The notes under the pieces were generated by a model. That model was not told the DNA's origin and did not search any database. It worked only from the letters and a program-made list of their open reading frames with translations. Below are positions 1-64,000 of a stretch of DNA of 64,000 bases, piece by piece. Where the stretch lies: positions 1,130,501-1,194,500 of the forward strand of contig NZ_CP030028.1 of assembly GCF_003586445.1 (NCBI RefSeq), written 5' to 3'. Each line of letters begins with the position of its first letter. Position 1 is the first letter of the stretch. Made by a program: the position numbers and the translations under genes. Source of the DNA: Bacillus sp. Y1. GTDB lineage: Bacteria > Bacillota > Bacilli > Bacillales > Cytobacillaceae.

Positions 1-1175
1 TCCGTTCCTTGCTAGGGATCAATTATCCCACTTATGAAATTATTGTTGTTAATGACGGATCTACAGACAACAGTCTTAATAAAATGATTCGTCATTATGA
101 GATGAAGGAAATTAAAAAAGTGATAAGAAAGCATGTTGAAACAAAAAATATTAAAGGAATATATCAGTCCAGTACTTTACCAAACCTTTATCTGATTGAT
201 AAAGAAAATGGTGGGAAAGCTGATGCATTGAATGTAGGATTGAATTTCTCTCATTATCCTTATATTTGTTCACTAGATGGCGATTCCGTTTTAGAACGAG
301 ATGCTTTCTTAAAGGTAATGAAACCAATTATGCTATCAAATGAAGATGTCATTGCTTCTGGAGGAAGTGTAAGAATTGCCAATGGTTGTAAAATATCAAA
401 TGGTAATTTACTTGAAGTGGGGCTATCAAAACATCCCCTTGTGGTTATGCAGATCATTGAGTATCTCCGTGCCTTTTTAATGGGGAGAATTGGTTTAAGT
501 CGTCATAATCTTCTTTTGATTGTATCAGGAGCATTTGGCGTTTTTTCAAAAAGCTGGGTGGCTGAAGCGGGTGGTTACAAGACCACTACCGTAGGTGAAG
601 ATATGGAGTTAGTGGTTCGTTTGCACCGACTTATTAAAGAGAAAGGTGTAAAGAAAAAAATCGTATATGTGCCAGACCCTGTATGTTGGACCGAAGTGCC
701 GGAAGAAACCAAGTTTCTTCGTAGACAGAGAAGAAGATGGCACCGAGGTTTATTTGAAAGTCTTTGGGCGCATAGGAAGTTAGCATTTAATCCAAAATAC
801 GGTTCGATCGGCATGATTTCCTTTCCTTATTTTTGGATTGTTGAGTTTTTTGGTCCTATCATTGAGCTCTCTGGATATATTTATGTCTTATGCTCCTTGT
901 TTTTTGGCGGGATTTATTTAGAGTTTGCTATTATCATTTTTCTTCTCTCTTGTTTGTATGGTTCATTGTTCTCCATGGCCTCTGTTTTATTGGAAGAGTG
1001 GAGTTTACGCAAATATCCAAAAGTATCACATATCGTAAAGTTATTTCTTTACTCTATGACAGAGACATTATGGTATCGTCCATTAACAGTCTTTTGGCGT
1101 TGCGAGGGGATTTGGCAGATTATTGTTGGTGAAAAGGGCTGGGGAGAAATGAAAAGAAAAGGTGTATCGGAATGA
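1..1175 (+). CDS. Processive family-2 glycosyltransferase, 5' end cut by window
   Basis: The reading frame is open from the window edge, so the true start lies upstream; the TTG at 9 is internal. The protein shows the GT2 fold: the NDGSTD nucleotide-sugar segment at the N-terminus, an LDGDS metal-binding segment, a GED acid motif (GEDMEL), and QRRRW, the QxxRW signature of processive synthases such as IcaA, hyaluronan or cellulose synthases. Three to four hydrophobic segments follow in the last 120 residues. It is expected to act at the membrane, polymerising a sugar from a UDP-sugar donor and probably exporting the chain. The product sugar cannot be read from the sequence. Its stop overlaps the start of the next gene (ATGA), so the two are translationally coupled. 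Confidence 0.85.
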   Translation, partial: RSLLGINYPTYEIIVVNDGSTDNSLNKMIRHYEMKEIKKVIRKHVETKNIKGIYQSSTLPNLYLIDKENGGKADALNVGLNFSHYPYICSLDGDSVLERDAFLKVMKPIMLSNEDVIASGGSVRIANGCKISNGNLLEVGLSKHPLVVMQIIEYLRAFLMGRIGLSRHNLLLIVSGAFGVFSKSWVAEAGGYKTTTVGEDMELVVRLHRLIKEKGVKKKIVYVPDPVCWTEVPEETKFLRRQRRRWHRGLFESLWAHRKLAFNPKYGSIGMISFPYFWIVEFFGPIIELSGYIYVLCSLFFGGIYLEFAIIIFLLSCLYGSLFSMASVLLEEWSLRKYPKVSHIVKLFLYSMTETLWYRPLTVFWRCEGIWQIIVGEKGWGEMKRKGVSE

Positions 1176-4100
1176 AGAGTTGGTTCTCGAAACAACAAAT
1201 GCTTGTGTTTGCATTTATTGCAATCATAATAATAGGAATAACAAGTCCTTTCTGGTTATGGGCAGTAAAATCAAATAAAGAGTTAAATGTATTAATTCTC
1301 GATAAGACTGTACCTGACCAAACGTACCGAGAACATAGCGGACTAACCTGGCTCTTGAATAATGAGAAATATGTCACTAGCGATCGTGAAAGGTACAGTA
1401 TTGAAAATAGCTATAGTGGGTTTGTTCCTAAAGAGGGGGAAGAGTATGAAATTCGCAATCTCCCAAAAGAATTAGAACAGTATGATGTCTTTTACTTGGC
1501 GGATTCATATGGGGTCTATGAAAAGGAATTCTATGGAGAAAACCAACAGGGAGAACGGTCTGAGCATTTGTATGGTGGATTACAAGAGGAAGAAATAGAT
1601 GCCATTCATCAGGAATTATTTTCAAATAAGGGGAAGACCCTTATCGCTGAATTTAATACATTTGCTAGTCCCACTTCAGCTCTAGCTCGTGAAAAAGTTT
1701 CTAACCTGTTAAATGTCGATTGGACAGGCTGGATTGGCAGGTATTTTCCTAAGCTTGAGGGGGAAGAGGTTCCAACCTGGGTGAAAGAAAATTATGAGAA
1801 ATCGAACGGAGTATGGAATTTTTCAGGTGAAGGATTAGTATTTGTGGATAGTAATGATTATATTGTGGTGATTGATAAAAATGAGTTTAAGGGTGAGGGC
1901 CCAAGTTTCCAATATACTGATTTAGGTGAGAAGCTCTTTAATAATAAGAGTAATGATGCAGATTATTCTTATTGGTTTGATATTATATCCGCAAGAGATA
2001 CAGATGAAATCTTAGCAACATACCATTTATCTGTAACAAAGGAAGCCGAATCAAAGCTTGCAGAAAATGGGATTCCAGTGACCTTTCCTGCAGTCATCAG
2101 CCATAAAAACGCTAGTTACTCTGCCTATTATTTTGCTGGTGATTATGCTGATGAGGGGGATATTCCGTCGATTTATCAGACAAGGGGAATATCTAATTGG
2201 AGAGAAATCGTTCAGTCAGATTCTTTTTACTGGCGTGTGTATGTTCCGATGATGAAGCAAATTCTACGTCACGGTTTAGAACCATCCGATGAGCAGGAAG
2301 TGGTGGAGCTTGTTAAGGAGAATGGAACCTCCATTAATAGCAAGACAGATGAAGAGTCTATTCAAATCCAAAAGGATGGTAAGTGGGAAGATCTTCTTAT
2401 TAAAGGGGTTAACATGGGGATAGCTAAGCCTGGTTACTTCCCCGGTGAGACGGCCATCTCTAAAGATGAATACTTTAGATGGTTTAAAATGATTGGTGCA
2501 ATGAACGCGAATGCCATTCGTATTTATACCATTCACCCTCCACAATTTTATGAAGCATTCTACGAATATAATAAACAAGCCAAGAAGCCATTATATTTAT
2601 TCCACGGCGCTTGGGTGACAGAAGAAACTTTGCTAGAGACAAAAGATGCCTATGATCCGTCTGTTGTGGAAGAGTTTCAAAGAGAAATGAGAGACATCGT
2701 TGATATCGTTCATGGCAATGCTGACATAGCAGAAAATCCAGGGCATGCATCAGGTTCTTATACTCACGATATTTCCCCTTATGTACTAGGGTATATTATC
2801 GGAATTGAGTGGGATCCAGGTATGGTATTAAATACTGACACTGTCCATAGTGGAATGGAGCAGTATAAAGGAGACTATTTCTTTACGAAGAATGCAACAC
2901 CATTTGAAGCGTGGTTAGCGGTCCGAATGAATGACATGGCAAGTTATGAGGCAGAAACGTATAATTGGCAACATTCCATGAGTTTTACCAACTGGGTAAC
3001 CACCGATCTATTATCTCATCCGGCTGAACCTGCTGAAGAAGAGGATATGGTTAGTGTTGATCCCAATCATATTAAAAAAACCGATCGATTTCATGCTGGT
3101 TTATTTGCCTCTTATCACGTCTATCCATATTTCCCAGACTTCTTAAACTTTGAGGAAGATTATGTGAATTATGTAGATAGCACTGGAGAGAAGAATAACT
3201 ATGCCGGTTATCTTCATGATTTGAAAAATGCACATGAAATGCCAGTCGTCATTGCTGAGTACGGAGTGCCTTCCTCAAGGGGATTAACTCATGAAAATGT
3301 CCATGGAATGGATCAAGGTAATCATAGTGAACAGGATCAAGGAGAAATTAATCAGAAGCTATTTCAAACCATAGCATCAGAAAATTTTGCTGGGGGGATT
3401 CTTTTTTCCTGGCAGGATGAGTGGTTTAAACGAACATGGAATACAATGGACTTCGATAATCCAGACCGCAGGCCGTATTGGTCTAATATACAGACGAATG
3501 AACAAATGTTTGGAATGCTAGGGTTTTCCCCTTCTTTATTGGGAAAAGAAATGACCTTAGACGGAAAAGACAATGACTGGAGAAAGTCGTTGATTGAACC
3601 TTTAGCACAATCGAAGGATGAAGATAATTTATTGACAGGTATGTATGTAACTTCTGATGCAGCAAATATATATGTGCGTCTTGATTTCCAACAATCTATA
3701 AATTTAGAAGAAACACCGACATATATTACATTTGATACGATAGGAGATCAGGGGCAGAGAAAGATTCCGCTTCGTACTGGTCAATCGGTGTCAACCACAT
3801 CTGGTGTTGATTTCTTAGTCACATTGGCAGGCATAGAGGAATCAAGGATTACAGTCGATAGCTACTATGATTCTTTTTACTATCAATATGGTGAGCGGTT
3901 AAAGCTAATAACAAAAGAAACGTATCCTTCAGAAAAGGAAAATGGTGTGTTCCATCCGATTCGCTTGGCGCTAAATAAACCATTAACGATTCCTTCGACA
4001 GGGAAAACTTATTCTTTTGAAGCGTATGAAACGGGAAAACTCCTTTATGGCTCTGGGAACCCTAATGATGAAAATTATAACTCTTTGACAGATGTCAGCA

Positions 4101-4420
4101 TTAGCGAGGATGGAAAGAAGGTCGAGCTGCGTATTCCATGGTTAATGTTAAATATTAAGGATCCGAGTGAAAAAGAAATCATTGGGGATATGTGGAAGAG
4201 TGGATTAGAGGGTACAAAAAATATTGAAGGTATCTATCTTTCTGCTTTTGTATCAACAGAGGAGGGTTTGTCAGTTTTACCTGAAATGGTAGGGAAAACT
4301 GATACCATATCTAAAATGGTAATTTATAAATGGAATAAATGGGAGCAGCCAGTATACAGTGAACGACTAAAGGATTCTTATTATATTATGAAGGAAACAT
4401 ACGGGGGGACAAAAGAGTGA
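1172..4420 (+). CDS. Membrane-anchored large protein with clan GH-A-like glycosidase domain
   Basis: This 1082-residue protein has a short cytoplasmic N-terminus and one membrane segment (about residues 9-30), with the rest outside the cell. Residues about 35-370 look like a Rossmann/glutaminase-like fold of unknown role. Residues about 400-760 resemble a TIM barrel of clan GH-A: RIYTIHPPQFY, then GIEWDPG with E546, and IAEYGVPSSRG with E696, spaced as the acid/base and nucleophile glutamates of retaining glycosidases. E546 is preceded by Ile rather than the usual Asn, so catalytic assignment is tentative. The last 250 residues look like beta-sandwiches. The start overlaps the glycosyltransferase stop, so it probably trims or transfers the polymer made by that enzyme. 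The substrate is unknown. Confidence 0.6.
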   Translation: MKSWFSKQQMLVFAFIAIIIIGITSPFWLWAVKSNKELNVLILDKTVPDQTYREHSGLTWLLNNEKYVTSDRERYSIENSYSGFVPKEGEEYEIRNLPKELEQYDVFYLADSYGVYEKEFYGENQQGERSEHLYGGLQEEEIDAIHQELFSNKGKTLIAEFNTFASPTSALAREKVSNLLNVDWTGWIGRYFPKLEGEEVPTWVKENYEKSNGVWNFSGEGLVFVDSNDYIVVIDKNEFKGEGPSFQYTDLGEKLFNNKSNDADYSYWFDIISARDTDEILATYHLSVTKEAESKLAENGIPVTFPAVISHKNASYSAYYFAGDYADEGDIPSIYQTRGISNWREIVQSDSFYWRVYVPMMKQILRHGLEPSDEQEVVELVKENGTSINSKTDEESIQIQKDGKWEDLLIKGVNMGIAKPGYFPGETAISKDEYFRWFKMIGAMNANAIRIYTIHPPQFYEAFYEYNKQAKKPLYLFHGAWVTEETLLETKDAYDPSVVEEFQREMRDIVDIVHGNADIAENPGHASGSYTHDISPYVLGYIIGIEWDPGMVLNTDTVHSGMEQYKGDYFFTKNATPFEAWLAVRMNDMASYEAETYNWQHSMSFTNWVTTDLLSHPAEPAEEEDMVSVDPNHIKKTDRFHAGLFASYHVYPYFPDFLNFEEDYVNYVDSTGEKNNYAGYLHDLKNAHEMPVVIAEYGVPSSRGLTHENVHGMDQGNHSEQDQGEINQKLFQTIASENFAGGILFSWQDEWFKRTWNTMDFDNPDRRPYWSNIQTNEQMFGMLGFSPSLLGKEMTLDGKDNDWRKSLIEPLAQSKDEDNLLTGMYVTSDAANIYVRLDFQQSINLEETPTYITFDTIGDQGQRKIPLRTGQSVSTTSGVDFLVTLAGIEESRITVDSYYDSFYYQYGERLKLITKETYPSEKENGVFHPIRLALNKPLTIPSTGKTYSFEAYETGKLLYGSGNPNDENYNSLTDVSISEDGKKVELRIPWLMLNIKDPSEKEIIGDMWKSGLEGTKNIEGIYLSAFVSTEEGLSVLPEMVGKTDTISKMVIYKWNKWEQPVYSERLKDSYYIMKETYGGTKE

Positions 4421-4779
4421 AAAGGATATTATTAGCTGAGGATGAAGAAGTATTAAGAATGCTAGTTGTAGACACTCTTGAAGAAGAAGAATATGAAGTG
4501 GATGAAGCGGCTGATGGAACGGAGGCGGTCCAGCTATTTGGGGAAAATAACTATGATTTACTCGTTCTAGACTATATGATGCCCGGGTTGACAGGGTTAG
4601 AAGTGATTGAACATGTAAGAAAAAAAGATAAGGAAGTAAAAATCTTAATGCTCTCAGCTAAGAGTCAACAATATGAACAGGAAAAAGTGATTGAGGCAGG
4701 AGCTAACTACTTTATGGCCAAACCTTTTAGTCCGTTGGAGCTAAAAGATAAGATTGAGGATATCCTAAATGAAAGATAG
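4417..4779 (+). CDS. CheY-like single-domain response regulator
   Basis: A 120-residue stand-alone receiver domain. The acidic pair E8/D9, the phospho-acceptor D52 in VLDYMMPG, the Ser of MLSAKS and the Lys of AKPFSP are all present, so it should be phosphorylated. It has no output domain and must act through protein contacts. It starts with GTG overlapping the previous stop (GTGA) and overlaps the downstream kinase by 11 bp, so all four genes of the cassette are one operon. It is the obvious phosphate partner of the hybrid kinase, and may link it to the membrane enzymes. Confidence 0.9.
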   Translation: MKRILLAEDEEVLRMLVVDTLEEEEYEVDEAADGTEAVQLFGENNYDLLVLDYMMPGLTGLEVIEHVRKKDKEVKILMLSAKSQQYEQEKVIEAGANYFMAKPFSPLELKDKIEDILNER

Positions 4780-7660
4780 CTCGAATAAAAAGCAAAGCAT
4801 ATTAAAACAATTTATTCAGTTAATGATTGTTTTTCTCTCTTTAATTCTTATCGGTACGTCTTTAAATCTCTATTTTCAGTATAAGCGAAGCAATGACTAT
4901 GTTGAAAAAAGAGCCCTTATTGTGGAGAAAGAGAAAATTACAAGAGATTTGTATTACTCACTGAATACGGCTTTATTTGATGTTAGGGGATATTTTGCTT
5001 ACGGTAATGAAGAACTGAAAAAAAGAGCACACTCGAAACAGCCTGAGATTAGAAAACTAGCGAAAAAGTTGGAGGCAAGTGCAACTAATGAGGATGATAC
5101 GGAGTATGTTAGAGAGCTGAACAGCTTTGTAGATTATTATTTTGTTGAAACACTTCCTCAAGCAGTCGAGTATTATGAGGCTGGGCGACAGGATGATTTA
5201 ATCAGTTTGGCTCAACTTGGTGCTACAACAAGAACCAATGAATTTTTGGATTTGACTCACGAATATATGGATGTAATTGATAAAGAATTAAATACAGCCA
5301 TCAATGATATGAGGCGAACTCAAACCATTTATCAAAATGTGTTTCTTGCCTTTATCATATTTCTCCTAGTGTTCCTTTTTAGAATTATCAGGGGAATGCT
5401 AACAAATATTGGTGCACCACTTTCCCAACTAGCGAAGACAGCAACAGATATAACAGAGGGAAAGGATTCAGAGATTTTTATTGATCCACATCGTAAAGAT
5501 GAAATTGGTATTCTTTCTTTCGCGTTAAAGAAGATGCTCCATTCTATACAAGAAAAAGAACAGAATCTATTAGCACAAAATGAGGAATTATTAGCACAGC
5601 AAGATGAGCTATATGCGCAACAATCTGAGCTGGAAAATGCTCTTTACGTGGTAAATGAAAGTAAGAACAAAATTGAAAATCGTAATGAATTAACGAACAA
5701 ATTAACAAATGCTCTTGAAAAGCAAACGCTTCTCGATAGCATCGTGTTACACATGACACGAATTATTAAGGCTGATAGAGGGTTAATCTTATTGCTTGAG
5801 GACCAAGCGTTTAGTTCATATGGAATTTCCTCATCTGGTGTAGAACAGTTTAAAAAGAACATATACAATGGCTTGAATAGCATCCTGATTGAACATCAGC
5901 AACCTTATACGATTAAGAGGGAGATCGTGGAATCAGAGAAGGGATACCATGAGGGGAAATTGTACTCATATGATTTATACTTGCCAGTCATATCCTCGAA
6001 TGATGTTGTAACAGCAATAATGGTTTTTAGCAGGTTTGGAAATGCGTTTCGTGAGTCTGAGATTGAAGAATTACAATCGATCACAAAGCAAATGAGCAAT
6101 TCCTTAGAGAAGGTATATATTTATGAATTGTCTGAAACGGAACGATTAAGGAATCAGTCTATTTTAAATACAACTCATGAGGGGATTCAGCTTATTAATC
6201 AGGACGGAGTTATTCTGCTAGTAAATAAGGCTCTTTGCGAGATGTTCGAATGTGATGTGGATGGAAGAGAGTTAGTAGGACTGGACCTTAAGGGTTGGAC
6301 ATCCTTTATGCAAAAAGATACGGAAGAGAAGGATGAATTTTTACAGTTTGTTCAATCTGCAATAGAAACGAACCCTATAAATAACTCATTTATATATAAA
6401 CGACTAGATAAGCATCAAGTGATAAAGGTATATAGTGAAGCACTATTTCAGGATGATATTCGAGTTGGTACGATTATTGTTCATCGAGACATTACAAAAG
6501 AATTTGAAGTCGATCAAATGAAGTCTGAGTTTGTCAGTACAGTTAGTCATGAGTTGCGAACTCCTTTAGCTAGTATTTTAGGATTTACAGAGCTTATGTT
6601 ACATCGTGAGCTAAAGCCAGACCGAAGACTAAAGTATTTAACCACAGTATACAATGAAGCGAAGAGACTTACCGCATTAATTAACGATTTCCTTGATGTC
6701 CAACGCATGGAGGCGGGGAAACATACGTATGAGAAAAAATATTTTGAACTATTGCCAGTTATTGAGTCAGTGACAAATACGTTAAGAGGTACAACATTGA
6801 TACATGAAATAACTGTTACTTCCCATGCTGAAAACGATTGGATTTTAGGAGATCGCGAAAAGATTGAGCAAGTACTTACCAATCTAGTGGGAAATTCGAT
6901 TAAATACTCTCCGAATGGAGGGAATATTACACTTAATCTAGTTGAAGCAAAGGGAATATTAAGGTTGGATATTACAGATGAAGGCTTGGGTATTCCTGAA
7001 AATGTAGGAGACTCCATCTTTACAAAGTTTTATCGTGTTGACAATTCAGACCGACGAAAAATTGGTGGGACTGGACTAGGTCTTGCCATTGTAAAGGAAA
7101 TAATGAACGCGCATGAAGGTGATGTAACTTTTACATCTGAGTATGGAAAGGGAAGTACCTTCACAATTTCTTTCCCAAATGTCAAGAAAGAAGTAACCAG
7201 CATTACTGATATGAGAGATGTAGAAGCTTCCAGTTACAAAGTGTTTGTGATTGAGGATGACGAAAGTTTGCTAGATCTTATTTCACAAGAGTTACTTGAT
7301 AACGGATTTACAGTTACTCAATTTACAAATGGTGACCATGCAATGGATGCCTTAAAGGAAGAGGTCCCAGATGCAGTAATTCTAGATATCATGTTAGATA
7401 AAGGAAACGTTGATGGCTGGGATATAATGCGGTTTATGAAAGAGAAAAAGGAATTAAAGCAAATCCCAGTTATAATCTCCAGCGCACTTGATGAGAGAGA
7501 CAAAGGTTTAGCAAATGGAGCCGAGGAGTACTTTGTTAAACCATATAAAACAAGCCACTTATCTAAAATAGTGATGCAAATATTACTAAGGATTGGAAAA
7601 GAAGGGCAAGTGATTGTGCCTTTTGTAGAAGAACCTGATATTGAAAAACCAAAAGAATAA
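4769..7660 (+). CDS. Hybrid sensor histidine kinase (HAMP-GAF-PAS-HisKA-HATPase-REC)
   Basis: A 963-residue membrane kinase. A first membrane segment (about 17-35) is followed by a helical extracellular sensor of about 150 residues (four-helix type), a second membrane segment (about 190-207), a HAMP domain, a Gln-rich coiled coil (repeats of LAQQDEL type), a GAF-like domain (about 290-450), a PAS domain (about 460-580), a HisKA domain with H594 in SHELRTP, an ATPase domain (N-box NLVGNSIKYS, G-boxes DEGLGIP and GGTGLGL), and a C-terminal receiver with D873 in VILDIML. It closes the glycosyltransferase operon. The signal sensed cannot be told. The internal receiver and the separate CheY-like protein suggest a branched phosphorelay. 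Confidence 0.9.
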   Translation: MKDSSNKKQSILKQFIQLMIVFLSLILIGTSLNLYFQYKRSNDYVEKRALIVEKEKITRDLYYSLNTALFDVRGYFAYGNEELKKRAHSKQPEIRKLAKKLEASATNEDDTEYVRELNSFVDYYFVETLPQAVEYYEAGRQDDLISLAQLGATTRTNEFLDLTHEYMDVIDKELNTAINDMRRTQTIYQNVFLAFIIFLLVFLFRIIRGMLTNIGAPLSQLAKTATDITEGKDSEIFIDPHRKDEIGILSFALKKMLHSIQEKEQNLLAQNEELLAQQDELYAQQSELENALYVVNESKNKIENRNELTNKLTNALEKQTLLDSIVLHMTRIIKADRGLILLLEDQAFSSYGISSSGVEQFKKNIYNGLNSILIEHQQPYTIKREIVESEKGYHEGKLYSYDLYLPVISSNDVVTAIMVFSRFGNAFRESEIEELQSITKQMSNSLEKVYIYELSETERLRNQSILNTTHEGIQLINQDGVILLVNKALCEMFECDVDGRELVGLDLKGWTSFMQKDTEEKDEFLQFVQSAIETNPINNSFIYKRLDKHQVIKVYSEALFQDDIRVGTIIVHRDITKEFEVDQMKSEFVSTVSHELRTPLASILGFTELMLHRELKPDRRLKYLTTVYNEAKRLTALINDFLDVQRMEAGKHTYEKKYFELLPVIESVTNTLRGTTLIHEITVTSHAENDWILGDREKIEQVLTNLVGNSIKYSPNGGNITLNLVEAKGILRLDITDEGLGIPENVGDSIFTKFYRVDNSDRRKIGGTGLGLAIVKEIMNAHEGDVTFTSEYGKGSTFTISFPNVKKEVTSITDMRDVEASSYKVFVIEDDESLLDLISQELLDNGFTVTQFTNGDHAMDALKEEVPDAVILDIMLDKGNVDGWDIMRFMKEKKELKQIPVIISSALDERDKGLANGAEEYFVKPYKTSHLSKIVMQILLRIGKEGQVIVPFVEEPDIEKPKE

Positions 7661-7673
7661 TCTTTATCGTGCA

Positions 7674-7709
7674 GGAAAGGACTAGGGGTATTCACTCTAG
7701 TCCTTTTTT
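7674..7709 (+). terminator. Intrinsic terminator after the hybrid kinase gene
   Basis: An inverted repeat AGGACTAG / CTAGTCCT with an 11-nt loop is followed by a run of T. It sits 14 bp past the stop codon and closes the four-gene cassette. Confidence 0.85.
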
Positions 7710-7819
7710 ACATTTTTCATTTATAAAATTAGGCTTGCTCACTTGTTTTGGACAAAAACGTTTCGGGAAAGGAAAGATTACAAAGAAAATATCGGCGTGG
7801 GTTGCCGTTTATATAAAGG

Positions 7820-7846
7820 GAGCGTCTACCAAATGGGTAGGCGCTT
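7820..7846 (-). terminator. Possible terminator of the pseudouridine synthase gene
   Basis: A strong hairpin AGCGTCTACC / GGGTAGGCGCT with a 4-nt loop (aaat; the arms include G-T pairs) lies just past the minus-strand stop at 7862. On the minus strand it is followed by TCCCTTTATAT, a poor U tract, so termination strength is uncertain. Confidence 0.4.
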
Positions 7847-7861
7847 CTATGATTATTTCAA

Positions 7862-8773
7862 TCAAACATCCATATCAGGAAATATGGATGGATTATCAAC
7901 AAACGGTGCCTTACATACAATGTTCTCTTCGGTAAAAGGGTGAGTAAACTCTACCTTTAAAGCATGTAGTGCTTGTCTTTTCTGCATGATACGACTTCCA
8001 TAAAGGGAATCACCTATAAGAGGGTGACCGATAGAACTTAAATGTACTCGAATTTGATGAGTTCTTCCTGTATCAAGTTGGCAGCTTATTAAAGTTGTAT
8101 TTTTTTTTGCATTGTAAGAATGTACTTTATAGTTTGTAACAGCGGATTGACCAGTGGAAGAGACTCTTCTCCTCGTTGGATGATGACGATCTCTTCCAAT
8201 GGGTTTTGAAATTGATCCTGAGCTTGTTTTCATTTTACCTTCTACTATAGCGACGTATGTTCTTTTAATCTTTCTTTCCTCAAGGAGTCTATCTAAGATG
8301 GCCCCGCACATTCGATGCTTGGCAAAAATAACAGCACCCGTTGTATCCCGATCTAGACGATGGATATGCTTGATATAATAAAGTTCTCCTTTTGATTGAA
8401 GGTGAAATGCTACGCCATTTAAGAGACTGAAATGGTCTTTGTCTGAATTTGGATGAGTATCCATTCCAGCGGGTTTATTAGCTATGAGTAGGTGATCATC
8501 TTCAAATAGGATGTCAATCTCCATATAAGTAGGTTGGACTATTGATGGCTCGGGAAGAAAGAATGGAATAGATAAGGTATCACCTGAATGAAAATGAGAA
8601 GTCCAGTTTGCTTCTTGCCCATTTATTAACACACTTTTTTCCATTCTCAATTCATGGACTAGTTTTTTTGGGGCCTTCCAATAATCTTTAAATAAGCTTT
8701 CAATTGTGTATTTCTCCCAATCTTTTGGAATACAAATATTGAACTGTTTTCCAACTGTTTTTGTTTGTAACAT
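7862..8773 (-). CDS. yhcT: RluA-family RNA pseudouridine synthase (YhcT-like)
   Basis: A 303-residue enzyme expected to isomerise uridine to pseudouridine in structured RNA. The RluA catalytic motif HRLDRDTTG with the essential Asp is intact, preceded by NKPAGMDTHP (motif I), and followed by the C-terminal GRTHQIRVHL and GDSLYG motifs. The N-terminal 90 residues look S4-like but divergent. A GGAGAG ribosome binding site precedes the ATG. It stands back to back with a yhcU-like gene as in B. subtilis, which supports the YhcT assignment over the paralogues YlyB and YjbO. The RNA target is not known to me. Confidence 0.8.
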   Translation of the reverse strand: MLQTKTVGKQFNICIPKDWEKYTIESLFKDYWKAPKKLVHELRMEKSVLINGQEANWTSHFHSGDTLSIPFFLPEPSIVQPTYMEIDILFEDDHLLIANKPAGMDTHPNSDKDHFSLLNGVAFHLQSKGELYYIKHIHRLDRDTTGAVIFAKHRMCGAILDRLLEERKIKRTYVAIVEGKMKTSSGSISKPIGRDRHHPTRRRVSSTGQSAVTNYKVHSYNAKKNTTLISCQLDTGRTHQIRVHLSSIGHPLIGDSLYGSRIMQKRQALHALKVEFTHPFTEENIVCKAPFVDNPSIFPDMDV

Positions 8774-8901
8774 TGTGCTCTCCGTTCTTAGCTATCATTT
8801 TAATCGTGGTGATAATTACCACCATAGAGACAGGTTTTTTTATGGTATTCTTAATTTATATTTTACATTAGAACTAAAGGATATTTAAAGGTGGGTTATA
8901 A

Positions 8902-9294
8902 GTGAAGATTGTTTTTGCGTCGACACCAGACCAAGAAGAGAAAATAAATGAGCTTGTAAAAAGGTTTTATCGAGATATTTTTCCTTTGTATTTCTCTGAT
9001 AAAGACATAAAGAAATTTGAGGATCAAAATGTACTGAATAATGAAACTGCACAGCTTGATGGGACGTTAAAGGAAGCATATCATGTTATTGCTTCACTTC
9101 AAACTTTGCTATCAATTCTAGAATCAAGCATCTTAACATACGATCACCAAGCTCTGTATGAAAAAAATGTGGAAACATTACATGAGTATGGATTTATTTT
9201 CCCATTTTCTTATGATGAATTTATCTATGCAAGAGAAAACAAGACTAGCTTTTTCAGCACATACACCCAAGCTGCTAATCAATTATTAGTATAA
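8902..9294 (+). CDS. yhcU: YhcU-like conserved protein of unknown function
   Basis: A 130-residue soluble, acidic, mostly helical protein. I recognise it as YhcU-like from its length, its opening MKIVFAST and its position beside yhcT. It starts with GTG, chosen because AAAGGTGGG lies at the right distance. No catalytic motif, signal peptide or membrane segment is visible, and I assign no function. It is flanked by a two-way terminator at its 3' end. Confidence 0.65.
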   Translation: MKIVFASTPDQEEKINELVKRFYRDIFPLYFSDKDIKKFEDQNVLNNETAQLDGTLKEAYHVIASLQTLLSILESSILTYDHQALYEKNVETLHEYGFIFPFSYDEFIYARENKTSFFSTYTQAANQLLV

Positions 9295-9324
9295 AAGCCG
9301 ACTACAAAAATAGTCGGCTTTTTC
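9293..9324. terminator. Bidirectional terminator between yhcU-like and thioredoxin-like genes
   Basis: Stem AAAAGCCGACTA / TAGTCGGCTTTTT with a 5-6-nt loop. It carries a U tract in both directions and separates two convergent genes. Confidence 0.9.
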
Positions 9325-9329
9325 AAAAC

Positions 9330-9800
9330 TCATTTTGTATTTTCGTTAAACCAGCTCTCAAATTCTGGCTCTTCATGGTATCCTACGATTCTTGCTACTT
9401 CTTTCCCATCCTTGTATTGAACAATTGTAGGGGTTTCTTGAATACCGTAATCATCCCATCCCTGCTCAAATTCAAGAAGATTGTATTGAACAAGATTAAT
9501 ATCCATCTCTTCAGATAAAGGGGCAACGATTGGAGTTGTTCGCTGACAGTGTGGACAAGTCGGACTGTAAAAATAAACGGTCATATCATCACCATTATCT
9601 ATCTGAGTTTGAAGATCTTCTGGAAGAATTAGGTTTTGATAGTTTGGATCCTCTAATTGAGCAACTGTTTCAGGGTGAAGCGTATCTTTGTTGTAAATAT
9701 TATCTTCACTTACCTTTTCTTCATTTTGCATTTTTGTAACAATAGCTAATGCACCAAACAATACGACGATAATACCAATAAAAATTAGAACTTTTTTCAT
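9330..9800 (-). CDS. Membrane-anchored thioredoxin-fold protein, CPHC active site (DsbA/BdbA-like partner)
   Basis: A 156-residue protein with an N-terminal hydrophobic anchor (about 3-21) and an extracytoplasmic thioredoxin fold. The active site CPHC sits in YFYSPTCPHCQR, and the cis-proline segment QETPTIV is present. CPHC is the DsbA-type dipeptide and indicates an oxidising disulfide catalyst rather than a reductase. It lies directly downstream of a DsbB/BdbC homologue on the same strand, with its ribosome binding site (AAGGAGG) inside the upstream 3' end. The two therefore form a thiol oxidase and quinone-linked reoxidase pair for exported proteins. Confidence 0.85.
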   Translation of the reverse strand: MKKVLIFIGIIVVLFGALAIVTKMQNEEKVSEDNIYNKDTLHPETVAQLEDPNYQNLILPEDLQTQIDNGDDMTVYFYSPTCPHCQRTTPIVAPLSEEMDINLVQYNLLEFEQGWDDYGIQETPTIVQYKDGKEVARIVGYHEEPEFESWFNENTK

Positions 9801-9804
9801 AAAA

Positions 9805-10236
9805 TTATTTTTCCTCCTTCGTTTGCTTCCATACTAGAAAGCTACAAACAAACACAATAATAAATGCAATTAGAGCAAGAAAAGGGATGGTGATGAATCC
9901 AAACCAATTAATATAATCACTTGTACACGGAACTCTTCCGCAAGCGGGAGCTATGTCTGCTAGAAAAGAAAGCTTCTGTATTCCTAGGTGATAAAGCGAG
10001 ATCGATCCACCAATAGCGGAAAGTATCATTGTATAGAATGCAATACCATAATCCTTTTTCACAGTGGCTATACCTAATAACACAACAAATGGGTACATAA
10101 CGATCCGTTGATACCAGCAAAGTTCACAAGGCTCGTACTGGCGTATCTCCGAAAAATATAAACTGCCAAACATTGCTATCAATGCTGCAGCGAAAGCAAG
10201 GAAAAGCAAGTTTTCGCGCTTGTCATTTTTTTTCAT
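9805..10236 (-). CDS. bdbC: Disulfide bond formation protein, DsbB/BdbC family
   Basis: A 143-residue membrane protein with four hydrophobic segments. The first redox pair is CELC in EPCELCWYQRI, just after the first membrane helix. The second pair is in the loop ACGRVPC between helices 3 and 4. This is the arrangement of DsbB and B. subtilis BdbC, which reoxidise the thioredoxin-like partner and pass electrons to quinone. It forms a two-gene operon with the CPHC protein downstream. Confidence 0.9.
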   Translation of the reverse strand: MKKNDKRENLLFLAFAAALIAMFGSLYFSEIRQYEPCELCWYQRIVMYPFVVLLGIATVKKDYGIAFYTMILSAIGGSISLYHLGIQKLSFLADIAPACGRVPCTSDYINWFGFITIPFLALIAFIIVFVCSFLVWKQTKEEK

Positions 10237-10300
10237 AAAGTATTCTCCTTAAGCGTATTGACCGTGAATTTATTATAATTACAAAGGACAAAAATGTATA

Positions 10301-10912
10301 TTAATCTACTCGCAAGTCTTCCTTTTTTCCTACAATTCCATAAAAGAAGAAATGAATGAATTCATTTATGAATTGATCCTTGTTTGAGTTAGATTGGAAG
10401 ATTTCTGAATGCTTTTGAATGGCGTCTGTCATTGCTTGGAGGATAAAAAAAATCGTATTCATTGATAGACTGCTTGATATATCACCGCTTTTTCGTCCTT
10501 CTTCAATAAATGTAACAATGAGAGGCATAGATTTTTCGTTTGCAAATTCTTGAAATAAATTCGCAATTTGACTATTCTCCGAAATAATCGCTTCAATAAA
10601 TTCTGGACTAAGTTCATTTGTGGATGAAAGCTTCAATTCAATCAATTTGATTAGCTTGTCTTGAAAAGAAAGCTCACTATAAATTAATTGTTGAAAGGAG
10701 TCAATTTGCCTTTCAAGATAATCCTTTAGCACATCATAGACGAGCTCGTCCTTACTTCCAAAATAATTATATATCGTTACTTGAGAAACATTCGCTTTTT
10801 TGGCTATTTCATGAATGTTTACCTTTTGAATTCCGTACTTTGTGAATAAAGAAAAAGCTGCCTGGCGAATCTGTTCCATTTTTTGAAGCCTTCTTCGTTC
10901 AAACCCGTTCAT
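10301..10912 (-). CDS. TetR/AcrR-family transcriptional regulator
   Basis: A 203-residue regulator with an N-terminal helix-turn-helix (IHEIAKKANVSQVTIYNYFGSKDEL, residues about 27-51) typical of TetR and a helical C-terminal ligand domain. I start at the ATG at 10912 because an AGAGGTGA site precedes it; a TTG six codons earlier has no ribosome binding site. It lies just upstream of pgcA, transcribed in the opposite direction. The ligand and targets are unknown. No operator palindrome is evident in the 200-bp divergent region. Confidence 0.85.
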   Translation of the reverse strand: MNGFERRRLQKMEQIRQAAFSLFTKYGIQKVNIHEIAKKANVSQVTIYNYFGSKDELVYDVLKDYLERQIDSFQQLIYSELSFQDKLIKLIELKLSSTNELSPEFIEAIISENSQIANLFQEFANEKSMPLIVTFIEEGRKSGDISSSLSMNTIFFILQAMTDAIQKHSEIFQSNSNKDQFINEFIHFFFYGIVGKKEDLRVD

Positions 10913-11120
10913 ATCTTCACCTCTTTCCAATTTTAAAAAAAAATATGAAATAATACAAATGTAACATTTTAAAATTTGGAGAGATGTGTATTTTTTACAA
11001 AAAACATATATAATGAAAATGGTTTCTTAAGTTGTCACAAAAACTAACGACTAAAAAGAGGGAAACGCACAGTCTGGATTGAATAATAAAAGTTAGAAAA
11101 CACTTTCAGGAGGAGACGAA

Positions 11121-12854
11121 ATGAGCTGGAAAGAAAAAGTACATACATGGAATCAATTTGATATGCTCCCAGAAGAGTTAAAGGGGCAACTACAAAAGCT
11201 ATCTGATGTGGAATTAGAGGATGCTTTTTATAAAAATTTAGAGTTTGGTACAGGTGGGATGCGTGGGGAAATAGGTGTTGGTACAAATCGTATGAACATC
11301 TTCACGGTTAGGAAGGCATCCGCAGGCCTTGCAACATATATAGAAGAATTTGGTCAGGAAGCAAAGGATAGAGGTGTGGTCATTGCATATGATTCTCGCC
11401 ATAAATCAAGTGAATTTGCAATGGAGGCAGCCAAAACATTAGCTACGAAGGGAATTCAAGCGTATGTTTTTGATGAGCTTCGTCCAACTCCAGAATTATC
11501 TTTTGCAGTTAGACACCTAAATGCTTTCTCTGGAATTGTGATTACGGCAAGCCATAATCCACCTGAATATAATGGTTATAAGGTGTATGGTCCAGACGGT
11601 GGGCAGCTTCCTTTAGAAGGAGCAGATAAGGTTATTGAAAAAGTAGATGCTATTTCAAATGAGTTAACTATAGAGGTTCGTGACGAACTGGAGTTAAAAG
11701 AGCAAGGGCTAATTAAGATGATTGGTGCAGATGTGGATCAAGCTTATTTAGAGAAGCTTGTAACGATTTCTGAGAATCCTGATTTAGGTAAAGAAACGGA
11801 TTTACAGGTAGTTTTTACACCGCTGCATGGGACAGCTAATAAACCGGTGCGTTCTGGACTTAAGGCCTTTGGATACGAAAATGTGACGGTTGTAAAGGAG
11901 CAGGAATTACCTGATCCACAGTTCTCTACAGTGAAAAGTCCAAACCCAGAAGAACATGCTGCGTTTGAATTGGCAATAGAAGCTGGAAAAAAGGTAAACG
12001 CTGATTTATTGATTGCGACTGACCCTGATGCAGACCGTCTTGGAATTGCTGTTAAAAATGAAAAAGGGGAGTATGAAATCCTTACAGGAAATCAAACAGG
12101 TGCTTTACTACTCCATTACTTACTAGAAAATAAAAAGGCAAAGGGAACATTAGAAGAAAATGCATTGGTTTTAAAGACAATTGTTACATCTGAATTGGGT
12201 GCAACTATTGCTGCATCTTATGGTGTTCCAACACTTGATGTGTTAACAGGATTTAAGTTTATTGCAGAAAAGATTAACGAATATGATTCCACAAATAAAC
12301 ATAGCTTCTTGTTTGGATATGAAGAGAGCTACGGTTATTTAATTGGAGATTTTGCTAGAGACAAGGATGCTATTCAAGCTTCTCTTTTAGCGACTGAAGT
12401 GTGTGCGTATTATAAAAAGCAAGGCAAGTCTCTATATGAGGCATTGTTAATGATTTTTGATAAGTATGGATATTACCAAGAAGGCTTACGTTCATTAACG
12501 TTAAAAGGGAAATCAGGTGCAGAAACGATTAATAAAACACTTGAATCTTTCCGTGCTGAGCCACTCGAAGAACTGAATGGTTTAAAAGTAACAAAAACGG
12601 AGGATTACCTAACAAGTACAAGATATGAGGGAGGATCGGAAGAATCAATCGATCTTCCTGCTTCAAACGTATTAAAGTACTTCTTTGAAGATGGGTCATG
12701 GGTTTGCCTACGCCCATCAGGAACGGAGCCGAAAATTAAGTTTTATTTTGGCGTAAAGGGATCAAGCTTAACTGAAAGCAAAGAAAAACTAAAATCAATT
12801 GAAGATGCATTTATGCAAGTGGTAGAAAATAAAATGAATGCACTATCTAAATAA
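11121..12854 (+). CDS. pgcA: Alpha-phosphoglucomutase
   Basis: A 577-residue alpha-D-phosphohexomutase interconverting glucose 6-phosphate and glucose 1-phosphate. This supplies UDP-glucose for wall teichoic acid glucosylation, glycolipid anchors and exopolysaccharide. The active-site phosphoserine loop is [11 protein letters not shown], the metal loop is DPDADRLG, the sugar-specificity loop is GYEESYGY, and the phosphate-binding loop is RPSGTEPK. All are intact. The length fits B. subtilis PgcA (YhxB). An AGGAGGAG site precedes the ATG. It is a single-gene unit closed by a terminator. Confidence 0.93.
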
Positions 12855-12860
12855 ATCATA

Positions 12861-12891
12861 AAAAACACGGTCAATTTGACCGTGTTTTTTT
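12861..12891 (+). terminator. Intrinsic terminator after pgcA
   Basis: Stem AAAACACGGTCAA / TTGACCGTGTTTT followed by T residues. It also reads as a terminator on the minus strand for any transcript that continues past the yhdB-like gene. Confidence 0.9.
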
Positions 12892-12907
12892 GGTGGAATT
12901 CTGGTAG

Positions 12908-13165
12908 TTACCCCATGGTTATCACTGTATCAAGCAAGCCGTCATTTGCTTCAACAAGATCGTTTGCATGGTCGATGTAACGAAGTAAAGAATATAAATG
13001 TTTCTCAATCACTTGGTAGTCTTTTTCAAAATTGTACGCATGGAGGAAGTGCTCAATTTTTTTGGCTAAAAATTGGTCCTTCGTTCGTACCATCAGTATT
13101 AATAAGTTATCCCATTCAGAGCGATGCGTATAGTACAAGGCTCGATCATAATCAACATGATTCAT
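12908..13165 (-). CDS. yhdB: YhdB-like small conserved protein
   Basis: An 85-residue soluble, helical, His- and Tyr-rich protein. I recognise the family by its opening (MNHVDYDRALYYTHRSEWDN) and by its position between pgcA and spoVR, as in B. subtilis. GGAGGAG lies upstream of the ATG. No known domain or catalytic residue pattern is visible, and I assign no function. Confidence 0.65.
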   Translation of the reverse strand: MNHVDYDRALYYTHRSEWDNLLILMVRTKDQFLAKKIEHFLHAYNFEKDYQVIEKHLYSLLRYIDHANDLVEANDGLLDTVITMG

Positions 13166-13337
13166 TTTCTCTCTCCTCCTCTTAAGGAGTTGAGTATAGT
13201 GTATGATTTTCTATTAAAAACACTCTCAGAAAAACTTGTCACTGTTGATATATCAATGTTTTCATCTTTTTCCTGAATAGGTTTATGCCATTCAAGACAC
13301 ATTAAAGATGGAAATTTTAATTTTAGGATTGGATGAA

Positions 13338-14324
13338 ATGAAAACATCGATATTTCTTATTTGCTTTTTACTTTATTGCCCATCTGCTTTTGCAAATATT
13401 GTTCATTCAGACCAAATCTACACATACGAACAAATGCAATTTGATATTCAAAAGTTGAAGGAAACATACGATGGGGAACTAGAAGTCAAAGTAATTGGTC
13501 AAACTTATTATGGAAATGATATTCCAGCAATTAAAATTGGGAAAGGAAAGAAAAACGTCGTTCTCATTGGTGCCCATCATGGTAGAGAGTGGCTAACAAG
13601 CTCTCTTCTAATGGTTATGCTTGAAAATTATGTTAAAGCTTTAACTACCGGTGCAAAAGTTGGATCCTTTGATTCTAACATGCTAAATGATGTGTCCATC
13701 TGGTTTGTTCCGATGCTTAATCCCGATGGAGTCAAAATTCAACAGCGCGACATCCCTCTATTCTTTGTTGATCAACTGTTTTTAATGAATGAAGGAGAGA
13801 TAAATTTTTCGCGTTGGAAGGCAAATGGGATTGGGATTGATTTAAATCGCCAATACCCAGCAGGTTGGAGAGAGTTAAAGGGCCCCCGTACACCTACTTA
13901 TCAATTTTATAAAGGAAAAAGACCAATGGAGGCATTGGAAACTCAAGCTTTAGCTACTTTTATTGATAAAATCCAACCCTCTATTGCCGTAGCCTATCAC
14001 TCAACTGGTCAGGAGATTTACTGGAAGTATAAAAATGGGAAGTATGAACAAAGGGATTATTCAATCGCTGAAGAAATTGCTCAATTAACCGGATATAAAT
14101 TAGGAAAGCCCCCTAAGAAGGCAACAGGTGGAGGATTTACTGATTGGTTCATTACCACGTATCATCGTCCAGCATTAACCATAGAAATATGTCCACCCTT
14201 GGTTAATCGTGCTCCGCCTTTGTCTAGCTTCCCAGAGGTATGGAAAAGGAATCAATATGTTGGAATGAAATTGGTTAATGAGGCCATAGGGTTACATAAA
14301 AGTGAGGGGCAAATGGAAAAATAA
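13338..14324 (+). CDS. Secreted M14-family zinc carboxypeptidase
   Basis: A 328-residue exported metallopeptidase. I start at 13338 because it opens a good signal peptide (about 20 residues ending SAFA); the frame extends ten codons upstream without a ribosome binding site. The M14 zinc ligands are H81 and E84 (HGRE) and H221 (YHSTG), with general base E283 (LTIEI). The NPDGV and DLNRQ segments that line the active site are also present. This family includes gamma-D-glutamyl-meso-diaminopimelate peptidases and metallocarboxypeptidases, so the substrate may be peptidoglycan stem peptides or proteins. A DUF3889-like gene follows within 30 bp. Confidence 0.85.
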   Translation: MKTSIFLICFLLYCPSAFANIVHSDQIYTYEQMQFDIQKLKETYDGELEVKVIGQTYYGNDIPAIKIGKGKKNVVLIGAHHGREWLTSSLLMVMLENYVKALTTGAKVGSFDSNMLNDVSIWFVPMLNPDGVKIQQRDIPLFFVDQLFLMNEGEINFSRWKANGIGIDLNRQYPAGWRELKGPRTPTYQFYKGKRPMEALETQALATFIDKIQPSIAVAYHSTGQEIYWKYKNGKYEQRDYSIAEEIAQLTGYKLGKPPKKATGGGFTDWFITTYHRPALTIEICPPLVNRAPPLSSFPEVWKRNQYVGMKLVNEAIGLHKSEGQMEK

Positions 14325-14349
14325 TAACTACAAACAAGGAGGGAAAAGC

Positions 14350-14667
14350 TTGAAAAAGATACTAATTCCAATCATAACTCTTTTATGCGTTTTTGGTTCA
14401 CTTTCTTCTACTTATGCTGAGCAGCCAGGACTAGACTATAAAAAGTTTGGAAAAATCGCAACAGCAGTTGTAACCGAAGACTATCCTGGACAGCAGGTGG
14501 TGGAATATAAGTATGTGGGAAGAGAGAAATTAGCTGAAAACAAGGTAGTCGATTCCTTTCAGTATGAAGTAATGGTCAATGGTAAGAAACAGATTGTGAC
14601 AGTCAAGATTACACATGACAATAGTGTAGGAAAAGAATTGACAATTATATTAGAAGAAGAGAAATAA
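14350..14667 (+). CDS. Small exported DUF3889-like protein
   Basis: A 105-residue protein with a signal peptide (about 24 residues, ending TYA) and a small domain resembling DUF3889/PepSY-type proteins found near proteases. I chose the TTG start at 14350 because AAGGAGGG lies seven bases upstream and it opens the signal peptide. PepSY-type domains can inhibit neighbouring peptidases, so a partner role for the carboxypeptidase is possible. This is inference from position only. Confidence 0.7.
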
Positions 14668-14670
14668 GGA

Positions 14671-14708
14671 AAAGCAGAGCTCTAAAAACAATAGGGTTCT
14701 GCTTTTTT
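14671..14708 (+). terminator. Intrinsic terminator after the carboxypeptidase unit
   Basis: AAAGCAGAGCTCTA pairs with TAGGGTTCTGCTTT, followed by T residues. Confidence 0.85.
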
Positions 14709-14779
14709 CTATTCTACAGTACATCATTCTCTCTCTCGTTTCATACATTGTGATAAGAGCAAAAAGGGGGAGAAAGCTA

Positions 14780-16192
14780 ATGCGTGAACAAGAACAGAAG
14801 GAATTACAGTATGCCATTGAAGAGATAACGGAGATAGCGGTTGGCTTTGGACTCGATTTTTATCCAATGCGTTATGAAATTTGTCCGTCTGAAATTATTT
14901 ATACCTTTGGAGCATATGGCATGCCAACAAGATTTTCTCATTGGAGCTTCGGGAAACAGTTTCATAAAATGAAGCTACACTATGATCTTGGATTGTCTAA
15001 AATTTATGAACTTGTTATTAATTCTGACCCTTGTTATGCGTTTTTACTGGATTCCAATTCTCTTATACAAAACAAGCTAATTGTTGCCCACGTTTTAGCG
15101 CACTGTGACTTTTTTAAAAATAATGTTCGATTCCAAAATACAAAAAGAGACATGGTAGAAAGCATGGCCGCAACAGCTGAGAGAATCCGAAAGTATGAAA
15201 TACAATATGGGAAACATGAGGTTGAAACGTTTCTTGATGCAGTCCTTGCCATTGAAGAACATATTGACCCCTCATTAATGAGGCCCAAACTTGCTTGGAG
15301 CATGGAGGATGTGGAATACGAAGAGGAAGTTGTTGCGATAAGTCCCTATGATGATTTGTGGAATTTGGATGAAAAGGATAAAAGGAAGCCAGAACCCGTA
15401 AGAAGAAAAAAGAAATTCCCTCCACAGCCTGAGAAAGATCTTTTGTTATTTATTGAAAGTTACAGTCGTGAATTATCAGACTGGCAACGTGATATTTTAA
15501 CGATGATGCGCGAGGAAATGCTATATTTCTGGCCACAGTTAGAAACAAAGATTATGAACGAAGGATGGGCGTCGTTCTGGCATCAAAGAATTCTCCGTGA
15601 GATGGATTTAACGAGTGGCGAAGCATTGGAGTTTGCTAAACTTAATGCTGGTGTTGTTCAACCTTCTCGAACAGGAATAAACCCATATTACCTTGGGTTG
15701 AAGATATTTGAGGATATTGAAGAACGCTACAATAATCCGACTGAGGAAATGAAGTGTCGAGGAGTCCAACCTGGATCAGGTCGCGAGAAGATGTTTGAGG
15801 TACGTGAAATAGAATCAGATATTTCCTTCCTCCGCAACTATTTAACGAAAGATCTTGTAATGCGAGAGGATATGTATTTATTCCAAAAGCAAGGGAAGGA
15901 TTATAAGATTGTTGATAAAGCATGGGAAAATGTTCGAGATCAGTTAGTAAGTATGAGGGTAAACGGTGGCTTCCCATACTTAACGGTAACGGATGGCGAT
16001 TATATGAAAAACGGTGAGCTGTATATCCAACATGGATACGAAGGAATTGAACTTGATATTAAGTATTTGGAAAAAGTGATGCCGTATATTCATCAGTTAT
16101 GGGGAAGAAGCATTCATATGGAAACCGTTATTGAAGGGAAAAACATGCTATATACGTATGACGGTAAAAGTATACACAGAAAGTATTTATAG
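14780..16192 (+). CDS. spoVR: Stage V sporulation protein R
   Basis: A 470-residue SpoVR-family protein, known from B. subtilis to be needed for normal spore cortex formation. It is made in the mother cell; its biochemical activity is unknown to me. Family hallmarks include the [12 protein letters not shown] segment, the conserved [10 protein letters not shown] region and the Trp-rich [10 protein letters not shown] segment. The start at 14780 follows AAAAGGGGGAG; the frame extends ten codons further without a site. The length matches B. subtilis SpoVR. It is monocistronic with its own terminator. Confidence 0.93.
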
Positions 16193-16200
16193 AGAGAAGC

Positions 16201-16231
16201 AACCCCATTCAGGAATTGAATGGGGTTTTTA
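16201..16231 (+). terminator. Intrinsic terminator after spoVR
   Basis: AACCCCATTCA / TGAATGGGGTT with a GGAAT loop and trailing T residues. Confidence 0.9.
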
Positions 16232-16278
16232 AATTTGAATTTATTTTCTTTATTACAAGTTCAACTGCTATTTTGAGG

Positions 16279-17064
16279 TTATAAGACTACGATCGCTTGA
16301 CTTCCCATTTGCTCCCAAGCTTGAATAAATGACTCTCGGTCAAGTTGCTGATTTCTCTCACCGTAAGGATTGTTAATATAAATAGATTCATTATCATAGC
16401 CTGTTATAACAACACTATGCATTTTATAAGTGATAGTAACTTCTCCTTGTGGTGTTTCCCACTTCTCAAATTCGTCAATAGTAGAAAAGGTGGAGGTAGT
16501 AATAATCCAAACAGGATGACCTTGAGCTACTTGTTTTAATAAATCATCAAATGGTTGATTTGTTAAGTCAATAACATCATCCGAATAATTTGTTGCCAGA
16601 TCATAAATGGGACCATGATATACTCCAAGTCCAGGCCCGTCTTCCATATTACCAACAAACCCAATATTAGGATTGCCATATTCACCACTATTATATTGAA
16701 GCGGTGTTCGAACGACTTCTTCTGCTAATTGATTTTTTGTTACATCAAGACCATTATATTGTAAAATCATTGCTAAGCTTGTTACTTCGCAACCATTGTA
16801 TAATCTAGGACTGTCCATCTGGTTCAATAAAGGAACATCAAGTAAAATCTCTGTAATTTCTTGCTCTTCTTCTACAACATCCTCTTCAACAATAGATCCT
16901 GCAGAAGCCGTCTCTTCAGTAAAAGAAGTGCTAGATGTAGTTTGTACAGCTGCCGTTGTTGCTTCCTTGTTCGTAGTAGATTGAGCCTGTTCATCGTTAG
17001 TTAGGAACAATGATGCTGCAAATAAGGTGGTAGATAATATGAGTGCAGGGATTTTATAGCTCAT
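16279..17064 (-). CDS. Exported C39-like cysteine peptidase
   Basis: A 261-residue exported protein. A signal peptide (about 1-25) and a low-complexity Thr/Ser/Glu linker (about 26-75) precede a peptidase_C39_2-type papain-like domain. The catalytic Cys lies in NGCEVTSLAM, the His in MHSVVITGYD, and the following Asn/Asp in INNPYGE. It resembles B. subtilis YvpB. A GGAAGG site precedes the ATG. The substrate is unknown; no bacteriocin or ABC partner is nearby, so it is not an export peptidase of that type. Confidence 0.8.
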   Translation of the reverse strand: MSYKIPALILSTTLFAASLFLTNDEQAQSTTNKEATTAAVQTTSSTSFTEETASAGSIVEEDVVEEEQEITEILLDVPLLNQMDSPRLYNGCEVTSLAMILQYNGLDVTKNQLAEEVVRTPLQYNSGEYGNPNIGFVGNMEDGPGLGVYHGPIYDLATNYSDDVIDLTNQPFDDLLKQVAQGHPVWIITTSTFSTIDEFEKWETPQGEVTITYKMHSVVITGYDNESIYINNPYGERNQQLDRESFIQAWEQMGSQAIVVL

Positions 17065-17264
17065 GGAAACCTTCCTTCTTCATAAATTAATAGCTTCCAT
17101 AATGATAGAATCCAATTATGAACAAACTATTACTAGATTAGGAAGAAATGAGGAATGTTTAAGGAACAAATAAGAAAAGGAGGTTATTTAAACAGTAAGT
17201 AATCTTTTCATTGACGATTATTGAAAAACATCATATGATAAAGATAAGAATTTAATAAGATATT

Positions 17265-17388
17265 CCTTTAAAGGGGAGTAGCTTTTACAGCAAAGTCGTC
17301 ATTTCAGAGATACGCTCTCTCGGCTTTGTTGGCAACGAATTAGTTGTTAGCAAGACCTTTACCTATCAATGGTAAAGGTCTTTTTTGC
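17265..17388 (+). promoter_or_regulatory. yybP-ykoY (Mn2+-sensing) riboswitch with terminator platform
   Basis: The segment opens with CTTTAAAGGGGAGTAGC, the conserved 5' core of yybP-ykoY RNAs, and continues through a paired helical arm (CAAAGTC with GGCTTTG) to GCAAGACCTTTACC. The last segment either closes the aptamer by pairing with the 5' AAAGG or forms the terminator stem GACCTTTACC / GGTAAAGGTC followed by TTTTTT. Mn2+ binding should favour the first pairing and allow read-through, so the downstream TerC-family gene should be on at high Mn2+. The class is well known upstream of ykoY and yybP. Confidence 0.88.
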
Positions 17389-17538
17389 GTCTCTAACCTT
17401 TACCAAAATATAGTATTTGGGAAGGGGGAGAGTGTATGAAATAGTAAATGGTTAATCCCGATTTAATCGTTATAGATATATATGGAATGTCAAAAGAGTA
17501 TATGTTGGAGAGTTCTCAATTGAAAGGGGAAACGAAAA
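17389..17538 (+). other. Untranslated leader between riboswitch and TerC gene, with an M-K-stop mini-ORF
   Basis: This stretch holds no gene. At 17436 a strong AAGGGGGAG site is followed by ATG AAA TAG, a two-codon open frame. The coding TTG at 17539 has its own AAAGGGGA site. Confidence 0.4.
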
Positions 17539-18315
17539 TTGGATCTTAGTTTATTATTAGAATATGGCTGGGTATTATTAGTTCTTATTGCATTAGAGGG
17601 ATTACTTGCAGCAGATAATGCCCTTGTATTAGCTATTATGGTAAAGCATTTACCTGAAGAAGAAAGAAAAAGGGCATTATTTTATGGCTTAGCAGGTGCT
17701 TTTATTTTTAGATTTGCTTCCTTATTTGTTATTTCGTTCTTAGTGGATGTATGGCAAGTACAGGCAATAGGTGCGATCTACCTATTATTTATTGCCATTA
17801 ATCATATTGCGAGGAAACTTTTTAAGAAGAAACTTGAAGAGAAGTCAAGTGAAAAAGAAAAGCAAGAAAAGAATTCGGGTTTCTGGACAACGGTTATCAA
17901 AGTTGAGTTAGCAGACATAGCTTTTGCAGTAGATTCAATTTTAGCAGCAGTTGCTTTAGCCGTAGCTTTACCAGATACTCCACTTCCTCCTATCGGTGGT
18001 TTGGATGGAGGTAAGTTCTTAGTTATCTTTGCTGGTGGTTTAATTGGGTTAATTATCATGCGTTTTGCAGCAAACTTCTTTGTAACACTTCTTGCCAAGC
18101 GCCCTGGTTTAGAAATCGCTGCCTTTGCTATTGTAGGTTGGGTAGGGGTGAAACTTGCAGTATATACATTATCACACCCGTCGTTGTCCGTACTTCCTAG
18201 TACATTTGCAAAATCACCTGAGTGGAAAATTACTTTCTATATAGTATTAGTTTTGATTGCATTAGCTGGTTGGTTTTTCTCAAAAGAAGTGAAGGAAGTA
18301 GAAAATGCAGCATAA
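17539..18315 (+). CDS. ykoY: TerC/YkoY-family integral membrane protein (likely Mn2+ efflux or metalation)
   Basis: A 258-residue protein with seven or more hydrophobic segments. It has the TerC-family EGLLAADNALVLA motif in the first helices (acidic residues inside the membrane) and the second DIAFAVDSI motif, which resembles a metal-transport half-site repeat. Family work in Bacillus links TerC proteins to Mn2+ export and to metalation of secreted enzymes. The upstream Mn2+ riboswitch strongly supports this. It starts with TTG at 17539. A Lys/Glu-rich cytoplasmic loop (about 93-115) is specific to this protein. The closest match is YkoY by promoter context; paralogues YceF and YjbE are alternatives. 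Confidence 0.85.
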   Translation: MDLSLLLEYGWVLLVLIALEGLLAADNALVLAIMVKHLPEEERKRALFYGLAGAFIFRFASLFVISFLVDVWQVQAIGAIYLLFIAINHIARKLFKKKLEEKSSEKEKQEKNSGFWTTVIKVELADIAFAVDSILAAVALAVALPDTPLPPIGGLDGGKFLVIFAGGLIGLIIMRFAANFFVTLLAKRPGLEIAAFAIVGWVGVKLAVYTLSHPSLSVLPSTFAKSPEWKITFYIVLVLIALAGWFFSKEVKEVENAA

Positions 18316-18319
18316 ATTA

Positions 18320-18357
18320 AAGAGCGTTCATTAGAATTTTCTAATGAACGCTTTTTT
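18320..18357 (+). terminator. Intrinsic terminator after the TerC-family gene
   Basis: AAGAGCGTTCATTAGA / TCTAATGAACGCTT followed by TTTTT. Confidence 0.9.
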
Positions 18358-18380
18358 CGACAAAAAATGATAAAAATCTA

Positions 18381-18409
18381 TTGACGATAAAAAAGACGGA
18401 TGGTATTAT
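18381..18409 (+). promoter_or_regulatory. rrn promoter P1
   Basis: TTGACG (18381-18386), a 17-bp spacer and TATTAT (18404-18409): a near-consensus sigma-A promoter, the upstream member of a tandem pair typical of Bacillus rrn operons. Confidence 0.85.
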
Positions 18410-18472
18410 AAAAATCTGCTTACGAAACAACATAATTTAAAAGTTGATACACAAACTTTTTGAAAAAAGTTG

Positions 18473-18501
18473 TTGACGAGTTAAGTAGAAAATGTTATTC
18501 T
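18473..18501 (+). promoter_or_regulatory. rrn promoter P2
   Basis: TTGACG (18473-18478), a 17-bp spacer and TATTCT (18496-18501), 92 bp downstream of P1. The leader after it contains CTTTGAAAAC at about 18552, a boxA-like antitermination element repeated in the 16S-23S spacer at about 20301. Confidence 0.85.
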
Positions 18502-18645
18502 AATATAGTTGCTTTCGAGCGACAAAGTGAGAAACAAATTGATTTTTGTTCTTTGAAAACTAAACAAATCATACGTCAACAAAAAATGATTAGTGTTGAA
18601 ATATACACTAGCCAACGTTTTAACTTTAAGAGCTAATCTTACTCT

Positions 18646-20205
<1,560 letters not shown>

Positions 20206-20403
20206 AAAATTGAGGCTTACGACCTTCGGTCGAAGCTAACAGCGTTGATGATATGATTTGTTTAGTTTTGAGAGAGCAATCTCTCTATGATAATCGTTCT
20301 TTGAAAACTAGATAATGTAATATGAAGAAGGCAAAAAAGAAATACCGAGTAATCGCCATTTTAGTTTTCTCTCTATTTAATATAGAGAAACTTTTTAACC
20401 GTA

Positions 20404-23334
<2,931 letters not shown>

Positions 23335-23336
23335 TA

Positions 23337-23457
23337 AAAAGCGGAAACGGCTTGGTCAGGGACGACAGGCATAAGACGAAAACTGAAAGAGGTCCTGACC
23401 TCTGGACGGCTTTGGCTTATGACCCCGAGTCCCTAGCCGTTGGAGCTGGATTCCGCT
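23337..23457 (+). repeat. Structured dispersed repeat, copy A, in the 23S-5S spacer
   Basis: It opens AAAAGCGGAA and ends GTTGGAGCTGGATTCCGCT. AGCGGAA at the start pairs with TTCCGCT at the end. Inside lie nested pairings: TCAGGGAC with GTCCCT, CATAAG with CTTATG, and a GAGGTCCTGACCTC hairpin. Copies B (25437-25552) and C (62133-62280, minus strand) share the AAAAGCGGA start and GCTGGA end. It lies between mature 23S and 5S and is transcribed with them. Confidence 0.7.
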
Positions 23458-23532
23458 CGGAGAACTCTCTGTATTTCTTCTTCTTCATTCATTATCTAGT
23501 TTTGAAGGAATGATTTTCTTCAATCATATAAT

Positions 23533-23648
23533 CTAGTGGCGATAGCGAAAAGGTCACACCCGTTCCCATACCGAACACGGAAGTTAAGCTTTTCAGCGCC
23601 GATGGTAGTTGAGGGTTTCCCTCTGTGAGAGTAGGACGTCGCTAGGTT
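23533..23648 (+). rRNA. rrf: 5S ribosomal RNA
   Basis: About 116 nt. The core TCACACCCGTTCCCATACCG and GAGAGTAGGACGTCGCTAG match Bacillus 5S, and the ends CTAGTGGCGA / TCGCTAG pair. The first tRNA begins less than 10 bases downstream. Confidence 0.95.
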
Positions 23649-23655
23649 TAAAAAT

Positions 23656-23730
23656 GGCCCCTTGGTCAAGCGGTTAAGACACCGCCCTTTCACGGCGGTA
23701 ACACGGGTTCGAATCCCGTAGGGGTCACCA
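23656..23730 (+). tRNA. tRNA-Glu (TTC)
   Basis: Cloverleaf with acceptor GGCCCCT / AGGGGTC, anticodon TTC in CCTTTCACGG, T-loop GGGTTCGAATCCC and encoded CCA. First of 17 tRNA genes in the unit. Confidence 0.96.
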
Positions 23731-23759
23731 AAGTTTTTTCGAAAAATGAAAATACCTTT
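23730..23759 (+). repeat. Post-tRNA hairpin 1
   Basis: AAAGTTTTTTC pairs with GAAAATACCTTT, beginning at the last A of the CCA of tRNA-Glu. It is one of five related hairpins in the tRNA spacers. Confidence 0.55.
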
Positions 23760-23766
23760 CCATTTT

Positions 23767-23839
23767 GGAGGATTAGCTCAGCTGGGAGAGCACCTGCCTT
23801 ACAAGCAGGGGGTCGGCGGTTCGATCCCGTCATCCTCCA
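23767..23839 (+). tRNA. tRNA-Val (TAC)
   Basis: Acceptor GGAGGAT / ATCCTCC, anticodon TAC in CCTTACAAG. The 3' end reads A-TCA, so CCA is not encoded. Confidence 0.95.
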
Positions 23840-23848
23840 TCAAGACTA

Positions 23849-23870
23849 TTTTTTACGTAAGTGAAAATAA
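23849..23870 (+). repeat. Post-tRNA hairpin 2
   Basis: Core TTTTTTAC pairs with GTGAAAATAA around a GTAA loop, about 10 bases after tRNA-Val. It shows the same TTTTTT / AAAATAA core as the other spacer hairpins, with a weaker base. Confidence 0.4.
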
Positions 23871-23882
23871 GAATTGTAATAA

Positions 23883-23958
<76 letters not shown>

Positions 23959-23965
23959 TTCGTAC

Positions 23966-24041
23966 GAGCCATTAGCTCAGTCGGTAGAGCATCTGACTTT
24001 TAATCAGAGGGTCGAAGGTTCGAGTCCTTCATGGCTCACCA
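23966..24041 (+). tRNA. tRNA-Lys (TTT)
   Basis: Acceptor GAGCCAT / ATGGCTC with encoded CCA, anticodon TTT in GACTTTTAATC. Confidence 0.96.
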
Positions 24042-24069
24042 AAGTTTTTTGCTTCAGCAAAATAACTTT
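24041..24069 (+). repeat. Post-tRNA hairpin 3
   Basis: AAAGTTTTTTGC pairs with GCAAAATAACTTT across a TTCA loop with one bulged T. It begins at the terminal A of tRNA-Lys. Confidence 0.6.
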
Positions 24070-24076
24070 CCATTAT

Positions 24077-24161
24077 GCGGGTGTGGCGGAATTGGCAGAC
24101 GCACTAGACTTAGGATCTAGCGCCGCAAGGCGTGGGGGTTCGACTCCCTTCACCCGCACCA
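24077..24161 (+). tRNA. tRNA-Leu (TAG)
   Basis: Class II tRNA with acceptor GCGGGTG / CACCCGC, anticodon TAG in GACTTAGGATC, a long variable arm and encoded CCA. Confidence 0.95.
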
Positions 24162-24195
24162 ATGCTTCTTTTTGTATCCTAATAACTTTCCATAT

Positions 24196-24270
24196 GCGGA
24201 AGTAGTTCAGTGGTAGAATACAACCTTGCCAAGGTTGGGGTCGCGGGTTCGAATCCCGTCTTCCGCTCCA
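24196..24270 (+). tRNA. tRNA-Gly (GCC)
   Basis: Acceptor GCGGAAG / CTTCCGC with encoded CCA, anticodon GCC in CCTTGCCAAGG. Confidence 0.96.
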
Positions 24271-24282
24271 GAACTTACTTTT

Positions 24283-24371
24283 GCCGGGGTGGCGGAACTG
24301 GCAGACGCACAGGACTTAAAATCCTGCGGTAGGTGACTACCGTACCGGTTCGATTCCGGTCCTCGGCACCA
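24283..24371 (+). tRNA. tRNA-Leu (TAA)
   Basis: Class II tRNA. The acceptor ends are GCCGGGG / CCTCGGC, the anticodon TAA lies in GACTTAAAATC, and CCA is encoded. Confidence 0.95.
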
Positions 24372-24372
24372 A

Positions 24373-24397
24373 GGATTTTTACGAATGTAAAATATCC
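24373..24397 (+). repeat. Post-tRNA hairpin 4
   Basis: GGATTTTTAC pairs with GTAAAATATCC across a GAAT loop with one bulged T, directly after the CCA of tRNA-Leu (TAA). Confidence 0.6.
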
Positions 24398-24474
24398 ATC
24401 CATTAGCGCTAGCAAAATAGGTATCGTTAAGTTACGAATGTAAAATATCCATCTATTAGTGCAAAGCAAAATAG
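24379..24474 (+). repeat. Imperfect 53-bp direct duplication in the tRNA-Leu/tRNA-Arg spacer
   Basis: TTACGAATGTAAAATATCC begins at 24379 and again at 24432, each followed by similar ATC(C/T)ATTAG(C/T)GC and AGCAAAATAG. The second copy reproduces half of hairpin 4. This spacer is about 140 bp, longer than the others, and holds no gene. Confidence 0.75.
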
Positions 24475-24515
24475 ATGTCCTTTACACACTAATATAAGTG
24501 ACATTACAAAAATAT

Positions 24516-24592
<77 letters not shown>

Positions 24593-24611
24593 TTTCTATT
24601 AATATTTGTTT

Positions 24612-24687
24612 GGGGCCTTAGCTCAGCTGGGAGAGCGCCTGCCTTGCACGCAGGAGGTCAGCGGTTCGATCCCGCTAGGCTCCACCA
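24612..24687 (+). tRNA. tRNA-Ala (TGC)
   Basis: Acceptor GGGGCCT / AGGCTCC with encoded CCA, anticodon TGC in CCTTGCACG. Confidence 0.96.
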
Positions 24688-24726
24688 AGATTTTTTCACG
24701 GAACGTAGTGTAGTGAAAATAATCTT
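24687..24726 (+). repeat. Post-tRNA hairpin 5
   Basis: AAGATTTTTTCAC pairs with GTGAAAATAATCTT with one bulged T. It begins at the last A of tRNA-Ala. Its loop sequence GGAACGTAGTGTAGT recurs 38 bp downstream at about 24738. Confidence 0.6.
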
Positions 24727-24777
24727 CAATAATTCATGGAACGTAGTGTAGTAAAACATCTATTTTAAATTAACTTT

Positions 24778-24854
24778 GGCGGTGTAGCTCAGCTGGCTAG
24801 AGCGTACGGTTCATACCCGTGAGGTCGGGGGTTCGATCCCCTCCGCCGCTACCA
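24778..24854 (+). tRNA. tRNA-Met (CAT), elongator type
   Basis: Acceptor begins GGCGGTG and ends CGCCGCT-A-CCA; anticodon CAT in GGTTCATACCC. It lacks the unpaired C1 and GGG/CCC stem of initiator tRNA. An Ile2 (lysidine) tRNA is the alternative. Confidence 0.9.
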
Positions 24855-24872
24855 TAATAGTTTTATTTCTTT

Positions 24873-24965
24873 GGAGGTATACCCAAGTCTGGCTGAAGGG
24901 ATCGGTCTTGAAAACCGACAGGCGGGTCAAACCGCGCGGGGGTTCGAATCCCTCTACCTCCTCCA
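24873..24965 (+). tRNA. tRNA-Ser (TGA)
   Basis: Class II tRNA of 93 nt. Acceptor GGAGGTA / TACCTCC, anticodon TGA in GTCTTGAAAAC, long variable arm, encoded CCA. Confidence 0.94.
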
Positions 24966-24992
24966 TCTTAAGTAAACTCTTGAAAAAACTCT

Positions 24993-25068
24993 GGTCCCGT
25001 GGTGTAGCGGTTAACATGCCTGCCTGTCACGCAGGAGATCGCCGGTTCGATCCCGGTCGGGACCGCCA
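24993..25068 (+). tRNA. tRNA-Asp (GTC)
   Basis: Acceptor GGTCCCG / CGGGACC with encoded CCA, anticodon GTC in CCTGTCACG. Confidence 0.96.
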
Positions 25069-25096
25069 TCTATACATAATTGAATAGCAATACAAT

Positions 25097-25169
25097 GGCT
25101 CAGTAGCTCAGTCGGTAGAGCAAAGGACTGAAAATCCTTGTGTCGGCGGTTCGATTCCGTCCTGAGCCA
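25097..25169 (+). tRNA. tRNA-Phe (GAA)
   Basis: Acceptor GGCTCAG / CTGAGCC, anticodon GAA in GACTGAAAATC. CCA is not encoded (3' end A-TCT). Confidence 0.93.
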
Positions 25170-25183
25170 TCTTTCTTTTTTGA

Positions 25184-25254
25184 AGGGGTATAGTTTAAAG
25201 GTAGAACAAAGGTCTCCAAAACCTTCGGTGTGGGTTCGATTCCTACTACCCCTG
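25184..25254 (+). tRNA. tRNA-Trp (CCA)
   Basis: Acceptor AGGGGTA / TACCCCT with G73, anticodon CCA in GTCTCCAAAAC. The terminal CCA is not encoded (TCA follows). Confidence 0.92.
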
Positions 25255-25265
25255 TCAAATAACAT

Positions 25266-25342
25266 GGCGGTTGTGGCGAAGTGGTTAACGCATCGGATTG
25301 TGGTTCCGACATTCGTGGGTTCGATTCCCATCAGTCGCCCCA
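25266..25342 (+). tRNA. tRNA-His (GTG)
   Basis: The extra G(-1) faces C73, the identity feature of tRNA-His. Anticodon GTG in GATTGTGGTTC, encoded CCA. Confidence 0.94.
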
Positions 25343-25361
25343 TTATATGCAATTTCTTCAT

Positions 25362-25433
25362 TGGGCTATAGCCAAGCGGTAAGGCAACGGACTTTGACTC
25401 CGTCATGCGTTGGTTCGAATCCAGCTAGCCCAG
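25362..25433 (+). tRNA. tRNA-Gln (TTG)
   Basis: Acceptor TGGGCTA / TAGCCCA with G73, anticodon TTG in GACTTTGACTC. CCA is not encoded. Confidence 0.93.
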
Positions 25434-25436
25434 TAC

Positions 25437-25552
25437 GAAAAGCGGAGCCGACTGTTTTGGTCCGACAAGCGCTGGAGGGGCACCTGCGGAAGTCATAAGA
25501 CTTCAAAGGGGCACCGAAGCGACCTCGAGGACCAAGGAGGCGCAGCTGGACA
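25437..25552 (+). repeat. Structured dispersed repeat, copy B, between tRNA-Gln and tRNA-Gly
   Basis: It starts GAAAAGCGGAGCCG and ends GGCGCAGCTGGACAAT. Internal pairings include TTGGTCC with GGACCAA, GGGGCACC repeated at both flanks, and a GAAGTCATAAGACTTC hairpin. It shares its two ends with copies A and C. It separates the last tRNA gene from the other 16. Confidence 0.7.
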
Positions 25553-25561
25553 ATATAATAT

Positions 25562-25635
25562 GCGGGTGTAGTTTAATGGTAAAACCTCAGCCTTCCAAGC
25601 TGATGTCGTGAGTTCGATTCTCATCACCCGCTCCA
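25562..25635 (+). tRNA. tRNA-Gly (TCC)
   Basis: Acceptor GCGGGTG / CACCCGC with encoded CCA, anticodon TCC in CCTTCCAAG. Last gene of the rRNA-tRNA unit. Confidence 0.95.
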
Positions 25636-25657
25636 TAAATACATATAACCTTGTTTC

Positions 25658-25704
25658 CAACACTAGAGTTGTTTCAAAAAATGAAGCAGCCCTAGTGTTT
25701 TTTA
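25658..25704 (+). terminator. Terminator of the rRNA-tRNA unit
   Basis: AACACTAG / CTAGTGTT with further pairing inside (GTTGTTTC with GAAGCAGC), followed by T-rich sequence. Confidence 0.85.
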
Positions 25705-25730
25705 TTTTTTAAGAAATTGTTTTTATAAAG

Positions 25731-25759
25731 AAAGGACAGGTGCATAGCACCTATCCTTT
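25731..25759 (-). terminator. Terminator of the 42-residue minus-strand gene
   Basis: AAAGGATAGGTGC / GCACCTGTCCTTT on the minus strand, followed by CTTTAT. It starts at the stop codon. Confidence 0.7.
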
Positions 25760-25887
25760 TACCAATCTTGTGTATTTTCAAGTAAATGATCGATTTCAAT
25801 TGTTGTGATGAATGAAAATCCTTCATCTTCAGTAAGGTCGCGAGTGGATTCTAACAATTCATCGATATCAGCTTTTATTAATCGCAT
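25759..25887 (-). CDS. Small protein of unknown function, 42 residues
   Basis: A short frame with a good ribosome binding site (GAGAGGAG, about 10 bases before ATG 25887) and its own terminator. The product starts MRLIKADIDELLEST, is acidic (many Asp/Glu) and ends LLENTQDW. It has no signal peptide or membrane segment. A codon pattern without rare codons and the complete expression signals support a real gene. I do not recognise the family. It converges on the tRNA unit and diverges from the two-component genes. Confidence 0.6.
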   Translation of the reverse strand: MRLIKADIDELLESTRDLTEDEGFSFITTIEIDHLLENTQDW

Positions 25888-26147
25888 AGTTATATACTCC
25901 TCTCGTTTATGTACGTTATTAACCATACCCTATTTTCTGGTCTACTAAACTTTTCGATGCGAAGTTCTTCTTTATGGGGGTAAGAAGAAATAAATTATTA
26001 ATTTCTTTCCCTTATCATGTTATGAATAAAATATGACCAAACTATTACTTAGCTATTAATAAAATAGGAAGAATCTCATTTTTAGTTGAAAAATAGTTAT
26101 AAATACATTTAAATTAAGGTCGAGAGATGTAGGGGGAGTTGAGATAA

Positions 26148-26852
26148 ATGAAAGTATTAGTGATAGAAGATAATGAGAGTGTATGCTCAATGATTGATAT
26201 GTTTTTTTCTAAAGAGGGAATCAAAGGGACGTATATCCACGATGGTTTAGAAGGCCTTAACACGTTTAAATCAGGTGAATGGGACTTGGTTATTATTGAC
26301 TGGATGCTTCCGAGTATGGATGGTGTTATGATATGCCGAAAAATCCGAGAAGAAGGCTATTCGGTTCCCATTATTATGTTAACTGCAAAGGATACAGAGT
26401 CAGACCAAGTGCTAGGACTTGAAATGGGAGCTGATGATTATGTAACAAAACCGTTCAGTCCACTTGCTTTAATGGCAAGAATCAAGGCGATTAGTCGTCG
26501 TATGCAAAGTAATGATCTAGTAAAAGTTGATAAAGGGATGCTCCAAACAAAACATTTTAAAATTAGTAAAGATACAAGAGAAGTGTTTTTAGATGATCAG
26601 CCAGTGTTAAATTTAACACCGAAGGAATTTGAACTTCTTTACTACTTCGCACAGCATCCAAAGCAGGTCTTTACAAGGGAACAGCTTCTTGAGCGAGTAT
26701 GGGGATACCAATTTTATGGCGATGAGCGAACAGTAGATGTTCATATTAAAAGATTAAGAAAGAAGATAGGAACCGATTCTCAGCCATTCTTCCATACTGT
26801 CTGGGGTGTAGGCTACAAGTTTGATGAAGTGGTGCAAGGAAATGAAAATTAA
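26148..26852 (+). CDS. yclJ: OmpR/PhoB-family response regulator (YclJ-like)
   Basis: A 234-residue regulator: receiver domain with E7/D8, phospho-acceptor D51 in VIIDWMLPSMDG, T in MLTAKDTESDQ and K in VTKPFSP, then a winged-helix DNA-binding domain (about 130-230, LTPKEFELL and VDVHIKRLRKKI). The MLTAKDTESDQV and GADDYVTKPFSPL stretches and the overall fit point to B. subtilis YclJ, whose operon is ResD-controlled there. It overlaps the kinase gene by 11 bp. An AGGGGGAG site precedes the ATG. Confidence 0.85.
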   Translation: MKVLVIEDNESVCSMIDMFFSKEGIKGTYIHDGLEGLNTFKSGEWDLVIIDWMLPSMDGVMICRKIREEGYSVPIIMLTAKDTESDQVLGLEMGADDYVTKPFSPLALMARIKAISRRMQSNDLVKVDKGMLQTKHFKISKDTREVFLDDQPVLNLTPKEFELLYYFAQHPKQVFTREQLLERVWGYQFYGDERTVDVHIKRLRKKIGTDSQPFFHTVWGVGYKFDEVVQGNEN

Positions 26853-28248
26853 ATATTTGTACCAGCAGCTTATAAGTCACATAAGTGTGCTAGTAGTTGC
26901 TTTTTTAATATTAAGCTTAGTGTTCTCTCATTACGTAGAAGGGCTTGTGTATAAAAATAAGGTGGATGAACTTGAATCATACGGTGAAAATATCTTGCGT
27001 GACATTACAGAGGGGAATCTTTCCTCCGACCGAATTGTAAATGAGTATATGACCGTATTAGGTGGACGGAATATTAGCTTTTCTATCTTTGATGAGAAAG
27101 GAGCAGTCATATTTCCCGCCGATAAGCACGGGGGAGATTTAAGGTTAGTGGATGAAGTACTTGAACAAATTTCGAGCGGAGAGACTCTAATTGTTAAAAA
27201 TAGGACGAAACGCTCGGATCAGGAAGTAACACTTGTTGCTATTCCTTATATAGTAAATGGACAATTAGCAGGAGGAATCTTGCTTACTGCCCCAATTAGC
27301 GGTTCAAGAGAAATGATCAGTCAAATTAATCAATATTTATTTTATACTGTTCTCATCGCTTTAGTGGTTGCTGTTTTACTAAGCTTGATTTTATCAAGAA
27401 TACATGTTCATCGAATTAAACGAATTCAAGCGGCAACATCATCCGTTGCTGCTGGGAATTACACAGTAAAGCTACCTTCTTCAACATTTGACGAAATAGG
27501 GGAACTGGCCGAGGACTTTAATTCAATGGTGATGCGATTAAATGCCTCGAAGGAAGAAATTGAAAGCTTGGAAAATCGCCGTCGTAATTTTATGTCAGAT
27601 GTATCGCATGAACTTAGAACACCGCTTACAACGATCAGCGGAGTAATTGAAGGACTTAAAAATAATATGATTGCAGAAGAAGAAAAAGAGAAAGGAATTC
27701 AACTAGTAAGTAAAGAGACAAAGCGTCTGATTCGCCTGGTAAATGAAAATCTAGATTATGATAAAATCCGCTCAAATCAGATCAAGCTTACTAAAGAAGA
27801 GATTCCATTGGATGAGTTATTTGAAATCATCCAAGAGCAATTATCTCTTCAAGCAGAGGAAAAAGGGAACTCTATTCACATAGAGGTAGAGGAAGGTATG
27901 TCCATTTATGCGGATTATGATCGTCTTGTGCAAATTCTCATTAATATAACCAAAAATAGCATTCAGTTTACTTCAAATGGAAGTATCTATTTGCGAGGGA
28001 AGAATGGAATAAGGGAAACCATTATTGAAATTGAAGATACGGGAATAGGAATCGATCCGATGGAGATTGAGAAAATATGGCATCGTTTTTATAAAGCTGA
28101 AATCTCGCGTACATCAAATCCATTTGGAGAGTTTGGGTTAGGCTTGTCGATTGTCAAACAGCTCGTACAGCTTCATAGTGGAAAGATCGAAGTAACGAGT
28201 GATAAAGGAAAAGGAACCATATTTACGATTCGTTTTCCCTCAGAATGA
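26842..28248 (+). CDS. yclK: Membrane sensor histidine kinase (YclK-like)
   Basis: A 468-residue kinase with two membrane segments (about 10-30 and 160-180) enclosing a PAS-like extracellular sensor of about 130 residues, then HAMP, HisKA with H256 in VSHELRTP, and an ATPase domain (N-box ITKNSIQFT, G1 EDTGIGID, G2 FGLGLSI). I start at ATG 26842, which overlaps the regulator's stop; the frame runs seven codons further upstream. Cognate partner of the YclJ-like regulator. The signal is unknown, but the next gene is htrA, which suggests an envelope role. Confidence 0.87.
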   Translation: MKIKYLYQQLISHISVLVVAFLILSLVFSHYVEGLVYKNKVDELESYGENILRDITEGNLSSDRIVNEYMTVLGGRNISFSIFDEKGAVIFPADKHGGDLRLVDEVLEQISSGETLIVKNRTKRSDQEVTLVAIPYIVNGQLAGGILLTAPISGSREMISQINQYLFYTVLIALVVAVLLSLILSRIHVHRIKRIQAATSSVAAGNYTVKLPSSTFDEIGELAEDFNSMVMRLNASKEEIESLENRRRNFMSDVSHELRTPLTTISGVIEGLKNNMIAEEEKEKGIQLVSKETKRLIRLVNENLDYDKIRSNQIKLTKEEIPLDELFEIIQEQLSLQAEEKGNSIHIEVEEGMSIYADYDRLVQILINITKNSIQFTSNGSIYLRGKNGIRETIIEIEDTGIGIDPMEIEKIWHRFYKAEISRTSNPFGEFGLGLSIVKQLVQLHSGKIEVTSDKGKGTIFTIRFPSE

Positions 28249-28257
28249 TTCTAGCAA

Positions 28258-28290
28258 AAAATAAGCCGCATTAGCGGTTTATTTTTTTTT
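28258..28290 (+). terminator. Terminator after the YclJ/YclK-like pair
   Basis: AAATAAGCCGC / GCGGTTTATTT with a long T run. It separates the two-component genes from htrA. Confidence 0.85.
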
Positions 28291-28409
28291 GCTGAATAAA
28301 CATAATCTTTCCCTATTATTTCTAACTCTATTAAAGGTTTGTTAATTATTTGTTCATAAATGGGGTCTATGATGTAACTATGAAGCAAGACATAAAGGAG
28401 GAGCTTAGG

Positions 28410-29684
28410 ATGAGCGATTTTAATCAATTCCCATCACAATTAGAAACTTCACAAGAATATCATACAGAACCTGTTAAGAAGAAAAAGAAAGGAAGGAAGG
28501 TGCAAAGCTTTTTATCAATGGTGGCTGCTGGGGTTGTAGGATCTATGCTTACCATCGTAGCTATTCCTAATATAGACACACTTCAAAATCTCTCTGAGAA
28601 GATAAGTGGAGTTACTGGAGAGCAAAACTCCGCTGTGTCTAGTTCAAATGAAAATAATGAGGCAGCAGCTGTAGTGACAACTGCTACATCTACAACTAAA
28701 AATTCTGATGATATTGCAGTTGTAGATATGGTTGAAGCATCCTCAAAAGCGATTGTAGGGATTGTCAACTTACAAGAACAAACTAGTCGTTATTCTACTG
28801 ACACATCAGCTGTTGAGGCAGGGTCAGGGTCAGGTGTCATTTTTAAAGTAACAGGTAATGAGGCTTATATTGTTACAAACAATCACGTGATCGAAGGGGC
28901 AAGTGAAATTGAGGTTTCGCTTTATAACGGAGAGAAAGCAAGTGCACAACTAATTGGGGCAGATGCTCTAACTGATTTAGCTGTATTAAAAATTGATTCC
29001 AAAGATGTTGAAGGCACACTTGAATTCGGAGATTCTTCCACATTACGTGCTGGAGAAGAGGTACTTGCTATAGGAAATCCACTTGGTCTTGAATTTTCAC
29101 GTACGGTAACTCAAGGGATTGTAAGTGCAACGGATCGGACGATAGCTGTTACGACTTCTGCAGGAGAATGGGAGCTGAATGTAATCCAGACGGATGCAGC
29201 CATTAATCCTGGAAATAGTGGTGGAGCTTTACTCAATTCAAGTGGGCAGGTAATAGGAATTAACTCACTTAAGATCTCAGAGGATGGAGTTGAGGGATTA
29301 GGATTCGCGATTCCAAGTAATGACGTAGTACCAATCGTAAACCAACTTATTGAATCTGGCCAAATCACCCGTCCTTATATGGGAGTGAGCTTAGCTGGTC
29401 TAGAGGAACTTCCCCAAATGTATCTTCAGGAAGTGCCAGAAACAGTAACAGAAGGTGCAATGGTGATGCAAATCGATTCTAGCTCAGCTGCCGCGAAAGC
29501 AGGTTTAGCAGTAGGTGATGTAATCGTTAGTATCGATGACGTGAAGGTAACCAATTCAAATGATTTACGTAAGTATTTATACAATGATCTATCTGTGGGT
29601 GATGAAATAACCTTAAAGGTATATAGCAAGGGACAAGAAAAAACGGTCACGATGACTTTAACAGATCAGCAAGCGACAAGTTAA
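28410..29684 (+). CDS. htrA: HtrA/DegP-type membrane serine protease
   Basis: A 424-residue S1C protease that degrades misfolded exported proteins. It has a cytoplasmic Lys-rich N-terminus, one membrane anchor (about 38-57), a Ser/Thr/Asn-rich linker, a trypsin-like domain with the triad H159 (TNNHVIEG), D189 (LTDLAVLK) and S270 (PGNSGGA), and one C-terminal PDZ domain (about 325-415). I start at ATG 28410 behind AAAGGAGGAG. B. subtilis has three paralogues (HtrA, HtrB, HtrC) and I cannot say which is the ortholog; in B. subtilis two of them are CssRS-controlled. Confidence 0.9.
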   Translation: MSDFNQFPSQLETSQEYHTEPVKKKKKGRKVQSFLSMVAAGVVGSMLTIVAIPNIDTLQNLSEKISGVTGEQNSAVSSSNENNEAAAVVTTATSTTKNSDDIAVVDMVEASSKAIVGIVNLQEQTSRYSTDTSAVEAGSGSGVIFKVTGNEAYIVTNNHVIEGASEIEVSLYNGEKASAQLIGADALTDLAVLKIDSKDVEGTLEFGDSSTLRAGEEVLAIGNPLGLEFSRTVTQGIVSATDRTIAVTTSAGEWELNVIQTDAAINPGNSGGALLNSSGQVIGINSLKISEDGVEGLGFAIPSNDVVPIVNQLIESGQITRPYMGVSLAGLEELPQMYLQEVPETVTEGAMVMQIDSSSAAAKAGLAVGDVIVSIDDVKVTNSNDLRKYLYNDLSVGDEITLKVYSKGQEKTVTMTLTDQQATS

Positions 29685-29707
29685 TCAAATCTTCGGAGGG
29701 ATTAGAA

Positions 29708-29779
29708 ATGGACGTTAAAAACAAGATTTTAAATAAACAGGGCATCCAGTTTTACTTGAAGGGAGGTGAATTCATTTGA
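29708..29779 (+). CDS. 23-codon leader ORF upstream of the PspA operon
   Basis: ATG preceded by CGGAGGGA at good spacing opens a frame for MDVKNKILNKQG followed by about ten more residues. Its TGA overlaps the TTG start of the membrane protein gene, and the next gene's ribosome binding site lies inside its 3' end. It may couple translation or serve as a regulatory leader; it may also be chance. It does not extend any known protein. Confidence 0.35.
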   Translation: MDVKNKILNKQGIQFYLKGGEFI

Positions 29780-30273
29780 ACAAGGCGGTAAAGTGGACGA
29801 TAATCGTAGCACCGATCGTCGTTCTAGTGATTGTCATTGTTAGTATGTTTAGTATACCAACCATGACCGTTCAAGCTCAGGGGTTTCATGGAATGAAAGG
29901 TGGAGGCGTTCATGGTTTTCATCAAAGAGGTATGATGGTGAACCACTCCTTCTTCTTATTACCATTCTTACTAGGTGTATTGGCAAAGGTTGGCCTAGTG
30001 ATAGCTGGTTGGATGCTTTGGGTTAGAGGAAAGAGCAATGGAATGAAACTTACTGGTGGAATCTTACTAGCACTAGGAATACTTGCTCTATTACCTACTA
30101 TTCTAGCCATTCCACTTCTTATTTTATTAGGTTACTTACTTTATAAGGGTGCAGTAATGAAAGACACAAATGTTCAAGAATTAATGACGGGAGAAGATTT
30201 AGTTGTACCGTCCTATACAAATAGAGATTTCCTTGATGAGTGGGAAAACAAAGTACGTAGGGAGGAAAAGTAA
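29776..30273 (+). CDS. Membrane protein of unknown function, linked to PspA
   Basis: A 165-residue protein. A first hydrophobic segment (about 7-29) is followed by a Gly/His/Met-rich stretch (FHGMKGGGVHGFHQRGMM), two or three further membrane segments and a charged C-terminal tail. It starts with TTG behind AGGGAGGTGA. It ends two bases before pspA and is surely co-expressed with it. By position it may recruit or sense for PspA at the membrane. The His/Met-rich loop could bind metal. I do not recognise the family. Confidence 0.6.
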   Translation: MNKAVKWTIIVAPIVVLVIVIVSMFSIPTMTVQAQGFHGMKGGGVHGFHQRGMMVNHSFFLLPFLLGVLAKVGLVIAGWMLWVRGKSNGMKLTGGILLALGILALLPTILAIPLLILLGYLLYKGAVMKDTNVQELMTGEDLVVPSYTNRDFLDEWENKVRREEK

Positions 30274-30275
30274 AA

Positions 30276-30947
30276 ATGGGGATTTTTAAACGAATAAAAG
30301 ATATCGCAACAGCAGATTTTAATGATGCTTTGGATCGATTAGAGGATCCAATTAGTATGCTCAAACAATATTTAAGAGAACTTGAGGGAGAGATTGGAAA
30401 AGCACAAAAGGCTCTCGCTCAGCAGCTGTATATTGAAAAGAAGTTTGAAGCAGTCATTGAATCAACGATTGACAGAGTCCAAAAAAGAGCAAGACAAGCT
30501 GAGTTAGCAGTCGAAAGAGGAGAAGATCAGATTGCTAGACTAGCGATAGAGGACAAGCTTCAACAAGAGAAAAAATTAAGATTGTATGAAGGACAGTACC
30601 ACACAATTAAAAATCAAACGAATTTATTGTACGACGAACTCGATAAACTTAAAGAAAAATACGACGAATTACAGGATCGTAAACTGTTGCTCGTTTCTAG
30701 AATGACAGCGGCAAAGGTATCAAACGATATCTCACAAGTTCTTTCTTCGATTAATCCGGACCGAGCGGTAAAGGGGTTCATAAGAGTAGAGGAAGAGATA
30801 CTTAAACTTGAAGCAAAGTCACAAGCAAATCAATATTTCAAAAAAGCGAATGCGGGAAGAATTGAGAATGTTCTTGGAACATATTCACATGAAGATGTAG
30901 AGAAGGAATTGGAGAAGCTAAAATCTTCAAGACTAGAAACTGTATAA
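30276..30947 (+). CDS. pspA: PspA/IM30-family membrane-stress protein
   Basis: A 223-residue, almost entirely helical coiled-coil protein with the amphipathic N-terminal MGIFKRIKDI helix that binds lipids and the PspA family pattern (DPISMLKQYLRELE, AQALA-like repeats). The family forms ESCRT-III-like rods that protect damaged membranes; B. subtilis has PspA and LiaH. It is the second gene of a unit with a small membrane protein. GGGAGGAAA precedes the ATG. Confidence 0.9.
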   Translation: MGIFKRIKDIATADFNDALDRLEDPISMLKQYLRELEGEIGKAQKALAQQLYIEKKFEAVIESTIDRVQKRARQAELAVERGEDQIARLAIEDKLQQEKKLRLYEGQYHTIKNQTNLLYDELDKLKEKYDELQDRKLLLVSRMTAAKVSNDISQVLSSINPDRAVKGFIRVEEEILKLEAKSQANQYFKKANAGRIENVLGTYSHEDVEKELEKLKSSRLETV

Positions 30948-30958
30948 TTTGGGAGAGG

Positions 30959-30985
30959 GAGACGAGCTAATCGTCTCTTTTTCTT
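30959..30985 (+). terminator. Terminator after pspA
   Basis: GAGACGA / TCGTCTC followed by T-rich sequence. Confidence 0.85.
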
Positions 30986-31075
30986 TTTCATAACTCTTTC
31001 ATTGCTTGTTAATAGTTTTGTCACATTTACAGGTTAGTATTAGGAAGAGAAAACAAAGGAGAGGACAATTACAAA

Positions 31076-31963
31076 ATGAAGGAAAAATTACTTAGGAAGA
31101 AGTTAGTAATAACAATAGTAACAGCATTAGTCGGACTAGCTATTATCGCTGGTATTCTCTTATCAACAAAAGATAGTGTAGTAGCAACGGTAGGAGATGC
31201 GTCCATCTCAGAAGATGAACTCCAACAGACTTTGTTAGATCAGTATGGAGCAGATGCACTTGATGTGTTAATTACAAACAAATTAATTGAGCTTGAAGCG
31301 GATAAACAAAAGATTACGGTATCAGATGAAGAAGTTGAAGAGGAACTTGCCACATTGGCTGAATCATATGGCGGTGAAACTGCTCTTGAAGAGGCAGTTG
31401 TAGCGACTGGAATGACAATGGACGATGTTCGAGACGATATTATTAATTATATTAAAACCGAGAAACTGATTGAGCCAAGAATTGAAATTACAGATGAAGA
31501 GTTACAAACATATTTTGATGAAAATAAGGATACTTTTGCTACAGCTGAACAAGTACAAGCAAGCCATATTTTAGTTGCTGATGAAGCAACTGCTAACGAA
31601 GTCAAAAGTAAACTAGATGCAGGGGAAGACTTTAGCGAATTAGCTAAAGAATATTCAACAGATACAACAACAGCAGAATCTGGTGGGGACTTAGGATACT
31701 TTAGCAGTGGTGATATGGTAGCAGAGTTTGAAGAGGTTGCATTTGCACTTGGTGTGGATGAGATTAGTGCTCCTGTAAAAACGGAGTATGGTTACCATAT
31801 AATTAAAGTTGTCGATCATCAGGAAGCGAAGGAAGCTAATTTCGAAGATAGTAAGGAAGAGATTACAGATACCTTGATGAATGATAAGATGTCTACAGAA
31901 TATACAGTATGGTTAGAAGAGCTTAAAGAAGAGTATGAAATTACTAACAATCTAGAAGCATAA
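31076..31963 (+). CDS. PrsA/YacD-like parvulin foldase, membrane-anchored
   Basis: A 295-residue extracytoplasmic peptidyl-prolyl isomerase. Residues about 10-30 are a hydrophobic anchor. An NC chaperone domain follows, then a parvulin domain (about 160-255) with VQASHILV, GGDLGYFSSGDMV and YGYHIIKV, the typical His and Phe/Met catalytic pocket residues. PrsA proper is a lipoprotein with a Cys lipobox. No Cys occurs here, so it is anchored by its signal segment, as in YacD-type proteins. Clients are probably exported proteins. It lies next to htrA and pspA genes. Confidence 0.85.
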   Translation: MKEKLLRKKLVITIVTALVGLAIIAGILLSTKDSVVATVGDASISEDELQQTLLDQYGADALDVLITNKLIELEADKQKITVSDEEVEEELATLAESYGGETALEEAVVATGMTMDDVRDDIINYIKTEKLIEPRIEITDEELQTYFDENKDTFATAEQVQASHILVADEATANEVKSKLDAGEDFSELAKEYSTDTTTAESGGDLGYFSSGDMVAEFEEVAFALGVDEISAPVKTEYGYHIIKVVDHQEAKEANFEDSKEEITDTLMNDKMSTEYTVWLEELKEEYEITNNLEA

Positions 31964-31964
31964 A

Positions 31965-32000
31965 AAGAACCCTCGATTGATTGTTCAATCGAGGGTTCTT
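31965..32000. terminator. Bidirectional terminator between foldase and CNNM-type gene
   Basis: AAGAACCCTCGATTGA / TCAATCGAGGGTTCTT around a TTGT loop, between convergent genes. Confidence 0.9.
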
Positions 32001-32004
32001 CATA

Positions 32005-33384
32005 TTAGAAACTAACTGACTGTTTAGAAATCATTTCTTCGGATGAGTTTGGGACAGCTGGAAGTGGGGTATCAATTAAAGAATGCTTTGTTACATTCTT
32101 TGAAACTTCTACATATTTCATATGATGTTCTTCCATCTCAATAATTTTGAAGGTGTAGTTTTCAAGTGTAATTTCGTCGCCTTCTCTTGCCTCATAATTC
32201 TCAGTTAAGATCCAACCACCAATCGTATCCACATCTTCATCATCAATATTTAATCCTAATAGATCATTTACTTCACTAACAAGCATTTTTGCATCAATAA
32301 TATAGTGATCTTCCTGAAGCTTTCGTATCATTGGAATTTCATCCATATCAAACTCATCACGAATTTCACCAACTATTTCTTCTATGATGTCTTCCACTGT
32401 AACTAGACCAGAAGTACCGCCATATTCATCCATAAGAATAGCCATATGGATTCGTTCCTTTTGCATTTTAACTAATAAGTCATGGATAGGAACCGTATCT
32501 ATAACGCGGATAATAGGTCTTGTATAAATTTCAAGTGTCTTCGTTAAGAGTGTTCGGTTTTGTATGAGCTCAGTCATGATTTCTTTTATATTTACCATTC
32601 CTATAATATGGTCCTTGTCACCGTCTATAATAGGGTAACGAGTAAACTTTTCTTCGTTAACAACTTGAAGAAATTCCTCTAACGTATTGTCCTTTGATAG
32701 GGTAACGATTTCGCGTCTAGGAACCATAATTTCCTTGGCAATTCGGTTATCGAATTCAAATATTTTGTTTACATATTTAAACTCTGATTGGTTTATCTCA
32801 CCACTTTTATAGCTCTCAGAAAGTATTAATCGCAGCTCTTCTTCAGAATGTGCTAAGTCATTTATGGAAGCCGGTTTTAGCCCAAATATTTTTGTTAATA
32901 TTTTTGTTGTTCCATTTAGTACAAAAATGAAAGGGAACATTAGTCGGTAAAACCAGATGAGTGGACGCGCAGTAAAGAGCGTCATTTTCTCTGCTTTTTG
33001 CAGTGCCATCGTTTTTGGAGCTATTTTTCCAAATAACACATGAAGGAATGTAATAGCCAAGAAACCTATTCCGAAAGAAAGAAAGGATACTATTGTTTCT
33101 GTTCCGTTCATTTGCTGGAAAATAGGACGCAATACGATTTCAATGGGTTCAATTGCTAACCACCCTAGTCCTAGAGTTGTCATAGTAATACCAAGTTGGC
33201 AAGCAGACAAGTAATTGTCTAGGTTAGCATTAACCCTTTTTGCAGAAATAGCACTTTTTTTGCCTTCCTCAATGAGCTGGTCGAGCCGTGCGACTCGCAC
33301 CTTTACAATAGCATATTCCGAAACCACAAAAAATGCCGTCAAAGCAATTAAAATGGCTATTAAAACCAAGTTTAATATGTCCAA
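32005..33384 (-). CDS. CNNM/CorC (HlyC)-family membrane transporter, YhdP/MpfA-like
   Basis: A 459-residue protein. An N-terminal DUF21 membrane domain with four hydrophobic segments is followed by a CBS pair (about 205-330, KDHIIGMVNIKEIM and LVTVEDIIEEIVGEI) and a C-terminal CorC_HlyC domain. B. subtilis MpfA (YhdP) of this family exports Mg2+. In B. subtilis yhdP also lies next to a MerR-family gene (yhdQ), as here. The start is TTG at 33384 behind AAGGA. Paralogues YhdT, YugS and YqhB are possible equivalents, so I leave the symbol open. Confidence 0.85.
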   Translation of the reverse strand: MDILNLVLIAILIALTAFFVVSEYAIVKVRVARLDQLIEEGKKSAISAKRVNANLDNYLSACQLGITMTTLGLGWLAIEPIEIVLRPIFQQMNGTETIVSFLSFGIGFLAITFLHVLFGKIAPKTMALQKAEKMTLFTARPLIWFYRLMFPFIFVLNGTTKILTKIFGLKPASINDLAHSEEELRLILSESYKSGEINQSEFKYVNKIFEFDNRIAKEIMVPRREIVTLSKDNTLEEFLQVVNEEKFTRYPIIDGDKDHIIGMVNIKEIMTELIQNRTLLTKTLEIYTRPIIRVIDTVPIHDLLVKMQKERIHMAILMDEYGGTSGLVTVEDIIEEIVGEIRDEFDMDEIPMIRKLQEDHYIIDAKMLVSEVNDLLGLNIDDEDVDTIGGWILTENYEAREGDEITLENYTFKIIEMEEHHMKYVEVSKNVTKHSLIDTPLPAVPNSSEEMISKQSVSF

Positions 33385-33432
33385 TAAGTTTCCTTATCTC
33401 GCTTAATAAACGAGTAAGGAGTCACCTCCCAG

Positions 33433-33869
33433 TTAATTCGAAAATTTTACTAACCTATGAAACTCGGGTAAAAACTTCATCAGCCATTCGCTCTCCATTG
33501 TTAACTCTTCAGAGAGAACTTTCGTTTGCTGACCATCTAGATTTTCAATTAATGGGATGAGTACAGAAATATCGTGCTGTAGCTGCTTCATTTGTTGACC
33601 AATGGAGTGAATATGCCTTTCCATTTCTCCCTGTTTCACGTCTTTTTGCTTTTTCATTTCTAGTTTTCTCTTAATCTCTTCTAAAGGGATATGCATTTCT
33701 TTACATTCCTCAATGAAATGTAGAGCTTCTAAGGCTTCATCATTGTAAAGTCTGTAATTTCCCTTTGAACGATCGGCATGCAGTAACCCTAAATTTGTGT
33801 AGTAGTCAATCGTTCTTCTTGAAACTTTTGCGATTGAAGCTAGCTCCCCAATTCGGTAAAATACCCCAT
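33433..33869 (-). pseudogene. MerR-family regulator with apparent frameshift at codons 3-5
   Basis: A well-formed start (AGAGGTGG then ATG at 33869) reads only nine codons before TAG. One frame over, the sequence encodes a full MerR HTH (YRIGELASIAKVSRRTIDYY) and its coiled coil down to 33433. That frame has no ATG, GTG or TTG between the preceding stop and the HTH. One extra base in the TATTTT or GGGG run near 33858-33866 would restore a protein of about 145 residues. Either this is a sequencing or natural indel, or translation starts at a rare ATT or ATC codon. The only Cys is in EECKEM, so it lacks the Cys pair of the copper sensor CueR. Confidence 0.7.
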
Positions 33870-33912
33870 TGTACCACCTCTGCTTATGAATTGTTTAATA
33901 TAAATAATTATA

Positions 33913-33942
33913 ATTATACGAAAGGAAAAACTGTACAGTCAA
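33913..33942 (-). promoter_or_regulatory. Promoter of the MerR gene with palindrome in the spacer
   Basis: On the minus strand TTGACT (33942-33937), an 18-bp spacer and TATAAT (33918-33913). CTGTACAG, an 8-bp palindrome, occupies the spacer just after the -35, the place where MerR-family proteins bind and distort elongated spacers. The distance to the ATG is about 40 bp. Confidence 0.6.
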
Positions 33943-34033
33943 ACGTTACGGTTAGATAAAAAATGGTATTATCCATATTTTATGATGAATTTAATATATT
34001 ATGAAGGTTCTTGGGGGAATTGTTAGAAAAATG

Positions 34034-34059
34034 AAAAAAGCCTCTTTACTCAGAGGCTT
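34034..34059 (-). terminator. Terminator overlapping the 3' end of the kinase gene
   Basis: AAGCCTCT / AGAGGCTT with a six-base loop that contains the stop codon, then TTTTTT on the minus strand. Confidence 0.85.
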
Positions 34060-35185
34060 CTGTAAGAGAAGGAATGGGCATCGTCATTCTAAAAATGGTT
34101 TTTTCCGTACTTGATTCACATATAAGACGACCTTTATGTTTTTCAATAATTTCTCTACATACGAAAAGTCCAAGGCCAGTTCCGAGTGTTTTAGTAGTGA
34201 CAAATGGCTCGAAAATTGATTTTAACATCTGGTCTGGAATCATTGGTCCGTTATTTGATATTTCGATAACAACATGCTTATTGTGTGAAAGAGAACAAAT
34301 GATCTCTATTATTGGGTCTTCACGGTATTGTGTTAATACATCAATTGCATTAAATATAATGTTGATTAGAACCTGTCTAATTTCATCCACGTATCCGAAT
34401 AAATTAACATGGTCAAAAGTTTCTCTTATAACCTTTACTTTTGAGTCGAGTATGCTTGGATATAAGAATATGAGTACTTCATCAATAAGTTCATTTAATG
34501 AAAATGAACTTTTTTCTTTACCAATTAGCTCTTTCTTCGAGAGAAGTAAGAATTGAGAAATACGGAAGTTAAGCTGCTCTAATTCACTTGAAATAATATC
34601 TAAGTATTTAATTGATGGATCTTCGGCTTTTAATAATTGAATAAAACCTTGAACCGAAGTTAAGGGGTTTCGAAATTCATGAATAAAACTTGAGGTCATC
34701 TGTCCAAGTAGTGTTAGCCTATCTTTGTGTGTAGAATCGATAAATTGAGTCTTTTCTTCAATAATTTTATTTTTCTCCTCTGTAAAGTAAGAAACGGAGT
34801 AAAGTAGAAACTTATCGAAGAATGAATCGATGCTCTTTATGGATTCTTGGATTTCTTCTTTTGTAAATTCAGTTTCAAGTAAATGGTGATAGATAATCGA
34901 ACGGCCGATATTGACATTATAAACAAATGTCCCAATGTTGATAGAATCATTTACTCGTTGTTCAGCAATTACTAACGAAAATTCTTCAATGAACTTTTCA
35001 AAGTCTAGACCTTCTATATCAAGACCATCTAGAATCATTTGAAATAATGAAAAATCATTCGTATTAATTTCAAATTTATATGGATCTTCTGTTGATATCA
35101 GGATTTCTTTTTCCCATAAAGAGACTAATAAATTCTTTGATTTTGAGAGATAATCAATTAATTTCTCCCTGGTTGCTTGTAGCAT
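34046..35185 (-). CDS. Soluble sporulation-type sensor histidine kinase
   Basis: A 379-residue kinase with no membrane segment. Residues 1-150 form an all-helical sensor region resembling the N-terminal domains of RsbR-type proteins (inference). HisKA follows with H169 in SFIHEFRNPLTS, an H-box of the kind in Bacillus Kin sporulation kinases, then an ATPase domain (N-box NIIFNAID, G-box LGTGLGLFV). The G1 box reads ISNNGPMI, so the usual Asp is Asn. There is no adjacent response regulator, so it probably feeds Spo0F or another orphan regulator. Confidence 0.8.
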   Translation of the reverse strand: MLQATREKLIDYLSKSKNLLVSLWEKEILISTEDPYKFEINTNDFSLFQMILDGLDIEGLDFEKFIEEFSLVIAEQRVNDSINIGTFVYNVNIGRSIIYHHLLETEFTKEEIQESIKSIDSFFDKFLLYSVSYFTEEKNKIIEEKTQFIDSTHKDRLTLLGQMTSSFIHEFRNPLTSVQGFIQLLKAEDPSIKYLDIISSELEQLNFRISQFLLLSKKELIGKEKSSFSLNELIDEVLIFLYPSILDSKVKVIRETFDHVNLFGYVDEIRQVLINIIFNAIDVLTQYREDPIIEIICSLSHNKHVVIEISNNGPMIPDQMLKSIFEPFVTTKTLGTGLGLFVCREIIEKHKGRLICESSTEKTIFRMTMPIPSLTEASE

Positions 35186-35360
35186 AGATTGTCACTCACC
35201 CTTATATTCTTTCTCTCTCTTTATTAGTTAATAAGGATATATTCGAGGATTTTAGGTGGAATCCTCTTTCGAAAAATGAGAAAGATAGAAATCATACGTA
35301 AGTCTTATTAATTGTAAAAAAAATCCATTTTCAAAACATCTTTGAGCATGAGTAAGTTAT

Positions 35361-35374
35361 TGTGACATTTCACA
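35361..35374. promoter_or_regulatory. TGTGA-N4-TCACA dyad upstream of feoAB
   Basis: A perfect five-base inverted repeat separated by CATT, about 33 bp before the Fur box. Fnr and Rex sites of Bacillus use a longer gap, so the binding protein is not assigned. Confidence 0.45.
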
Positions 35375-35406
35375 CAGCGACCCAAAAGTAAACGTGCTAT
35401 AAATAA

Positions 35407-35421
35407 AGATAATCATTCTCA
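35407..35421. promoter_or_regulatory. Fur box in the feoAB promoter
   Basis: AGATAATCATTCTCA matches the 7-1-7 Bacillus Fur consensus TGATAATNATTATCA at all but two arm positions. A TATAAA -10-like hexamer overlaps its left edge (35398-35403). Iron-replete Fur should therefore block feoAB transcription. Confidence 0.85.
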
Positions 35422-35466
35422 ATTAGATTCATTGTAAGAAAAACAATAAGTATATGGGTGATAAAT

Positions 35467-35691
35467 ATGTTAGTAGCATTAAAAGCGGGGGAAAAAGCCG
35501 TTATTAAGGATATATCTGGCGCCAATGCTTTAGTCAGGCGCAGATTATTAGATTTAGGTATAACAGAGGGCTCGATTGTCTGTATAAAATGCATTTTGCC
35601 GTTTGGGGGACCTGTCATGCTCGAATCATGCGGACAGTGCGTAGGAATTAGGAGAAACGAGGCAAGTTGCATTGAGGTGGAAAAAGGATAA
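35467..35691 (+). CDS. feoA: FeoA, ferrous iron transport SH3-like protein
   Basis: A 74-residue FeoA with the SH3-type pattern (KAVIKDISG, RRRLLDLGITEGS). I start at ATG 35467, with GGTGAT ahead; a GTG three codons earlier is the alternative. It is needed for full FeoB activity in characterised systems. It overlaps feoB by one base (TAATG) and is preceded by a Fur box. Confidence 0.92.
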   Translation: MLVALKAGEKAVIKDISGANALVRRRLLDLGITEGSIVCIKCILPFGGPVMLESCGQCVGIRRNEASCIEVEKG

Positions 35692-37694
35692 TGGAAATTG
35701 CTTTATTTGGAAATCCGAATACTGGAAAGACGTCACTTTTCAACAGCTTAACAGGTTCGTATGAGTATATAGGGAACTGGAGTGGAGTGACAGTTGAGAA
35801 AAAGATTGGTGCCTTTAAGCAAAAAGAAGCAAGGTTAATTGATTTACCAGGAATCTACTCCTTAAACCCTCTATCTAAGGATGAAGGTGTTGTTACCCAA
35901 TTTGTTCTTCATGAATCATACGATAAAATCCTAAATATTATTGATGCTTCACAAATTGAAAGGAACTTACATCTTACTCTCCAATTATTAGAGCTAGGTA
36001 AGCCTATTGTTATTGGGGTGAATATGGTTGATGTAGCTAGCAAACGAGGAATTGAAGTACATACCGAGAAGCTTGAAAAAATATTAGGTATCCCCGTAAC
36101 TTCTGTAATCGCACGAAGTGGCAAAGGTTGTGATGTGCTTGCAGAGATGGCAACGGATTCCTCCAATGTAGGTTCGGATAAAAGCCTCATAAACTATGGG
36201 AAGGAAATTGAAGAAACGATACTACATATCTCACAATTAATTGAAGAGAAAACAAAGATATCCTCACGCTGGCTTACACTTCAGCTGTTAGAAGGAAATG
36301 AGTATGTAAAGAAGTATTTGAATGATCTTGTTGGAGAAGAAAAAATTAATCAGATCATTGAAAAAGTTGAACAAAATATTTTTCAAGTATCTGCTAAAAC
36401 GGTAGAGACATTTATATATCAAACTAGAAGAGAAGTTATCACATCTATAGCCGAAAAGGTTACCGTAAAAAGAAAAGACATACACCCACCATTTTCAGAG
36501 AAAATGGATGCTTTGGTTACTAATAAGTGGTTAGGAATTCCTATTTTCCTTAGCCTGATGTATGTGATGTTTATGCTTACGTTTGACTGGCTTGGCTTTC
36601 CACTATCTGATTTACTTGATGCGTTTATTACTGGTCCTCTAACAAATTTAATTGAAGGATTACTTGGATTAGTGGGGGCTTCTAAATTTATACATGCTAT
36701 TGTTCTTGACGGTATTATTGCAGGAGTGGGTGGGGTTCTTGTTTTTGTACCACAAATTTTCATTCTGTTTTTCTTTATTTCCTTACTGGAGGATTCAGGC
36801 TATATGGCTAGAGTAGCATTAGTCATGGATCGGATGATGGAGTTGGTTGGTTTAAATGGAAAGGCATTTATTCCAATGATGATTGGATTTGGTTGTAATG
36901 TTCCAGGAGTCATGGCAGCCCGTACGATAGAAACTCCGAAGGAAAGATTGCTTACCATATTGTTAATTCCTCTTATGTCATGTTCGGCTCGACTTCCTGT
37001 ATATGCCTTGTTTGTAGGAGCTTTCTTTGTAGAGCATAAAGCTTTTATTGTCTTTTCTCTATATGTTATCGGGATTATCGTTGCTCTGGTTGTCGCAAAG
37101 GTTTTTTCTAAAACACTATTAAATGGAGAGACCTCACTATTCGTCATTGAGCTTCCTCCTTATCGACTCCCTCAATTCCAGACACTATGGAGAAGTACAT
37201 GGGATAAAGGCAAAGGTTTTATCCGTAAGGCTGGTACTTTTATATTTGCAGGTTCTGTCCTTATTTGGCTTTTATCATATGCTGGTCCAGCAGGAGTAAA
37301 TGTAAATATGGATGATAGTTTTTTAGCAATGATCGGAGGGGTATTTGCACCCCTATTTACTCCAATTGGCTTTGGTTCTTGGCAAGCGGGAGCCTCCTTG
37401 TTAACGGGCTTTTTAGCAAAGGAAGCAATTATATCAACGATGAATATCATTTACTTCGTTCCTGATGAATCTAGTCTACAAGGTTTACTAGCAACATCTT
37501 ATTCACCTTTAGCTGCCTATAGTTTTATGTTATTTATTTTATTGTATATCCCTTGCTTGGCAACTGTAGCAACAATAAGAAAAGAAACTGCTTCAAGAAA
37601 ATGGACAATTATTTCAATTGTTTATGCCTTTGTCGTAGCCTATGTTTTATGTTTACTTGTCTACCAAGTTGGGAAACTATTAGGATTTTCATGA
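35691..37694 (+). CDS. feoB: FeoB, GTP-dependent ferrous iron transporter
   Basis: A 667-residue protein. The N-terminal G domain has G1 GNPNTGKTS, G3 DLPG and G4 NMVD. A GDI-like helical region follows, then a membrane domain with about eight segments and the Gate motifs, including the Cys-containing GFGCNVPG and LMSCSARLPV. It imports Fe2+ across the cytoplasmic membrane. It is the second gene of feoA-feoB-small Cys-rich protein. Confidence 0.95.
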   Translation: MEIALFGNPNTGKTSLFNSLTGSYEYIGNWSGVTVEKKIGAFKQKEARLIDLPGIYSLNPLSKDEGVVTQFVLHESYDKILNIIDASQIERNLHLTLQLLELGKPIVIGVNMVDVASKRGIEVHTEKLEKILGIPVTSVIARSGKGCDVLAEMATDSSNVGSDKSLINYGKEIEETILHISQLIEEKTKISSRWLTLQLLEGNEYVKKYLNDLVGEEKINQIIEKVEQNIFQVSAKTVETFIYQTRREVITSIAEKVTVKRKDIHPPFSEKMDALVTNKWLGIPIFLSLMYVMFMLTFDWLGFPLSDLLDAFITGPLTNLIEGLLGLVGASKFIHAIVLDGIIAGVGGVLVFVPQIFILFFFISLLEDSGYMARVALVMDRMMELVGLNGKAFIPMMIGFGCNVPGVMAARTIETPKERLLTILLIPLMSCSARLPVYALFVGAFFVEHKAFIVFSLYVIGIIVALVVAKVFSKTLLNGETSLFVIELPPYRLPQFQTLWRSTWDKGKGFIRKAGTFIFAGSVLIWLLSYAGPAGVNVNMDDSFLAMIGGVFAPLFTPIGFGSWQAGASLLTGFLAKEAIISTMNIIYFVPDESSLQGLLATSYSPLAAYSFMLFILLYIPCLATVATIRKETASRKWTIISIVYAFVVAYVLCLLVYQVGKLLGFS

Positions 37695-37709
37695 AAATGA
37701 GGTGGGATC

Positions 37710-37874
37710 ATGTTGGCGAATATTCTATTAGGTAGCATTATTTTTGGTTATGCAGGCTTTTCTTTTTATAAGCATATTCAAAAATCAAGACAAGGGAAAT
37801 GTGCCGCGTGTGCGGTCAAGAATGCTTGTAAAAGTGAAGCCGTATGTACTAGTCAAGTTGCTGATAATAAATAA
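37710..37874 (+). CDS. FeoB-associated Cys-rich small membrane protein
   Basis: A 54-residue protein. A single N-terminal membrane segment (about 3-19) is followed by a short basic tail with four Cys (CAACAVKNACKSEAVC). GAGGTGGGA precedes the ATG, 16 bp after feoB. This is the layout of the FeoB-associated Cys-rich family found downstream of feoB in Firmicutes. The Cys cluster could bind iron or sense it; function unproven. Confidence 0.85.
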   Translation: MLANILLGSIIFGYAGFSFYKHIQKSRQGKCAACAVKNACKSEAVCTSQVADNK

Positions 37875-37878
37875 ATGT

Positions 37879-37914
37879 ATAAACTGCTGTTCATCAGGAT
37901 AGCAGTTTATTATT
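37879..37914 (+). terminator. Terminator of the feo operon
   Basis: ATAAACTGCT / AGCAGTTTAT followed by TATT. The U tract is short. Confidence 0.6.
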
Positions 37915-37988
37915 GGAATATTTTCCATTGTTGCTTTATAATAAGTGGAGGATGTGTAAAATTACACCAATTCATTTTAAAGGACTGA

Positions 37989-38456
37989 ATGGATTTGACT
38001 AGAGACGAGATAATATCGAAGGTATCGGAGAAAATGAGGTTAATCCGGACGGAAGCAGGATACACACAGGATAAAATGGGTGAAGTCATCGGTCTTTCGA
38101 AAAAGACGCTCGTACAAATTGAAAAAGGTAGGATGGATGCAAACTGGCAGACCGTTGTTACCATTTGTGCTCTATTTCGTGAAACAGAAACCATTCAATA
38201 TTTATTTGGTAGTGACCCATTAGAAGTGCTTGAGACTGTGGCGAGAGATGGGATTGATTACCGAAAAGAAAAAACATTGGGTGGAAAGCTATGGTGGCGT
38301 GAAATTGACAGAAAAAAGGGGATTATTCTACAGCAGAATGTCTTAAGTCAACACTATCGTATTCTTGATGATGAGTACTTCCGCATTTTCAGCAGCTTCG
38401 AAGAACATGCGTCCAGAGAACGTTTTGAAGAGCTTGTGAATGAAATAAAGGAGTAA
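37989..38456 (+). CDS. XRE-type helix-turn-helix regulator
   Basis: A 155-residue protein with an N-terminal Cro/C1-type HTH (RTEAGYTQDKMGEVIGLSKKTLVQIE split over residues about 20-45) and a C-terminal half of unknown fold rich in Trp and aromatic residues (KLWWREID, YRILDDEYFRIF). AAAGGA precedes the ATG. It is a single-gene unit with its own terminator. The target genes are unknown; no phage or mobile genes are nearby, so it looks chromosomal. Confidence 0.8.
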   Translation: MDLTRDEIISKVSEKMRLIRTEAGYTQDKMGEVIGLSKKTLVQIEKGRMDANWQTVVTICALFRETETIQYLFGSDPLEVLETVARDGIDYRKEKTLGGKLWWREIDRKKGIILQQNVLSQHYRILDDEYFRIFSSFEEHASRERFEELVNEIKE

Positions 38457-38460
38457 GAAC

Positions 38461-38507
38461 AAAAAGCTACCGGGTTTCCAATAAGGGATACTTAGTAGCT
38501 TTTTTTC
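38461..38507 (+). terminator. Terminator after the XRE-type gene
   Basis: AAAAAGCTAC / GTAGCTTTTT with a 24-nt loop, followed by T. Confidence 0.75.
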
Positions 38508-38543
38508 ATGAGATATTTGGAATAAAGTTAGTTGCCACTTTCA

Positions 38544-38864
38544 TCATTTGAGTTGTAGCGGGTGTTGAAAAGAAATTGATTTGGAGACATGATTGAGCGT
38601 CTGGTCGTTCTCAAAAATAGATTTGATCTTATTTAGAAATAAATGATTCCTTTGTCCATCAACAACTACTAGCAACTTACTCCCCCTTTTTATTGTTAAA
38701 AAGAATGTCACTAGCTTTGTTATGTGTAAGCCTGAAACTGAATGATGATTATGATAAAAAGTGACCATGCCATTGAATTTCTTTGCTAATGTATAAAGTT
38801 CCATTATCTCTTTCATCATTATTCGGTGGGTATAACAAATCGTTATAGACGATGTTTCATTCAT
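38544..38864 (-). CDS. Small HPr-fold-like protein
   Basis: A 106-residue protein starting at ATG 38864 behind AAAGGAGTG; an upstream in-frame ATG has no site. Residues about 7-95 resemble HPr: a strand ITICYTH with His at the position of phospho-His15, a helix KEIMELYTLAKKFNG, strand MVTFYHN, HSVSGLHITKL in place of the Ser46 helix, and RGSKLLVVVDG. The HPr motif HARP is replaced by HRIM, so phosphotransfer through the PTS is doubtful. No PTS genes are nearby. Assignment rests on pattern reading only. Confidence 0.5.
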   Translation of the reverse strand: MNETSSITICYTHRIMMKEIMELYTLAKKFNGMVTFYHNHHSVSGLHITKLVTFFLTIKRGSKLLVVVDGQRNHLFLNKIKSIFENDQTLNHVSKSISFQHPLQLK

Positions 38865-39063
38865 GGATAGCACTCCTTTACCCGAGTTATTTTTATCAAT
38901 TATTACCCCTTCTTCCCCATAATGAAACATGTTTGTTAGGAAATATACTGAGAATTCAATCTCTTCCGTCTAGAGGCGGAGGAAAATCCCATCAAAGGTC
39001 TGTTTTGAGAAAAAACAATGCAAAGTAAACTAAAGGTATCAAAGGGAGTTAGGGGTAGAATAA

Positions 39064-40335
39064 ATGAAAAAATTTATTGTTGTTTTTCAAAACAAAAATT
39101 TCACCAAGCTTTTTTTAGCGAACTTCACCTCACAAATGGGTAGTACGATTGGACTTACTGCTTTTATGTTTTTTTTATTGGATCGTTTTTCCGACCAGCC
39201 TATGTACGCATCTATAACAGAGTTAATGTATTCACTCCCAACACTAGCTGTTTTTTTCCTAGTCGGCGTATTTGCAGATCGAATGGATAGACAAAAGATT
39301 GCTTTTAGCTGTGACTGGATAAGTGCTGTACTTTCCATAATATTTTTAGGGACATTAATAATTGGTTCGATGCCACTGATCTTCTTTGTTCTCTTTTTAA
39401 GAAGTGCCGTTCAAAAATTCTTTTTTCCCGCCGAGCATTCGATGGTTCAAGGAATTCTTAAGCAGGATGATTACACAACTGCTGCTGGTTTAAATCAATT
39501 GGTCATGAGTTTATTTATGCTATTTGGTAATGGGTTAGGGGTATTAGCCTATTGGACGGTAGGGATTTACGGGGCAATCCTTATCGATACCATTACGTTC
39601 ATGATAAGTGCTCTTCTTATCCGTTCTTGCCAGATTCAAGAGAGTGTAAGAATGCCAAATGGAAAGCATCGATTAAAAGATTTAAATATTTCTACTGTAT
39701 TTGTTGATTTCAAGGATTCAATGAAATATATACTACAGCACGGCCTCCTAAGAACACTGTTGATTGGATTTATTGTGTTTGGTGTTGTAAACGGTGGTTT
39801 TAGTGTAATGCCTGTTTTTATCTTAAAATATAAGCTTGCACCGGAGAATTACGAACAATTTTCAATTATTATCGGAATCATGTTTGGAACAGGAGCTTTA
39901 CTAGGAAGTGTCGTTGCATCGGTTTTAAGTGAAAAACTAAAACTTCATCAGCTTATTATTATGGGGCTTATTATTACCGGTAGTTTTGTCATCCTTTCAT
40001 CACTTGTTACGTCCCTTGTCTTATTCTTTGTTTTAGTGTTTATTGCGGCTCTAGGCTTGCCACTTGTTAATATTGGAATCGGAGGATGGATGCCAAGTAT
40101 TGTGGACCCTAAAATGATGGGGAGAGTTCAAGGGTGGATTTCACCATTAATGATGCTTTCTCAATCGCTAACTTTGGGATTTATCGCTTATAGTTTTCCA
40201 GCATTATTAAAAGTGGAGATGCTTTATTGGATCGTCGGAGGATGCTTGATGTTAGTGGGAGTATTTTATGCCATTGCTCTTCCAAAATACAGTCGGAATC
40301 TCCAACCAAAATCCAAGCCATTGACGGTTTCTTAG
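39064..40335 (+). CDS. Major facilitator superfamily exporter (MFS_3 type)
   Basis: A 423-residue protein with 12 predicted hydrophobic segments, the motif-A-like loop GVFADRMDRQK between helices 2 and 3 and a short C-terminal tail. It resembles the EntS/MFS_3 exporters that carry siderophores or drugs out. AAGGGAGT lies upstream. It is followed at 100 bp by the bmr leader, and both units are efflux functions. Substrate unknown. Confidence 0.8.
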   Translation: MKKFIVVFQNKNFTKLFLANFTSQMGSTIGLTAFMFFLLDRFSDQPMYASITELMYSLPTLAVFFLVGVFADRMDRQKIAFSCDWISAVLSIIFLGTLIIGSMPLIFFVLFLRSAVQKFFFPAEHSMVQGILKQDDYTTAAGLNQLVMSLFMLFGNGLGVLAYWTVGIYGAILIDTITFMISALLIRSCQIQESVRMPNGKHRLKDLNISTVFVDFKDSMKYILQHGLLRTLLIGFIVFGVVNGGFSVMPVFILKYKLAPENYEQFSIIIGIMFGTGALLGSVVASVLSEKLKLHQLIIMGLIITGSFVILSSLVTSLVLFFVLVFIAALGLPLVNIGIGGWMPSIVDPKMMGRVQGWISPLMMLSQSLTLGFIAYSFPALLKVEMLYWIVGGCLMLVGVFYAIALPKYSRNLQPKSKPLTVS

Positions 40336-40371
40336 TAAAGGTGAAAGCATACCAATATTGAGTAAATTCAA

Positions 40372-40400
40372 TTGACTTTATTGTGTTTTGATGATAATGT
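40372..40400 (+). promoter_or_regulatory. Promoter of the bmr leader
   Basis: TTGACT (40372-40377), a 17-bp spacer and TAATGT (40395-40400), with the first leader ribosome binding site (AGGAGG, 40428) about 20 bases past the expected start point. Confidence 0.6.
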
Positions 40401-40441
40401 AACAAATATGGAAAATAATGAAAGGATAGGAGGTTACGATC

Positions 40442-40513
40442 ATGAGAGTAAGAGATTTACACATTCACTTAACTGAATATGAGAGCGTAACCATTTATAA
40501 TCCTTGTCCTTAA
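40442..40513 (+). CDS. Leader peptide of the bmrCD attenuator, 23 codons
   Basis: ATG eight bases after AGGAGG opens MRVRDLHIHLTEYE followed by SVTIYNPCP and stop. The codons before the stop (GCGTAACC, 40486-40493) can pair with GGTTACG in the first terminator stem (40548-40554), so ribosome position could decide terminator folding. In B. subtilis, bmrCD is controlled by the translated leader bmrB through ribosome-mediated attenuation. This peptide takes that position but is shorter than the 54-codon B. subtilis leader. Confidence 0.7.
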   Translation: MRVRDLHIHLTEYESVTIYNPCP

Positions 40514-40541
40514 ATGAGCACAGTTAACTATTTTATCAATG

Positions 40542-40576
40542 GCACAGGTTACGTATGAGTAGCTTGTGCTTTTTTG
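40542..40576 (+). terminator. First attenuator terminator before bmrC
   Basis: GCACAGGTTAC / GTAGCTTGTGC, eleven consecutive pairs counting G-U, with a 6-nt loop and TTTTTT. A second GCACAG at 40518 offers an alternative partner for the 3' arm. Confidence 0.85.
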
Positions 40577-40585
40577 TCGCCTTTT

Positions 40586-40619
40586 GACATATCGCATAGG
40601 ATGCGGTATGTCTTTTTTG
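40586..40619 (+). terminator. Second attenuator terminator before bmrC
   Basis: GACATATCGCA / TGCGGTATGTC with a 5-nt loop and TTTTTT, only 10 bp after the first terminator. Confidence 0.85.
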
Positions 40620-40683
40620 TCTTGTAAAAGAGGTAGCATTGGGAATATCCCATTACTATAAAAAATTCTAGGAGGAAGTAACA

Positions 40684-40743
40684 ATGCAAACATTACGTGT
40701 AGAAAGATTATTGGTATCACCCGTGGAGCTTGAGAGTGGTTAG
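40684..40743 (+). CDS. Second short ORF before bmrC, 19 codons
   Basis: ATG eight bases after AGGAGG, the same spacing as the first leader, encodes MQTLRVERLLVS followed by PVELESG and stop. It lies between the terminators and bmrC, 38 bp before the bmrC start. It may be a second leader or a small protein. I see no homolog. Confidence 0.5.
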   Translation: MQTLRVERLLVSPVELESG

Positions 40744-40781
40744 TTATACATGACGGAAAGAAAAGAGAGGAGACTACCAAG

Positions 40782-42539
40782 ATGTTCTCTATTTTAGGAA
40801 AATTGAGTTGGTTCTTTAAAGAAAATTGGAAACGCTATACTGTTGCGATAACACTCCTTATTTTTATTGGATTTGTTGATGTTATTCCACCAAAACTTGT
40901 TGGAATGGTTATTGATGATATTCATATGGGAGTAATAAGTAAGGAAAAAATTGTGCAGTACTTATTAGCTTTTTTTGTTCTGACAGTTGTATCCTATGGA
41001 GTCACATATATTTGGATGTACCAGCTGTTTGGTGGGGCTTTTCTTATTGAAAGAAAACTGCGCTCACAATTTATGAGGCATCTTTTTAAAATGACACCAA
41101 CGTTCTTTGAAAAAAATCGAACGGGAGATTTAATGGCCCGTGCAACAAATGATCTAAAGGCTATTTCTACAACTGCTGGATTTGGTATTTTAACACTGGT
41201 AGATTCCACAGCCTTTATGCTTACAATCGTTGCGATGATGACGATCTTTATTAGTTGGGAACTTACTCTTGCAGCAGTCCTACCGTTGCCAATCATGGCT
41301 GTTCTCATCAATTATTATGGCAATACCATTCATAAAAAGTTTATGTCAGCACAGGATGCATTTGGTGAACTTAATGATCGTGTTCTCGAGTCGGTTTCAG
41401 GAGTAAGAGTGATTCGCGCCTATGTTCAAGAACGTGAAGATCAAGAACGATTTCACAATATGACTGAGGATGTTTATAAAAAGAATGTGGCTGTTGCAAA
41501 AATAGATTCTTTGTTTAATCCAACGATCAAGGTTTTAGTTGGACTAAGTTATGTTATTGGATTAGGTTTTGGTTCATACTTAGTGTTCCATAATCGACTC
41601 ACGTTAGGGGAACTTGTTTCGTTTAATGTATATTTAGGTATGCTTGTTTGGCCAATGTTTGCTATTGGAGAGCTTATCAATATTATGCAAAGAGGAAATG
41701 CTTCACTAGACCGCGTACAAGAAACATTATCCTACCAGCCTGATGTATCGGATCCATTGAATCCAAAATCGGATAATAATCCGGAGCAGATTATGTTCAA
41801 GGAATTTTCATTTCGATATCCATCCTCTAACGTAGATAACCTAAGTAAAATCAACGTAGATTTGAAGCGAGGGGAGACATTGGGGATTGTTGGTAAAACA
41901 GGAAGTGGAAAAACAACCTTTATTAAACAGCTATTAAGAGAATATCCGTTAGGGGTAGGAGCATTAACTATTTCTAATGTAGAGTTAAATGAGCATACGT
42001 TAGAGACAACTAGAGGATGGATTGGGTACGTTCCACAAGATCACGTCCTGTTTTCAAAGACGGTAAAAGAAAATATTCTTTTTGGACGACTGGACGCTAC
42101 TGATGCTGATTTGGTTAAAGCTATCGAGTTAGCGGATTTCCAGAAGGATATTGAGATGCTTCCAGAAGGTCTAGAAACACTTGTTGGGGAAAAAGGTGTT
42201 GCTTTATCTGGGGGACAAAAACAAAGAATTTCGATAGCAAGAGCATTAATTAAGAATCCTGAAATTCTTATTTTAGACGATTCTCTTTCAGCCGTTGATG
42301 CAAAAACAGAAAAGAAAATCATCGAAAATATACGAAGTGAACGAAGTGGAAAGACAACTATTATAACGACCCATCGAATGTCTGCAGTCCAGCACGCGGA
42401 CCGTATTCTCGTGTTAGATGAAGGGATCATTGTTGAGGAAGGAACCCATGAAGAACTTATGGAACGGAACGGCTGGTATCGAGAGCAATATGATAGACAA
42501 CAGGTTCAAACCTCATCTGAAGTGGAGGTGAGTGTATGA
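40782..42539 (+). CDS. bmrC: Heterodimeric ABC multidrug exporter subunit BmrC (YheI)
   Basis: A 585-residue half transporter with six membrane helices (about 15-300) and a nucleotide-binding domain: Walker A GKTGSGKT (371-378), signature LSGGQKQR, Walker B ILDDS where D500 replaces the catalytic Glu, and H-loop TTHR. The length and the Asp substitution match B. subtilis BmrC, the partner carrying the degenerate site. With BmrD it exports drugs such as ribosome inhibitors and dyes. It overlaps bmrD by 4 bp. Confidence 0.95.
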   Translation: MFSILGKLSWFFKENWKRYTVAITLLIFIGFVDVIPPKLVGMVIDDIHMGVISKEKIVQYLLAFFVLTVVSYGVTYIWMYQLFGGAFLIERKLRSQFMRHLFKMTPTFFEKNRTGDLMARATNDLKAISTTAGFGILTLVDSTAFMLTIVAMMTIFISWELTLAAVLPLPIMAVLINYYGNTIHKKFMSAQDAFGELNDRVLESVSGVRVIRAYVQEREDQERFHNMTEDVYKKNVAVAKIDSLFNPTIKVLVGLSYVIGLGFGSYLVFHNRLTLGELVSFNVYLGMLVWPMFAIGELINIMQRGNASLDRVQETLSYQPDVSDPLNPKSDNNPEQIMFKEFSFRYPSSNVDNLSKINVDLKRGETLGIVGKTGSGKTTFIKQLLREYPLGVGALTISNVELNEHTLETTRGWIGYVPQDHVLFSKTVKENILFGRLDATDADLVKAIELADFQKDIEMLPEGLETLVGEKGVALSGGQKQRISIARALIKNPEILILDDSLSAVDAKTEKKIIENIRSERSGKTTIITTHRMSAVQHADRILVLDEGIIVEEGTHEELMERNGWYREQYDRQQVQTSSEVEVSV

Positions 42540-44548
42540 CGACTGGTAAACGCCTCGTACAATACGCTTTGCATTATAAAAAAATCATAATTGCAGCACT
42601 TATGATGCTTTCTGTTGCGGTTACCGCTGACCTTGCGGGACCATTCATAGCCAAGCGAATGATTGATCAACACATATTAGGGATTGAGTCGACTTGGTAT
42701 CAAACGAATGGAACGAAGGACTCAGTCGAATACAAAGGGAATTATTATAAACGTGAGACATATATTGAGGATGATGAGGTGAAGGTAGAAGAAGCAACTA
42801 TCCTACAAGTCAATCGTTCCTTTGTCTTTGTTGAGGAGGCTACTCCCTTTGACGGGGAAAGAAGCTTTAAAAATGGCGTCCTAACTATTACAAAGGGAGA
42901 CGAGATTGAAACCTTCGAAGGAACAAAGCTTTCAACCGAGGAGCTGGTAGCATTTTATCAGCCGGAAACCTCAAGAATTATTGGTTTATTATCACTGTAC
43001 TTCGGACTGATCGTTATTGCAGCTATTTTTGAATACGGACAGCGTTTTTATTTGCAGATGTCTGCAAACCGGGTCATCCAAAAAATGCGTGAGGATGTAT
43101 TTGGACAGATTCAAAAGCTTCCTATTCGATACTTTGATAATTTGCCAGCCGGTAAGGTTGTTGCGAGAATAACAAATGATACAGAAGCAATTCGAGAATT
43201 ATATGTTACTGTACTATCAACCTTTTTTACCAGTGCGATTTACATTACGGGAATTTATATTGCTTTATTCATTCTCAATGTTAAGCTAGCGTTCATTTGT
43301 TTATTACTATTGCCCATTCTCTTTGTGTGGACACTTGTATATCGAAAATACGCATCAAAGTATAATCATAAAATACGTTCGAGAAATAGTGATATTAACG
43401 CAATTGTTAATGAATCCATTCAAGGGATGAATGTAATTCAAGCATTTAATCGAGAAAAGCAAACTCAGAAAGAATTTGAAAAACTAAATGAAGATCACTT
43501 TAAATTCCAAAACAAACTTTTAAGTCTCAATTCATTAACTTCACATAATTTAGTAAACGTACTAAGGAATGTGATATTTGTAGCTTTTATTTGGTATTTT
43601 GGGGGAGAAGCACTAAAGCCAAGTGCAGTAGTCTCGCTAGGAATGCTGTATGCGTTTGTTGATTATATAAATCGCCTTTTTAACCCTATTCAAGGGATTG
43701 TGAATCAGCTAGCCAATCTAGAACAAGCGCTCGTTGCGGCAGACCGTGTGTTTGAGTTATTAAAGGAAGAGGGAATCGATGTTAATGATCATCGGATGGA
43801 ACGCTATAAGGGGAATGTAACTTTTGAGCATGTTTCTTTTGGATATAAAGAGAATGAATTTGTTTTAAAGGATATTCATTTTACTGCGGAGCACGGGGAA
43901 ACTGTGGCGCTTGTAGGACATACCGGTTCAGGGAAAAGCTCAATTATCAATTTGCTTTTTAGGTTTTACGATTGTCAGAAAGGAAGTATTTTAGTTGATG
44001 GAACCGATCTAAAAAATATTCCCCATCAAACACTACGACAGCATATGGGAATCGTGTTGCAGGATCCTTTTCTATTCACTGGTACGATTGCTTCAAACGT
44101 TAGTCTCGATAATCCAGCTATTACTCGAGAAAAGGTTGAACAGGCACTTCGTGATGTAGGAGCTGATAGAGTATTTAAACATTTGGAAAAAGGCTTTGAT
44201 GAACCGGTTATTGAAAAAGGCAGCACGTTATCAAGTGGACAGAGACAGCTTATTTCTTTTGCAAGAGCATTAGCATTCGATCCGGCTATTCTTATCTTGG
44301 ATGAAGCAACATCTAGTATTGATACAGAGACAGAAATGATCATTCAAGAGGCAATGGATGTATTGAAAAAGGGAAGAACCACATTCATTATAGCTCACAG
44401 ATTATCCACTATTCGAAATGCTGATCAAATACTTGTATTAGATAAAGGGTGTATCGTCGAAAAAGGGACGCATGATGAATTAATGGAACAAGAAGGAAAG
44501 TATTATCAAATGTATCAGCTTCAACAAGGAAGCAGCTTAGCGGGTTGA
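42536..44548 (+). CDS. bmrD: Heterodimeric ABC multidrug exporter subunit BmrD (YheH)
   Basis: A 670-residue partner of BmrC. Between the first and second membrane helices lies an extracellular insertion of about 100 residues (40-145), as in B. subtilis BmrD. The nucleotide-binding domain has Walker A GHTGSGKS, Walker B ILDEATS with catalytic E590, and a non-canonical signature LSSGQRQL. The canonical site is thus formed by BmrD Walker and BmrC signature, and the degenerate one by the reverse pair. The insert may gate the extracellular side. Confidence 0.95.
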   Translation: MTTGKRLVQYALHYKKIIIAALMMLSVAVTADLAGPFIAKRMIDQHILGIESTWYQTNGTKDSVEYKGNYYKRETYIEDDEVKVEEATILQVNRSFVFVEEATPFDGERSFKNGVLTITKGDEIETFEGTKLSTEELVAFYQPETSRIIGLLSLYFGLIVIAAIFEYGQRFYLQMSANRVIQKMREDVFGQIQKLPIRYFDNLPAGKVVARITNDTEAIRELYVTVLSTFFTSAIYITGIYIALFILNVKLAFICLLLLPILFVWTLVYRKYASKYNHKIRSRNSDINAIVNESIQGMNVIQAFNREKQTQKEFEKLNEDHFKFQNKLLSLNSLTSHNLVNVLRNVIFVAFIWYFGGEALKPSAVVSLGMLYAFVDYINRLFNPIQGIVNQLANLEQALVAADRVFELLKEEGIDVNDHRMERYKGNVTFEHVSFGYKENEFVLKDIHFTAEHGETVALVGHTGSGKSSIINLLFRFYDCQKGSILVDGTDLKNIPHQTLRQHMGIVLQDPFLFTGTIASNVSLDNPAITREKVEQALRDVGADRVFKHLEKGFDEPVIEKGSTLSSGQRQLISFARALAFDPAILILDEATSSIDTETEMIIQEAMDVLKKGRTTFIIAHRLSTIRNADQILVLDKGCIVEKGTHDELMEQEGKYYQMYQLQQGSSLAG

Positions 44549-44660
44549 TGTTCAAAGAACTTTCGAAATTTAGACATACAATTTTCTAATATTACGTCCA
44601 GTTGGTCCCCGAATTCGTGTTAATGTTAAAGCAAACATAGGCACGAAGGGGGACTTGAAT

Positions 44661-44747
44661 ATGGAAGAACTTTCAGTGACATTAGTTATTGCAAGTATTA
44701 TGGTTTTAGGTTACTTTATTGGATTTACAATCATAAAAGAATCATAA
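44661..44747 (+). CDS. Very small single-pass membrane protein, 28 residues
   Basis: ATG after AAGGGGGA encodes MEELSVTLVIASIMV then LGYFIGFTIIKES, one hydrophobic helix with charged ends, followed directly by a terminator. It occupies the place of yheF between bmrD and sspB in B. subtilis, but I cannot claim homology. Function unknown; such peptides often modulate membrane partners. Confidence 0.6.
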   Translation: MEELSVTLVIASIMVLGYFIGFTIIKES

Positions 44748-44779
44748 AAACGGCCTTTTATTATGAAAGGCTGTTTTTT
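44748..44779 (+). terminator. Terminator after the 28-residue protein gene
   Basis: AAAACGGCCTTT / AAAGGCTGTTTT followed by T residues. Confidence 0.8.
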
Positions 44780-44796
44780 ATTTGGGCATAATATGA

Positions 44797-44826
44797 AAGC
44801 CCTCTTCCGGAATGGAAGAGGGCTAA
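44797..44826 (-). terminator. Terminator of the spore-protein gene
   Basis: AGCCCTCTTCC / GGAAGAGGGCT with TTTCAT on the minus strand. The plus strand side lacks a U tract. Confidence 0.75.
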
Positions 44827-44865
44827 GCCATACCTTATTCAATTGTTGTACTATCTTAAGTTAAA

Positions 44866-45072
44866 TTAGCGTTGGAAAGAACCGCTCATAGATTGTTGAG
44901 CCATAGATACTAAACGCTTAGTGATTTCTCCACCTACAGATCCGTTAGCACGTGAAGTAGTTTCGCCACCAAGGTTTACACCAAATTCGCTAGCGATCTC
45001 GTACTTCATTTGCTCTAATGCTTGCTCTGCTCCTGGTACTAATAGTTGGTTTGAAGAATTGTTGTTTGCCAT
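44866..45072 (-). CDS. sspB: Alpha/beta-type small acid-soluble spore protein
   Basis: A 68-residue DNA-binding spore protein. It has the GPR protease site in [12 protein letters not shown] and the conserved segment [13 protein letters not shown] near the C-terminus. I start at ATG 45072 behind GAAGGAG; a GTG three codons earlier is unlikely. These proteins coat spore DNA and give UV resistance, and are made in the forespore under sigma-G. Its position between bmrD and yheD matches sspB of B. subtilis, though paralogues are near identical. Confidence 0.93.
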
Positions 45073-45341
45073 GTTGAACACTCTCCTTCAGTTTTTTTGG
45101 TGGACTATTTTGGATTGAACCAAATTGATTTAGTAAATCAAGCTTTCAGCATAGTCCGTTATAAAAGTTTTTGTTGTTTGCGACTTGTTGTCGCTGTGTT
45201 TACTCAATATTATGGATGATTTTTTTGATCCTATTCGAAATAAACTGCAGGTAATGTTTTCCTGTTCATAATTTCTTTTTGCCTTACATGAACAGGTGAT
45301 ATGCTTCTCAAACTAATAAAAAAACAAAGTAGGGAAGAGAA

Positions 45342-45584
45342 ATGGGAATATGTCCAGTTTGTAACGGGCTTGAAGAAAAATACTTTACTTGCAGTACATG
45401 CGGAAGTGAATTAGAGGAAGCAGGAAGGTTAATGGATTTTTTTGATGACTATAGTGCCTATATGCCAATTGACTTAATGAAGCTTGAAGATGGATATCCC
45501 GAGGATTATGCTAAGGGACTCTGTCCGCATCTATATAAGTGTCCATCTTGTTATAGCGATGTGGTCCAATTCATACAAGAATAG
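45342..45584 (+). CDS. Small zinc-ribbon-like protein of unknown function
   Basis: An 80-residue acidic protein with CPVC, CSTCG and later CPHLYKCPSC, eight Cys able to make one or two zinc sites. The region between is acidic (DFFDDYSAYMPIDLMKLEDGYPEDY). AGGGAAGAG lies upstream of the ATG. It sits alone between sspB and msmX. I do not recognise the family. Confidence 0.7.
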   Translation: MGICPVCNGLEEKYFTCSTCGSELEEAGRLMDFFDDYSAYMPIDLMKLEDGYPEDYAKGLCPHLYKCPSCYSDVVQFIQE

Positions 45585-45617
45585 AAAAAAGGATGCAGCG
45601 CGCTCGTGCTGCATCCT
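45585..45617 (-). terminator. Terminator after msmX
   Basis: AGGATGCAGCAC paired with GTGCTGCATCC-type arm (loop about 7 nt) followed on the minus strand by TTTTTT. It begins at the stop of the plus-strand zinc-ribbon gene. Confidence 0.85.
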
Positions 45618-45623
45618 AGGTGA

Positions 45624-46721
45624 TTAACGTATTCTTGATTCTGTAGTTACATCGAAGAAGTGAGCTTTGTTCAAATCAAATGCTAAATCGATTGATTGAC
45701 CAGGTTTAATATCTGAACGAGAGTCTACTCTCGCTACAAAATCCTGACCCTCAATGCTTGAATAAAGCATTGTTTCAGCACCAGTTAATTCTGATACATC
45801 AATTTTTACATGAATTTTTGTACCTTGAGAAGCTTCGATGAATACAGGCTCATCATGAATATCTTCCGGACGGATACCGAGAATAATTTCTTTACCAACA
45901 TACCCTTGTTCACGAAGTACTTTCATTTTTCCTTCTGGGATAGCGATTGAAGTTTTGCCTGCAACAAATTTACCTTCCTCGATTTTTCCTCTTAGGAAGT
46001 TCATTGCTGGTGATCCAATAAATCCACCAACAAATACATTTTCAGGCTTTTCGTATACTTCTTTTGGTGCTCCAACTTGCTGGATAACTCCGTCCTTCAT
46101 AACAACAAGACGAGTAGCCATTGTCATTGCTTCTGTTTGGTCATGCGTTACGTAGATAGTTGTTGTTTGTAAGCGTTGATGAAGCTTTGCAATTTCAGCA
46201 CGCATTTGAACACGAAGTTTAGCATCAAGGTTCGATAATGGCTCATCCATTAAGAATACTTTTGCATCACGGACAATCGCACGACCTAATGCCACACGCT
46301 GACGTTGACCACCAGAAAGTGCTTTTGGTTTACGATCAAGGTAAGGTTCTAAACCAAGGATTTTTGCAGCTTCCTGAACACGGCGATCAATTTCATCCTT
46401 AGGAAACTTACGAAGCTTTAATCCAAAAGCCATATTGTCATATACACTCATATGTGGGTAAAGAGCATAGTTTTGGAATACCATGGCAATATCACGATCT
46501 TTTGGTGCAACATCATTTACACGTTTACCATCAATAGAAAAATCACCTTTAGAGATTTCTTCAAGACCAGCAATCATACGTAAAGTTGTTGATTTTCCGC
46601 AACCAGATGGTCCAACGAATACGATAAACTCTTTATCTTGAATATGAAGGTTAAAGTCTTCAACAGCAGTTACTTTATTGTCGTAAATTTTGAAAATATG
46701 ATCTAAAACTAACTCAGCCAT
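45624..46721 (-). CDS. msmX: Multi-sugar ABC transporter ATPase
   Basis: A 365-residue ATPase of the MsmX/UgpC family: Walker A GPSGCGKST, Q-loop FQNYALYPHM, signature LSGGQRQR, Walker B VFLMDEPLSNLD, and a C-terminal TOBE/OB regulatory domain with GIRPEDIHDEP. The length equals B. subtilis MsmX, the shared ATPase that energises several sugar importers. No permease genes are adjacent, consistent with a shared role. GGGAGG precedes the ATG. Confidence 0.93.
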   Translation of the reverse strand: MAELVLDHIFKIYDNKVTAVEDFNLHIQDKEFIVFVGPSGCGKSTTLRMIAGLEEISKGDFSIDGKRVNDVAPKDRDIAMVFQNYALYPHMSVYDNMAFGLKLRKFPKDEIDRRVQEAAKILGLEPYLDRKPKALSGGQRQRVALGRAIVRDAKVFLMDEPLSNLDAKLRVQMRAEIAKLHQRLQTTTIYVTHDQTEAMTMATRLVVMKDGVIQQVGAPKEVYEKPENVFVGGFIGSPAMNFLRGKIEEGKFVAGKTSIAIPEGKMKVLREQGYVGKEIILGIRPEDIHDEPVFIEASQGTKIHVKIDVSELTGAETMLYSSIEGQDFVARVDSRSDIKPGQSIDLAFDLNKAHFFDVTTESRIR

Positions 46722-46838
46722 AATTAATTCCTCCCAGTGATCTGTAATCGTTTTCTTATGTATAGATTACATGATTGGAAGGTTCTTGTACTATGTGAAT
46801 AGTGCACAAAAATAAGGAGAAGGAAATTGGGCAATGTG

Positions 46839-47741
46839 CTATCTTTGCTTTTGTAATTGGAGTAAGCAAGCGATATAAAGGGTAATGGCACTAGGATAAT
46901 CTTTTAAATTGACACCAGCTTTTTCTGTAAACTTGTCTATCCGGTATTGTAAGGTGTTTCGGTGAATGTATAACTTTTTTGCTGTGACACTCGCGTTTAA
47001 ATTATTTTCTAAATATACTTGAATGGTTGCGAGCGTTTCTGGATCGTCCATTAAAGGCTGAAGAAGTTGTATTTCTATGGCTTTTAAAAGCTCAGCTGGG
47101 AGACTATGCGAAAGCAAAGTTGGGAAAATGTTCTCAAATGTAAAAACTCTTTCCTTCCGCTTCCATTCTAAAGATTGTTTGAAAAATAGACGGTCTTGAT
47201 GGAATAATTCCTTTAATTCCTCAGTGGCAGAGTGAAACTTCCCAATGAAGAAACTGACACGTAAGTAAAGATCATTTTCAAATGTCTCAGAGATTTCCAA
47301 GAAATTTTCAGCCATTAAAAAGCTGTGAGATTCGTGTTCAATAAGTACAGCATGATTTGGACTTTCCCAAAAAATAATAATTTCTTCAGATAAAAAGCCT
47401 TTTAAGGCAAGTTCTAAATCTTTTTGCTCCCAGTCCTCACCTGAACAATGAAGGTGAATGATTCGAACCCGACGCTCTTGTTTTTGTAAAGGGACCTGCC
47501 CATCTGAAAATAAAAAATTGTACCATCCCTGAGATTGAAATTCTATGACTGGTGGTTCAAAAGAATGGAAAAGGGCATCCAGTAGCTGTTTTTCTTTTGG
47601 GTCTAACATGTTTTTTCTAATTCCAACCCAACCGTCTTCGTTTTCTTCATAAAACCAGTCATACTCTTTTGTATCTTCAAGTGTAGGCTTTTGATTTGTA
47701 TATTTACTGTCTTTGAATAATTGTAGAATTTTTTTTAGCAT
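46839..47741 (-). CDS. PucR/CdaR-type regulator next to msmX
   Basis: A 300-residue protein with a C-terminal HTH_30 domain (LENNLNASVTAKKLYIHRNTLQYRIDKF) typical of PucR/CdaR sugar-diacid regulators. The N-terminal region of about 220 residues has no recognised motif. B. subtilis has a similar gene (yxkF) beside msmX, so a role in msmX control is plausible; no experiment supports it here. Confidence 0.75.
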   Translation of the reverse strand: MLKKILQLFKDSKYTNQKPTLEDTKEYDWFYEENEDGWVGIRKNMLDPKEKQLLDALFHSFEPPVIEFQSQGWYNFLFSDGQVPLQKQERRVRIIHLHCSGEDWEQKDLELALKGFLSEEIIIFWESPNHAVLIEHESHSFLMAENFLEISETFENDLYLRVSFFIGKFHSATEELKELFHQDRLFFKQSLEWKRKERVFTFENIFPTLLSHSLPAELLKAIEIQLLQPLMDDPETLATIQVYLENNLNASVTAKKLYIHRNTLQYRIDKFTEKAGVNLKDYPSAITLYIACLLQLQKQR

Positions 47742-47888
47742 ATGGTTGCTCCCAAATCATTGTATATCTTCATTATAACAGGTAACGTATAGTATCAATA
47801 ATTTGGCTTATAATTTCTATTTAAGAAAAGAATACGATATAATCTATTCAATAGGGGATACCGTATTGATAGTTGAGAGGTGAATATA

Positions 47889-48149
47889 TTGGAATACTCA
47901 CAAGAAATGAAAAACCGGTTAAAACGTCTTGAGGGTCAGGTTCGTGGTGTAATACGTATGATGGAAGAGGAAAAACATTGCAAAGATGTGGTAACTCAGC
48001 TATCAGCTGTGCGCTCGGCTGTTGACCGTGCAATGGGATATATTGTAGCAAAAAATCTAGAGGCATGTATTCGTGAAGCAAATGACGAGGGGAAAAACGC
48101 CGAGGATGCGATTCAAGAGGCTGTAAATATGATAGTAAAAAGTCGATAG
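47889..48149 (+). CDS. CsoR-superfamily repressor, CstR-like (C31/C60)
   Basis: An 86-residue all-helical repressor of the CsoR/RcnR fold. With the TTG start at 47889 (AGAGGTG upstream), the two conserved Cys fall at 31 and 60, the positions used by the persulfide sensor CstR. The CsoR copper ligand His is replaced by Asn in KNLEAC. So a sulfane-sulfur sensor is likelier than a Cu(I) sensor. B. subtilis YrkD is of this kind. No sulfurtransferase or rhodanese gene is adjacent. Confidence 0.8.
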   Translation: MEYSQEMKNRLKRLEGQVRGVIRMMEEEKHCKDVVTQLSAVRSAVDRAMGYIVAKNLEACIREANDEGKNAEDAIQEAVNMIVKSR

Positions 48150-48151
48150 AC

Positions 48152-48196
48152 AAGTAAAAAGACACGCTATGTGATGAATAGTGTGTCTTTTTACTT
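48152..48196. terminator. Bidirectional terminator between CstR-like and ATP-grasp genes
   Basis: AAGTAAAAAGACAC / GTGTCTTTTTACTT with further pairs inside (GCTAT with ATAGT). Confidence 0.9.
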
Positions 48197-49243
48197 CTTT
48201 TCTATTGTGGAGCGGAATAGCTCGCAAAGCATCTTCACCCGTTTTTCCTCGATCGTTTTTTCATCGAAGCTCATTGGCTTTGAATTAATTTCATAAATAA
48301 CAAATCTCCCATCTGAAGTTAACCCCAGATCGATGGAGAACTCAGCAAAGAAACCGTATTTCCTAGTTAATTCTTTCCCACAAAGCTCTACGAATTTTTG
48401 GATTAAGAGGTCTTGTTCCTGCGTTTGAAATTGTGAATAAGGAAGTAGTTTTCCTCCATTAGGAATATGTGTAGTTACTTGTTGATTGCCTGATTGTCTA
48501 ACACCTACACCTACAGGAACATGCTTCTCACCTTGCAAAACAGCCAATATTCTAAAATCATACCGTTTCCCTTGATAAAGTTGAGGACTTGCTGCTTGCT
48601 GTGCAATATATAATATTTTAAGAAATTTATTAGACCATTTTCCCCAATAATCATGAAAGTCATGGTAAATAACTTGCTGCCTATGGTCTATGAGCAAAAG
48701 TTTACCATCTCTCTGCAATTTAATAATATGAATGCCTCTTCCCATTGAAGAATTTGCTTGTTTTATATAAAGAGAGCGATGAGCTAAAAGAAATTCTTCT
48801 AGTTCTGTTTTGTCTTCGATTTTTATTGTCGGTAAGAAATACTGTTTAAGACCCATATGCTCCTTGAACTGTAAGTAACAATCGTATTTGTTTAAAAAAC
48901 CTGGGTTGAAAAAGGGTATTGATTGTTCTTTAAAGAGATTTACAGCCTCTTTAAAAGTACTGGTGTCTTCATGTTTTCGAAACGGAACGCGGTTGTATAC
49001 TAGCTGTGGAAAGGGAGCCATTACAGTCTCCCATTTATTGTTACTAGGATCATATTTTGCTGCTTTTATTCCATTACTTAAGATATCATCAGGAGAGAAT
49101 ACGATAGATGTTCCGCCGATCTTCCATAACTCCTGTTGAATGGATCGGAACAACGGAATATTTCCAACTAGATTCTTTTCACCTTTTTTACTGGTTAGAA
49201 TACCGATAAAAGGATTCATATTCCTAAGAACAAGAGAAGTCAT
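48191..49243 (-). CDS. YheC/YheD-family ATP-grasp protein, last gene of the four-gene operon
   Basis: A 350-residue protein. Residues about 1-110 are an N-terminal domain (FIGILTSKK, LVYNRVPFRKHED), and residues about 115-345 an ATP-grasp fold: KQANSSMGRGIHI glycine-rich loop, YDFRILAVLQG, and GLTSDGRFVIYEINSKP, the metal and nucleotide site. It belongs to the family of B. subtilis spore-coat proteins YheC/YheD. AGGAGAGG precedes the ATG, and it overlaps the previous gene by 4 bp. The reaction is unknown; ATP-grasp enzymes ligate a carboxylate to an amine. Confidence 0.85.
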   Translation of the reverse strand: MTSLVLRNMNPFIGILTSKKGEKNLVGNIPLFRSIQQELWKIGGTSIVFSPDDILSNGIKAAKYDPSNNKWETVMAPFPQLVYNRVPFRKHEDTSTFKEAVNLFKEQSIPFFNPGFLNKYDCYLQFKEHMGLKQYFLPTIKIEDKTELEEFLLAHRSLYIKQANSSMGRGIHIIKLQRDGKLLLIDHRQQVIYHDFHDYWGKWSNKFLKILYIAQQAASPQLYQGKRYDFRILAVLQGEKHVPVGVGVRQSGNQQVTTHIPNGGKLLPYSQFQTQEQDLLIQKFVELCGKELTRKYGFFAEFSIDLGLTSDGRFVIYEINSKPMSFDEKTIEEKRVKMLCELFRSTIEKK

Positions 49244-50610
49244 TTAAAGACCTCTCCTGGCTGCTTAATCGCTTGCTCTGATAAAAAAACACCAAATGCT
49301 AGTGAAAGTTTACGAGTTAATAGGTCAAACTCCTTCATATCGGGGTGCTTAAAGATCGAACGACCTGGTTTTGAATTCGCCTCAAAAAGCCAAACTTTTC
49401 CTTCTCGGTCGACTCCTAAATCAAACCCTATTTCTCCAACAATGCCTTCCATATGATTTTCTAATACATGACTTAGTAGAAGACTAGCCTCGGATAATTT
49501 TTGCAGTAGCTTCTTTTGCTCCTCTTTATCATCAATCACTTCTTCAATTGTTTTTATACAACCACCACTTTTTACATGTGTAGTCACACTTCCAGGTCCA
49601 GCTACTTTTGCTGCAACGGCGGTAACCTTCCAACGGCCATTTTCATCTTTATTGGTGTGAACTCGGAAATCGACTGGACAGCGCTCATGGCGTAGTAAGT
49701 GTATCCCTTGTTGAACAATAAGATGATTTAGCTTGTTATTCGGAAACGAATGCTTCATTAAAGATTCTAATGTTTCAAACTTTCTAAGACGATTGATTCC
49801 ATCGGTATCTCGGAACCGACAATAATAATGATTTTGTTCTCGATCATAAAGGACTTGATAGATTCCAAGACCCAAGCTTCCGTTCATCGGTTTTACATAT
49901 ACATGACCATATAAAGAAAGCATTCTTTCAATCATTGAAAAAGAAGTAAAAGGATGTGTTTCTGGAAGTAGAGAAGAAACAGCGTCAACCGATTCTAGCC
50001 TCTCAAAGACATCTAATTTATTAAAAAAGCCTGGATTATACCAAGGAATTAAATACTCAGATTGCAATCGATCTTTCACTTTTCGTAATGCCGCCTTTTT
50101 CTCGCTCCGTCGGTTTGGGAGTCGATCATAGATGACATTTGGGAACGGCAAAATGATGGATTCCCAACCATTCTTGTGATAGATAAGTCCCTCTATCGTT
50201 CCTTCTTCCCAATTGATATGCTGTTCACCAAAAACAAAGGGGAGAGCTCCAACAAACTTTTTAACAGATAATAACTTGGAAAAGAACATGGACCTTTCCC
50301 CAATCGGCCGCATGGCAAATGGAGTAAAACCAGAGGTAAAAATTCCAATAAGAGGACCAATATGAATGGTCTTTTCTGCAATAAATAGATGAAAGGGAAT
50401 GTCTAAAGATGGGAATTTAATAGCTTCTGCAATGTCAGGGCTAAGAACAAGAGTGTTTTTTCCATCTGGGTGTGGATAGCATGTTACTTGTATCGCAAAT
50501 GTTCCGAAAGAGATACGAGTTGGAGCATGATGATTAGAAAGCTCAGCCGGAAAGTATACAGTACCTCTTTCAAGATGGTCGCTAATGTCAATTCGATATT
50601 GTTTTTTCAT
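49240..50610 (-). CDS. yheD: YheD-like ATP-grasp spore-coat protein
   Basis: A 456-residue protein. An N-terminal domain of about 110 residues is followed by an IGIFTSG segment, the YDRLPNRR element and an ATP-grasp domain with VKPMNGSLGLGIY, VDFRVHTNKD and VWLFEANSKPG. Length and order next to yheC match B. subtilis YheD. AAGGAG lies upstream, inside the 3' end of the previous gene. YheD is reported to form rings around the developing spore. Substrate unknown. Confidence 0.85.
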   Translation of the reverse strand: MKKQYRIDISDHLERGTVYFPAELSNHHAPTRISFGTFAIQVTCYPHPDGKNTLVLSPDIAEAIKFPSLDIPFHLFIAEKTIHIGPLIGIFTSGFTPFAMRPIGERSMFFSKLLSVKKFVGALPFVFGEQHINWEEGTIEGLIYHKNGWESIILPFPNVIYDRLPNRRSEKKAALRKVKDRLQSEYLIPWYNPGFFNKLDVFERLESVDAVSSLLPETHPFTSFSMIERMLSLYGHVYVKPMNGSLGLGIYQVLYDREQNHYYCRFRDTDGINRLRKFETLESLMKHSFPNNKLNHLIVQQGIHLLRHERCPVDFRVHTNKDENGRWKVTAVAAKVAGPGSVTTHVKSGGCIKTIEEVIDDKEEQKKLLQKLSEASLLLSHVLENHMEGIVGEIGFDLGVDREGKVWLFEANSKPGRSIFKHPDMKEFDLLTRKLSLAFGVFLSEQAIKQPGEVFK

Positions 50611-51679
50611 GATTCATCAAACTCCTTTTTTGCTCCATCAGGTGTTTTGCATAAAGGATGGGAGCTAACTCTAACACAGCTTTTACTTCAGGTGTGGTGG
50701 AAACAACTACTTTTCTTCCCGGCTTTGAATTTACGTCAAGTATCCATAGTGATCCATCCTTCGCGATGCCGATATCTACACCGATTTCAAATAAAGGACG
50801 GAAGGTACTTTCTAAAACAGTTGGAAGGAGGGACAAGATATATTGAACTTCTTTTAGAAGAAAAGAAGATGGAGAATTTTCTTTTGACCAGTCCTCAAAG
50901 GTATGAATTTTCCCCCCAGCACTAACATTAGAGACGATAGATCCAACAGAACCTTCACGAATACCTTTGCCACGAACAATCCACTTCCCATGTTGATTCT
51001 TTTGCAGCAATATCCGAAGGTCAAAAGGATGCCCATCCTTATTGGTTAAATGTTTATATGGTTGAATGAGAAATGTTTTCTTCTTTAAAAGAGATTGAAG
51101 CCAAGCTGAAAAAAGTTCTTTTGATTCAAAAATGCGGCTCACATGTTTCTCTTTTTTATCAGTTTCAACAATATATTGATCTTTTTCTTTTTTTATAAAG
51201 TAAATGCCCTTCCCTTGAGAACCATTGATGGGTTTAATAATGGCTGGATTGATATGTGAAAGCGAGTGAATAACTTGATCTGCGTGAGCAACTAGTGCTG
51301 AGTGAAGTAGATAAGGATGGAGCTTTGAATGATTCAAGACATCATAAAGTTCCATTTTGTTTGGAAGACCATAACCTAAAAAGGTTACATCCCTTCGTGT
51401 TTTTAACCAACGTACAATGGAAAGACAACTTTGGGAATGTGTATCATCACCATAAAAGCATCGGTCGTACAAAATATTAGGAAGTGGGAATTCCGCTTCG
51501 ATCCAGCGGGCTTCGCTCGGATTATATTCCTCGCCAACGATAAGTTCTGAAGTTGGTATAATATTCGATGGGACAAATCTAAAGCAACTGATTCCATAGT
51601 TGCTGGCAGCCTGTGCAATTCCACTGAAATAAGAATTTTCATTCCTCAGGTTTAATGTCATGAATCCAAAGGTCAGCAT
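50588..51679 (-). CDS. yheC: YheC-like ATP-grasp spore-coat protein
   Basis: A 363-residue protein, the same length as B. subtilis YheC and with the expected opening (MLTFGFMTLNLRNENSYF). Conserved elements are LPNILYDRCF, IKPINGSQGKGIYF, FDLRILLQKN and LWILDVNSKPG. GGAGGAG precedes the ATG. It overlaps the upstream gene by 41 bp and the downstream yheD-like gene by 23 bp. Confidence 0.85.
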   Translation of the reverse strand: MLTFGFMTLNLRNENSYFSGIAQAASNYGISCFRFVPSNIIPTSELIVGEEYNPSEARWIEAEFPLPNILYDRCFYGDDTHSQSCLSIVRWLKTRRDVTFLGYGLPNKMELYDVLNHSKLHPYLLHSALVAHADQVIHSLSHINPAIIKPINGSQGKGIYFIKKEKDQYIVETDKKEKHVSRIFESKELFSAWLQSLLKKKTFLIQPYKHLTNKDGHPFDLRILLQKNQHGKWIVRGKGIREGSVGSIVSNVSAGGKIHTFEDWSKENSPSSFLLKEVQYILSLLPTVLESTFRPLFEIGVDIGIAKDGSLWILDVNSKPGRKVVVSTTPEVKAVLELAPILYAKHLMEQKRSLMNHEKTISN

Positions 51680-53063
51680 GAGTGTTCTCCTCCAATTCCT
51701 TGCTTTTGTACTCGAAAGCGAGTGCTGTACATAATTCCATAATTGCTCTTGTGGAAGGACGGATTTTAACTTCCTGCTCTTCGAAGTTTTTTGAGGGCTT
51801 TGAGTTTACCTCAATTAGCCAAAGCTTTCCATCCTGATCAATGCCTATATCTAAACCCAGTTCACCGGTTAAACCATCCGTATTTTCACTAATAACAGCT
51901 GCAATTTCCTTGGCTAACTCTTTCATAAGCACGAGTTGCTGGATCGCCACATCTCTTTCAAAGAGTTCAGTTAACGCTTTAATGGGTTTATATGTTTCGC
52001 CACCTCTAGCGATATTGGCTACAAATTGTTTTTCACCTGATATCCTAGCTACTACAGAGGTGACTTTCCATGCATTATAAAGATTTTTGTGACATAATAC
52101 TCTAAAATCAATGTGGCGATTTTTATATAAAAGCAAGGGGATACCCTGCTGAATAATATAAGTTGAATTTTTACGAAAGCGTGAAAACCAATTGAAAAAG
52201 TGCTCAACTTTAGAAAAGGACATGAAATCATCACTTTGTGTTCCAGTTGATACCTTTACGATAAATGAATGACTTTCTTTATATAAATGTAAGATTTTTC
52301 GGCCTTGACTCCCATGAATGGGTTTAATAAATAGGCTCGAATGTTTAGTTAATAATTCAAGGAAATTGGTTTCCGTAAATAGTAATGTTTCTGGGAGATG
52401 TGGTTGCAAATGGTCCTCTTGAATTAACAGTTCATGAACATCCCATTTAGATAAGAAACGGTCATTAAAGAATGGAATATTCAATCTTGTCATTTCGTTT
52501 TTTATTTTATTAAAATAGTCACTTCGCTCCTTTCTTCTTGAGTGAATTCGGTTATAAACTACATCAGGTGGAGGGAATGTATGTTTTTTCCATCCGTCAT
52601 TATAGTAATAGCCACTAATTTCATCTATTGAAAAATCATCACTTTTAAATACGTAAAAAAGTCCACCTGTTTGCTGTGTATGGTAATGAAGTTCCTCGCA
52701 AAATGTATGAACGGACCGAAAATTCGGCTCATGATTCGTTTCCGTGCTGTCTGTCATGAGGGCTACAATAGGACCCACTATTAAGGTGTTAGACTCTTCA
52801 ATAAATTTTGCTAAATACTTTGTTGCCTTATTAGGTATTTTAAAATGTGAGAGTAGGAATGAAGGCAGGTGTACTTCGTTTTTTGGTAAATCAGTAATTT
52901 CCACATAAACTTCTATACACACCCTACCAATCTTTAGAAATATGGTAGGACGTGCTAAAATGTGAAAATAACTTGCTAATGCTCGGCTTATCTGAATACA
53001 ATTTTCTTTTGTTTGAAACGTTTCGGTAGGAATCACCGTAATAGGTAAGTAAGAAGTAGCCAT
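51639..53063 (-). CDS. YheD-like ATP-grasp protein, first gene of the operon
   Basis: A 474-residue paralogue of the yheD-like gene. It has a divergent N-terminal domain, then IVALMTDST, VVYNRIHSRR, IKPIHGSQGRKI, IDFRVLCHKN and LWLIEVNSKPS. The glycine-rich loop reads GSQGRKI rather than GxGKG, so nucleotide handling may differ. I start at ATG 53063 behind AGAGGT; a GTG one codon earlier is possible. A sigma-K-like promoter lies about 45 bp upstream, so the operon is probably expressed in the mother cell. Confidence 0.82.
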   Translation of the reverse strand: MATSYLPITVIPTETFQTKENCIQISRALASYFHILARPTIFLKIGRVCIEVYVEITDLPKNEVHLPSFLLSHFKIPNKATKYLAKFIEESNTLIVGPIVALMTDSTETNHEPNFRSVHTFCEELHYHTQQTGGLFYVFKSDDFSIDEISGYYYNDGWKKHTFPPPDVVYNRIHSRRKERSDYFNKIKNEMTRLNIPFFNDRFLSKWDVHELLIQEDHLQPHLPETLLFTETNFLELLTKHSSLFIKPIHGSQGRKILHLYKESHSFIVKVSTGTQSDDFMSFSKVEHFFNWFSRFRKNSTYIIQQGIPLLLYKNRHIDFRVLCHKNLYNAWKVTSVVARISGEKQFVANIARGGETYKPIKALTELFERDVAIQQLVLMKELAKEIAAVISENTDGLTGELGLDIGIDQDGKLWLIEVNSKPSKNFEEQEVKIRPSTRAIMELCTALAFEYKSKELEENTHADLWIHDIKPEE

Positions 53064-53112
53064 CACGATACCTCTTTCTATTGACCATGTATATGGGCAA
53101 AAGCTGATACGG

Positions 53113-53140
53113 TATCGTATGAAAAAACAAAAACATTTGT
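53113..53140 (-). promoter_or_regulatory. Sigma-K-like promoter of the ATP-grasp operon
   Basis: On the minus strand CATACGATA (53121-53113) fits the -10 pattern CATANNNTA, with AC (53140-53139) 17 bases upstream fitting the short -35. It lies about 50 bp before the first start codon. Sigma-K and sigma-E elements are short, so this is suggestive only. Confidence 0.45.
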
Positions 53141-53168
53141 GAAAATTTTTATGGAAGGTAGATGTTGT

Positions 53169-54308
53169 ATGAATGTAGCAATAACCATAGCCTTTATGGT
53201 TGTCATTGGAGCAGTGATTGGAGGATTTACTAACTCGCTTGCCATTAAAATGCTGTTCCGCCCATATCGAGCGCTTTATATAGGAAAATGGAGAGTGCCG
53301 TTTACTCCTGGATTAATTCCAAAACGAAGAGATGAATTAGCTGAACAAATGGGGAAAATGGTGGTTAATCACCTACTAACTCCTGAAAGTATCCAAAAGA
53401 AATTCTTAAATGAGCAATTCCAGAAGGATATGATAAGAGTTGCTCAAACGGAGCTTGATCAACTGTTAAGAAGCGAGCTTACTTTGGCACAAGTCTTCGA
53501 GCGGCTAGGCTTTAAGCATTTAGAAACAAGTGCATCTGAAAAAATGTCCTTATTTATTCATAAGAAATACGAAGAAGTGATGCCTTGCTTTAGGGAGAAA
53601 CCAATAAAGGTTGTGCTTCCGGAGGAGCTTCAAGAAAAATTAAGTGAAAAGATCCCTGTAATTAGTGAATATATTCTATTAAGGGGTAAGGACTACTTTA
53701 ATAGTGCTGAAGGTCAGCTTAGAGTGGAAAGAATGATTAATGATTTTGTCCGTGAACGAAGTGGGATGTTAGGGAATATGCTACAGATGTTCCTTGGAAA
53801 TGTAAACCTCACAGAAAAGATTCGCCCAGAGATTTTAAAGTTTCTTGAAAATGAGGGTACAAAGGACCTGATAACGACACTCCTTTCAAATGAATGGGAA
53901 AAACTATTAAATAAGAAAACGGAAGAATTTGAGGAGCAATTAGGAAAAGAGCAATTACTACAGCTGATCAATCAAACAGTAAAAAAACTTGTGAAGATGG
54001 ATCAACTTATACAAAAACCTATTTCAGAACTACTTGAAAATAATCGTGCGGACATCATTAACGATTTTGTTCCTGCTGGCTTACGCTTAGTCTTCGACTG
54101 GATCACTGGCCGTATGGAGACAATCCTTGAACGATTACACTTAGCAGAGATTGTAAGAGAGCAAGTCGAAACATTTTCAGTAGAACGGCTTGAGGAAATG
54201 GTATTATCCATTTCAAGAAGTGAATTAAAGATGATCACGTACTTAGGAGCATTGTTAGGAGGAGTTATCGGACTATTCCAAGGCATTGTTGTTCTATTCA
54301 TTGGATAG
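53169..54308 (+). CDS. yheB: YheB, DUF445-family membrane protein
   Basis: A 379-residue protein with a membrane segment at each end (about 1-22 and 358-378) and a long helical domain between (many Leu/Glu heptads), the DUF445 layout. The conserved segment TNSLAIKMLFRPY follows the first helix. I start at ATG 53169 after GGAAGGTAG. It is divergent from the ATP-grasp operon and upstream of yheA. Function unknown. Confidence 0.88.
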   Translation: MNVAITIAFMVVIGAVIGGFTNSLAIKMLFRPYRALYIGKWRVPFTPGLIPKRRDELAEQMGKMVVNHLLTPESIQKKFLNEQFQKDMIRVAQTELDQLLRSELTLAQVFERLGFKHLETSASEKMSLFIHKKYEEVMPCFREKPIKVVLPEELQEKLSEKIPVISEYILLRGKDYFNSAEGQLRVERMINDFVRERSGMLGNMLQMFLGNVNLTEKIRPEILKFLENEGTKDLITTLLSNEWEKLLNKKTEEFEEQLGKEQLLQLINQTVKKLVKMDQLIQKPISELLENNRADIINDFVPAGLRLVFDWITGRMETILERLHLAEIVREQVETFSVERLEEMVLSISRSELKMITYLGALLGGVIGLFQGIVVLFIG

Positions 54309-54376
54309 GGATTATTCGCTTTTTATTGAATTGTTTGGTATAGTTGGAAGGATTTCTTGAAAAGGAGTGTATAAAT

Positions 54377-54730
54377 ATGGCGGTTAATTTACATGATGCA
54401 GCTTATGAATTAGAAAAGGCGATTCGCTCAAGTAATGAATATGCGAGTTTAAAAAGAATCTATGATGAAGTAAACGCTGACCCATCTGCAAAACAAATGT
54501 TTGAGAATTTTCGTAACTTACAGCTTGAATTACAGCAAAAGCAAATGATGGGCCAAGAAATTACTCAAGAGGAAGTTGAGCAGGCACAAAAAACAGTAGC
54601 ACTTGTTCAACAACATGAAAAAATTGCTCAGCTAATGGAAGCTGAACAAAGAATGAGCATGATTATTGGTGAATTAAATCAAATTATTATGAAGCCACTA
54701 GAAGAACTCTATGGAGCTATGGGACAATAG
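54377..54730 (+). CDS. yheA: YheA/YlbF-family helical protein
   Basis: A 117-residue helical protein, the same length as B. subtilis YheA, with the family pattern of DPSAKQMFENFRNLQLELQQK followed by a second coiled helix. YlbF, YmcA and YaaT of this wider family form a complex that affects RNase Y and development, while YheA itself is uncharacterised. AAAGGAG precedes the ATG. It is probably co-transcribed with yheB. Confidence 0.88.
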   Translation: MAVNLHDAAYELEKAIRSSNEYASLKRIYDEVNADPSAKQMFENFRNLQLELQQKQMMGQEITQEEVEQAQKTVALVQQHEKIAQLMEAEQRMSMIIGELNQIIMKPLEELYGAMGQ

Positions 54731-54736
54731 CATCTA

Positions 54737-54770
54737 AAGCACTTTATCTATTTTGATAAAGTGTTTTTTC
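54737..54770 (+). terminator. Terminator after yheA
   Basis: AAGCACTTTATC / GATAAAGTGTTT followed by T residues. Confidence 0.88.
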
Positions 54771-54869
54771 TTTTCGACCAGCAAACTCTGCCTTCTAATT
54801 GTTCTAATTGCCTCGCTGTTTTCATACATGTGATATAAAGGGAAATGATGAAGGTGGGGGGCACTAACT

Positions 54870-55736
54870 ATGATTTATCGTCTGCTTGCTATAAATATAG
54901 ACGGAACGCTTCTTCAATCAAACGGTCGAATCCAAAGGTCAACCAAGGAAGCCGTAGAATATGTCCAGGGAAAGGGAATTTATGTTACGTTAGTGACATC
55001 TAGAAGCTTTGCATCAGCAAAGAAAGTGGCAAAGGCATTAAAGCTCGATTCCTATTTAGTCACACACAGAGGGGCATATATCGCAAGCTCGATGGATCAA
55101 CCGGTATTAGTAAGAAGAATTTCGGAGGATGTCACCTTTGAGCTGGTTCGATTATTAGAAGCCTTTCATTGTCAAATTCGTTTAGTAGATGATCGGTATT
55201 CATTGGCCAATCGCTCAAAAGTTAGCAATAATTTACTAGCAAAAACAGTGTTTTCTTCAGGGGATCCTGTCTTTTACTCACAACAATATGTTGATTCACT
55301 AAGCGATGCAATTTCAGACGAACCATGTAGTCCACCAAAAATTGAAATTTATTTTGAGAGAAAGGAAGACCTTCAGGACGCAAAGAAAGCTATCTACACG
55401 ATGTATGATGAAGTGGATACATTGAAGCTTGATGATCTTCGATTAGAAATTGTACCAAAGGGTGTATCAAAGTTAACGGGTCTTTTATACTTAGGAGAAA
55501 GACTAGGTGTGAAGCGTTCAGAAATGGTTGTTATTGCCGATGCGATGGATGATATAGATATGATTGAAAAGGTTGGATTAGGTGTTGCCATGGGGAATGC
55601 ACCCGTTGAAGTAAAAAAGGCAGCAGATTGGGTCACTCGATCAAATAATGAAAATGGAGTAGGATATGTAGTAAAGGAACACTTTCGTAAGCAACAGCCG
55701 ATTGAGTTTTTAAAGAAAATGAATATTATCAAGTAA
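54870..55736 (+). CDS. yhaX: YhaX-like HAD (Cof) family protein lacking the Asp nucleophile
   Basis: A 288-residue HAD-superfamily IIB protein with cap type C2. Motif I reads AINIDGTLL: the first Asp of DxDGT, the phosphate-accepting nucleophile, is Asn (residue 9). Motif IV reads VIADAMDDIDM instead of GDxxND. Motif II (VTSR) is intact. It is therefore probably not an active phosphatase. The length equals B. subtilis YhaX, which is listed as a spore-coat-associated protein. GGTGGGGG lies upstream. It sits between yheA and hemZ as a single unit. Confidence 0.85.
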   Translation: MIYRLLAINIDGTLLQSNGRIQRSTKEAVEYVQGKGIYVTLVTSRSFASAKKVAKALKLDSYLVTHRGAYIASSMDQPVLVRRISEDVTFELVRLLEAFHCQIRLVDDRYSLANRSKVSNNLLAKTVFSSGDPVFYSQQYVDSLSDAISDEPCSPPKIEIYFERKEDLQDAKKAIYTMYDEVDTLKLDDLRLEIVPKGVSKLTGLLYLGERLGVKRSEMVVIADAMDDIDMIEKVGLGVAMGNAPVEVKKAADWVTRSNNENGVGYVVKEHFRKQQPIEFLKKMNIIK

Positions 55737-55740
55737 TTGG

Positions 55741-55786
55741 AAGGTATGGATCAACGATTGAAAGTTGACCCATACCTTTCATTTTT
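55741..55786 (+). terminator. Terminator after yhaX
   Basis: AAGGTATGGGTCAAC-type inverted repeat (GGTATGGATCAAC / GTTGACCCATACC with one bulge) followed by TTTCATTTTT. Confidence 0.8.
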
Positions 55787-55833
55787 GTACACTTTTAAGG
55801 CAATGAAATAAATTTAACTAAAAGGTGATTGTT

Positions 55834-57345
55834 TTGCAGATTAATATACATGGATTAATGGAAGAGAAATTCCACCGCCCACTTACTAATATAGCTAACC
55901 TATTTTTTGAAGAAACGAAAGTATTCATGGAAAACCATTCGGACCAAGCAGAGTTAACAGTTAATTTTGATTTGCGAGTATCGGATTGGCTTCATGTCCA
56001 AGCTGAAATACCAGGTTCCGAACCACTACATGCAAATTATGAAAAAGCCCTCTCAGATGATCTTTCTCAAAAAGAAAAAGAGAGAATGATTAAACATGCG
56101 ATATCTTATGTATATTTATCTGTTCTACAAACTTATACAGGAATGACACAGAAATGGGGGATTTTAACAGGGATAAGACCAACGAAACTTCTCCACAAGA
56201 TGCTGCATGAAGGGATGCTGAAAGAGAAAGCGCACAAAAAGCTTCAAACGGAGTATATGATTTCTGATGAAAAGATTCAATTAATGCAGAACATCATTGA
56301 TCGTCAATTATCCGTTGTTCCGGACTTGTATCAACTGCAAAATGAAGTGAGCATTTATATTGGTATTCCGTTTTGCCCAACGAAATGTGCTTATTGCACG
56401 TTCCCTGCCTATGCTATTAATGGTAGACAAGGATCTGTGAATTCATTTTTAGGTGGCCTGCATTTTGAAATGAAAAAGATCGGACAATGGTTGAAAGAAA
56501 ATAACGTGAAAATCACCACTGTATATTATGGTGGCGGTACTCCTACAAGTATTACTGCTGAAGAAATGGACATGCTCTATGAAGAAATGTACGAGTCTTT
56601 TCCTGATGTGGCAAATATTCGTGAAGTAACGGTAGAAGCAGGTCGGCCTGATACCATCACACCTGAAAAGCTAGAAGTATTAAAAAAGTGGAATATTGAT
56701 CGAATAAGTATTAATCCACAATCATATATTCAAGAAACATTAAAAGCGATAGGCCGTCATCACACGGTAGAGGAAACGATTGAGAAATTTAAGCTTGCAC
56801 GAAAAATGGAAATGAATAATATTAATATGGACTTAATTATTGGTCTGCCTGGAGAAGGTGTGGAGGAGTTTTCTTATACTCTTCAAGAGACTGAGAAGCT
56901 TATGCCAGAATCGTTAACCGTTCATACCCTTTCCTTTAAACGTGCTTCCGAGATGACGAAAAATAAAGACAAATACAAGGTTGCGGAACGTAGTGAAATT
57001 GAAGAAATGATGGGGCTTGCCGAAAACTGGACGAAAGAACATAATTATGCCCCTTATTATTTGTATAGACAAAAGAATATTCTAGGAAATTTGGAGAATG
57101 TAGGATACGCGCTTCCTAATCAAGAGAGCATTTATAATATAATGATTATGGAAGAACAGCAGACAATCATTGGTTTAGGCTGTGGTGCTGCAAGTAAATT
57201 TATTGAGCCTTCAACGGGAAAGATTACGCAATTTTCAAATCCTAAGGACCCAAAGACATACAACGACTCATATGAGAAATATACAAATGATAAACTAGAA
57301 ATACTCACTAGCTTATTCTCAACCCCAAGCTCTTCTATAAAGTAA
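55834..57345 (+). CDS. hemZ: HemZ, radical-SAM coproporphyrinogen dehydrogenase-like protein
   Basis: A 503-residue radical SAM protein. The [4Fe-4S] motif is FCPTKCAYC (CxxxCxxC), with the GGGTPT segment, VEAGRPDT and the HemN-like C-terminal domain. The N-terminal 160 residues are specific to HemZ. The family acts on coproporphyrinogen III in anaerobic haem synthesis, although activity of HemZ itself is not firmly shown. I start at TTG 55834 because AAAGGTG lies at good spacing before it; a GTG within that site is less likely. No terminator is visible before the repeat array. Confidence 0.9.
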   Translation: MQINIHGLMEEKFHRPLTNIANLFFEETKVFMENHSDQAELTVNFDLRVSDWLHVQAEIPGSEPLHANYEKALSDDLSQKEKERMIKHAISYVYLSVLQTYTGMTQKWGILTGIRPTKLLHKMLHEGMLKEKAHKKLQTEYMISDEKIQLMQNIIDRQLSVVPDLYQLQNEVSIYIGIPFCPTKCAYCTFPAYAINGRQGSVNSFLGGLHFEMKKIGQWLKENNVKITTVYYGGGTPTSITAEEMDMLYEEMYESFPDVANIREVTVEAGRPDTITPEKLEVLKKWNIDRISINPQSYIQETLKAIGRHHTVEETIEKFKLARKMEMNNINMDLIIGLPGEGVEEFSYTLQETEKLMPESLTVHTLSFKRASEMTKNKDKYKVAERSEIEEMMGLAENWTKEHNYAPYYLYRQKNILGNLENVGYALPNQESIYNIMIMEEQQTIIGLGCGAASKFIEPSTGKITQFSNPKDPKTYNDSYEKYTNDKLEILTSLFSTPSSSIK

Positions 57346-57410
57346 GGAATGTACTTAATTTTAGAAGATAGTAAAAACAGTTTGGTTTGATTTGCTATGC
57401 CGGTTGACGG

Positions 57411-57448
57411 TTTCCGCGGGAGGGCCGAGCCCACTTTTCCCGCAGGAA
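57411..57448. repeat. GC-rich palindromic element before the tandem array
   Basis: CCGCGGGA and TCCCGCAGG flank GGGCCGAGCCCAC, forming a foldable element much richer in GC than its surroundings. Similar CCGCGGGA / TCCCGC palindromes are familiar to me as dispersed elements in Bacillaceae genomes. Confidence 0.5.
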
Positions 57449-57489
57449 TCCCTGTATTCGGATTACTAAGGCAATTTCTATCAAGTCCT

Positions 57490-58214
57490 GTCCGAATAAC
57501 CTCGGGATTCGGACTACCAAGTGTAAATTCCTTTGTGGCCTGTCCGAATAACCCTTGGATTTGGACAACCAAAGGCCAAATTCTATCAAGACGAGTCCGA
57601 ATAACCCTTGGATTTGGACAACCAAAGGCCAAATTCATCAAGACGAGTCCGAATAACCCTTGGATTTGAACAACCAAAGGCCAAATTCTATCAAGACGAG
57701 TCCGAATAACCCTTTGATTTGGACAACCAAAGGCCAAATTCATCAAGACGAGTCCGAATAACCCTTGGATTTGGACAACCAAAGGCCAAATTCTATCAAG
57801 ACGAGTCCGAATAACCCTTGGATTCGAACAACCAAAGGCCAAATTCATCAAGACGAGTCCGAATAACCCTTGGATTTGGACAACCAAAGGCCAAATTCTA
57901 TCAAGACGAGTCCGAATAACCCTTTGATTTGGACAACCAAAGGCCAAATTCATCAAGACGAGTCCGAATAACCCTTTGATTCGGACAACCAAAGGCCAAA
58001 TTCTATCAAGACGAGTCCGAATAACCCTTGGATTTGGACAACCAAAGGCCAAATTCATCAAGACGAGTCCGAATAACCCTTGGATTCGAACAACCAAAGG
58101 CCAAATTCATCAAGACGAGTCCGAATAACCCCTGTATTCGGACTATCAAGTGCAAATTCCTTCGTGTCGAGTCCAAATAACTCTGCAATCAGACAACCAA
58201 CAGGCAATCAACCT
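57490..58214. repeat. Tandem repeat array, 52/53-bp units in 105-bp dimers
   Basis: Fourteen units begin with GTCCGAATAAC or a close variant (57490, 57542, 57595, 57647, 57700, 57752, 57805, 57857, 57910, 57962, 58015, 58067, 58119, 58171). The central ten are nearly identical, and the first, last and second-to-last have diverged. Lengths alternate 53 and 52 bp because odd units have AATTCTATCAAG and even units AATTCATCAAG. Each unit holds an inverted repeat GTCCGAAT / ATTTGGAC or ATTCGGAC. The 1 kb between hemZ and the acetyltransferase gene contains no convincing gene. Confidence 0.92.
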
Positions 58215-58325
58215 TATGACAAGAAGGAAATATCAGCTATTTTTTTCTTAATTCGACTTGGTCCTTTTGTTGATGGAGAGAAACCTTAACCTGATTTTGA
58301 TTAGCAATAAGCACATATATTATCA

Positions 58326-58368
58326 AAAAATGGCGTGATAACTGAAAACTATTTACACGCCATTTTCT
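58326..58368 (-). terminator. Terminator of the acetyltransferase gene
   Basis: AAATGGCGTG / CACGCCATTT with a 17-nt loop and TTTTTT on the minus strand. Confidence 0.8.
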
Positions 58369-58388
58369 GTGTTATTTAACTGTTTAAT

Positions 58389-58880
58389 TTAGTTATCCGT
58401 GGCTTTTTTGTATGCTTTGTATATTTGTTCGATATTTAATGGTCGCAGCATTCGGTTTTCCGGTTGATCGATTGGGTGAAATCCGAATTTTTCATACAGG
58501 CTGTGTGCATCCCTGGTGGTTAAATGAAAGGCAGCGCCCTTTAGCTTTGGCTCACTAACAATCGTTTCGATTAACCATTTGCTTAATCCCTGACCACGAT
58601 ACTCTTTTATCACAAAAACATCTGCTAAATAAGCAAATCTAACAAAATCAGTTATTACCCGAGCAAAGCCAATTTGCTTGGCAGAAGAGTTTTCTTCTGG
58701 ATTACCATCAAACAGTCCAAAACATACATTAGAGTTCTCTATGGATTTTTCTACTAAATCGGGAGTCATTCCCTTTCCCCAATAGGATTCGTGACAGATA
58801 AATTGTTCAATTACATCAAGATTTAAAAGATCTTTGTTCGTTGTAATAAAAAATTGATTATAAGAGTAGGTTGATTTCAA
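58389..58880 (-). CDS. GNAT-family N-acetyltransferase
   Basis: A 163-residue acetyltransferase with the acetyl-CoA loop of motif A, VIKEYRGQGLSKWL (R/QxxGxG/A pattern), and the motif B segment HSLYEKFGFHP. I start at TTG 58880 behind AAAGGAG; a GTG three codons earlier overlaps the site. Substrate unknown. It converges on the tandem array. Confidence 0.82.
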   Translation of the reverse strand: MKSTYSYNQFFITTNKDLLNLDVIEQFICHESYWGKGMTPDLVEKSIENSNVCFGLFDGNPEENSSAKQIGFARVITDFVRFAYLADVFVIKEYRGQGLSKWLIETIVSEPKLKGAAFHLTTRDAHSLYEKFGFHPIDQPENRMLRPLNIEQIYKAYKKATDN

Positions 58881-59000
58881 GAAGAACACTCCTTTCCTTC
58901 TTAACTATACCGATTTTTAGAATAATTTAAAATAATTAGTTTTTTATCCAATGGAATACCGATATAATAATAGAAGAGAAGTCAGTGGGAGGGGAGAAGG

Positions 59001-59789
59001 ATGAAAACGAATACTGAGTCCAATATAGTGTTAGTAAATGTGAATGGCCGAGTGGCAACGATACAATTGAATCGACCAGAGAGCTTAAATTCACTAAATC
59101 TGGAGCTAATCAAGGGATTGACGACAAAATTAAAGGAAATAAGTATTACAGATGATATTAATGTTGTGGTTTTAACTGGAAACGAACGTGCCTTTTCTTC
59201 AGGGGGCGATATAAAAATGATGCTACAGGAAACAAATGAAAGCGATTTCTTCAATGTGATGGACAGCATTAGCGAATTGGTAATGACTCTTTATTCGTTA
59301 CCAAAGCTAACTATTAGTGCTGTATCAGGTTCTGCTGCTGGTCTAGGTCTAAGTATAGCTTTAGCGACAGACTATATTCTAGCTGATGAAAAAAGCAAGC
59401 TTGCCATGAATTTTATTGGAATTGGTCTCGTACCTGATGGCGGAGCTCACTTCTTCCTTGAGAAAAAGTTGGGTGAGGATCAAGCAAAACAGCTAATTTG
59501 GGAAGGAAAAGTAATGACTGCAAATGAGGCATTACAAAAAGGCTTAATTCATCAGGTAGCTCCTAATTATTTGGATGCATTAAATCATAAGCTGGAGGAG
59601 TATTTAAAGAAACCAGTTCAAGCTATGATTAAAACAAAGAAAATATTGGTTGAAAAGAACCGTCCACAATTATTAAAAATTCTTGAACTTGAGAAATATG
59701 CACAGCATAAAATGAGACAAACGGAAGACCACAAAGAAGGAATCCGTGCCTTTGTAGAAAAACGAAAACCTCAGTTTAAAGGGAAGTGA
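59001..59789 (+). CDS. yhaR: Enoyl-CoA hydratase/isomerase family protein (YhaR-like)
   Basis: A 262-residue crotonase-fold protein. The oxyanion-hole segments are FSSGGDIK and GSAAGLG, with LVPDGGAHFF at the catalytic position, where Asp replaces the usual hydratase Glu; isomerase or other crotonase chemistry is therefore as likely as hydration. Length and position match B. subtilis YhaR. GGGAGGGGAG precedes the ATG. It is a single gene with a terminator. Confidence 0.85.
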   Translation: MKTNTESNIVLVNVNGRVATIQLNRPESLNSLNLELIKGLTTKLKEISITDDINVVVLTGNERAFSSGGDIKMMLQETNESDFFNVMDSISELVMTLYSLPKLTISAVSGSAAGLGLSIALATDYILADEKSKLAMNFIGIGLVPDGGAHFFLEKKLGEDQAKQLIWEGKVMTANEALQKGLIHQVAPNYLDALNHKLEEYLKKPVQAMIKTKKILVEKNRPQLLKILELEKYAQHKMRQTEDHKEGIRAFVEKRKPQFKGK

Positions 59790-59792
59790 AAA

Positions 59793-59827
59793 GAAACTCA
59801 GCCAATAGTTACTGGCTGAGTTTTATT
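59793..59827 (+). terminator. Terminator after the yhaR-like gene
   Basis: AAACTCAGCCA / TGGCTGAGTTT followed by T-rich sequence. Confidence 0.88.
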
Positions 59828-59925
59828 TTTACATAGGTGAATAGGTTCTTTCAAAATAGAAGTATAAAAAAACGCAACTTTTTCCATTCTCGCACGTAAT
59901 ACCTTATGAAAGAGGAGGGAAGGAC

Positions 59926-60825
59926 ATGGTGTTAAAAATTGAAAATATAACGAAGCGTTTTGGAACGTTTACGGCAGTGAACGATCTTTCTTTAACCATA
60001 CCAGAAAGAGAGATGTTTGGTCTTCTTGGGGCAAATGGAGCAGGGAAGACAACGACTTTTCGGATGATTTTAGGCTTAATGGATAGTAGTGAAGGACAAA
60101 TCACATGGAACGGAAAACCCATTAATTATTCAACGAGCAGATATATTGGGTACTTACCTGAAGAACGTGGACTGTATCCTAAATTAAAAGTAAAGGAACA
60201 AATTGTGTACTTGGCAAGGTTAAGAGGAATGGAGAAGGGAGAGGCACAGAAGGAATTAGAAAATTGGCTCGAAAGATTTAAAGTTCCTGAATATGCAAAC
60301 AAAAAGGTTGAAGAGCTTTCTAAGGGAAATCAGCAAAAAATTCAGTTTATCGCAGCCGTTCTACACAAACCAGAATTGCTTATACTTGATGAACCTTTTA
60401 GTGGACTTGACCCTGTAAATGTCGAGTTGTTAAAAGAGGCCGTACTGGACTTAAAGAAAAACGGATCAACGATTGTCTTTTCAAGTCACCGAATGGAGCA
60501 TGTAGAAGAGATGTGTGAACATTTATGTATCATGCATAAAGGAAGTCCAGTTGTACATGGCTCTCTTAGGGATATAAAGAAAAGCTTTGGTAAGAAAAAT
60601 GTAGTGATTCATGCTGATTTTTTACTCGACTTTTTAAAAGAGTTTCCTGGGGTGATAAAGCACAAAATGACCGCGGAAGGAATTCATCTTCAAATAACGG
60701 GGGAAAAAATAGCAGAGAAACTACTTAAGGAAATTGTACCTTACGGGTTTATACGAAAGTTTGCTCTTGAGGAGCCGAGTTTAAATGATATTTTTATCGA
60801 GAAGGTAGGTGCCTCGTATGAATAA
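59926..60825 (+). CDS. yhaQ: ABC exporter ATPase (YhaQ, NatA-like)
   Basis: A 299-residue ATPase: Walker A GANGAGKTT, signature LSKGNQQK, Walker B LLILDEPFSGLD and H-loop SSHR. The C-terminal 70 residues form a DUF4162-type extension. With YhaP it resembles the Na+ exporter NatAB, though substrate has not been shown. AGAGGAGGG precedes the start, and it overlaps yhaP by 8 bp. Confidence 0.9.
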   Translation: MVLKIENITKRFGTFTAVNDLSLTIPEREMFGLLGANGAGKTTTFRMILGLMDSSEGQITWNGKPINYSTSRYIGYLPEERGLYPKLKVKEQIVYLARLRGMEKGEAQKELENWLERFKVPEYANKKVEELSKGNQQKIQFIAAVLHKPELLILDEPFSGLDPVNVELLKEAVLDLKKNGSTIVFSSHRMEHVEEMCEHLCIMHKGSPVVHGSLRDIKKSFGKKNVVIHADFLLDFLKEFPGVIKHKMTAEGIHLQITGEKIAEKLLKEIVPYGFIRKFALEEPSLNDIFIEKVGASYE

Positions 60826-62071
60826 GTTTTGGATCATCCTGGCTCATACTTACATGAGTAAAGTGAAATCGAAATCATTTATTATTACAACAGCTGTTAC
60901 TTTAATCCTTATTTTAGGTCTTACGAATCTCTCGAACGTGATGGAGTATTTTAATAAAGGAGAATCAGGAGAGGAAATTGCAGTTGTTGATGAGAGTGGA
61001 GCACTTTTCTCTCCATTAAAGCAGCAAGTTGAAGCAGTCAATGAAGATATTAAACTAACCAAATTTACCGGGGACGAGGAAGCAGCAAAGGAAGCGATTA
61101 GAGAAGGTGAATATGATGGACTACTTCTTGTACGTTTAAACAACGTAAACTTACCTGAAGCAACCTATCATGCAATGACCATTGCTGATACAACCATTGC
61201 AAATGAGGTGAAAAATAGCCTTCAGCAATTGAAAACACAGTTAGCCGCCACACAAATGGAACTCTCATCAGAGGAGCTAGCAAAACTGTATGAGCCTGTT
61301 GACTTCGAGCAACTAGCATTAGAAAAAAATGCAAAAACAGAGGAAGAACTAAACCAAGCAAGAGGCCTTGTTTATGTACTTTTATTTGTCATCTATTTCT
61401 CTGTGATTCTATATGCAAACATGATTGCAATGGAAGTTGCGACGGAAAAATCTTCTCGTGTTATGGAGATACTTATTTCAAGTGTATCCCCAATTAAGCA
61501 GATGTTTGCTAAGATTCTTGGTATCGGTTTGTTAAGTATTACACAAATGGCTGTTTTACTTGGTGTAGGTTATGCTTCCATTAAGCAAAATCTTGATTCG
61601 ATGCAAGGGGGATTTTTTAGCTTCTTTGGTTTTGGAGATATACCGTTAGCTACCATTGTATATGCCGTTGTATTCTTTATTTTGGGATACTTCCTATATT
61701 CAACTCTTGCTGCCTTTCTTGGGTCACTTGTTAGTAGAATAGAAGACATTCAGCAGATGATTACACCAATGACGATGTTGATTGTTGCTGGTTTTATGAT
61801 CGCTATGTTTGGATTAGGTCAACCAGAAACACCTTTCATCACTATCTCCTCATATATACCGTTCTTTGCTCCAATGCTAATGTTTATGAGGGTTGGTATG
61901 TTATCGTTACCAATATGGGAGCCAATACTAGCAATTGCGATTCTTATCGTCACTATTATTCTTCTAGCAATCTTTGGTGCAAGAGTATATAGAGGTGGCG
62001 TATTAATGTATGGACGATCAACTTCTTTTAAAGACATTAAAAAAGCCCTCCAGCTTACAAAGAATGAATAA
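60818..62071 (+). CDS. yhaP: ABC exporter permease (YhaP, NatB-like)
   Basis: A 417-residue ABC2-type permease with one N-terminal helix, an extracellular domain of about 140 residues, and five or six C-terminal helices. The conserved EVATEKSSRVMEILISSV cytoplasmic coupling segment of NatB-like permeases is present. I start at ATG 60818 behind AAGGTAGGTG; a GTG three codons earlier is possible. Partner of YhaQ. Confidence 0.9.
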   Translation: MNKFWIILAHTYMSKVKSKSFIITTAVTLILILGLTNLSNVMEYFNKGESGEEIAVVDESGALFSPLKQQVEAVNEDIKLTKFTGDEEAAKEAIREGEYDGLLLVRLNNVNLPEATYHAMTIADTTIANEVKNSLQQLKTQLAATQMELSSEELAKLYEPVDFEQLALEKNAKTEEELNQARGLVYVLLFVIYFSVILYANMIAMEVATEKSSRVMEILISSVSPIKQMFAKILGIGLLSITQMAVLLGVGYASIKQNLDSMQGGFFSFFGFGDIPLATIVYAVVFFILGYFLYSTLAAFLGSLVSRIEDIQQMITPMTMLIVAGFMIAMFGLGQPETPFITISSYIPFFAPMLMFMRVGMLSLPIWEPILAIAILIVTIILLAIFGARVYRGGVLMYGRSTSFKDIKKALQLTKNE

Positions 62072-62103
62072 GCAAGCTTCGATTTTGAAGCTTGTTTTTT
62101 TTC
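62070..62103 (+). terminator. Terminator after yhaP
   Basis: AAGCAAGCTTC / GAAGCTTGTTT followed by TTTTT. Confidence 0.9.
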
Positions 62104-62132
62104 ATTTAGTAAAGGTATTGAACTTTGAAAAT

Positions 62133-62280
62133 TGTCCAGCTCCAGCGCCCAGCAACTAGTGTACTTCGAGCTTCTCCCTACGATAAGTCAACATCGAATC
62201 TCTTACGTTCTTCGTGTTTCCTTTATCTCAGTCGAAGCTCTCCAGTCCATACGTTGCTAAACGGCCGCCTCCGCTTTTCG
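62133..62280 (-). repeat. Structured dispersed repeat, copy C, upstream of yhaO
   Basis: Read on the minus strand it starts CGAAAAGCGGAGGCGGCC and ends GGGCGCTGGAGCTGGACAAT. Arms inside pair: GTTTAGCAAC with GTTGCTGGGC, and AGAGCTTCGA with GAAGCTCGAA. It shares the AAAAGCGGAG start and AGCTGGACAAT end with copy B. It occupies most of the 278-bp gap between yhaP and yhaO and holds no gene. Confidence 0.7.
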
Positions 62281-62349
62281 CTAGAACGTGCATTCGTATT
62301 TTTAAGATGCTAAAATATAGAAAAATAGAAATCCAAATGAGGAACGATT

Positions 62350-63570
62350 ATGAAGCGAGTAAAATTTATTCATGCTGCTGATTTGCATTTAGATAGTCCG
62401 ATGGTGGGGCTGAAGTCTTTGCCTCCAACCATTTTCTCACGCCTAAAGGAAAGTACATTTGTCGCACTTGAAAGAATCGTGAATAAGGCGATTGAGGAAA
62501 AAGTCGATTTTGTTATTTTAGCTGGCGACCTATTTGATAGTGAGGATAGAAGTATTAAAGCCCAAACAAGACTTCGTAATGAAATGAAGCGGCTTCAAAC
62601 TCATGGAATACCTGTATTTGCTATTCATGGAAACCATGATCACCTAGAAGGAAGTTGGACTCATCTTGATATGCCTGAGAACGTACATATCTTTTCTACA
62701 GATGTTGAAAGAAAGGTATATAAAACAGCAAGTGGACTCGATATCCATTTATACGGTTTTAGTTATCCTAGCCGGCATGTTTTTGAAAGAAAAATAGTTG
62801 ATTATCGGAAAGAGGAAGATGCAGATTTTCATATTGGAATTTTACATGGAAACATCGAAGGAAACCATGATCATGGAAATTATGCCCCTTTTTCATTAAA
62901 GGAATTACTAGACAAAGATTTTGATTATTGGGCTCTTGGACATATTCATAAGCGCATGATCCTCTCACAAGATCCTCCAGTCATTTATCCGGGAAATACG
63001 CAAGGGCGAAATAGAAAGGAAACAGGGATTAAAGGTGGGTATCTGATTGTGTTAGAGGAAGGGAAGAAAAGTTTTGAGTTCTTTCCTACCTCAGATTGTG
63101 TATGGATAGAAAAGGAAATCAATGTAAGTGAAGTAAATGGGTTTGAACAACTTTACTTAACTTGTAAAAGCGTGATTGATGCTGAGAGAGAAAATAAGAC
63201 AGGAATTCTGCTTAAACTCCATCTAACCAAGCTTTTAAAGGAAATTAATCCAAGTGAAAGAGACATTTTAAATGATTTATTGGAAGCTCTTCAAGAAGAT
63301 GAAAGAGAAGAAGCTTCCTTTGTTTGGCCATATGCTGTAACTGCTGAAGAACAGTGCATCTGGGATAAGGAGACATTGGCAAATCAAACTGATTTTTATG
63401 GGGAGTTATTTCGCCTTTCAGAGGAACCAGTGGAACTTGAAAGAGGTCTAGACTTATTATATCAGCATCCTCAAGCAAGGAAATTTTTGAACCCACTAAC
63501 CGATGAGGAAAAAAAAGAAATGATACGATATGCGGAGAGTTTTCTAGTGGAACAATTGTTAAAGGAGTAG
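62350..63570 (+). CDS. yhaO: YhaO, SbcD/Mre11-like metallophosphoesterase
   Basis: A 406-residue calcineurin-like phosphoesterase with motifs HAADLHLDSP, AGDLFDSED, GNHDH, GILHGN and LGHIHK, all metal ligands present. YhaO and YhaN are taken to form an Mre11/Rad50-like exonuclease pair for DNA repair; in B. subtilis they are DNA-damage-related. The C-terminal 120 residues are the capping region. yhaN follows at 12 bp. Confidence 0.9.
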   Translation: MKRVKFIHAADLHLDSPMVGLKSLPPTIFSRLKESTFVALERIVNKAIEEKVDFVILAGDLFDSEDRSIKAQTRLRNEMKRLQTHGIPVFAIHGNHDHLEGSWTHLDMPENVHIFSTDVERKVYKTASGLDIHLYGFSYPSRHVFERKIVDYRKEEDADFHIGILHGNIEGNHDHGNYAPFSLKELLDKDFDYWALGHIHKRMILSQDPPVIYPGNTQGRNRKETGIKGGYLIVLEEGKKSFEFFPTSDCVWIEKEINVSEVNGFEQLYLTCKSVIDAERENKTGILLKLHLTKLLKEINPSERDILNDLLEALQEDEREEASFVWPYAVTAEEQCIWDKETLANQTDFYGELFRLSEEPVELERGLDLLYQHPQARKFLNPLTDEEKKEMIRYAESFLVEQLLKE

Positions 63571-63582
63571 GAGGTGAAAGAC

Positions 63583-64000
63583 ATGAAAATTAAAGAAATA
63601 CAAATTTATGGTTATGGTAAATTAGAAAATGTTACGATTTCTAATCTAAATTCCTTTTCCGTTTTTTATGGAGAAAACGAAGCGGGCAAATCAACGATCA
63701 TGTCCTTTATACATAGTATGTTGTTTGGGTTTCCAACAAAAGTCCAGGCTGAGCAGAGGTATGAGCCGAAATCAGGAATTAGGTACGGTGGGAAGCTTCT
63801 TCTTGAAACAAGCGATAAAAGTCACATCGTTATTGAACGAACGAAAGGCAAAGCCACAGGTGATGTTACCGTTACTTTAGAGGATGGAACAAGGGGAGGA
63901 GAGGATCTCCTTAAAGAGCTTTTATCAAATATGGATAAATCTCTTTACCAATCTATCTTTTCATTTAATCTGCAGGGGCTACAAAATATCCATCAACTGA
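63583..64000 (+). CDS. yhaN: YhaN, large SMC/Rad50-like ATPase, 3' end cut by window
   Basis: The frame opens with ATG 63583 behind GTAGGAGGTG and is open to the window end (139 residues seen of a protein normally near 960). The N-terminal ATPase half has Walker A GENEAGKST (residues about 31-39), then the AAA_23-type continuation FSFNLQGLQ. The coiled coil and Walker B lie beyond the window. It forms a unit with yhaO. Confidence 0.9.
   Translation, partial: MKIKEIQIYGYGKLENVTISNLNSFSVFYGENEAGKSTIMSFIHSMLFGFPTKVQAEQRYEPKSGIRYGGKLLLETSDKSHIVIERTKGKATGDVTVTLEDGTRGGEDLLKELLSNMDKSLYQSIFSFNLQGLQNIHQL

Follow-up and report, generated by a model that had tools for sequence, protein, structure and literature searches.

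A 52-nt satellite array behind hemZ in Bacillus sp. Y1, with a dyad of fixed geometry and a possible mobile carrier

Main finding

The tandem array between hemZ and a GNAT-like gene in Bacillus sp. Y1 is a member of the class of 52-nt satellites and one of 16 array sites known in the same genome, which is invisible from the sequence of the window alone (the window being the whole stretch of 64,000 nucleotides analyzed here, positions 1,130,501 to 1,194,500 of contig NZ_CP030028.1). The repeat class as such is already known; as far as checked, what is new is the shared dyad with its fixed geometry, the carrier element, and the difference in rates seen at orthologous sites. The working part of the unit would be a 25-bp dyad, GTCYRAAT-N9-ATTYRGAC, placed every 52 bp. 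The explanation preferred here is held, as a whole, only tentatively: the dyads would be phased sites for a dimeric DNA-binding protein, and the array would have arrived in a MITE-like element.

The array and its flanks

The upstream neighbor hemZ (55825..57345, plus strand; NCBIfam NF006061 and TIGR03994, both over the cut-off) points into the array. TRF described the array at 57542-58143, either with period 105 in 5.7 copies (96% matches) or with period 52 in 11.5 copies. The 14 units start at 57490, 57542, 57595, 57647, 57700, 57752, 57805, 57857, 57910, 57962, 58015, 58067, 58119, and 58171, and their steps (52, 53, 52, 53, 52, 53, 52, 53, 52, 53, 52, 52, and 52) alternate strictly up to 58015, followed by three of 52. 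The 14 units and alternating steps of the original prediction are borne out, while the length difference that it gave as two bases is one base (TTCTATC versus TTCATC). Mean unit identity was 0.90 at lag 2 and 0.80 at lag 1, which supports the proposed growth by 105-bp dimers for this array.

Each unit is built from a half-site of 8 bases, a gap of 9, the same half-site inverted, and a spacer 27 or 28 bases long. Thirteen full units, GTCCGAAT-N9-ATT(T/C)G(G/A)AC with a 27-28 nt spacer and steps of 52/53, occupy 57490..58170 on the plus strand according to TRF and unit comparison. They are preceded by a diverged part-unit (57447..57489, plus strand), recognized from its sequence and a self-match of 57447-57520, with the right half-site ATTCGGAT and a spacer. 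Between hemZ and the array, at the expected site of the lost left element end, lies a G+C-rich hairpin without a T run (57414..57446), formed by the palindrome CCGCGGGA..TCCCGCAGG; the fold of 57395-57475 had a z-score of -1.13.

On the right, the degenerate 14th unit (58171..58194, plus strand) opens a right-end module with related sequence in L009, L011, and L016. It is followed by the putative right subterminal module of the mobile element (58195..58324, plus strand), which partially matches the right flanks of the same three loci, and by the remnant of a right terminal inverted repeat (58325..58383, minus strand; nhmmer 36.6 bits, E 8.4e-10, model positions 18-68), which model R2 also found (G000:C1:1188825-1188884). 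The remnant includes a terminator-like hairpin at 58325-58367 (fold of 58310-58385, z -3.40). The 3' arm of the hemZ/GNAT terminator, which is whole in Robertmurraya korlensis (L021; hairpin z -5.37), was recognized by eye at 58392..58409. The convergent downstream neighbor (58389..58889, minus strand) encodes a GNAT-like acetyltransferase with weak NCBIfam matches, all below the cut-off.

Three statements of the original prediction concern the array ends, the flanks, and the minus-strand frame. Age, to which the divergence of the end units was ascribed, is an incomplete account. A shared module begins with the unit at the right end in the window, L009, L011, and, less clearly, L016; in all of these but L011 it continues into an element end. 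The absence of a terminator between hemZ and the array agrees with an empty consensus scan of 57200-58600, which allows loops of 3-8 only, and has to be read together with the terminator-like hairpin to the right of the array. The long minus-strand frame exists (57132-58097) and matches no NCBIfam family.

By HemZ, the closest named relatives are a MAG (L020, 94% identity) and R. korlensis (92%), from which the host genus is probably Robertmurraya-like. In R. korlensis, the hemZ-GNAT intergene is short, contains a strong terminator hairpin, and lacks an array, and the MAG carries an array at the same hemZ place with no detected ends. When 80 hemZ loci were scanned fuzzily, allowing up to 2 mismatches, units turned up in L020 alone. 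The sole match up to E 1 in an Rfam scan of 56800-58900 was STnc40, with 22.8 bits against a gathering score of 45, and a distant blastn against a plasmid collection gave no match.

Copies in the same genome

With at most one mismatch, the pattern GTCYRAAT-N9-ATTYRGAC occurs in 304 copies in the own genome, compared with 1 copy of the reversed pattern, which is beyond chance. A search with the unit gave 24 matches, and 12 array sites were compared in detail; their step is 52 (52/53 in the window), with one clear unit only in L019. The palindrome pattern pointed to four further arrays, giving at least 16 sites. The search of genome and relatives suggested by the original prediction has led to 16 known own array sites and to unit numbers that vary among the genomes of the genus.

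Among 13 arrays (12 own, one from L020), unit identity is 75-90% within arrays and 64% between them. Unit spacers are homogenized within arrays (mean identity 0.79), unlike the unique spacers of CRISPR arrays. The first 12 own arrays lie between convergent genes in eight cases and co-directional genes in four, with none between divergent genes; of the two later arrays that were viewed, judged by ORFs, L299 is co-directional and L297 divergent.

Geometry and conservation of the dyad

The gap between the palindrome arms was 9 bases in 536 of 547 cases, 8 in eight, and 10 in three, with none at 3-7 or 11-19. Steps between centers below 60 were 52 in 307 cases, 53 in 24, 51 in seven, and 48 in one. 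These counts stem from 205 of 294 records, de-duplicated by context, and most loci were retrieved by the unit model or the gap-9 pattern, which biases the gap and not the step. Among 48 loci tried with TRF, 46 had a period between 40 and 70, which was 52 in 45 of them and 53 in one; L019 and L144 had no such period, L144 showing a period of 156. The arm consensus, counted by eye, was exactly GTCCGAAT/ATTCGGAC in 30 of these 46 arrays. Three arrays reached via element ends and not via the unit (L191, L198, and L222) have period 52 with other unit sequences, and the array of L191 is located outside its end pair.

In nine orthologous array pairs, two of which share L013, identities were 83-93% in the flanks, 0.85-0.91 in the arms, 0.41-0.81 in the N9 gap, and 0.44-0.72 in the spacer. 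The window and the MAG L020 had 93%, 0.85, 0.81, and 0.44, respectively, the gap being undiverged in this pair. At orthologous sites, the spacer and mostly the gap have diverged and the arms have stayed. One site in five genomes of the genus (L013, L156, L159, L163, and L169) carries 14, 14, 1, 17, and 2 units, respectively, with left element ends in L159, L163, and L169.

C-to-T or G-to-A changes at two CpG steps (arm positions 4, 5, 21, and 22) made up 107 of the 188 arm changes tabulated, through either methylation-driven decay or tolerated degeneracy; one possible cause is that cytosines of the dyad are methylated. The T/C differences that had been predicted to preserve pairing are part of these transitions. 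In a covariation test of 177 units from 13 arrays (12 own, one from the MAG L020), 1303 of 1416 arm pairs were standard, and within-array shuffles had a mean of 1306.9 and were at least as high in 499 of 500 cases. Compensation between half-sites was likewise not seen, both halves being changed in 23 units versus 25.8 expected (P 0.17) and in 18 distinct cores versus 19.0 expected (P 0.40).

Between genomes, both arms were changed together to GTCCAAAT/ATTTGGAC in G022 and G025, and to GTCCGAAC/GTTCGGAC in an array of G052 and G053. L276 has arms GTCCGAAG/GTTCGGAC with an inner arm position unpaired in most units, and L286 (G571) has one unit, GTCAGAAT/ATTCTGAC, fully paired with new arms and three with GTCGGAAT/ATTCTGAC. 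The whole-array shifts of G022, G025, G052, and G053 fit a DNA dyad and a hairpin equally.

Distribution and genomic place

Matches of model R1 occurred in all five genus genomes and in 41 of 193 genomes of the family, from 11 of its 25 genera. The exact palindrome pattern was present in 57 of the 193 genomes and 14 of the 25 genera, the control giving 0 or 1 per genome, and 42 genomes had at least three exact palindromes. The distribution is patchy within genera, with 146 copies in G041 versus 0 in G042. Of 397 genomes sampled from the order, including 16 from the own family, 22 contained the exact pattern, among them Y1 itself (G000). Five genomes from three other families (G200, G263, G341, G365, and G390; f9, f30, and f20) had 69-186 copies, and smaller counts were obtained in G245 (10), G413 (9), and G521 (f36; 13, scattered), while several genomes had just 1-2 sites that look chance-like or diverged. 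Six places of this sample were viewed; five had steps of 51-53, and L300 was a single site. Isolated exact matches from other families (L274, L277, L278, L280, L281, L292, and some others) were dismissed, as they have a chance or coding look without an in-phase neighbor.

By simple ORF calls, 60 array occurrences comprised 27 convergent, 29 co-directional, and 4 divergent gene pairs, compared with 41, 109, and 48, respectively, among other gene pairs of the array loci. The excess of convergent over divergent placement had a sign-test p of 3.4e-5, with some occurrences dependent on one another (orthologous sites, and L123 and L173, which represent one locus). Apart from orthologous sites, no recurrent gene family was found beside arrays.

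A possible carrier element in terminator loops

Left flanks of several own arrays share modules, as do the right flanks of the window array, L009, L011, and L016. The reversed right end aligns with the left end, giving terminal inverted repeats of about 50 bp (end sequence GGGTTCCGTTTTCGGGTGCA), each followed by a terminator-like hairpin. One element end is present at 9 of the 16 own array sites, the right end in the window, L009, and L016, and the left end in L010, L011, L012, L017, L018, and L019. In L019 (2369-3773; own C1:538.4-539.8 kb), next to the one-unit array, a rve-type (IS3-like) insertion has broken the left end in two at its terminator hairpin. No element end was detected at the other seven sites (L013, L014, L015, and the four later arrays), and no array of the own genus had both. 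All seven own-genome matches of the left-end module coincide with arrays (the seventh is the piece severed by the insertion beside L019), and the interpretation of this module as an independent repeat was rejected on this basis.

Both ends surround the arrays of L170, L172, and L204-L207, all from G153, the one genome in which such two-ended arrays were found. None of 24 loci from other genomes (L123-L146) had an element end within 1.5 kb. The end model matched (E <= 1e-3) in 115 of 193 family genomes and 16 of 25 genera, often as facing pairs, and weak single matches may be false. Arrays and ends showed no significant co-occurrence over the 193 genomes (29 of 42 versus 86 of 151, Fisher p 0.21), so the element would be one vehicle for arrays and not a condition for them.

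After removal of one duplicate from 26 end-to-end elements delimited, 25 remained, from 8 genomes. A 9-bp direct repeat with at most 1 mismatch flanked 20 of them (mispaired-flank control: mean 0.28, maximum 2), rising to 24 with at most 2 mismatches (mean 2.65, maximum 5). With end and repeat removed, the flanks of 16 of the 25 pair at a duplex energy of -10 kcal/mol or below, in the manner of intrinsic-terminator arms, compared with a mispaired control mean of 5.5 and a maximum of 11 in 200. The 19 array-less elements had the repeat at <=1 mismatch in 18 cases and flank pairing at <= -10 in 13, while the six array-bearing two-ended elements had the repeat in two at <=1 mismatch and in all six at <=2, with three pairing at <=-10. 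The elements are located in the loops of terminators, with duplications of 9 bp, most clearly where they are array-less. Counting against the preferred explanation are the 4 of 60 arrays between divergent genes and likewise the own array L297.

In relatives, the elements have the features of MITEs, with terminal inverted repeats, a length under about 1 kb, and no transposase of their own, except that two are longer with nested insertions. In the window, the right-end remnant alone is present, the left end and any target repeat being lost. The two longest of the end pairs inspected among the matches listed contained a nested Mutator/IS256-type transposase (L204) and an IS110-type transposase (L224); no autonomous partner of the element was found in these two pairs, which contained nested insertions only, and other long pairs may exist. 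In L218, element ends flank a Glyoxalase-family gene, and in L191 an EamA transporter gene without a clear target repeat; both are possible passenger-gene cassettes. Array-less elements of g15 and g22 (L209-L217 and L219) contain a few TAAGCGGAG..TCCGNTTA palindromes, some spaced 51-52 by eye. By script, the spacing was 51 in L216 and L217, with no second palindrome in the others of L209-L217, and a 52-bp spacing in these g15 elements is only suggestive.

Weighing the explanations

With distances and half-sites kept and the intervening sequence free, the arrays have the look of a row of dimer sites, from which we infer a protein. A putative dimeric protein would bind each dyad, and neighboring dimers would line up along the array. 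Five turns of B-DNA correspond to about 52 bp, and the dyads would lie on one face of the DNA because of this step. Spacer and, mostly, gap sequence would drift while half-sites and distances are maintained. A MITE-like element may have brought the array into the hemZ/GNAT intergene, where its copy number then grew locally. The element family would insert in intrinsic terminator loops, duplicate 9 bp, and carry a terminator-like hairpin in each end; landing in such loops may be tolerated because the ends bring these hairpins. A protein-binding array, one of several options in the original prediction, is the option favored by the evidence. No binding protein for the dyad was found, and recombination-driven amplification could keep the geometry without binding.

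A function of transcribed units as RNA, folding into hairpins that stabilize, attenuate, or sponge in the manner of a small RNA or a terminator series, draws on a palindrome that is able to pair and on 52-nt repeats of B. coagulans reported as transcribed (PMC8161180; accessible part of PMC8625621). The hairpin predicted for every unit is present as a palindrome, but among the plus-strand folds of five window units (z -1.05, -0.47, +0.23, -2.41, and -2.70) it is the minimum-energy structure in just two, those with z near -2.4 and -2.7, other folds being better in three; two units on the minus strand adopted other structures (z -1.96 and -1.64). The nearly invariant 9-nt loop also argues against RNA, whereas a hairpin would tolerate more lengths, and the terminator-like hairpins in the element ends should shut read-in. 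Compensatory stem changes are absent within arrays; the RNA-hairpin reading was rejected for this reason, and the hairpins proposed for hemZ transcripts are unsupported. A role as RNA is judged improbable. A selfish or neutral satellite without host use, whose arms and step are kept only through recognition by a unit-expanding or unit-moving enzyme (recombinase, nuclease, or transposase), accords with the patchiness within genera, unit numbers that range from 1 to 17 at an orthologous site, a spacer turnover far faster than that of flanking genes, and the mobile carrier in G153. No such enzyme was found, however: the array genomes G050, G065, and G169 are without Y1 transposase, an HTH_7 search of the own genome revealed no small resolvase, and the same dyad across families of the order would need repeated transfer of both partners. 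We consider this satellite reading unlikely, though worth keeping in view.

Two specific enzymes can be weighed in the same way. Palindromes of REP/BIME type spread by a RAYT (Y1) transposase would likewise be extragenic and mostly 3' of genes, and the own genome has one Y1_Tnp gene; Y1_Tnp is present in 165 of 193 family genomes. The own gene is flanked by a different palindrome, with no 52-bp unit found within 12 kb, and arrays occur in G050, G065, and G169 without Y1_Tnp; on both counts the RAYT reading was rejected as scarcely credible. This single Y1 (IS200-like/RAYT) transposase (L100:1285-1869; own C1:4756892) lies between palindromes that resemble REPs (GGTGTCTGTCACC by eye) and have no relation to the 52-bp units. 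Tn3-type res sites have the half-site TGTCYGATAAT, which resembles TGTCYRAAT, with a dyad near 27 bp and a step near 53 bp. Tandem res-like sites for a Tn3-type serine resolvase would match the outer TGTC...GACA of many units and this dyad length and step (consensus and spacing from general knowledge). An HTH_7 search, the sole domain search made for it, returned two proteins of the own genome, judged by eye to be a transposase resembling that of IS21 and a regulator of LacI type. No resolvase was among them, which makes a serine resolvase very unlikely.

Relation to known repeat systems

The 52-nt tandem repeats (satellites) of Bacillus were reportedly treated by Subirana and Messeguer in J Bacteriol in 2020. 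Their 2021 study describes 52-nt satellites of constant size and unconserved sequence with species-specific signals, for which a protein polymerizing on DNA or a small RNA was proposed (PMC8161180). Shared with these satellites are the constant step of 51-53 nt, the non-coding location, several families per genome, a patchy occurrence over species, and short signals often accompanied by their reverse in one repeat. The window array has repeats of 51-53 nt in at least 4 copies, lies between hemZ and the GNAT gene with a minus-strand frame without NCBIfam family, has sister arrays differing in unit sequence (16 sites; identity 0.64 between and 0.75-0.90 within), and contains GTCYRAAT and its reverse ATTYRGAC in the same repeat. 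Unlike the published satellites, the arrays here have one 8-9-8 dyad common to 14 genera of one family and to other families, and part of them is tied to a mobile element, while "transpos" and "terminator" have 0 occurrences in the main text of PMC8161180. Its Table 1 lists a family of B. oceanisediminis with nearly the same arms, GTCCGAAG/CTTCGGAC. Among 25 consensi from 27 rows of that table, 9-12 had at least 6 of 7 dyad pairs at each odd length from 21 to 29, compared with 0.35-0.6 after shuffling, and one family can count at several lengths. The arm sequences of the published families differ between species (PMC8161180), which counts against the preferred explanation.

A minisatellite within a MITE has a precedent in BrickBuilt of Porphyromonas gingivalis. 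In the accessible part of its description, it has inverted-repeat ends, an intergenic location, and a conserved leader and tail around the array, as here, but a 23-nt unit, 12-nt ends, and Porphyromonas as its host; the terminator is undisrupted in the one near-terminator case described there (PMC4596501).

REP/BIME arrays with RAYT transposases are extragenic palindromes, often between convergent genes (general knowledge and the accessible part of the MITE review PMC10969869). The arrays share this placement and differ from REP/BIME in their fixed 52-bp step, in the different palindrome at the RAYT gene, and in their presence in genomes that have no Y1 protein at all. Neither the terminator-loop element nor the shared dyad was found described in the literature searched, which leaves most subscription papers outside it.

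Implications

The dyads may be the DNA half of an undescribed nucleoprotein system that spreads horizontally in Bacillales, a suggestion that is possible, yet on balance rather doubtful. A dimeric protein drifting by lineage would drag the half-sites with it, and arrays could travel in terminator-loop elements that bring their own terminators. The arms would then change together between some genomes because the specificity of the protein drifts by lineage, with the spacer and most of the gap free to vary, and insertion would be nearly harmless because the element lands in terminator loops and brings terminators of its own.

The findings bear on the published puzzle of the 52-nt satellites, a constant size without sequence conservation or known function. 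Terminator-loop elements offer a testable origin for part of the arrays, and the variation from 1 to 17 units at a site shared by five species forms a natural copy-number experiment. The shared dyad is a bait, with which one short DNA could pull out the protein.
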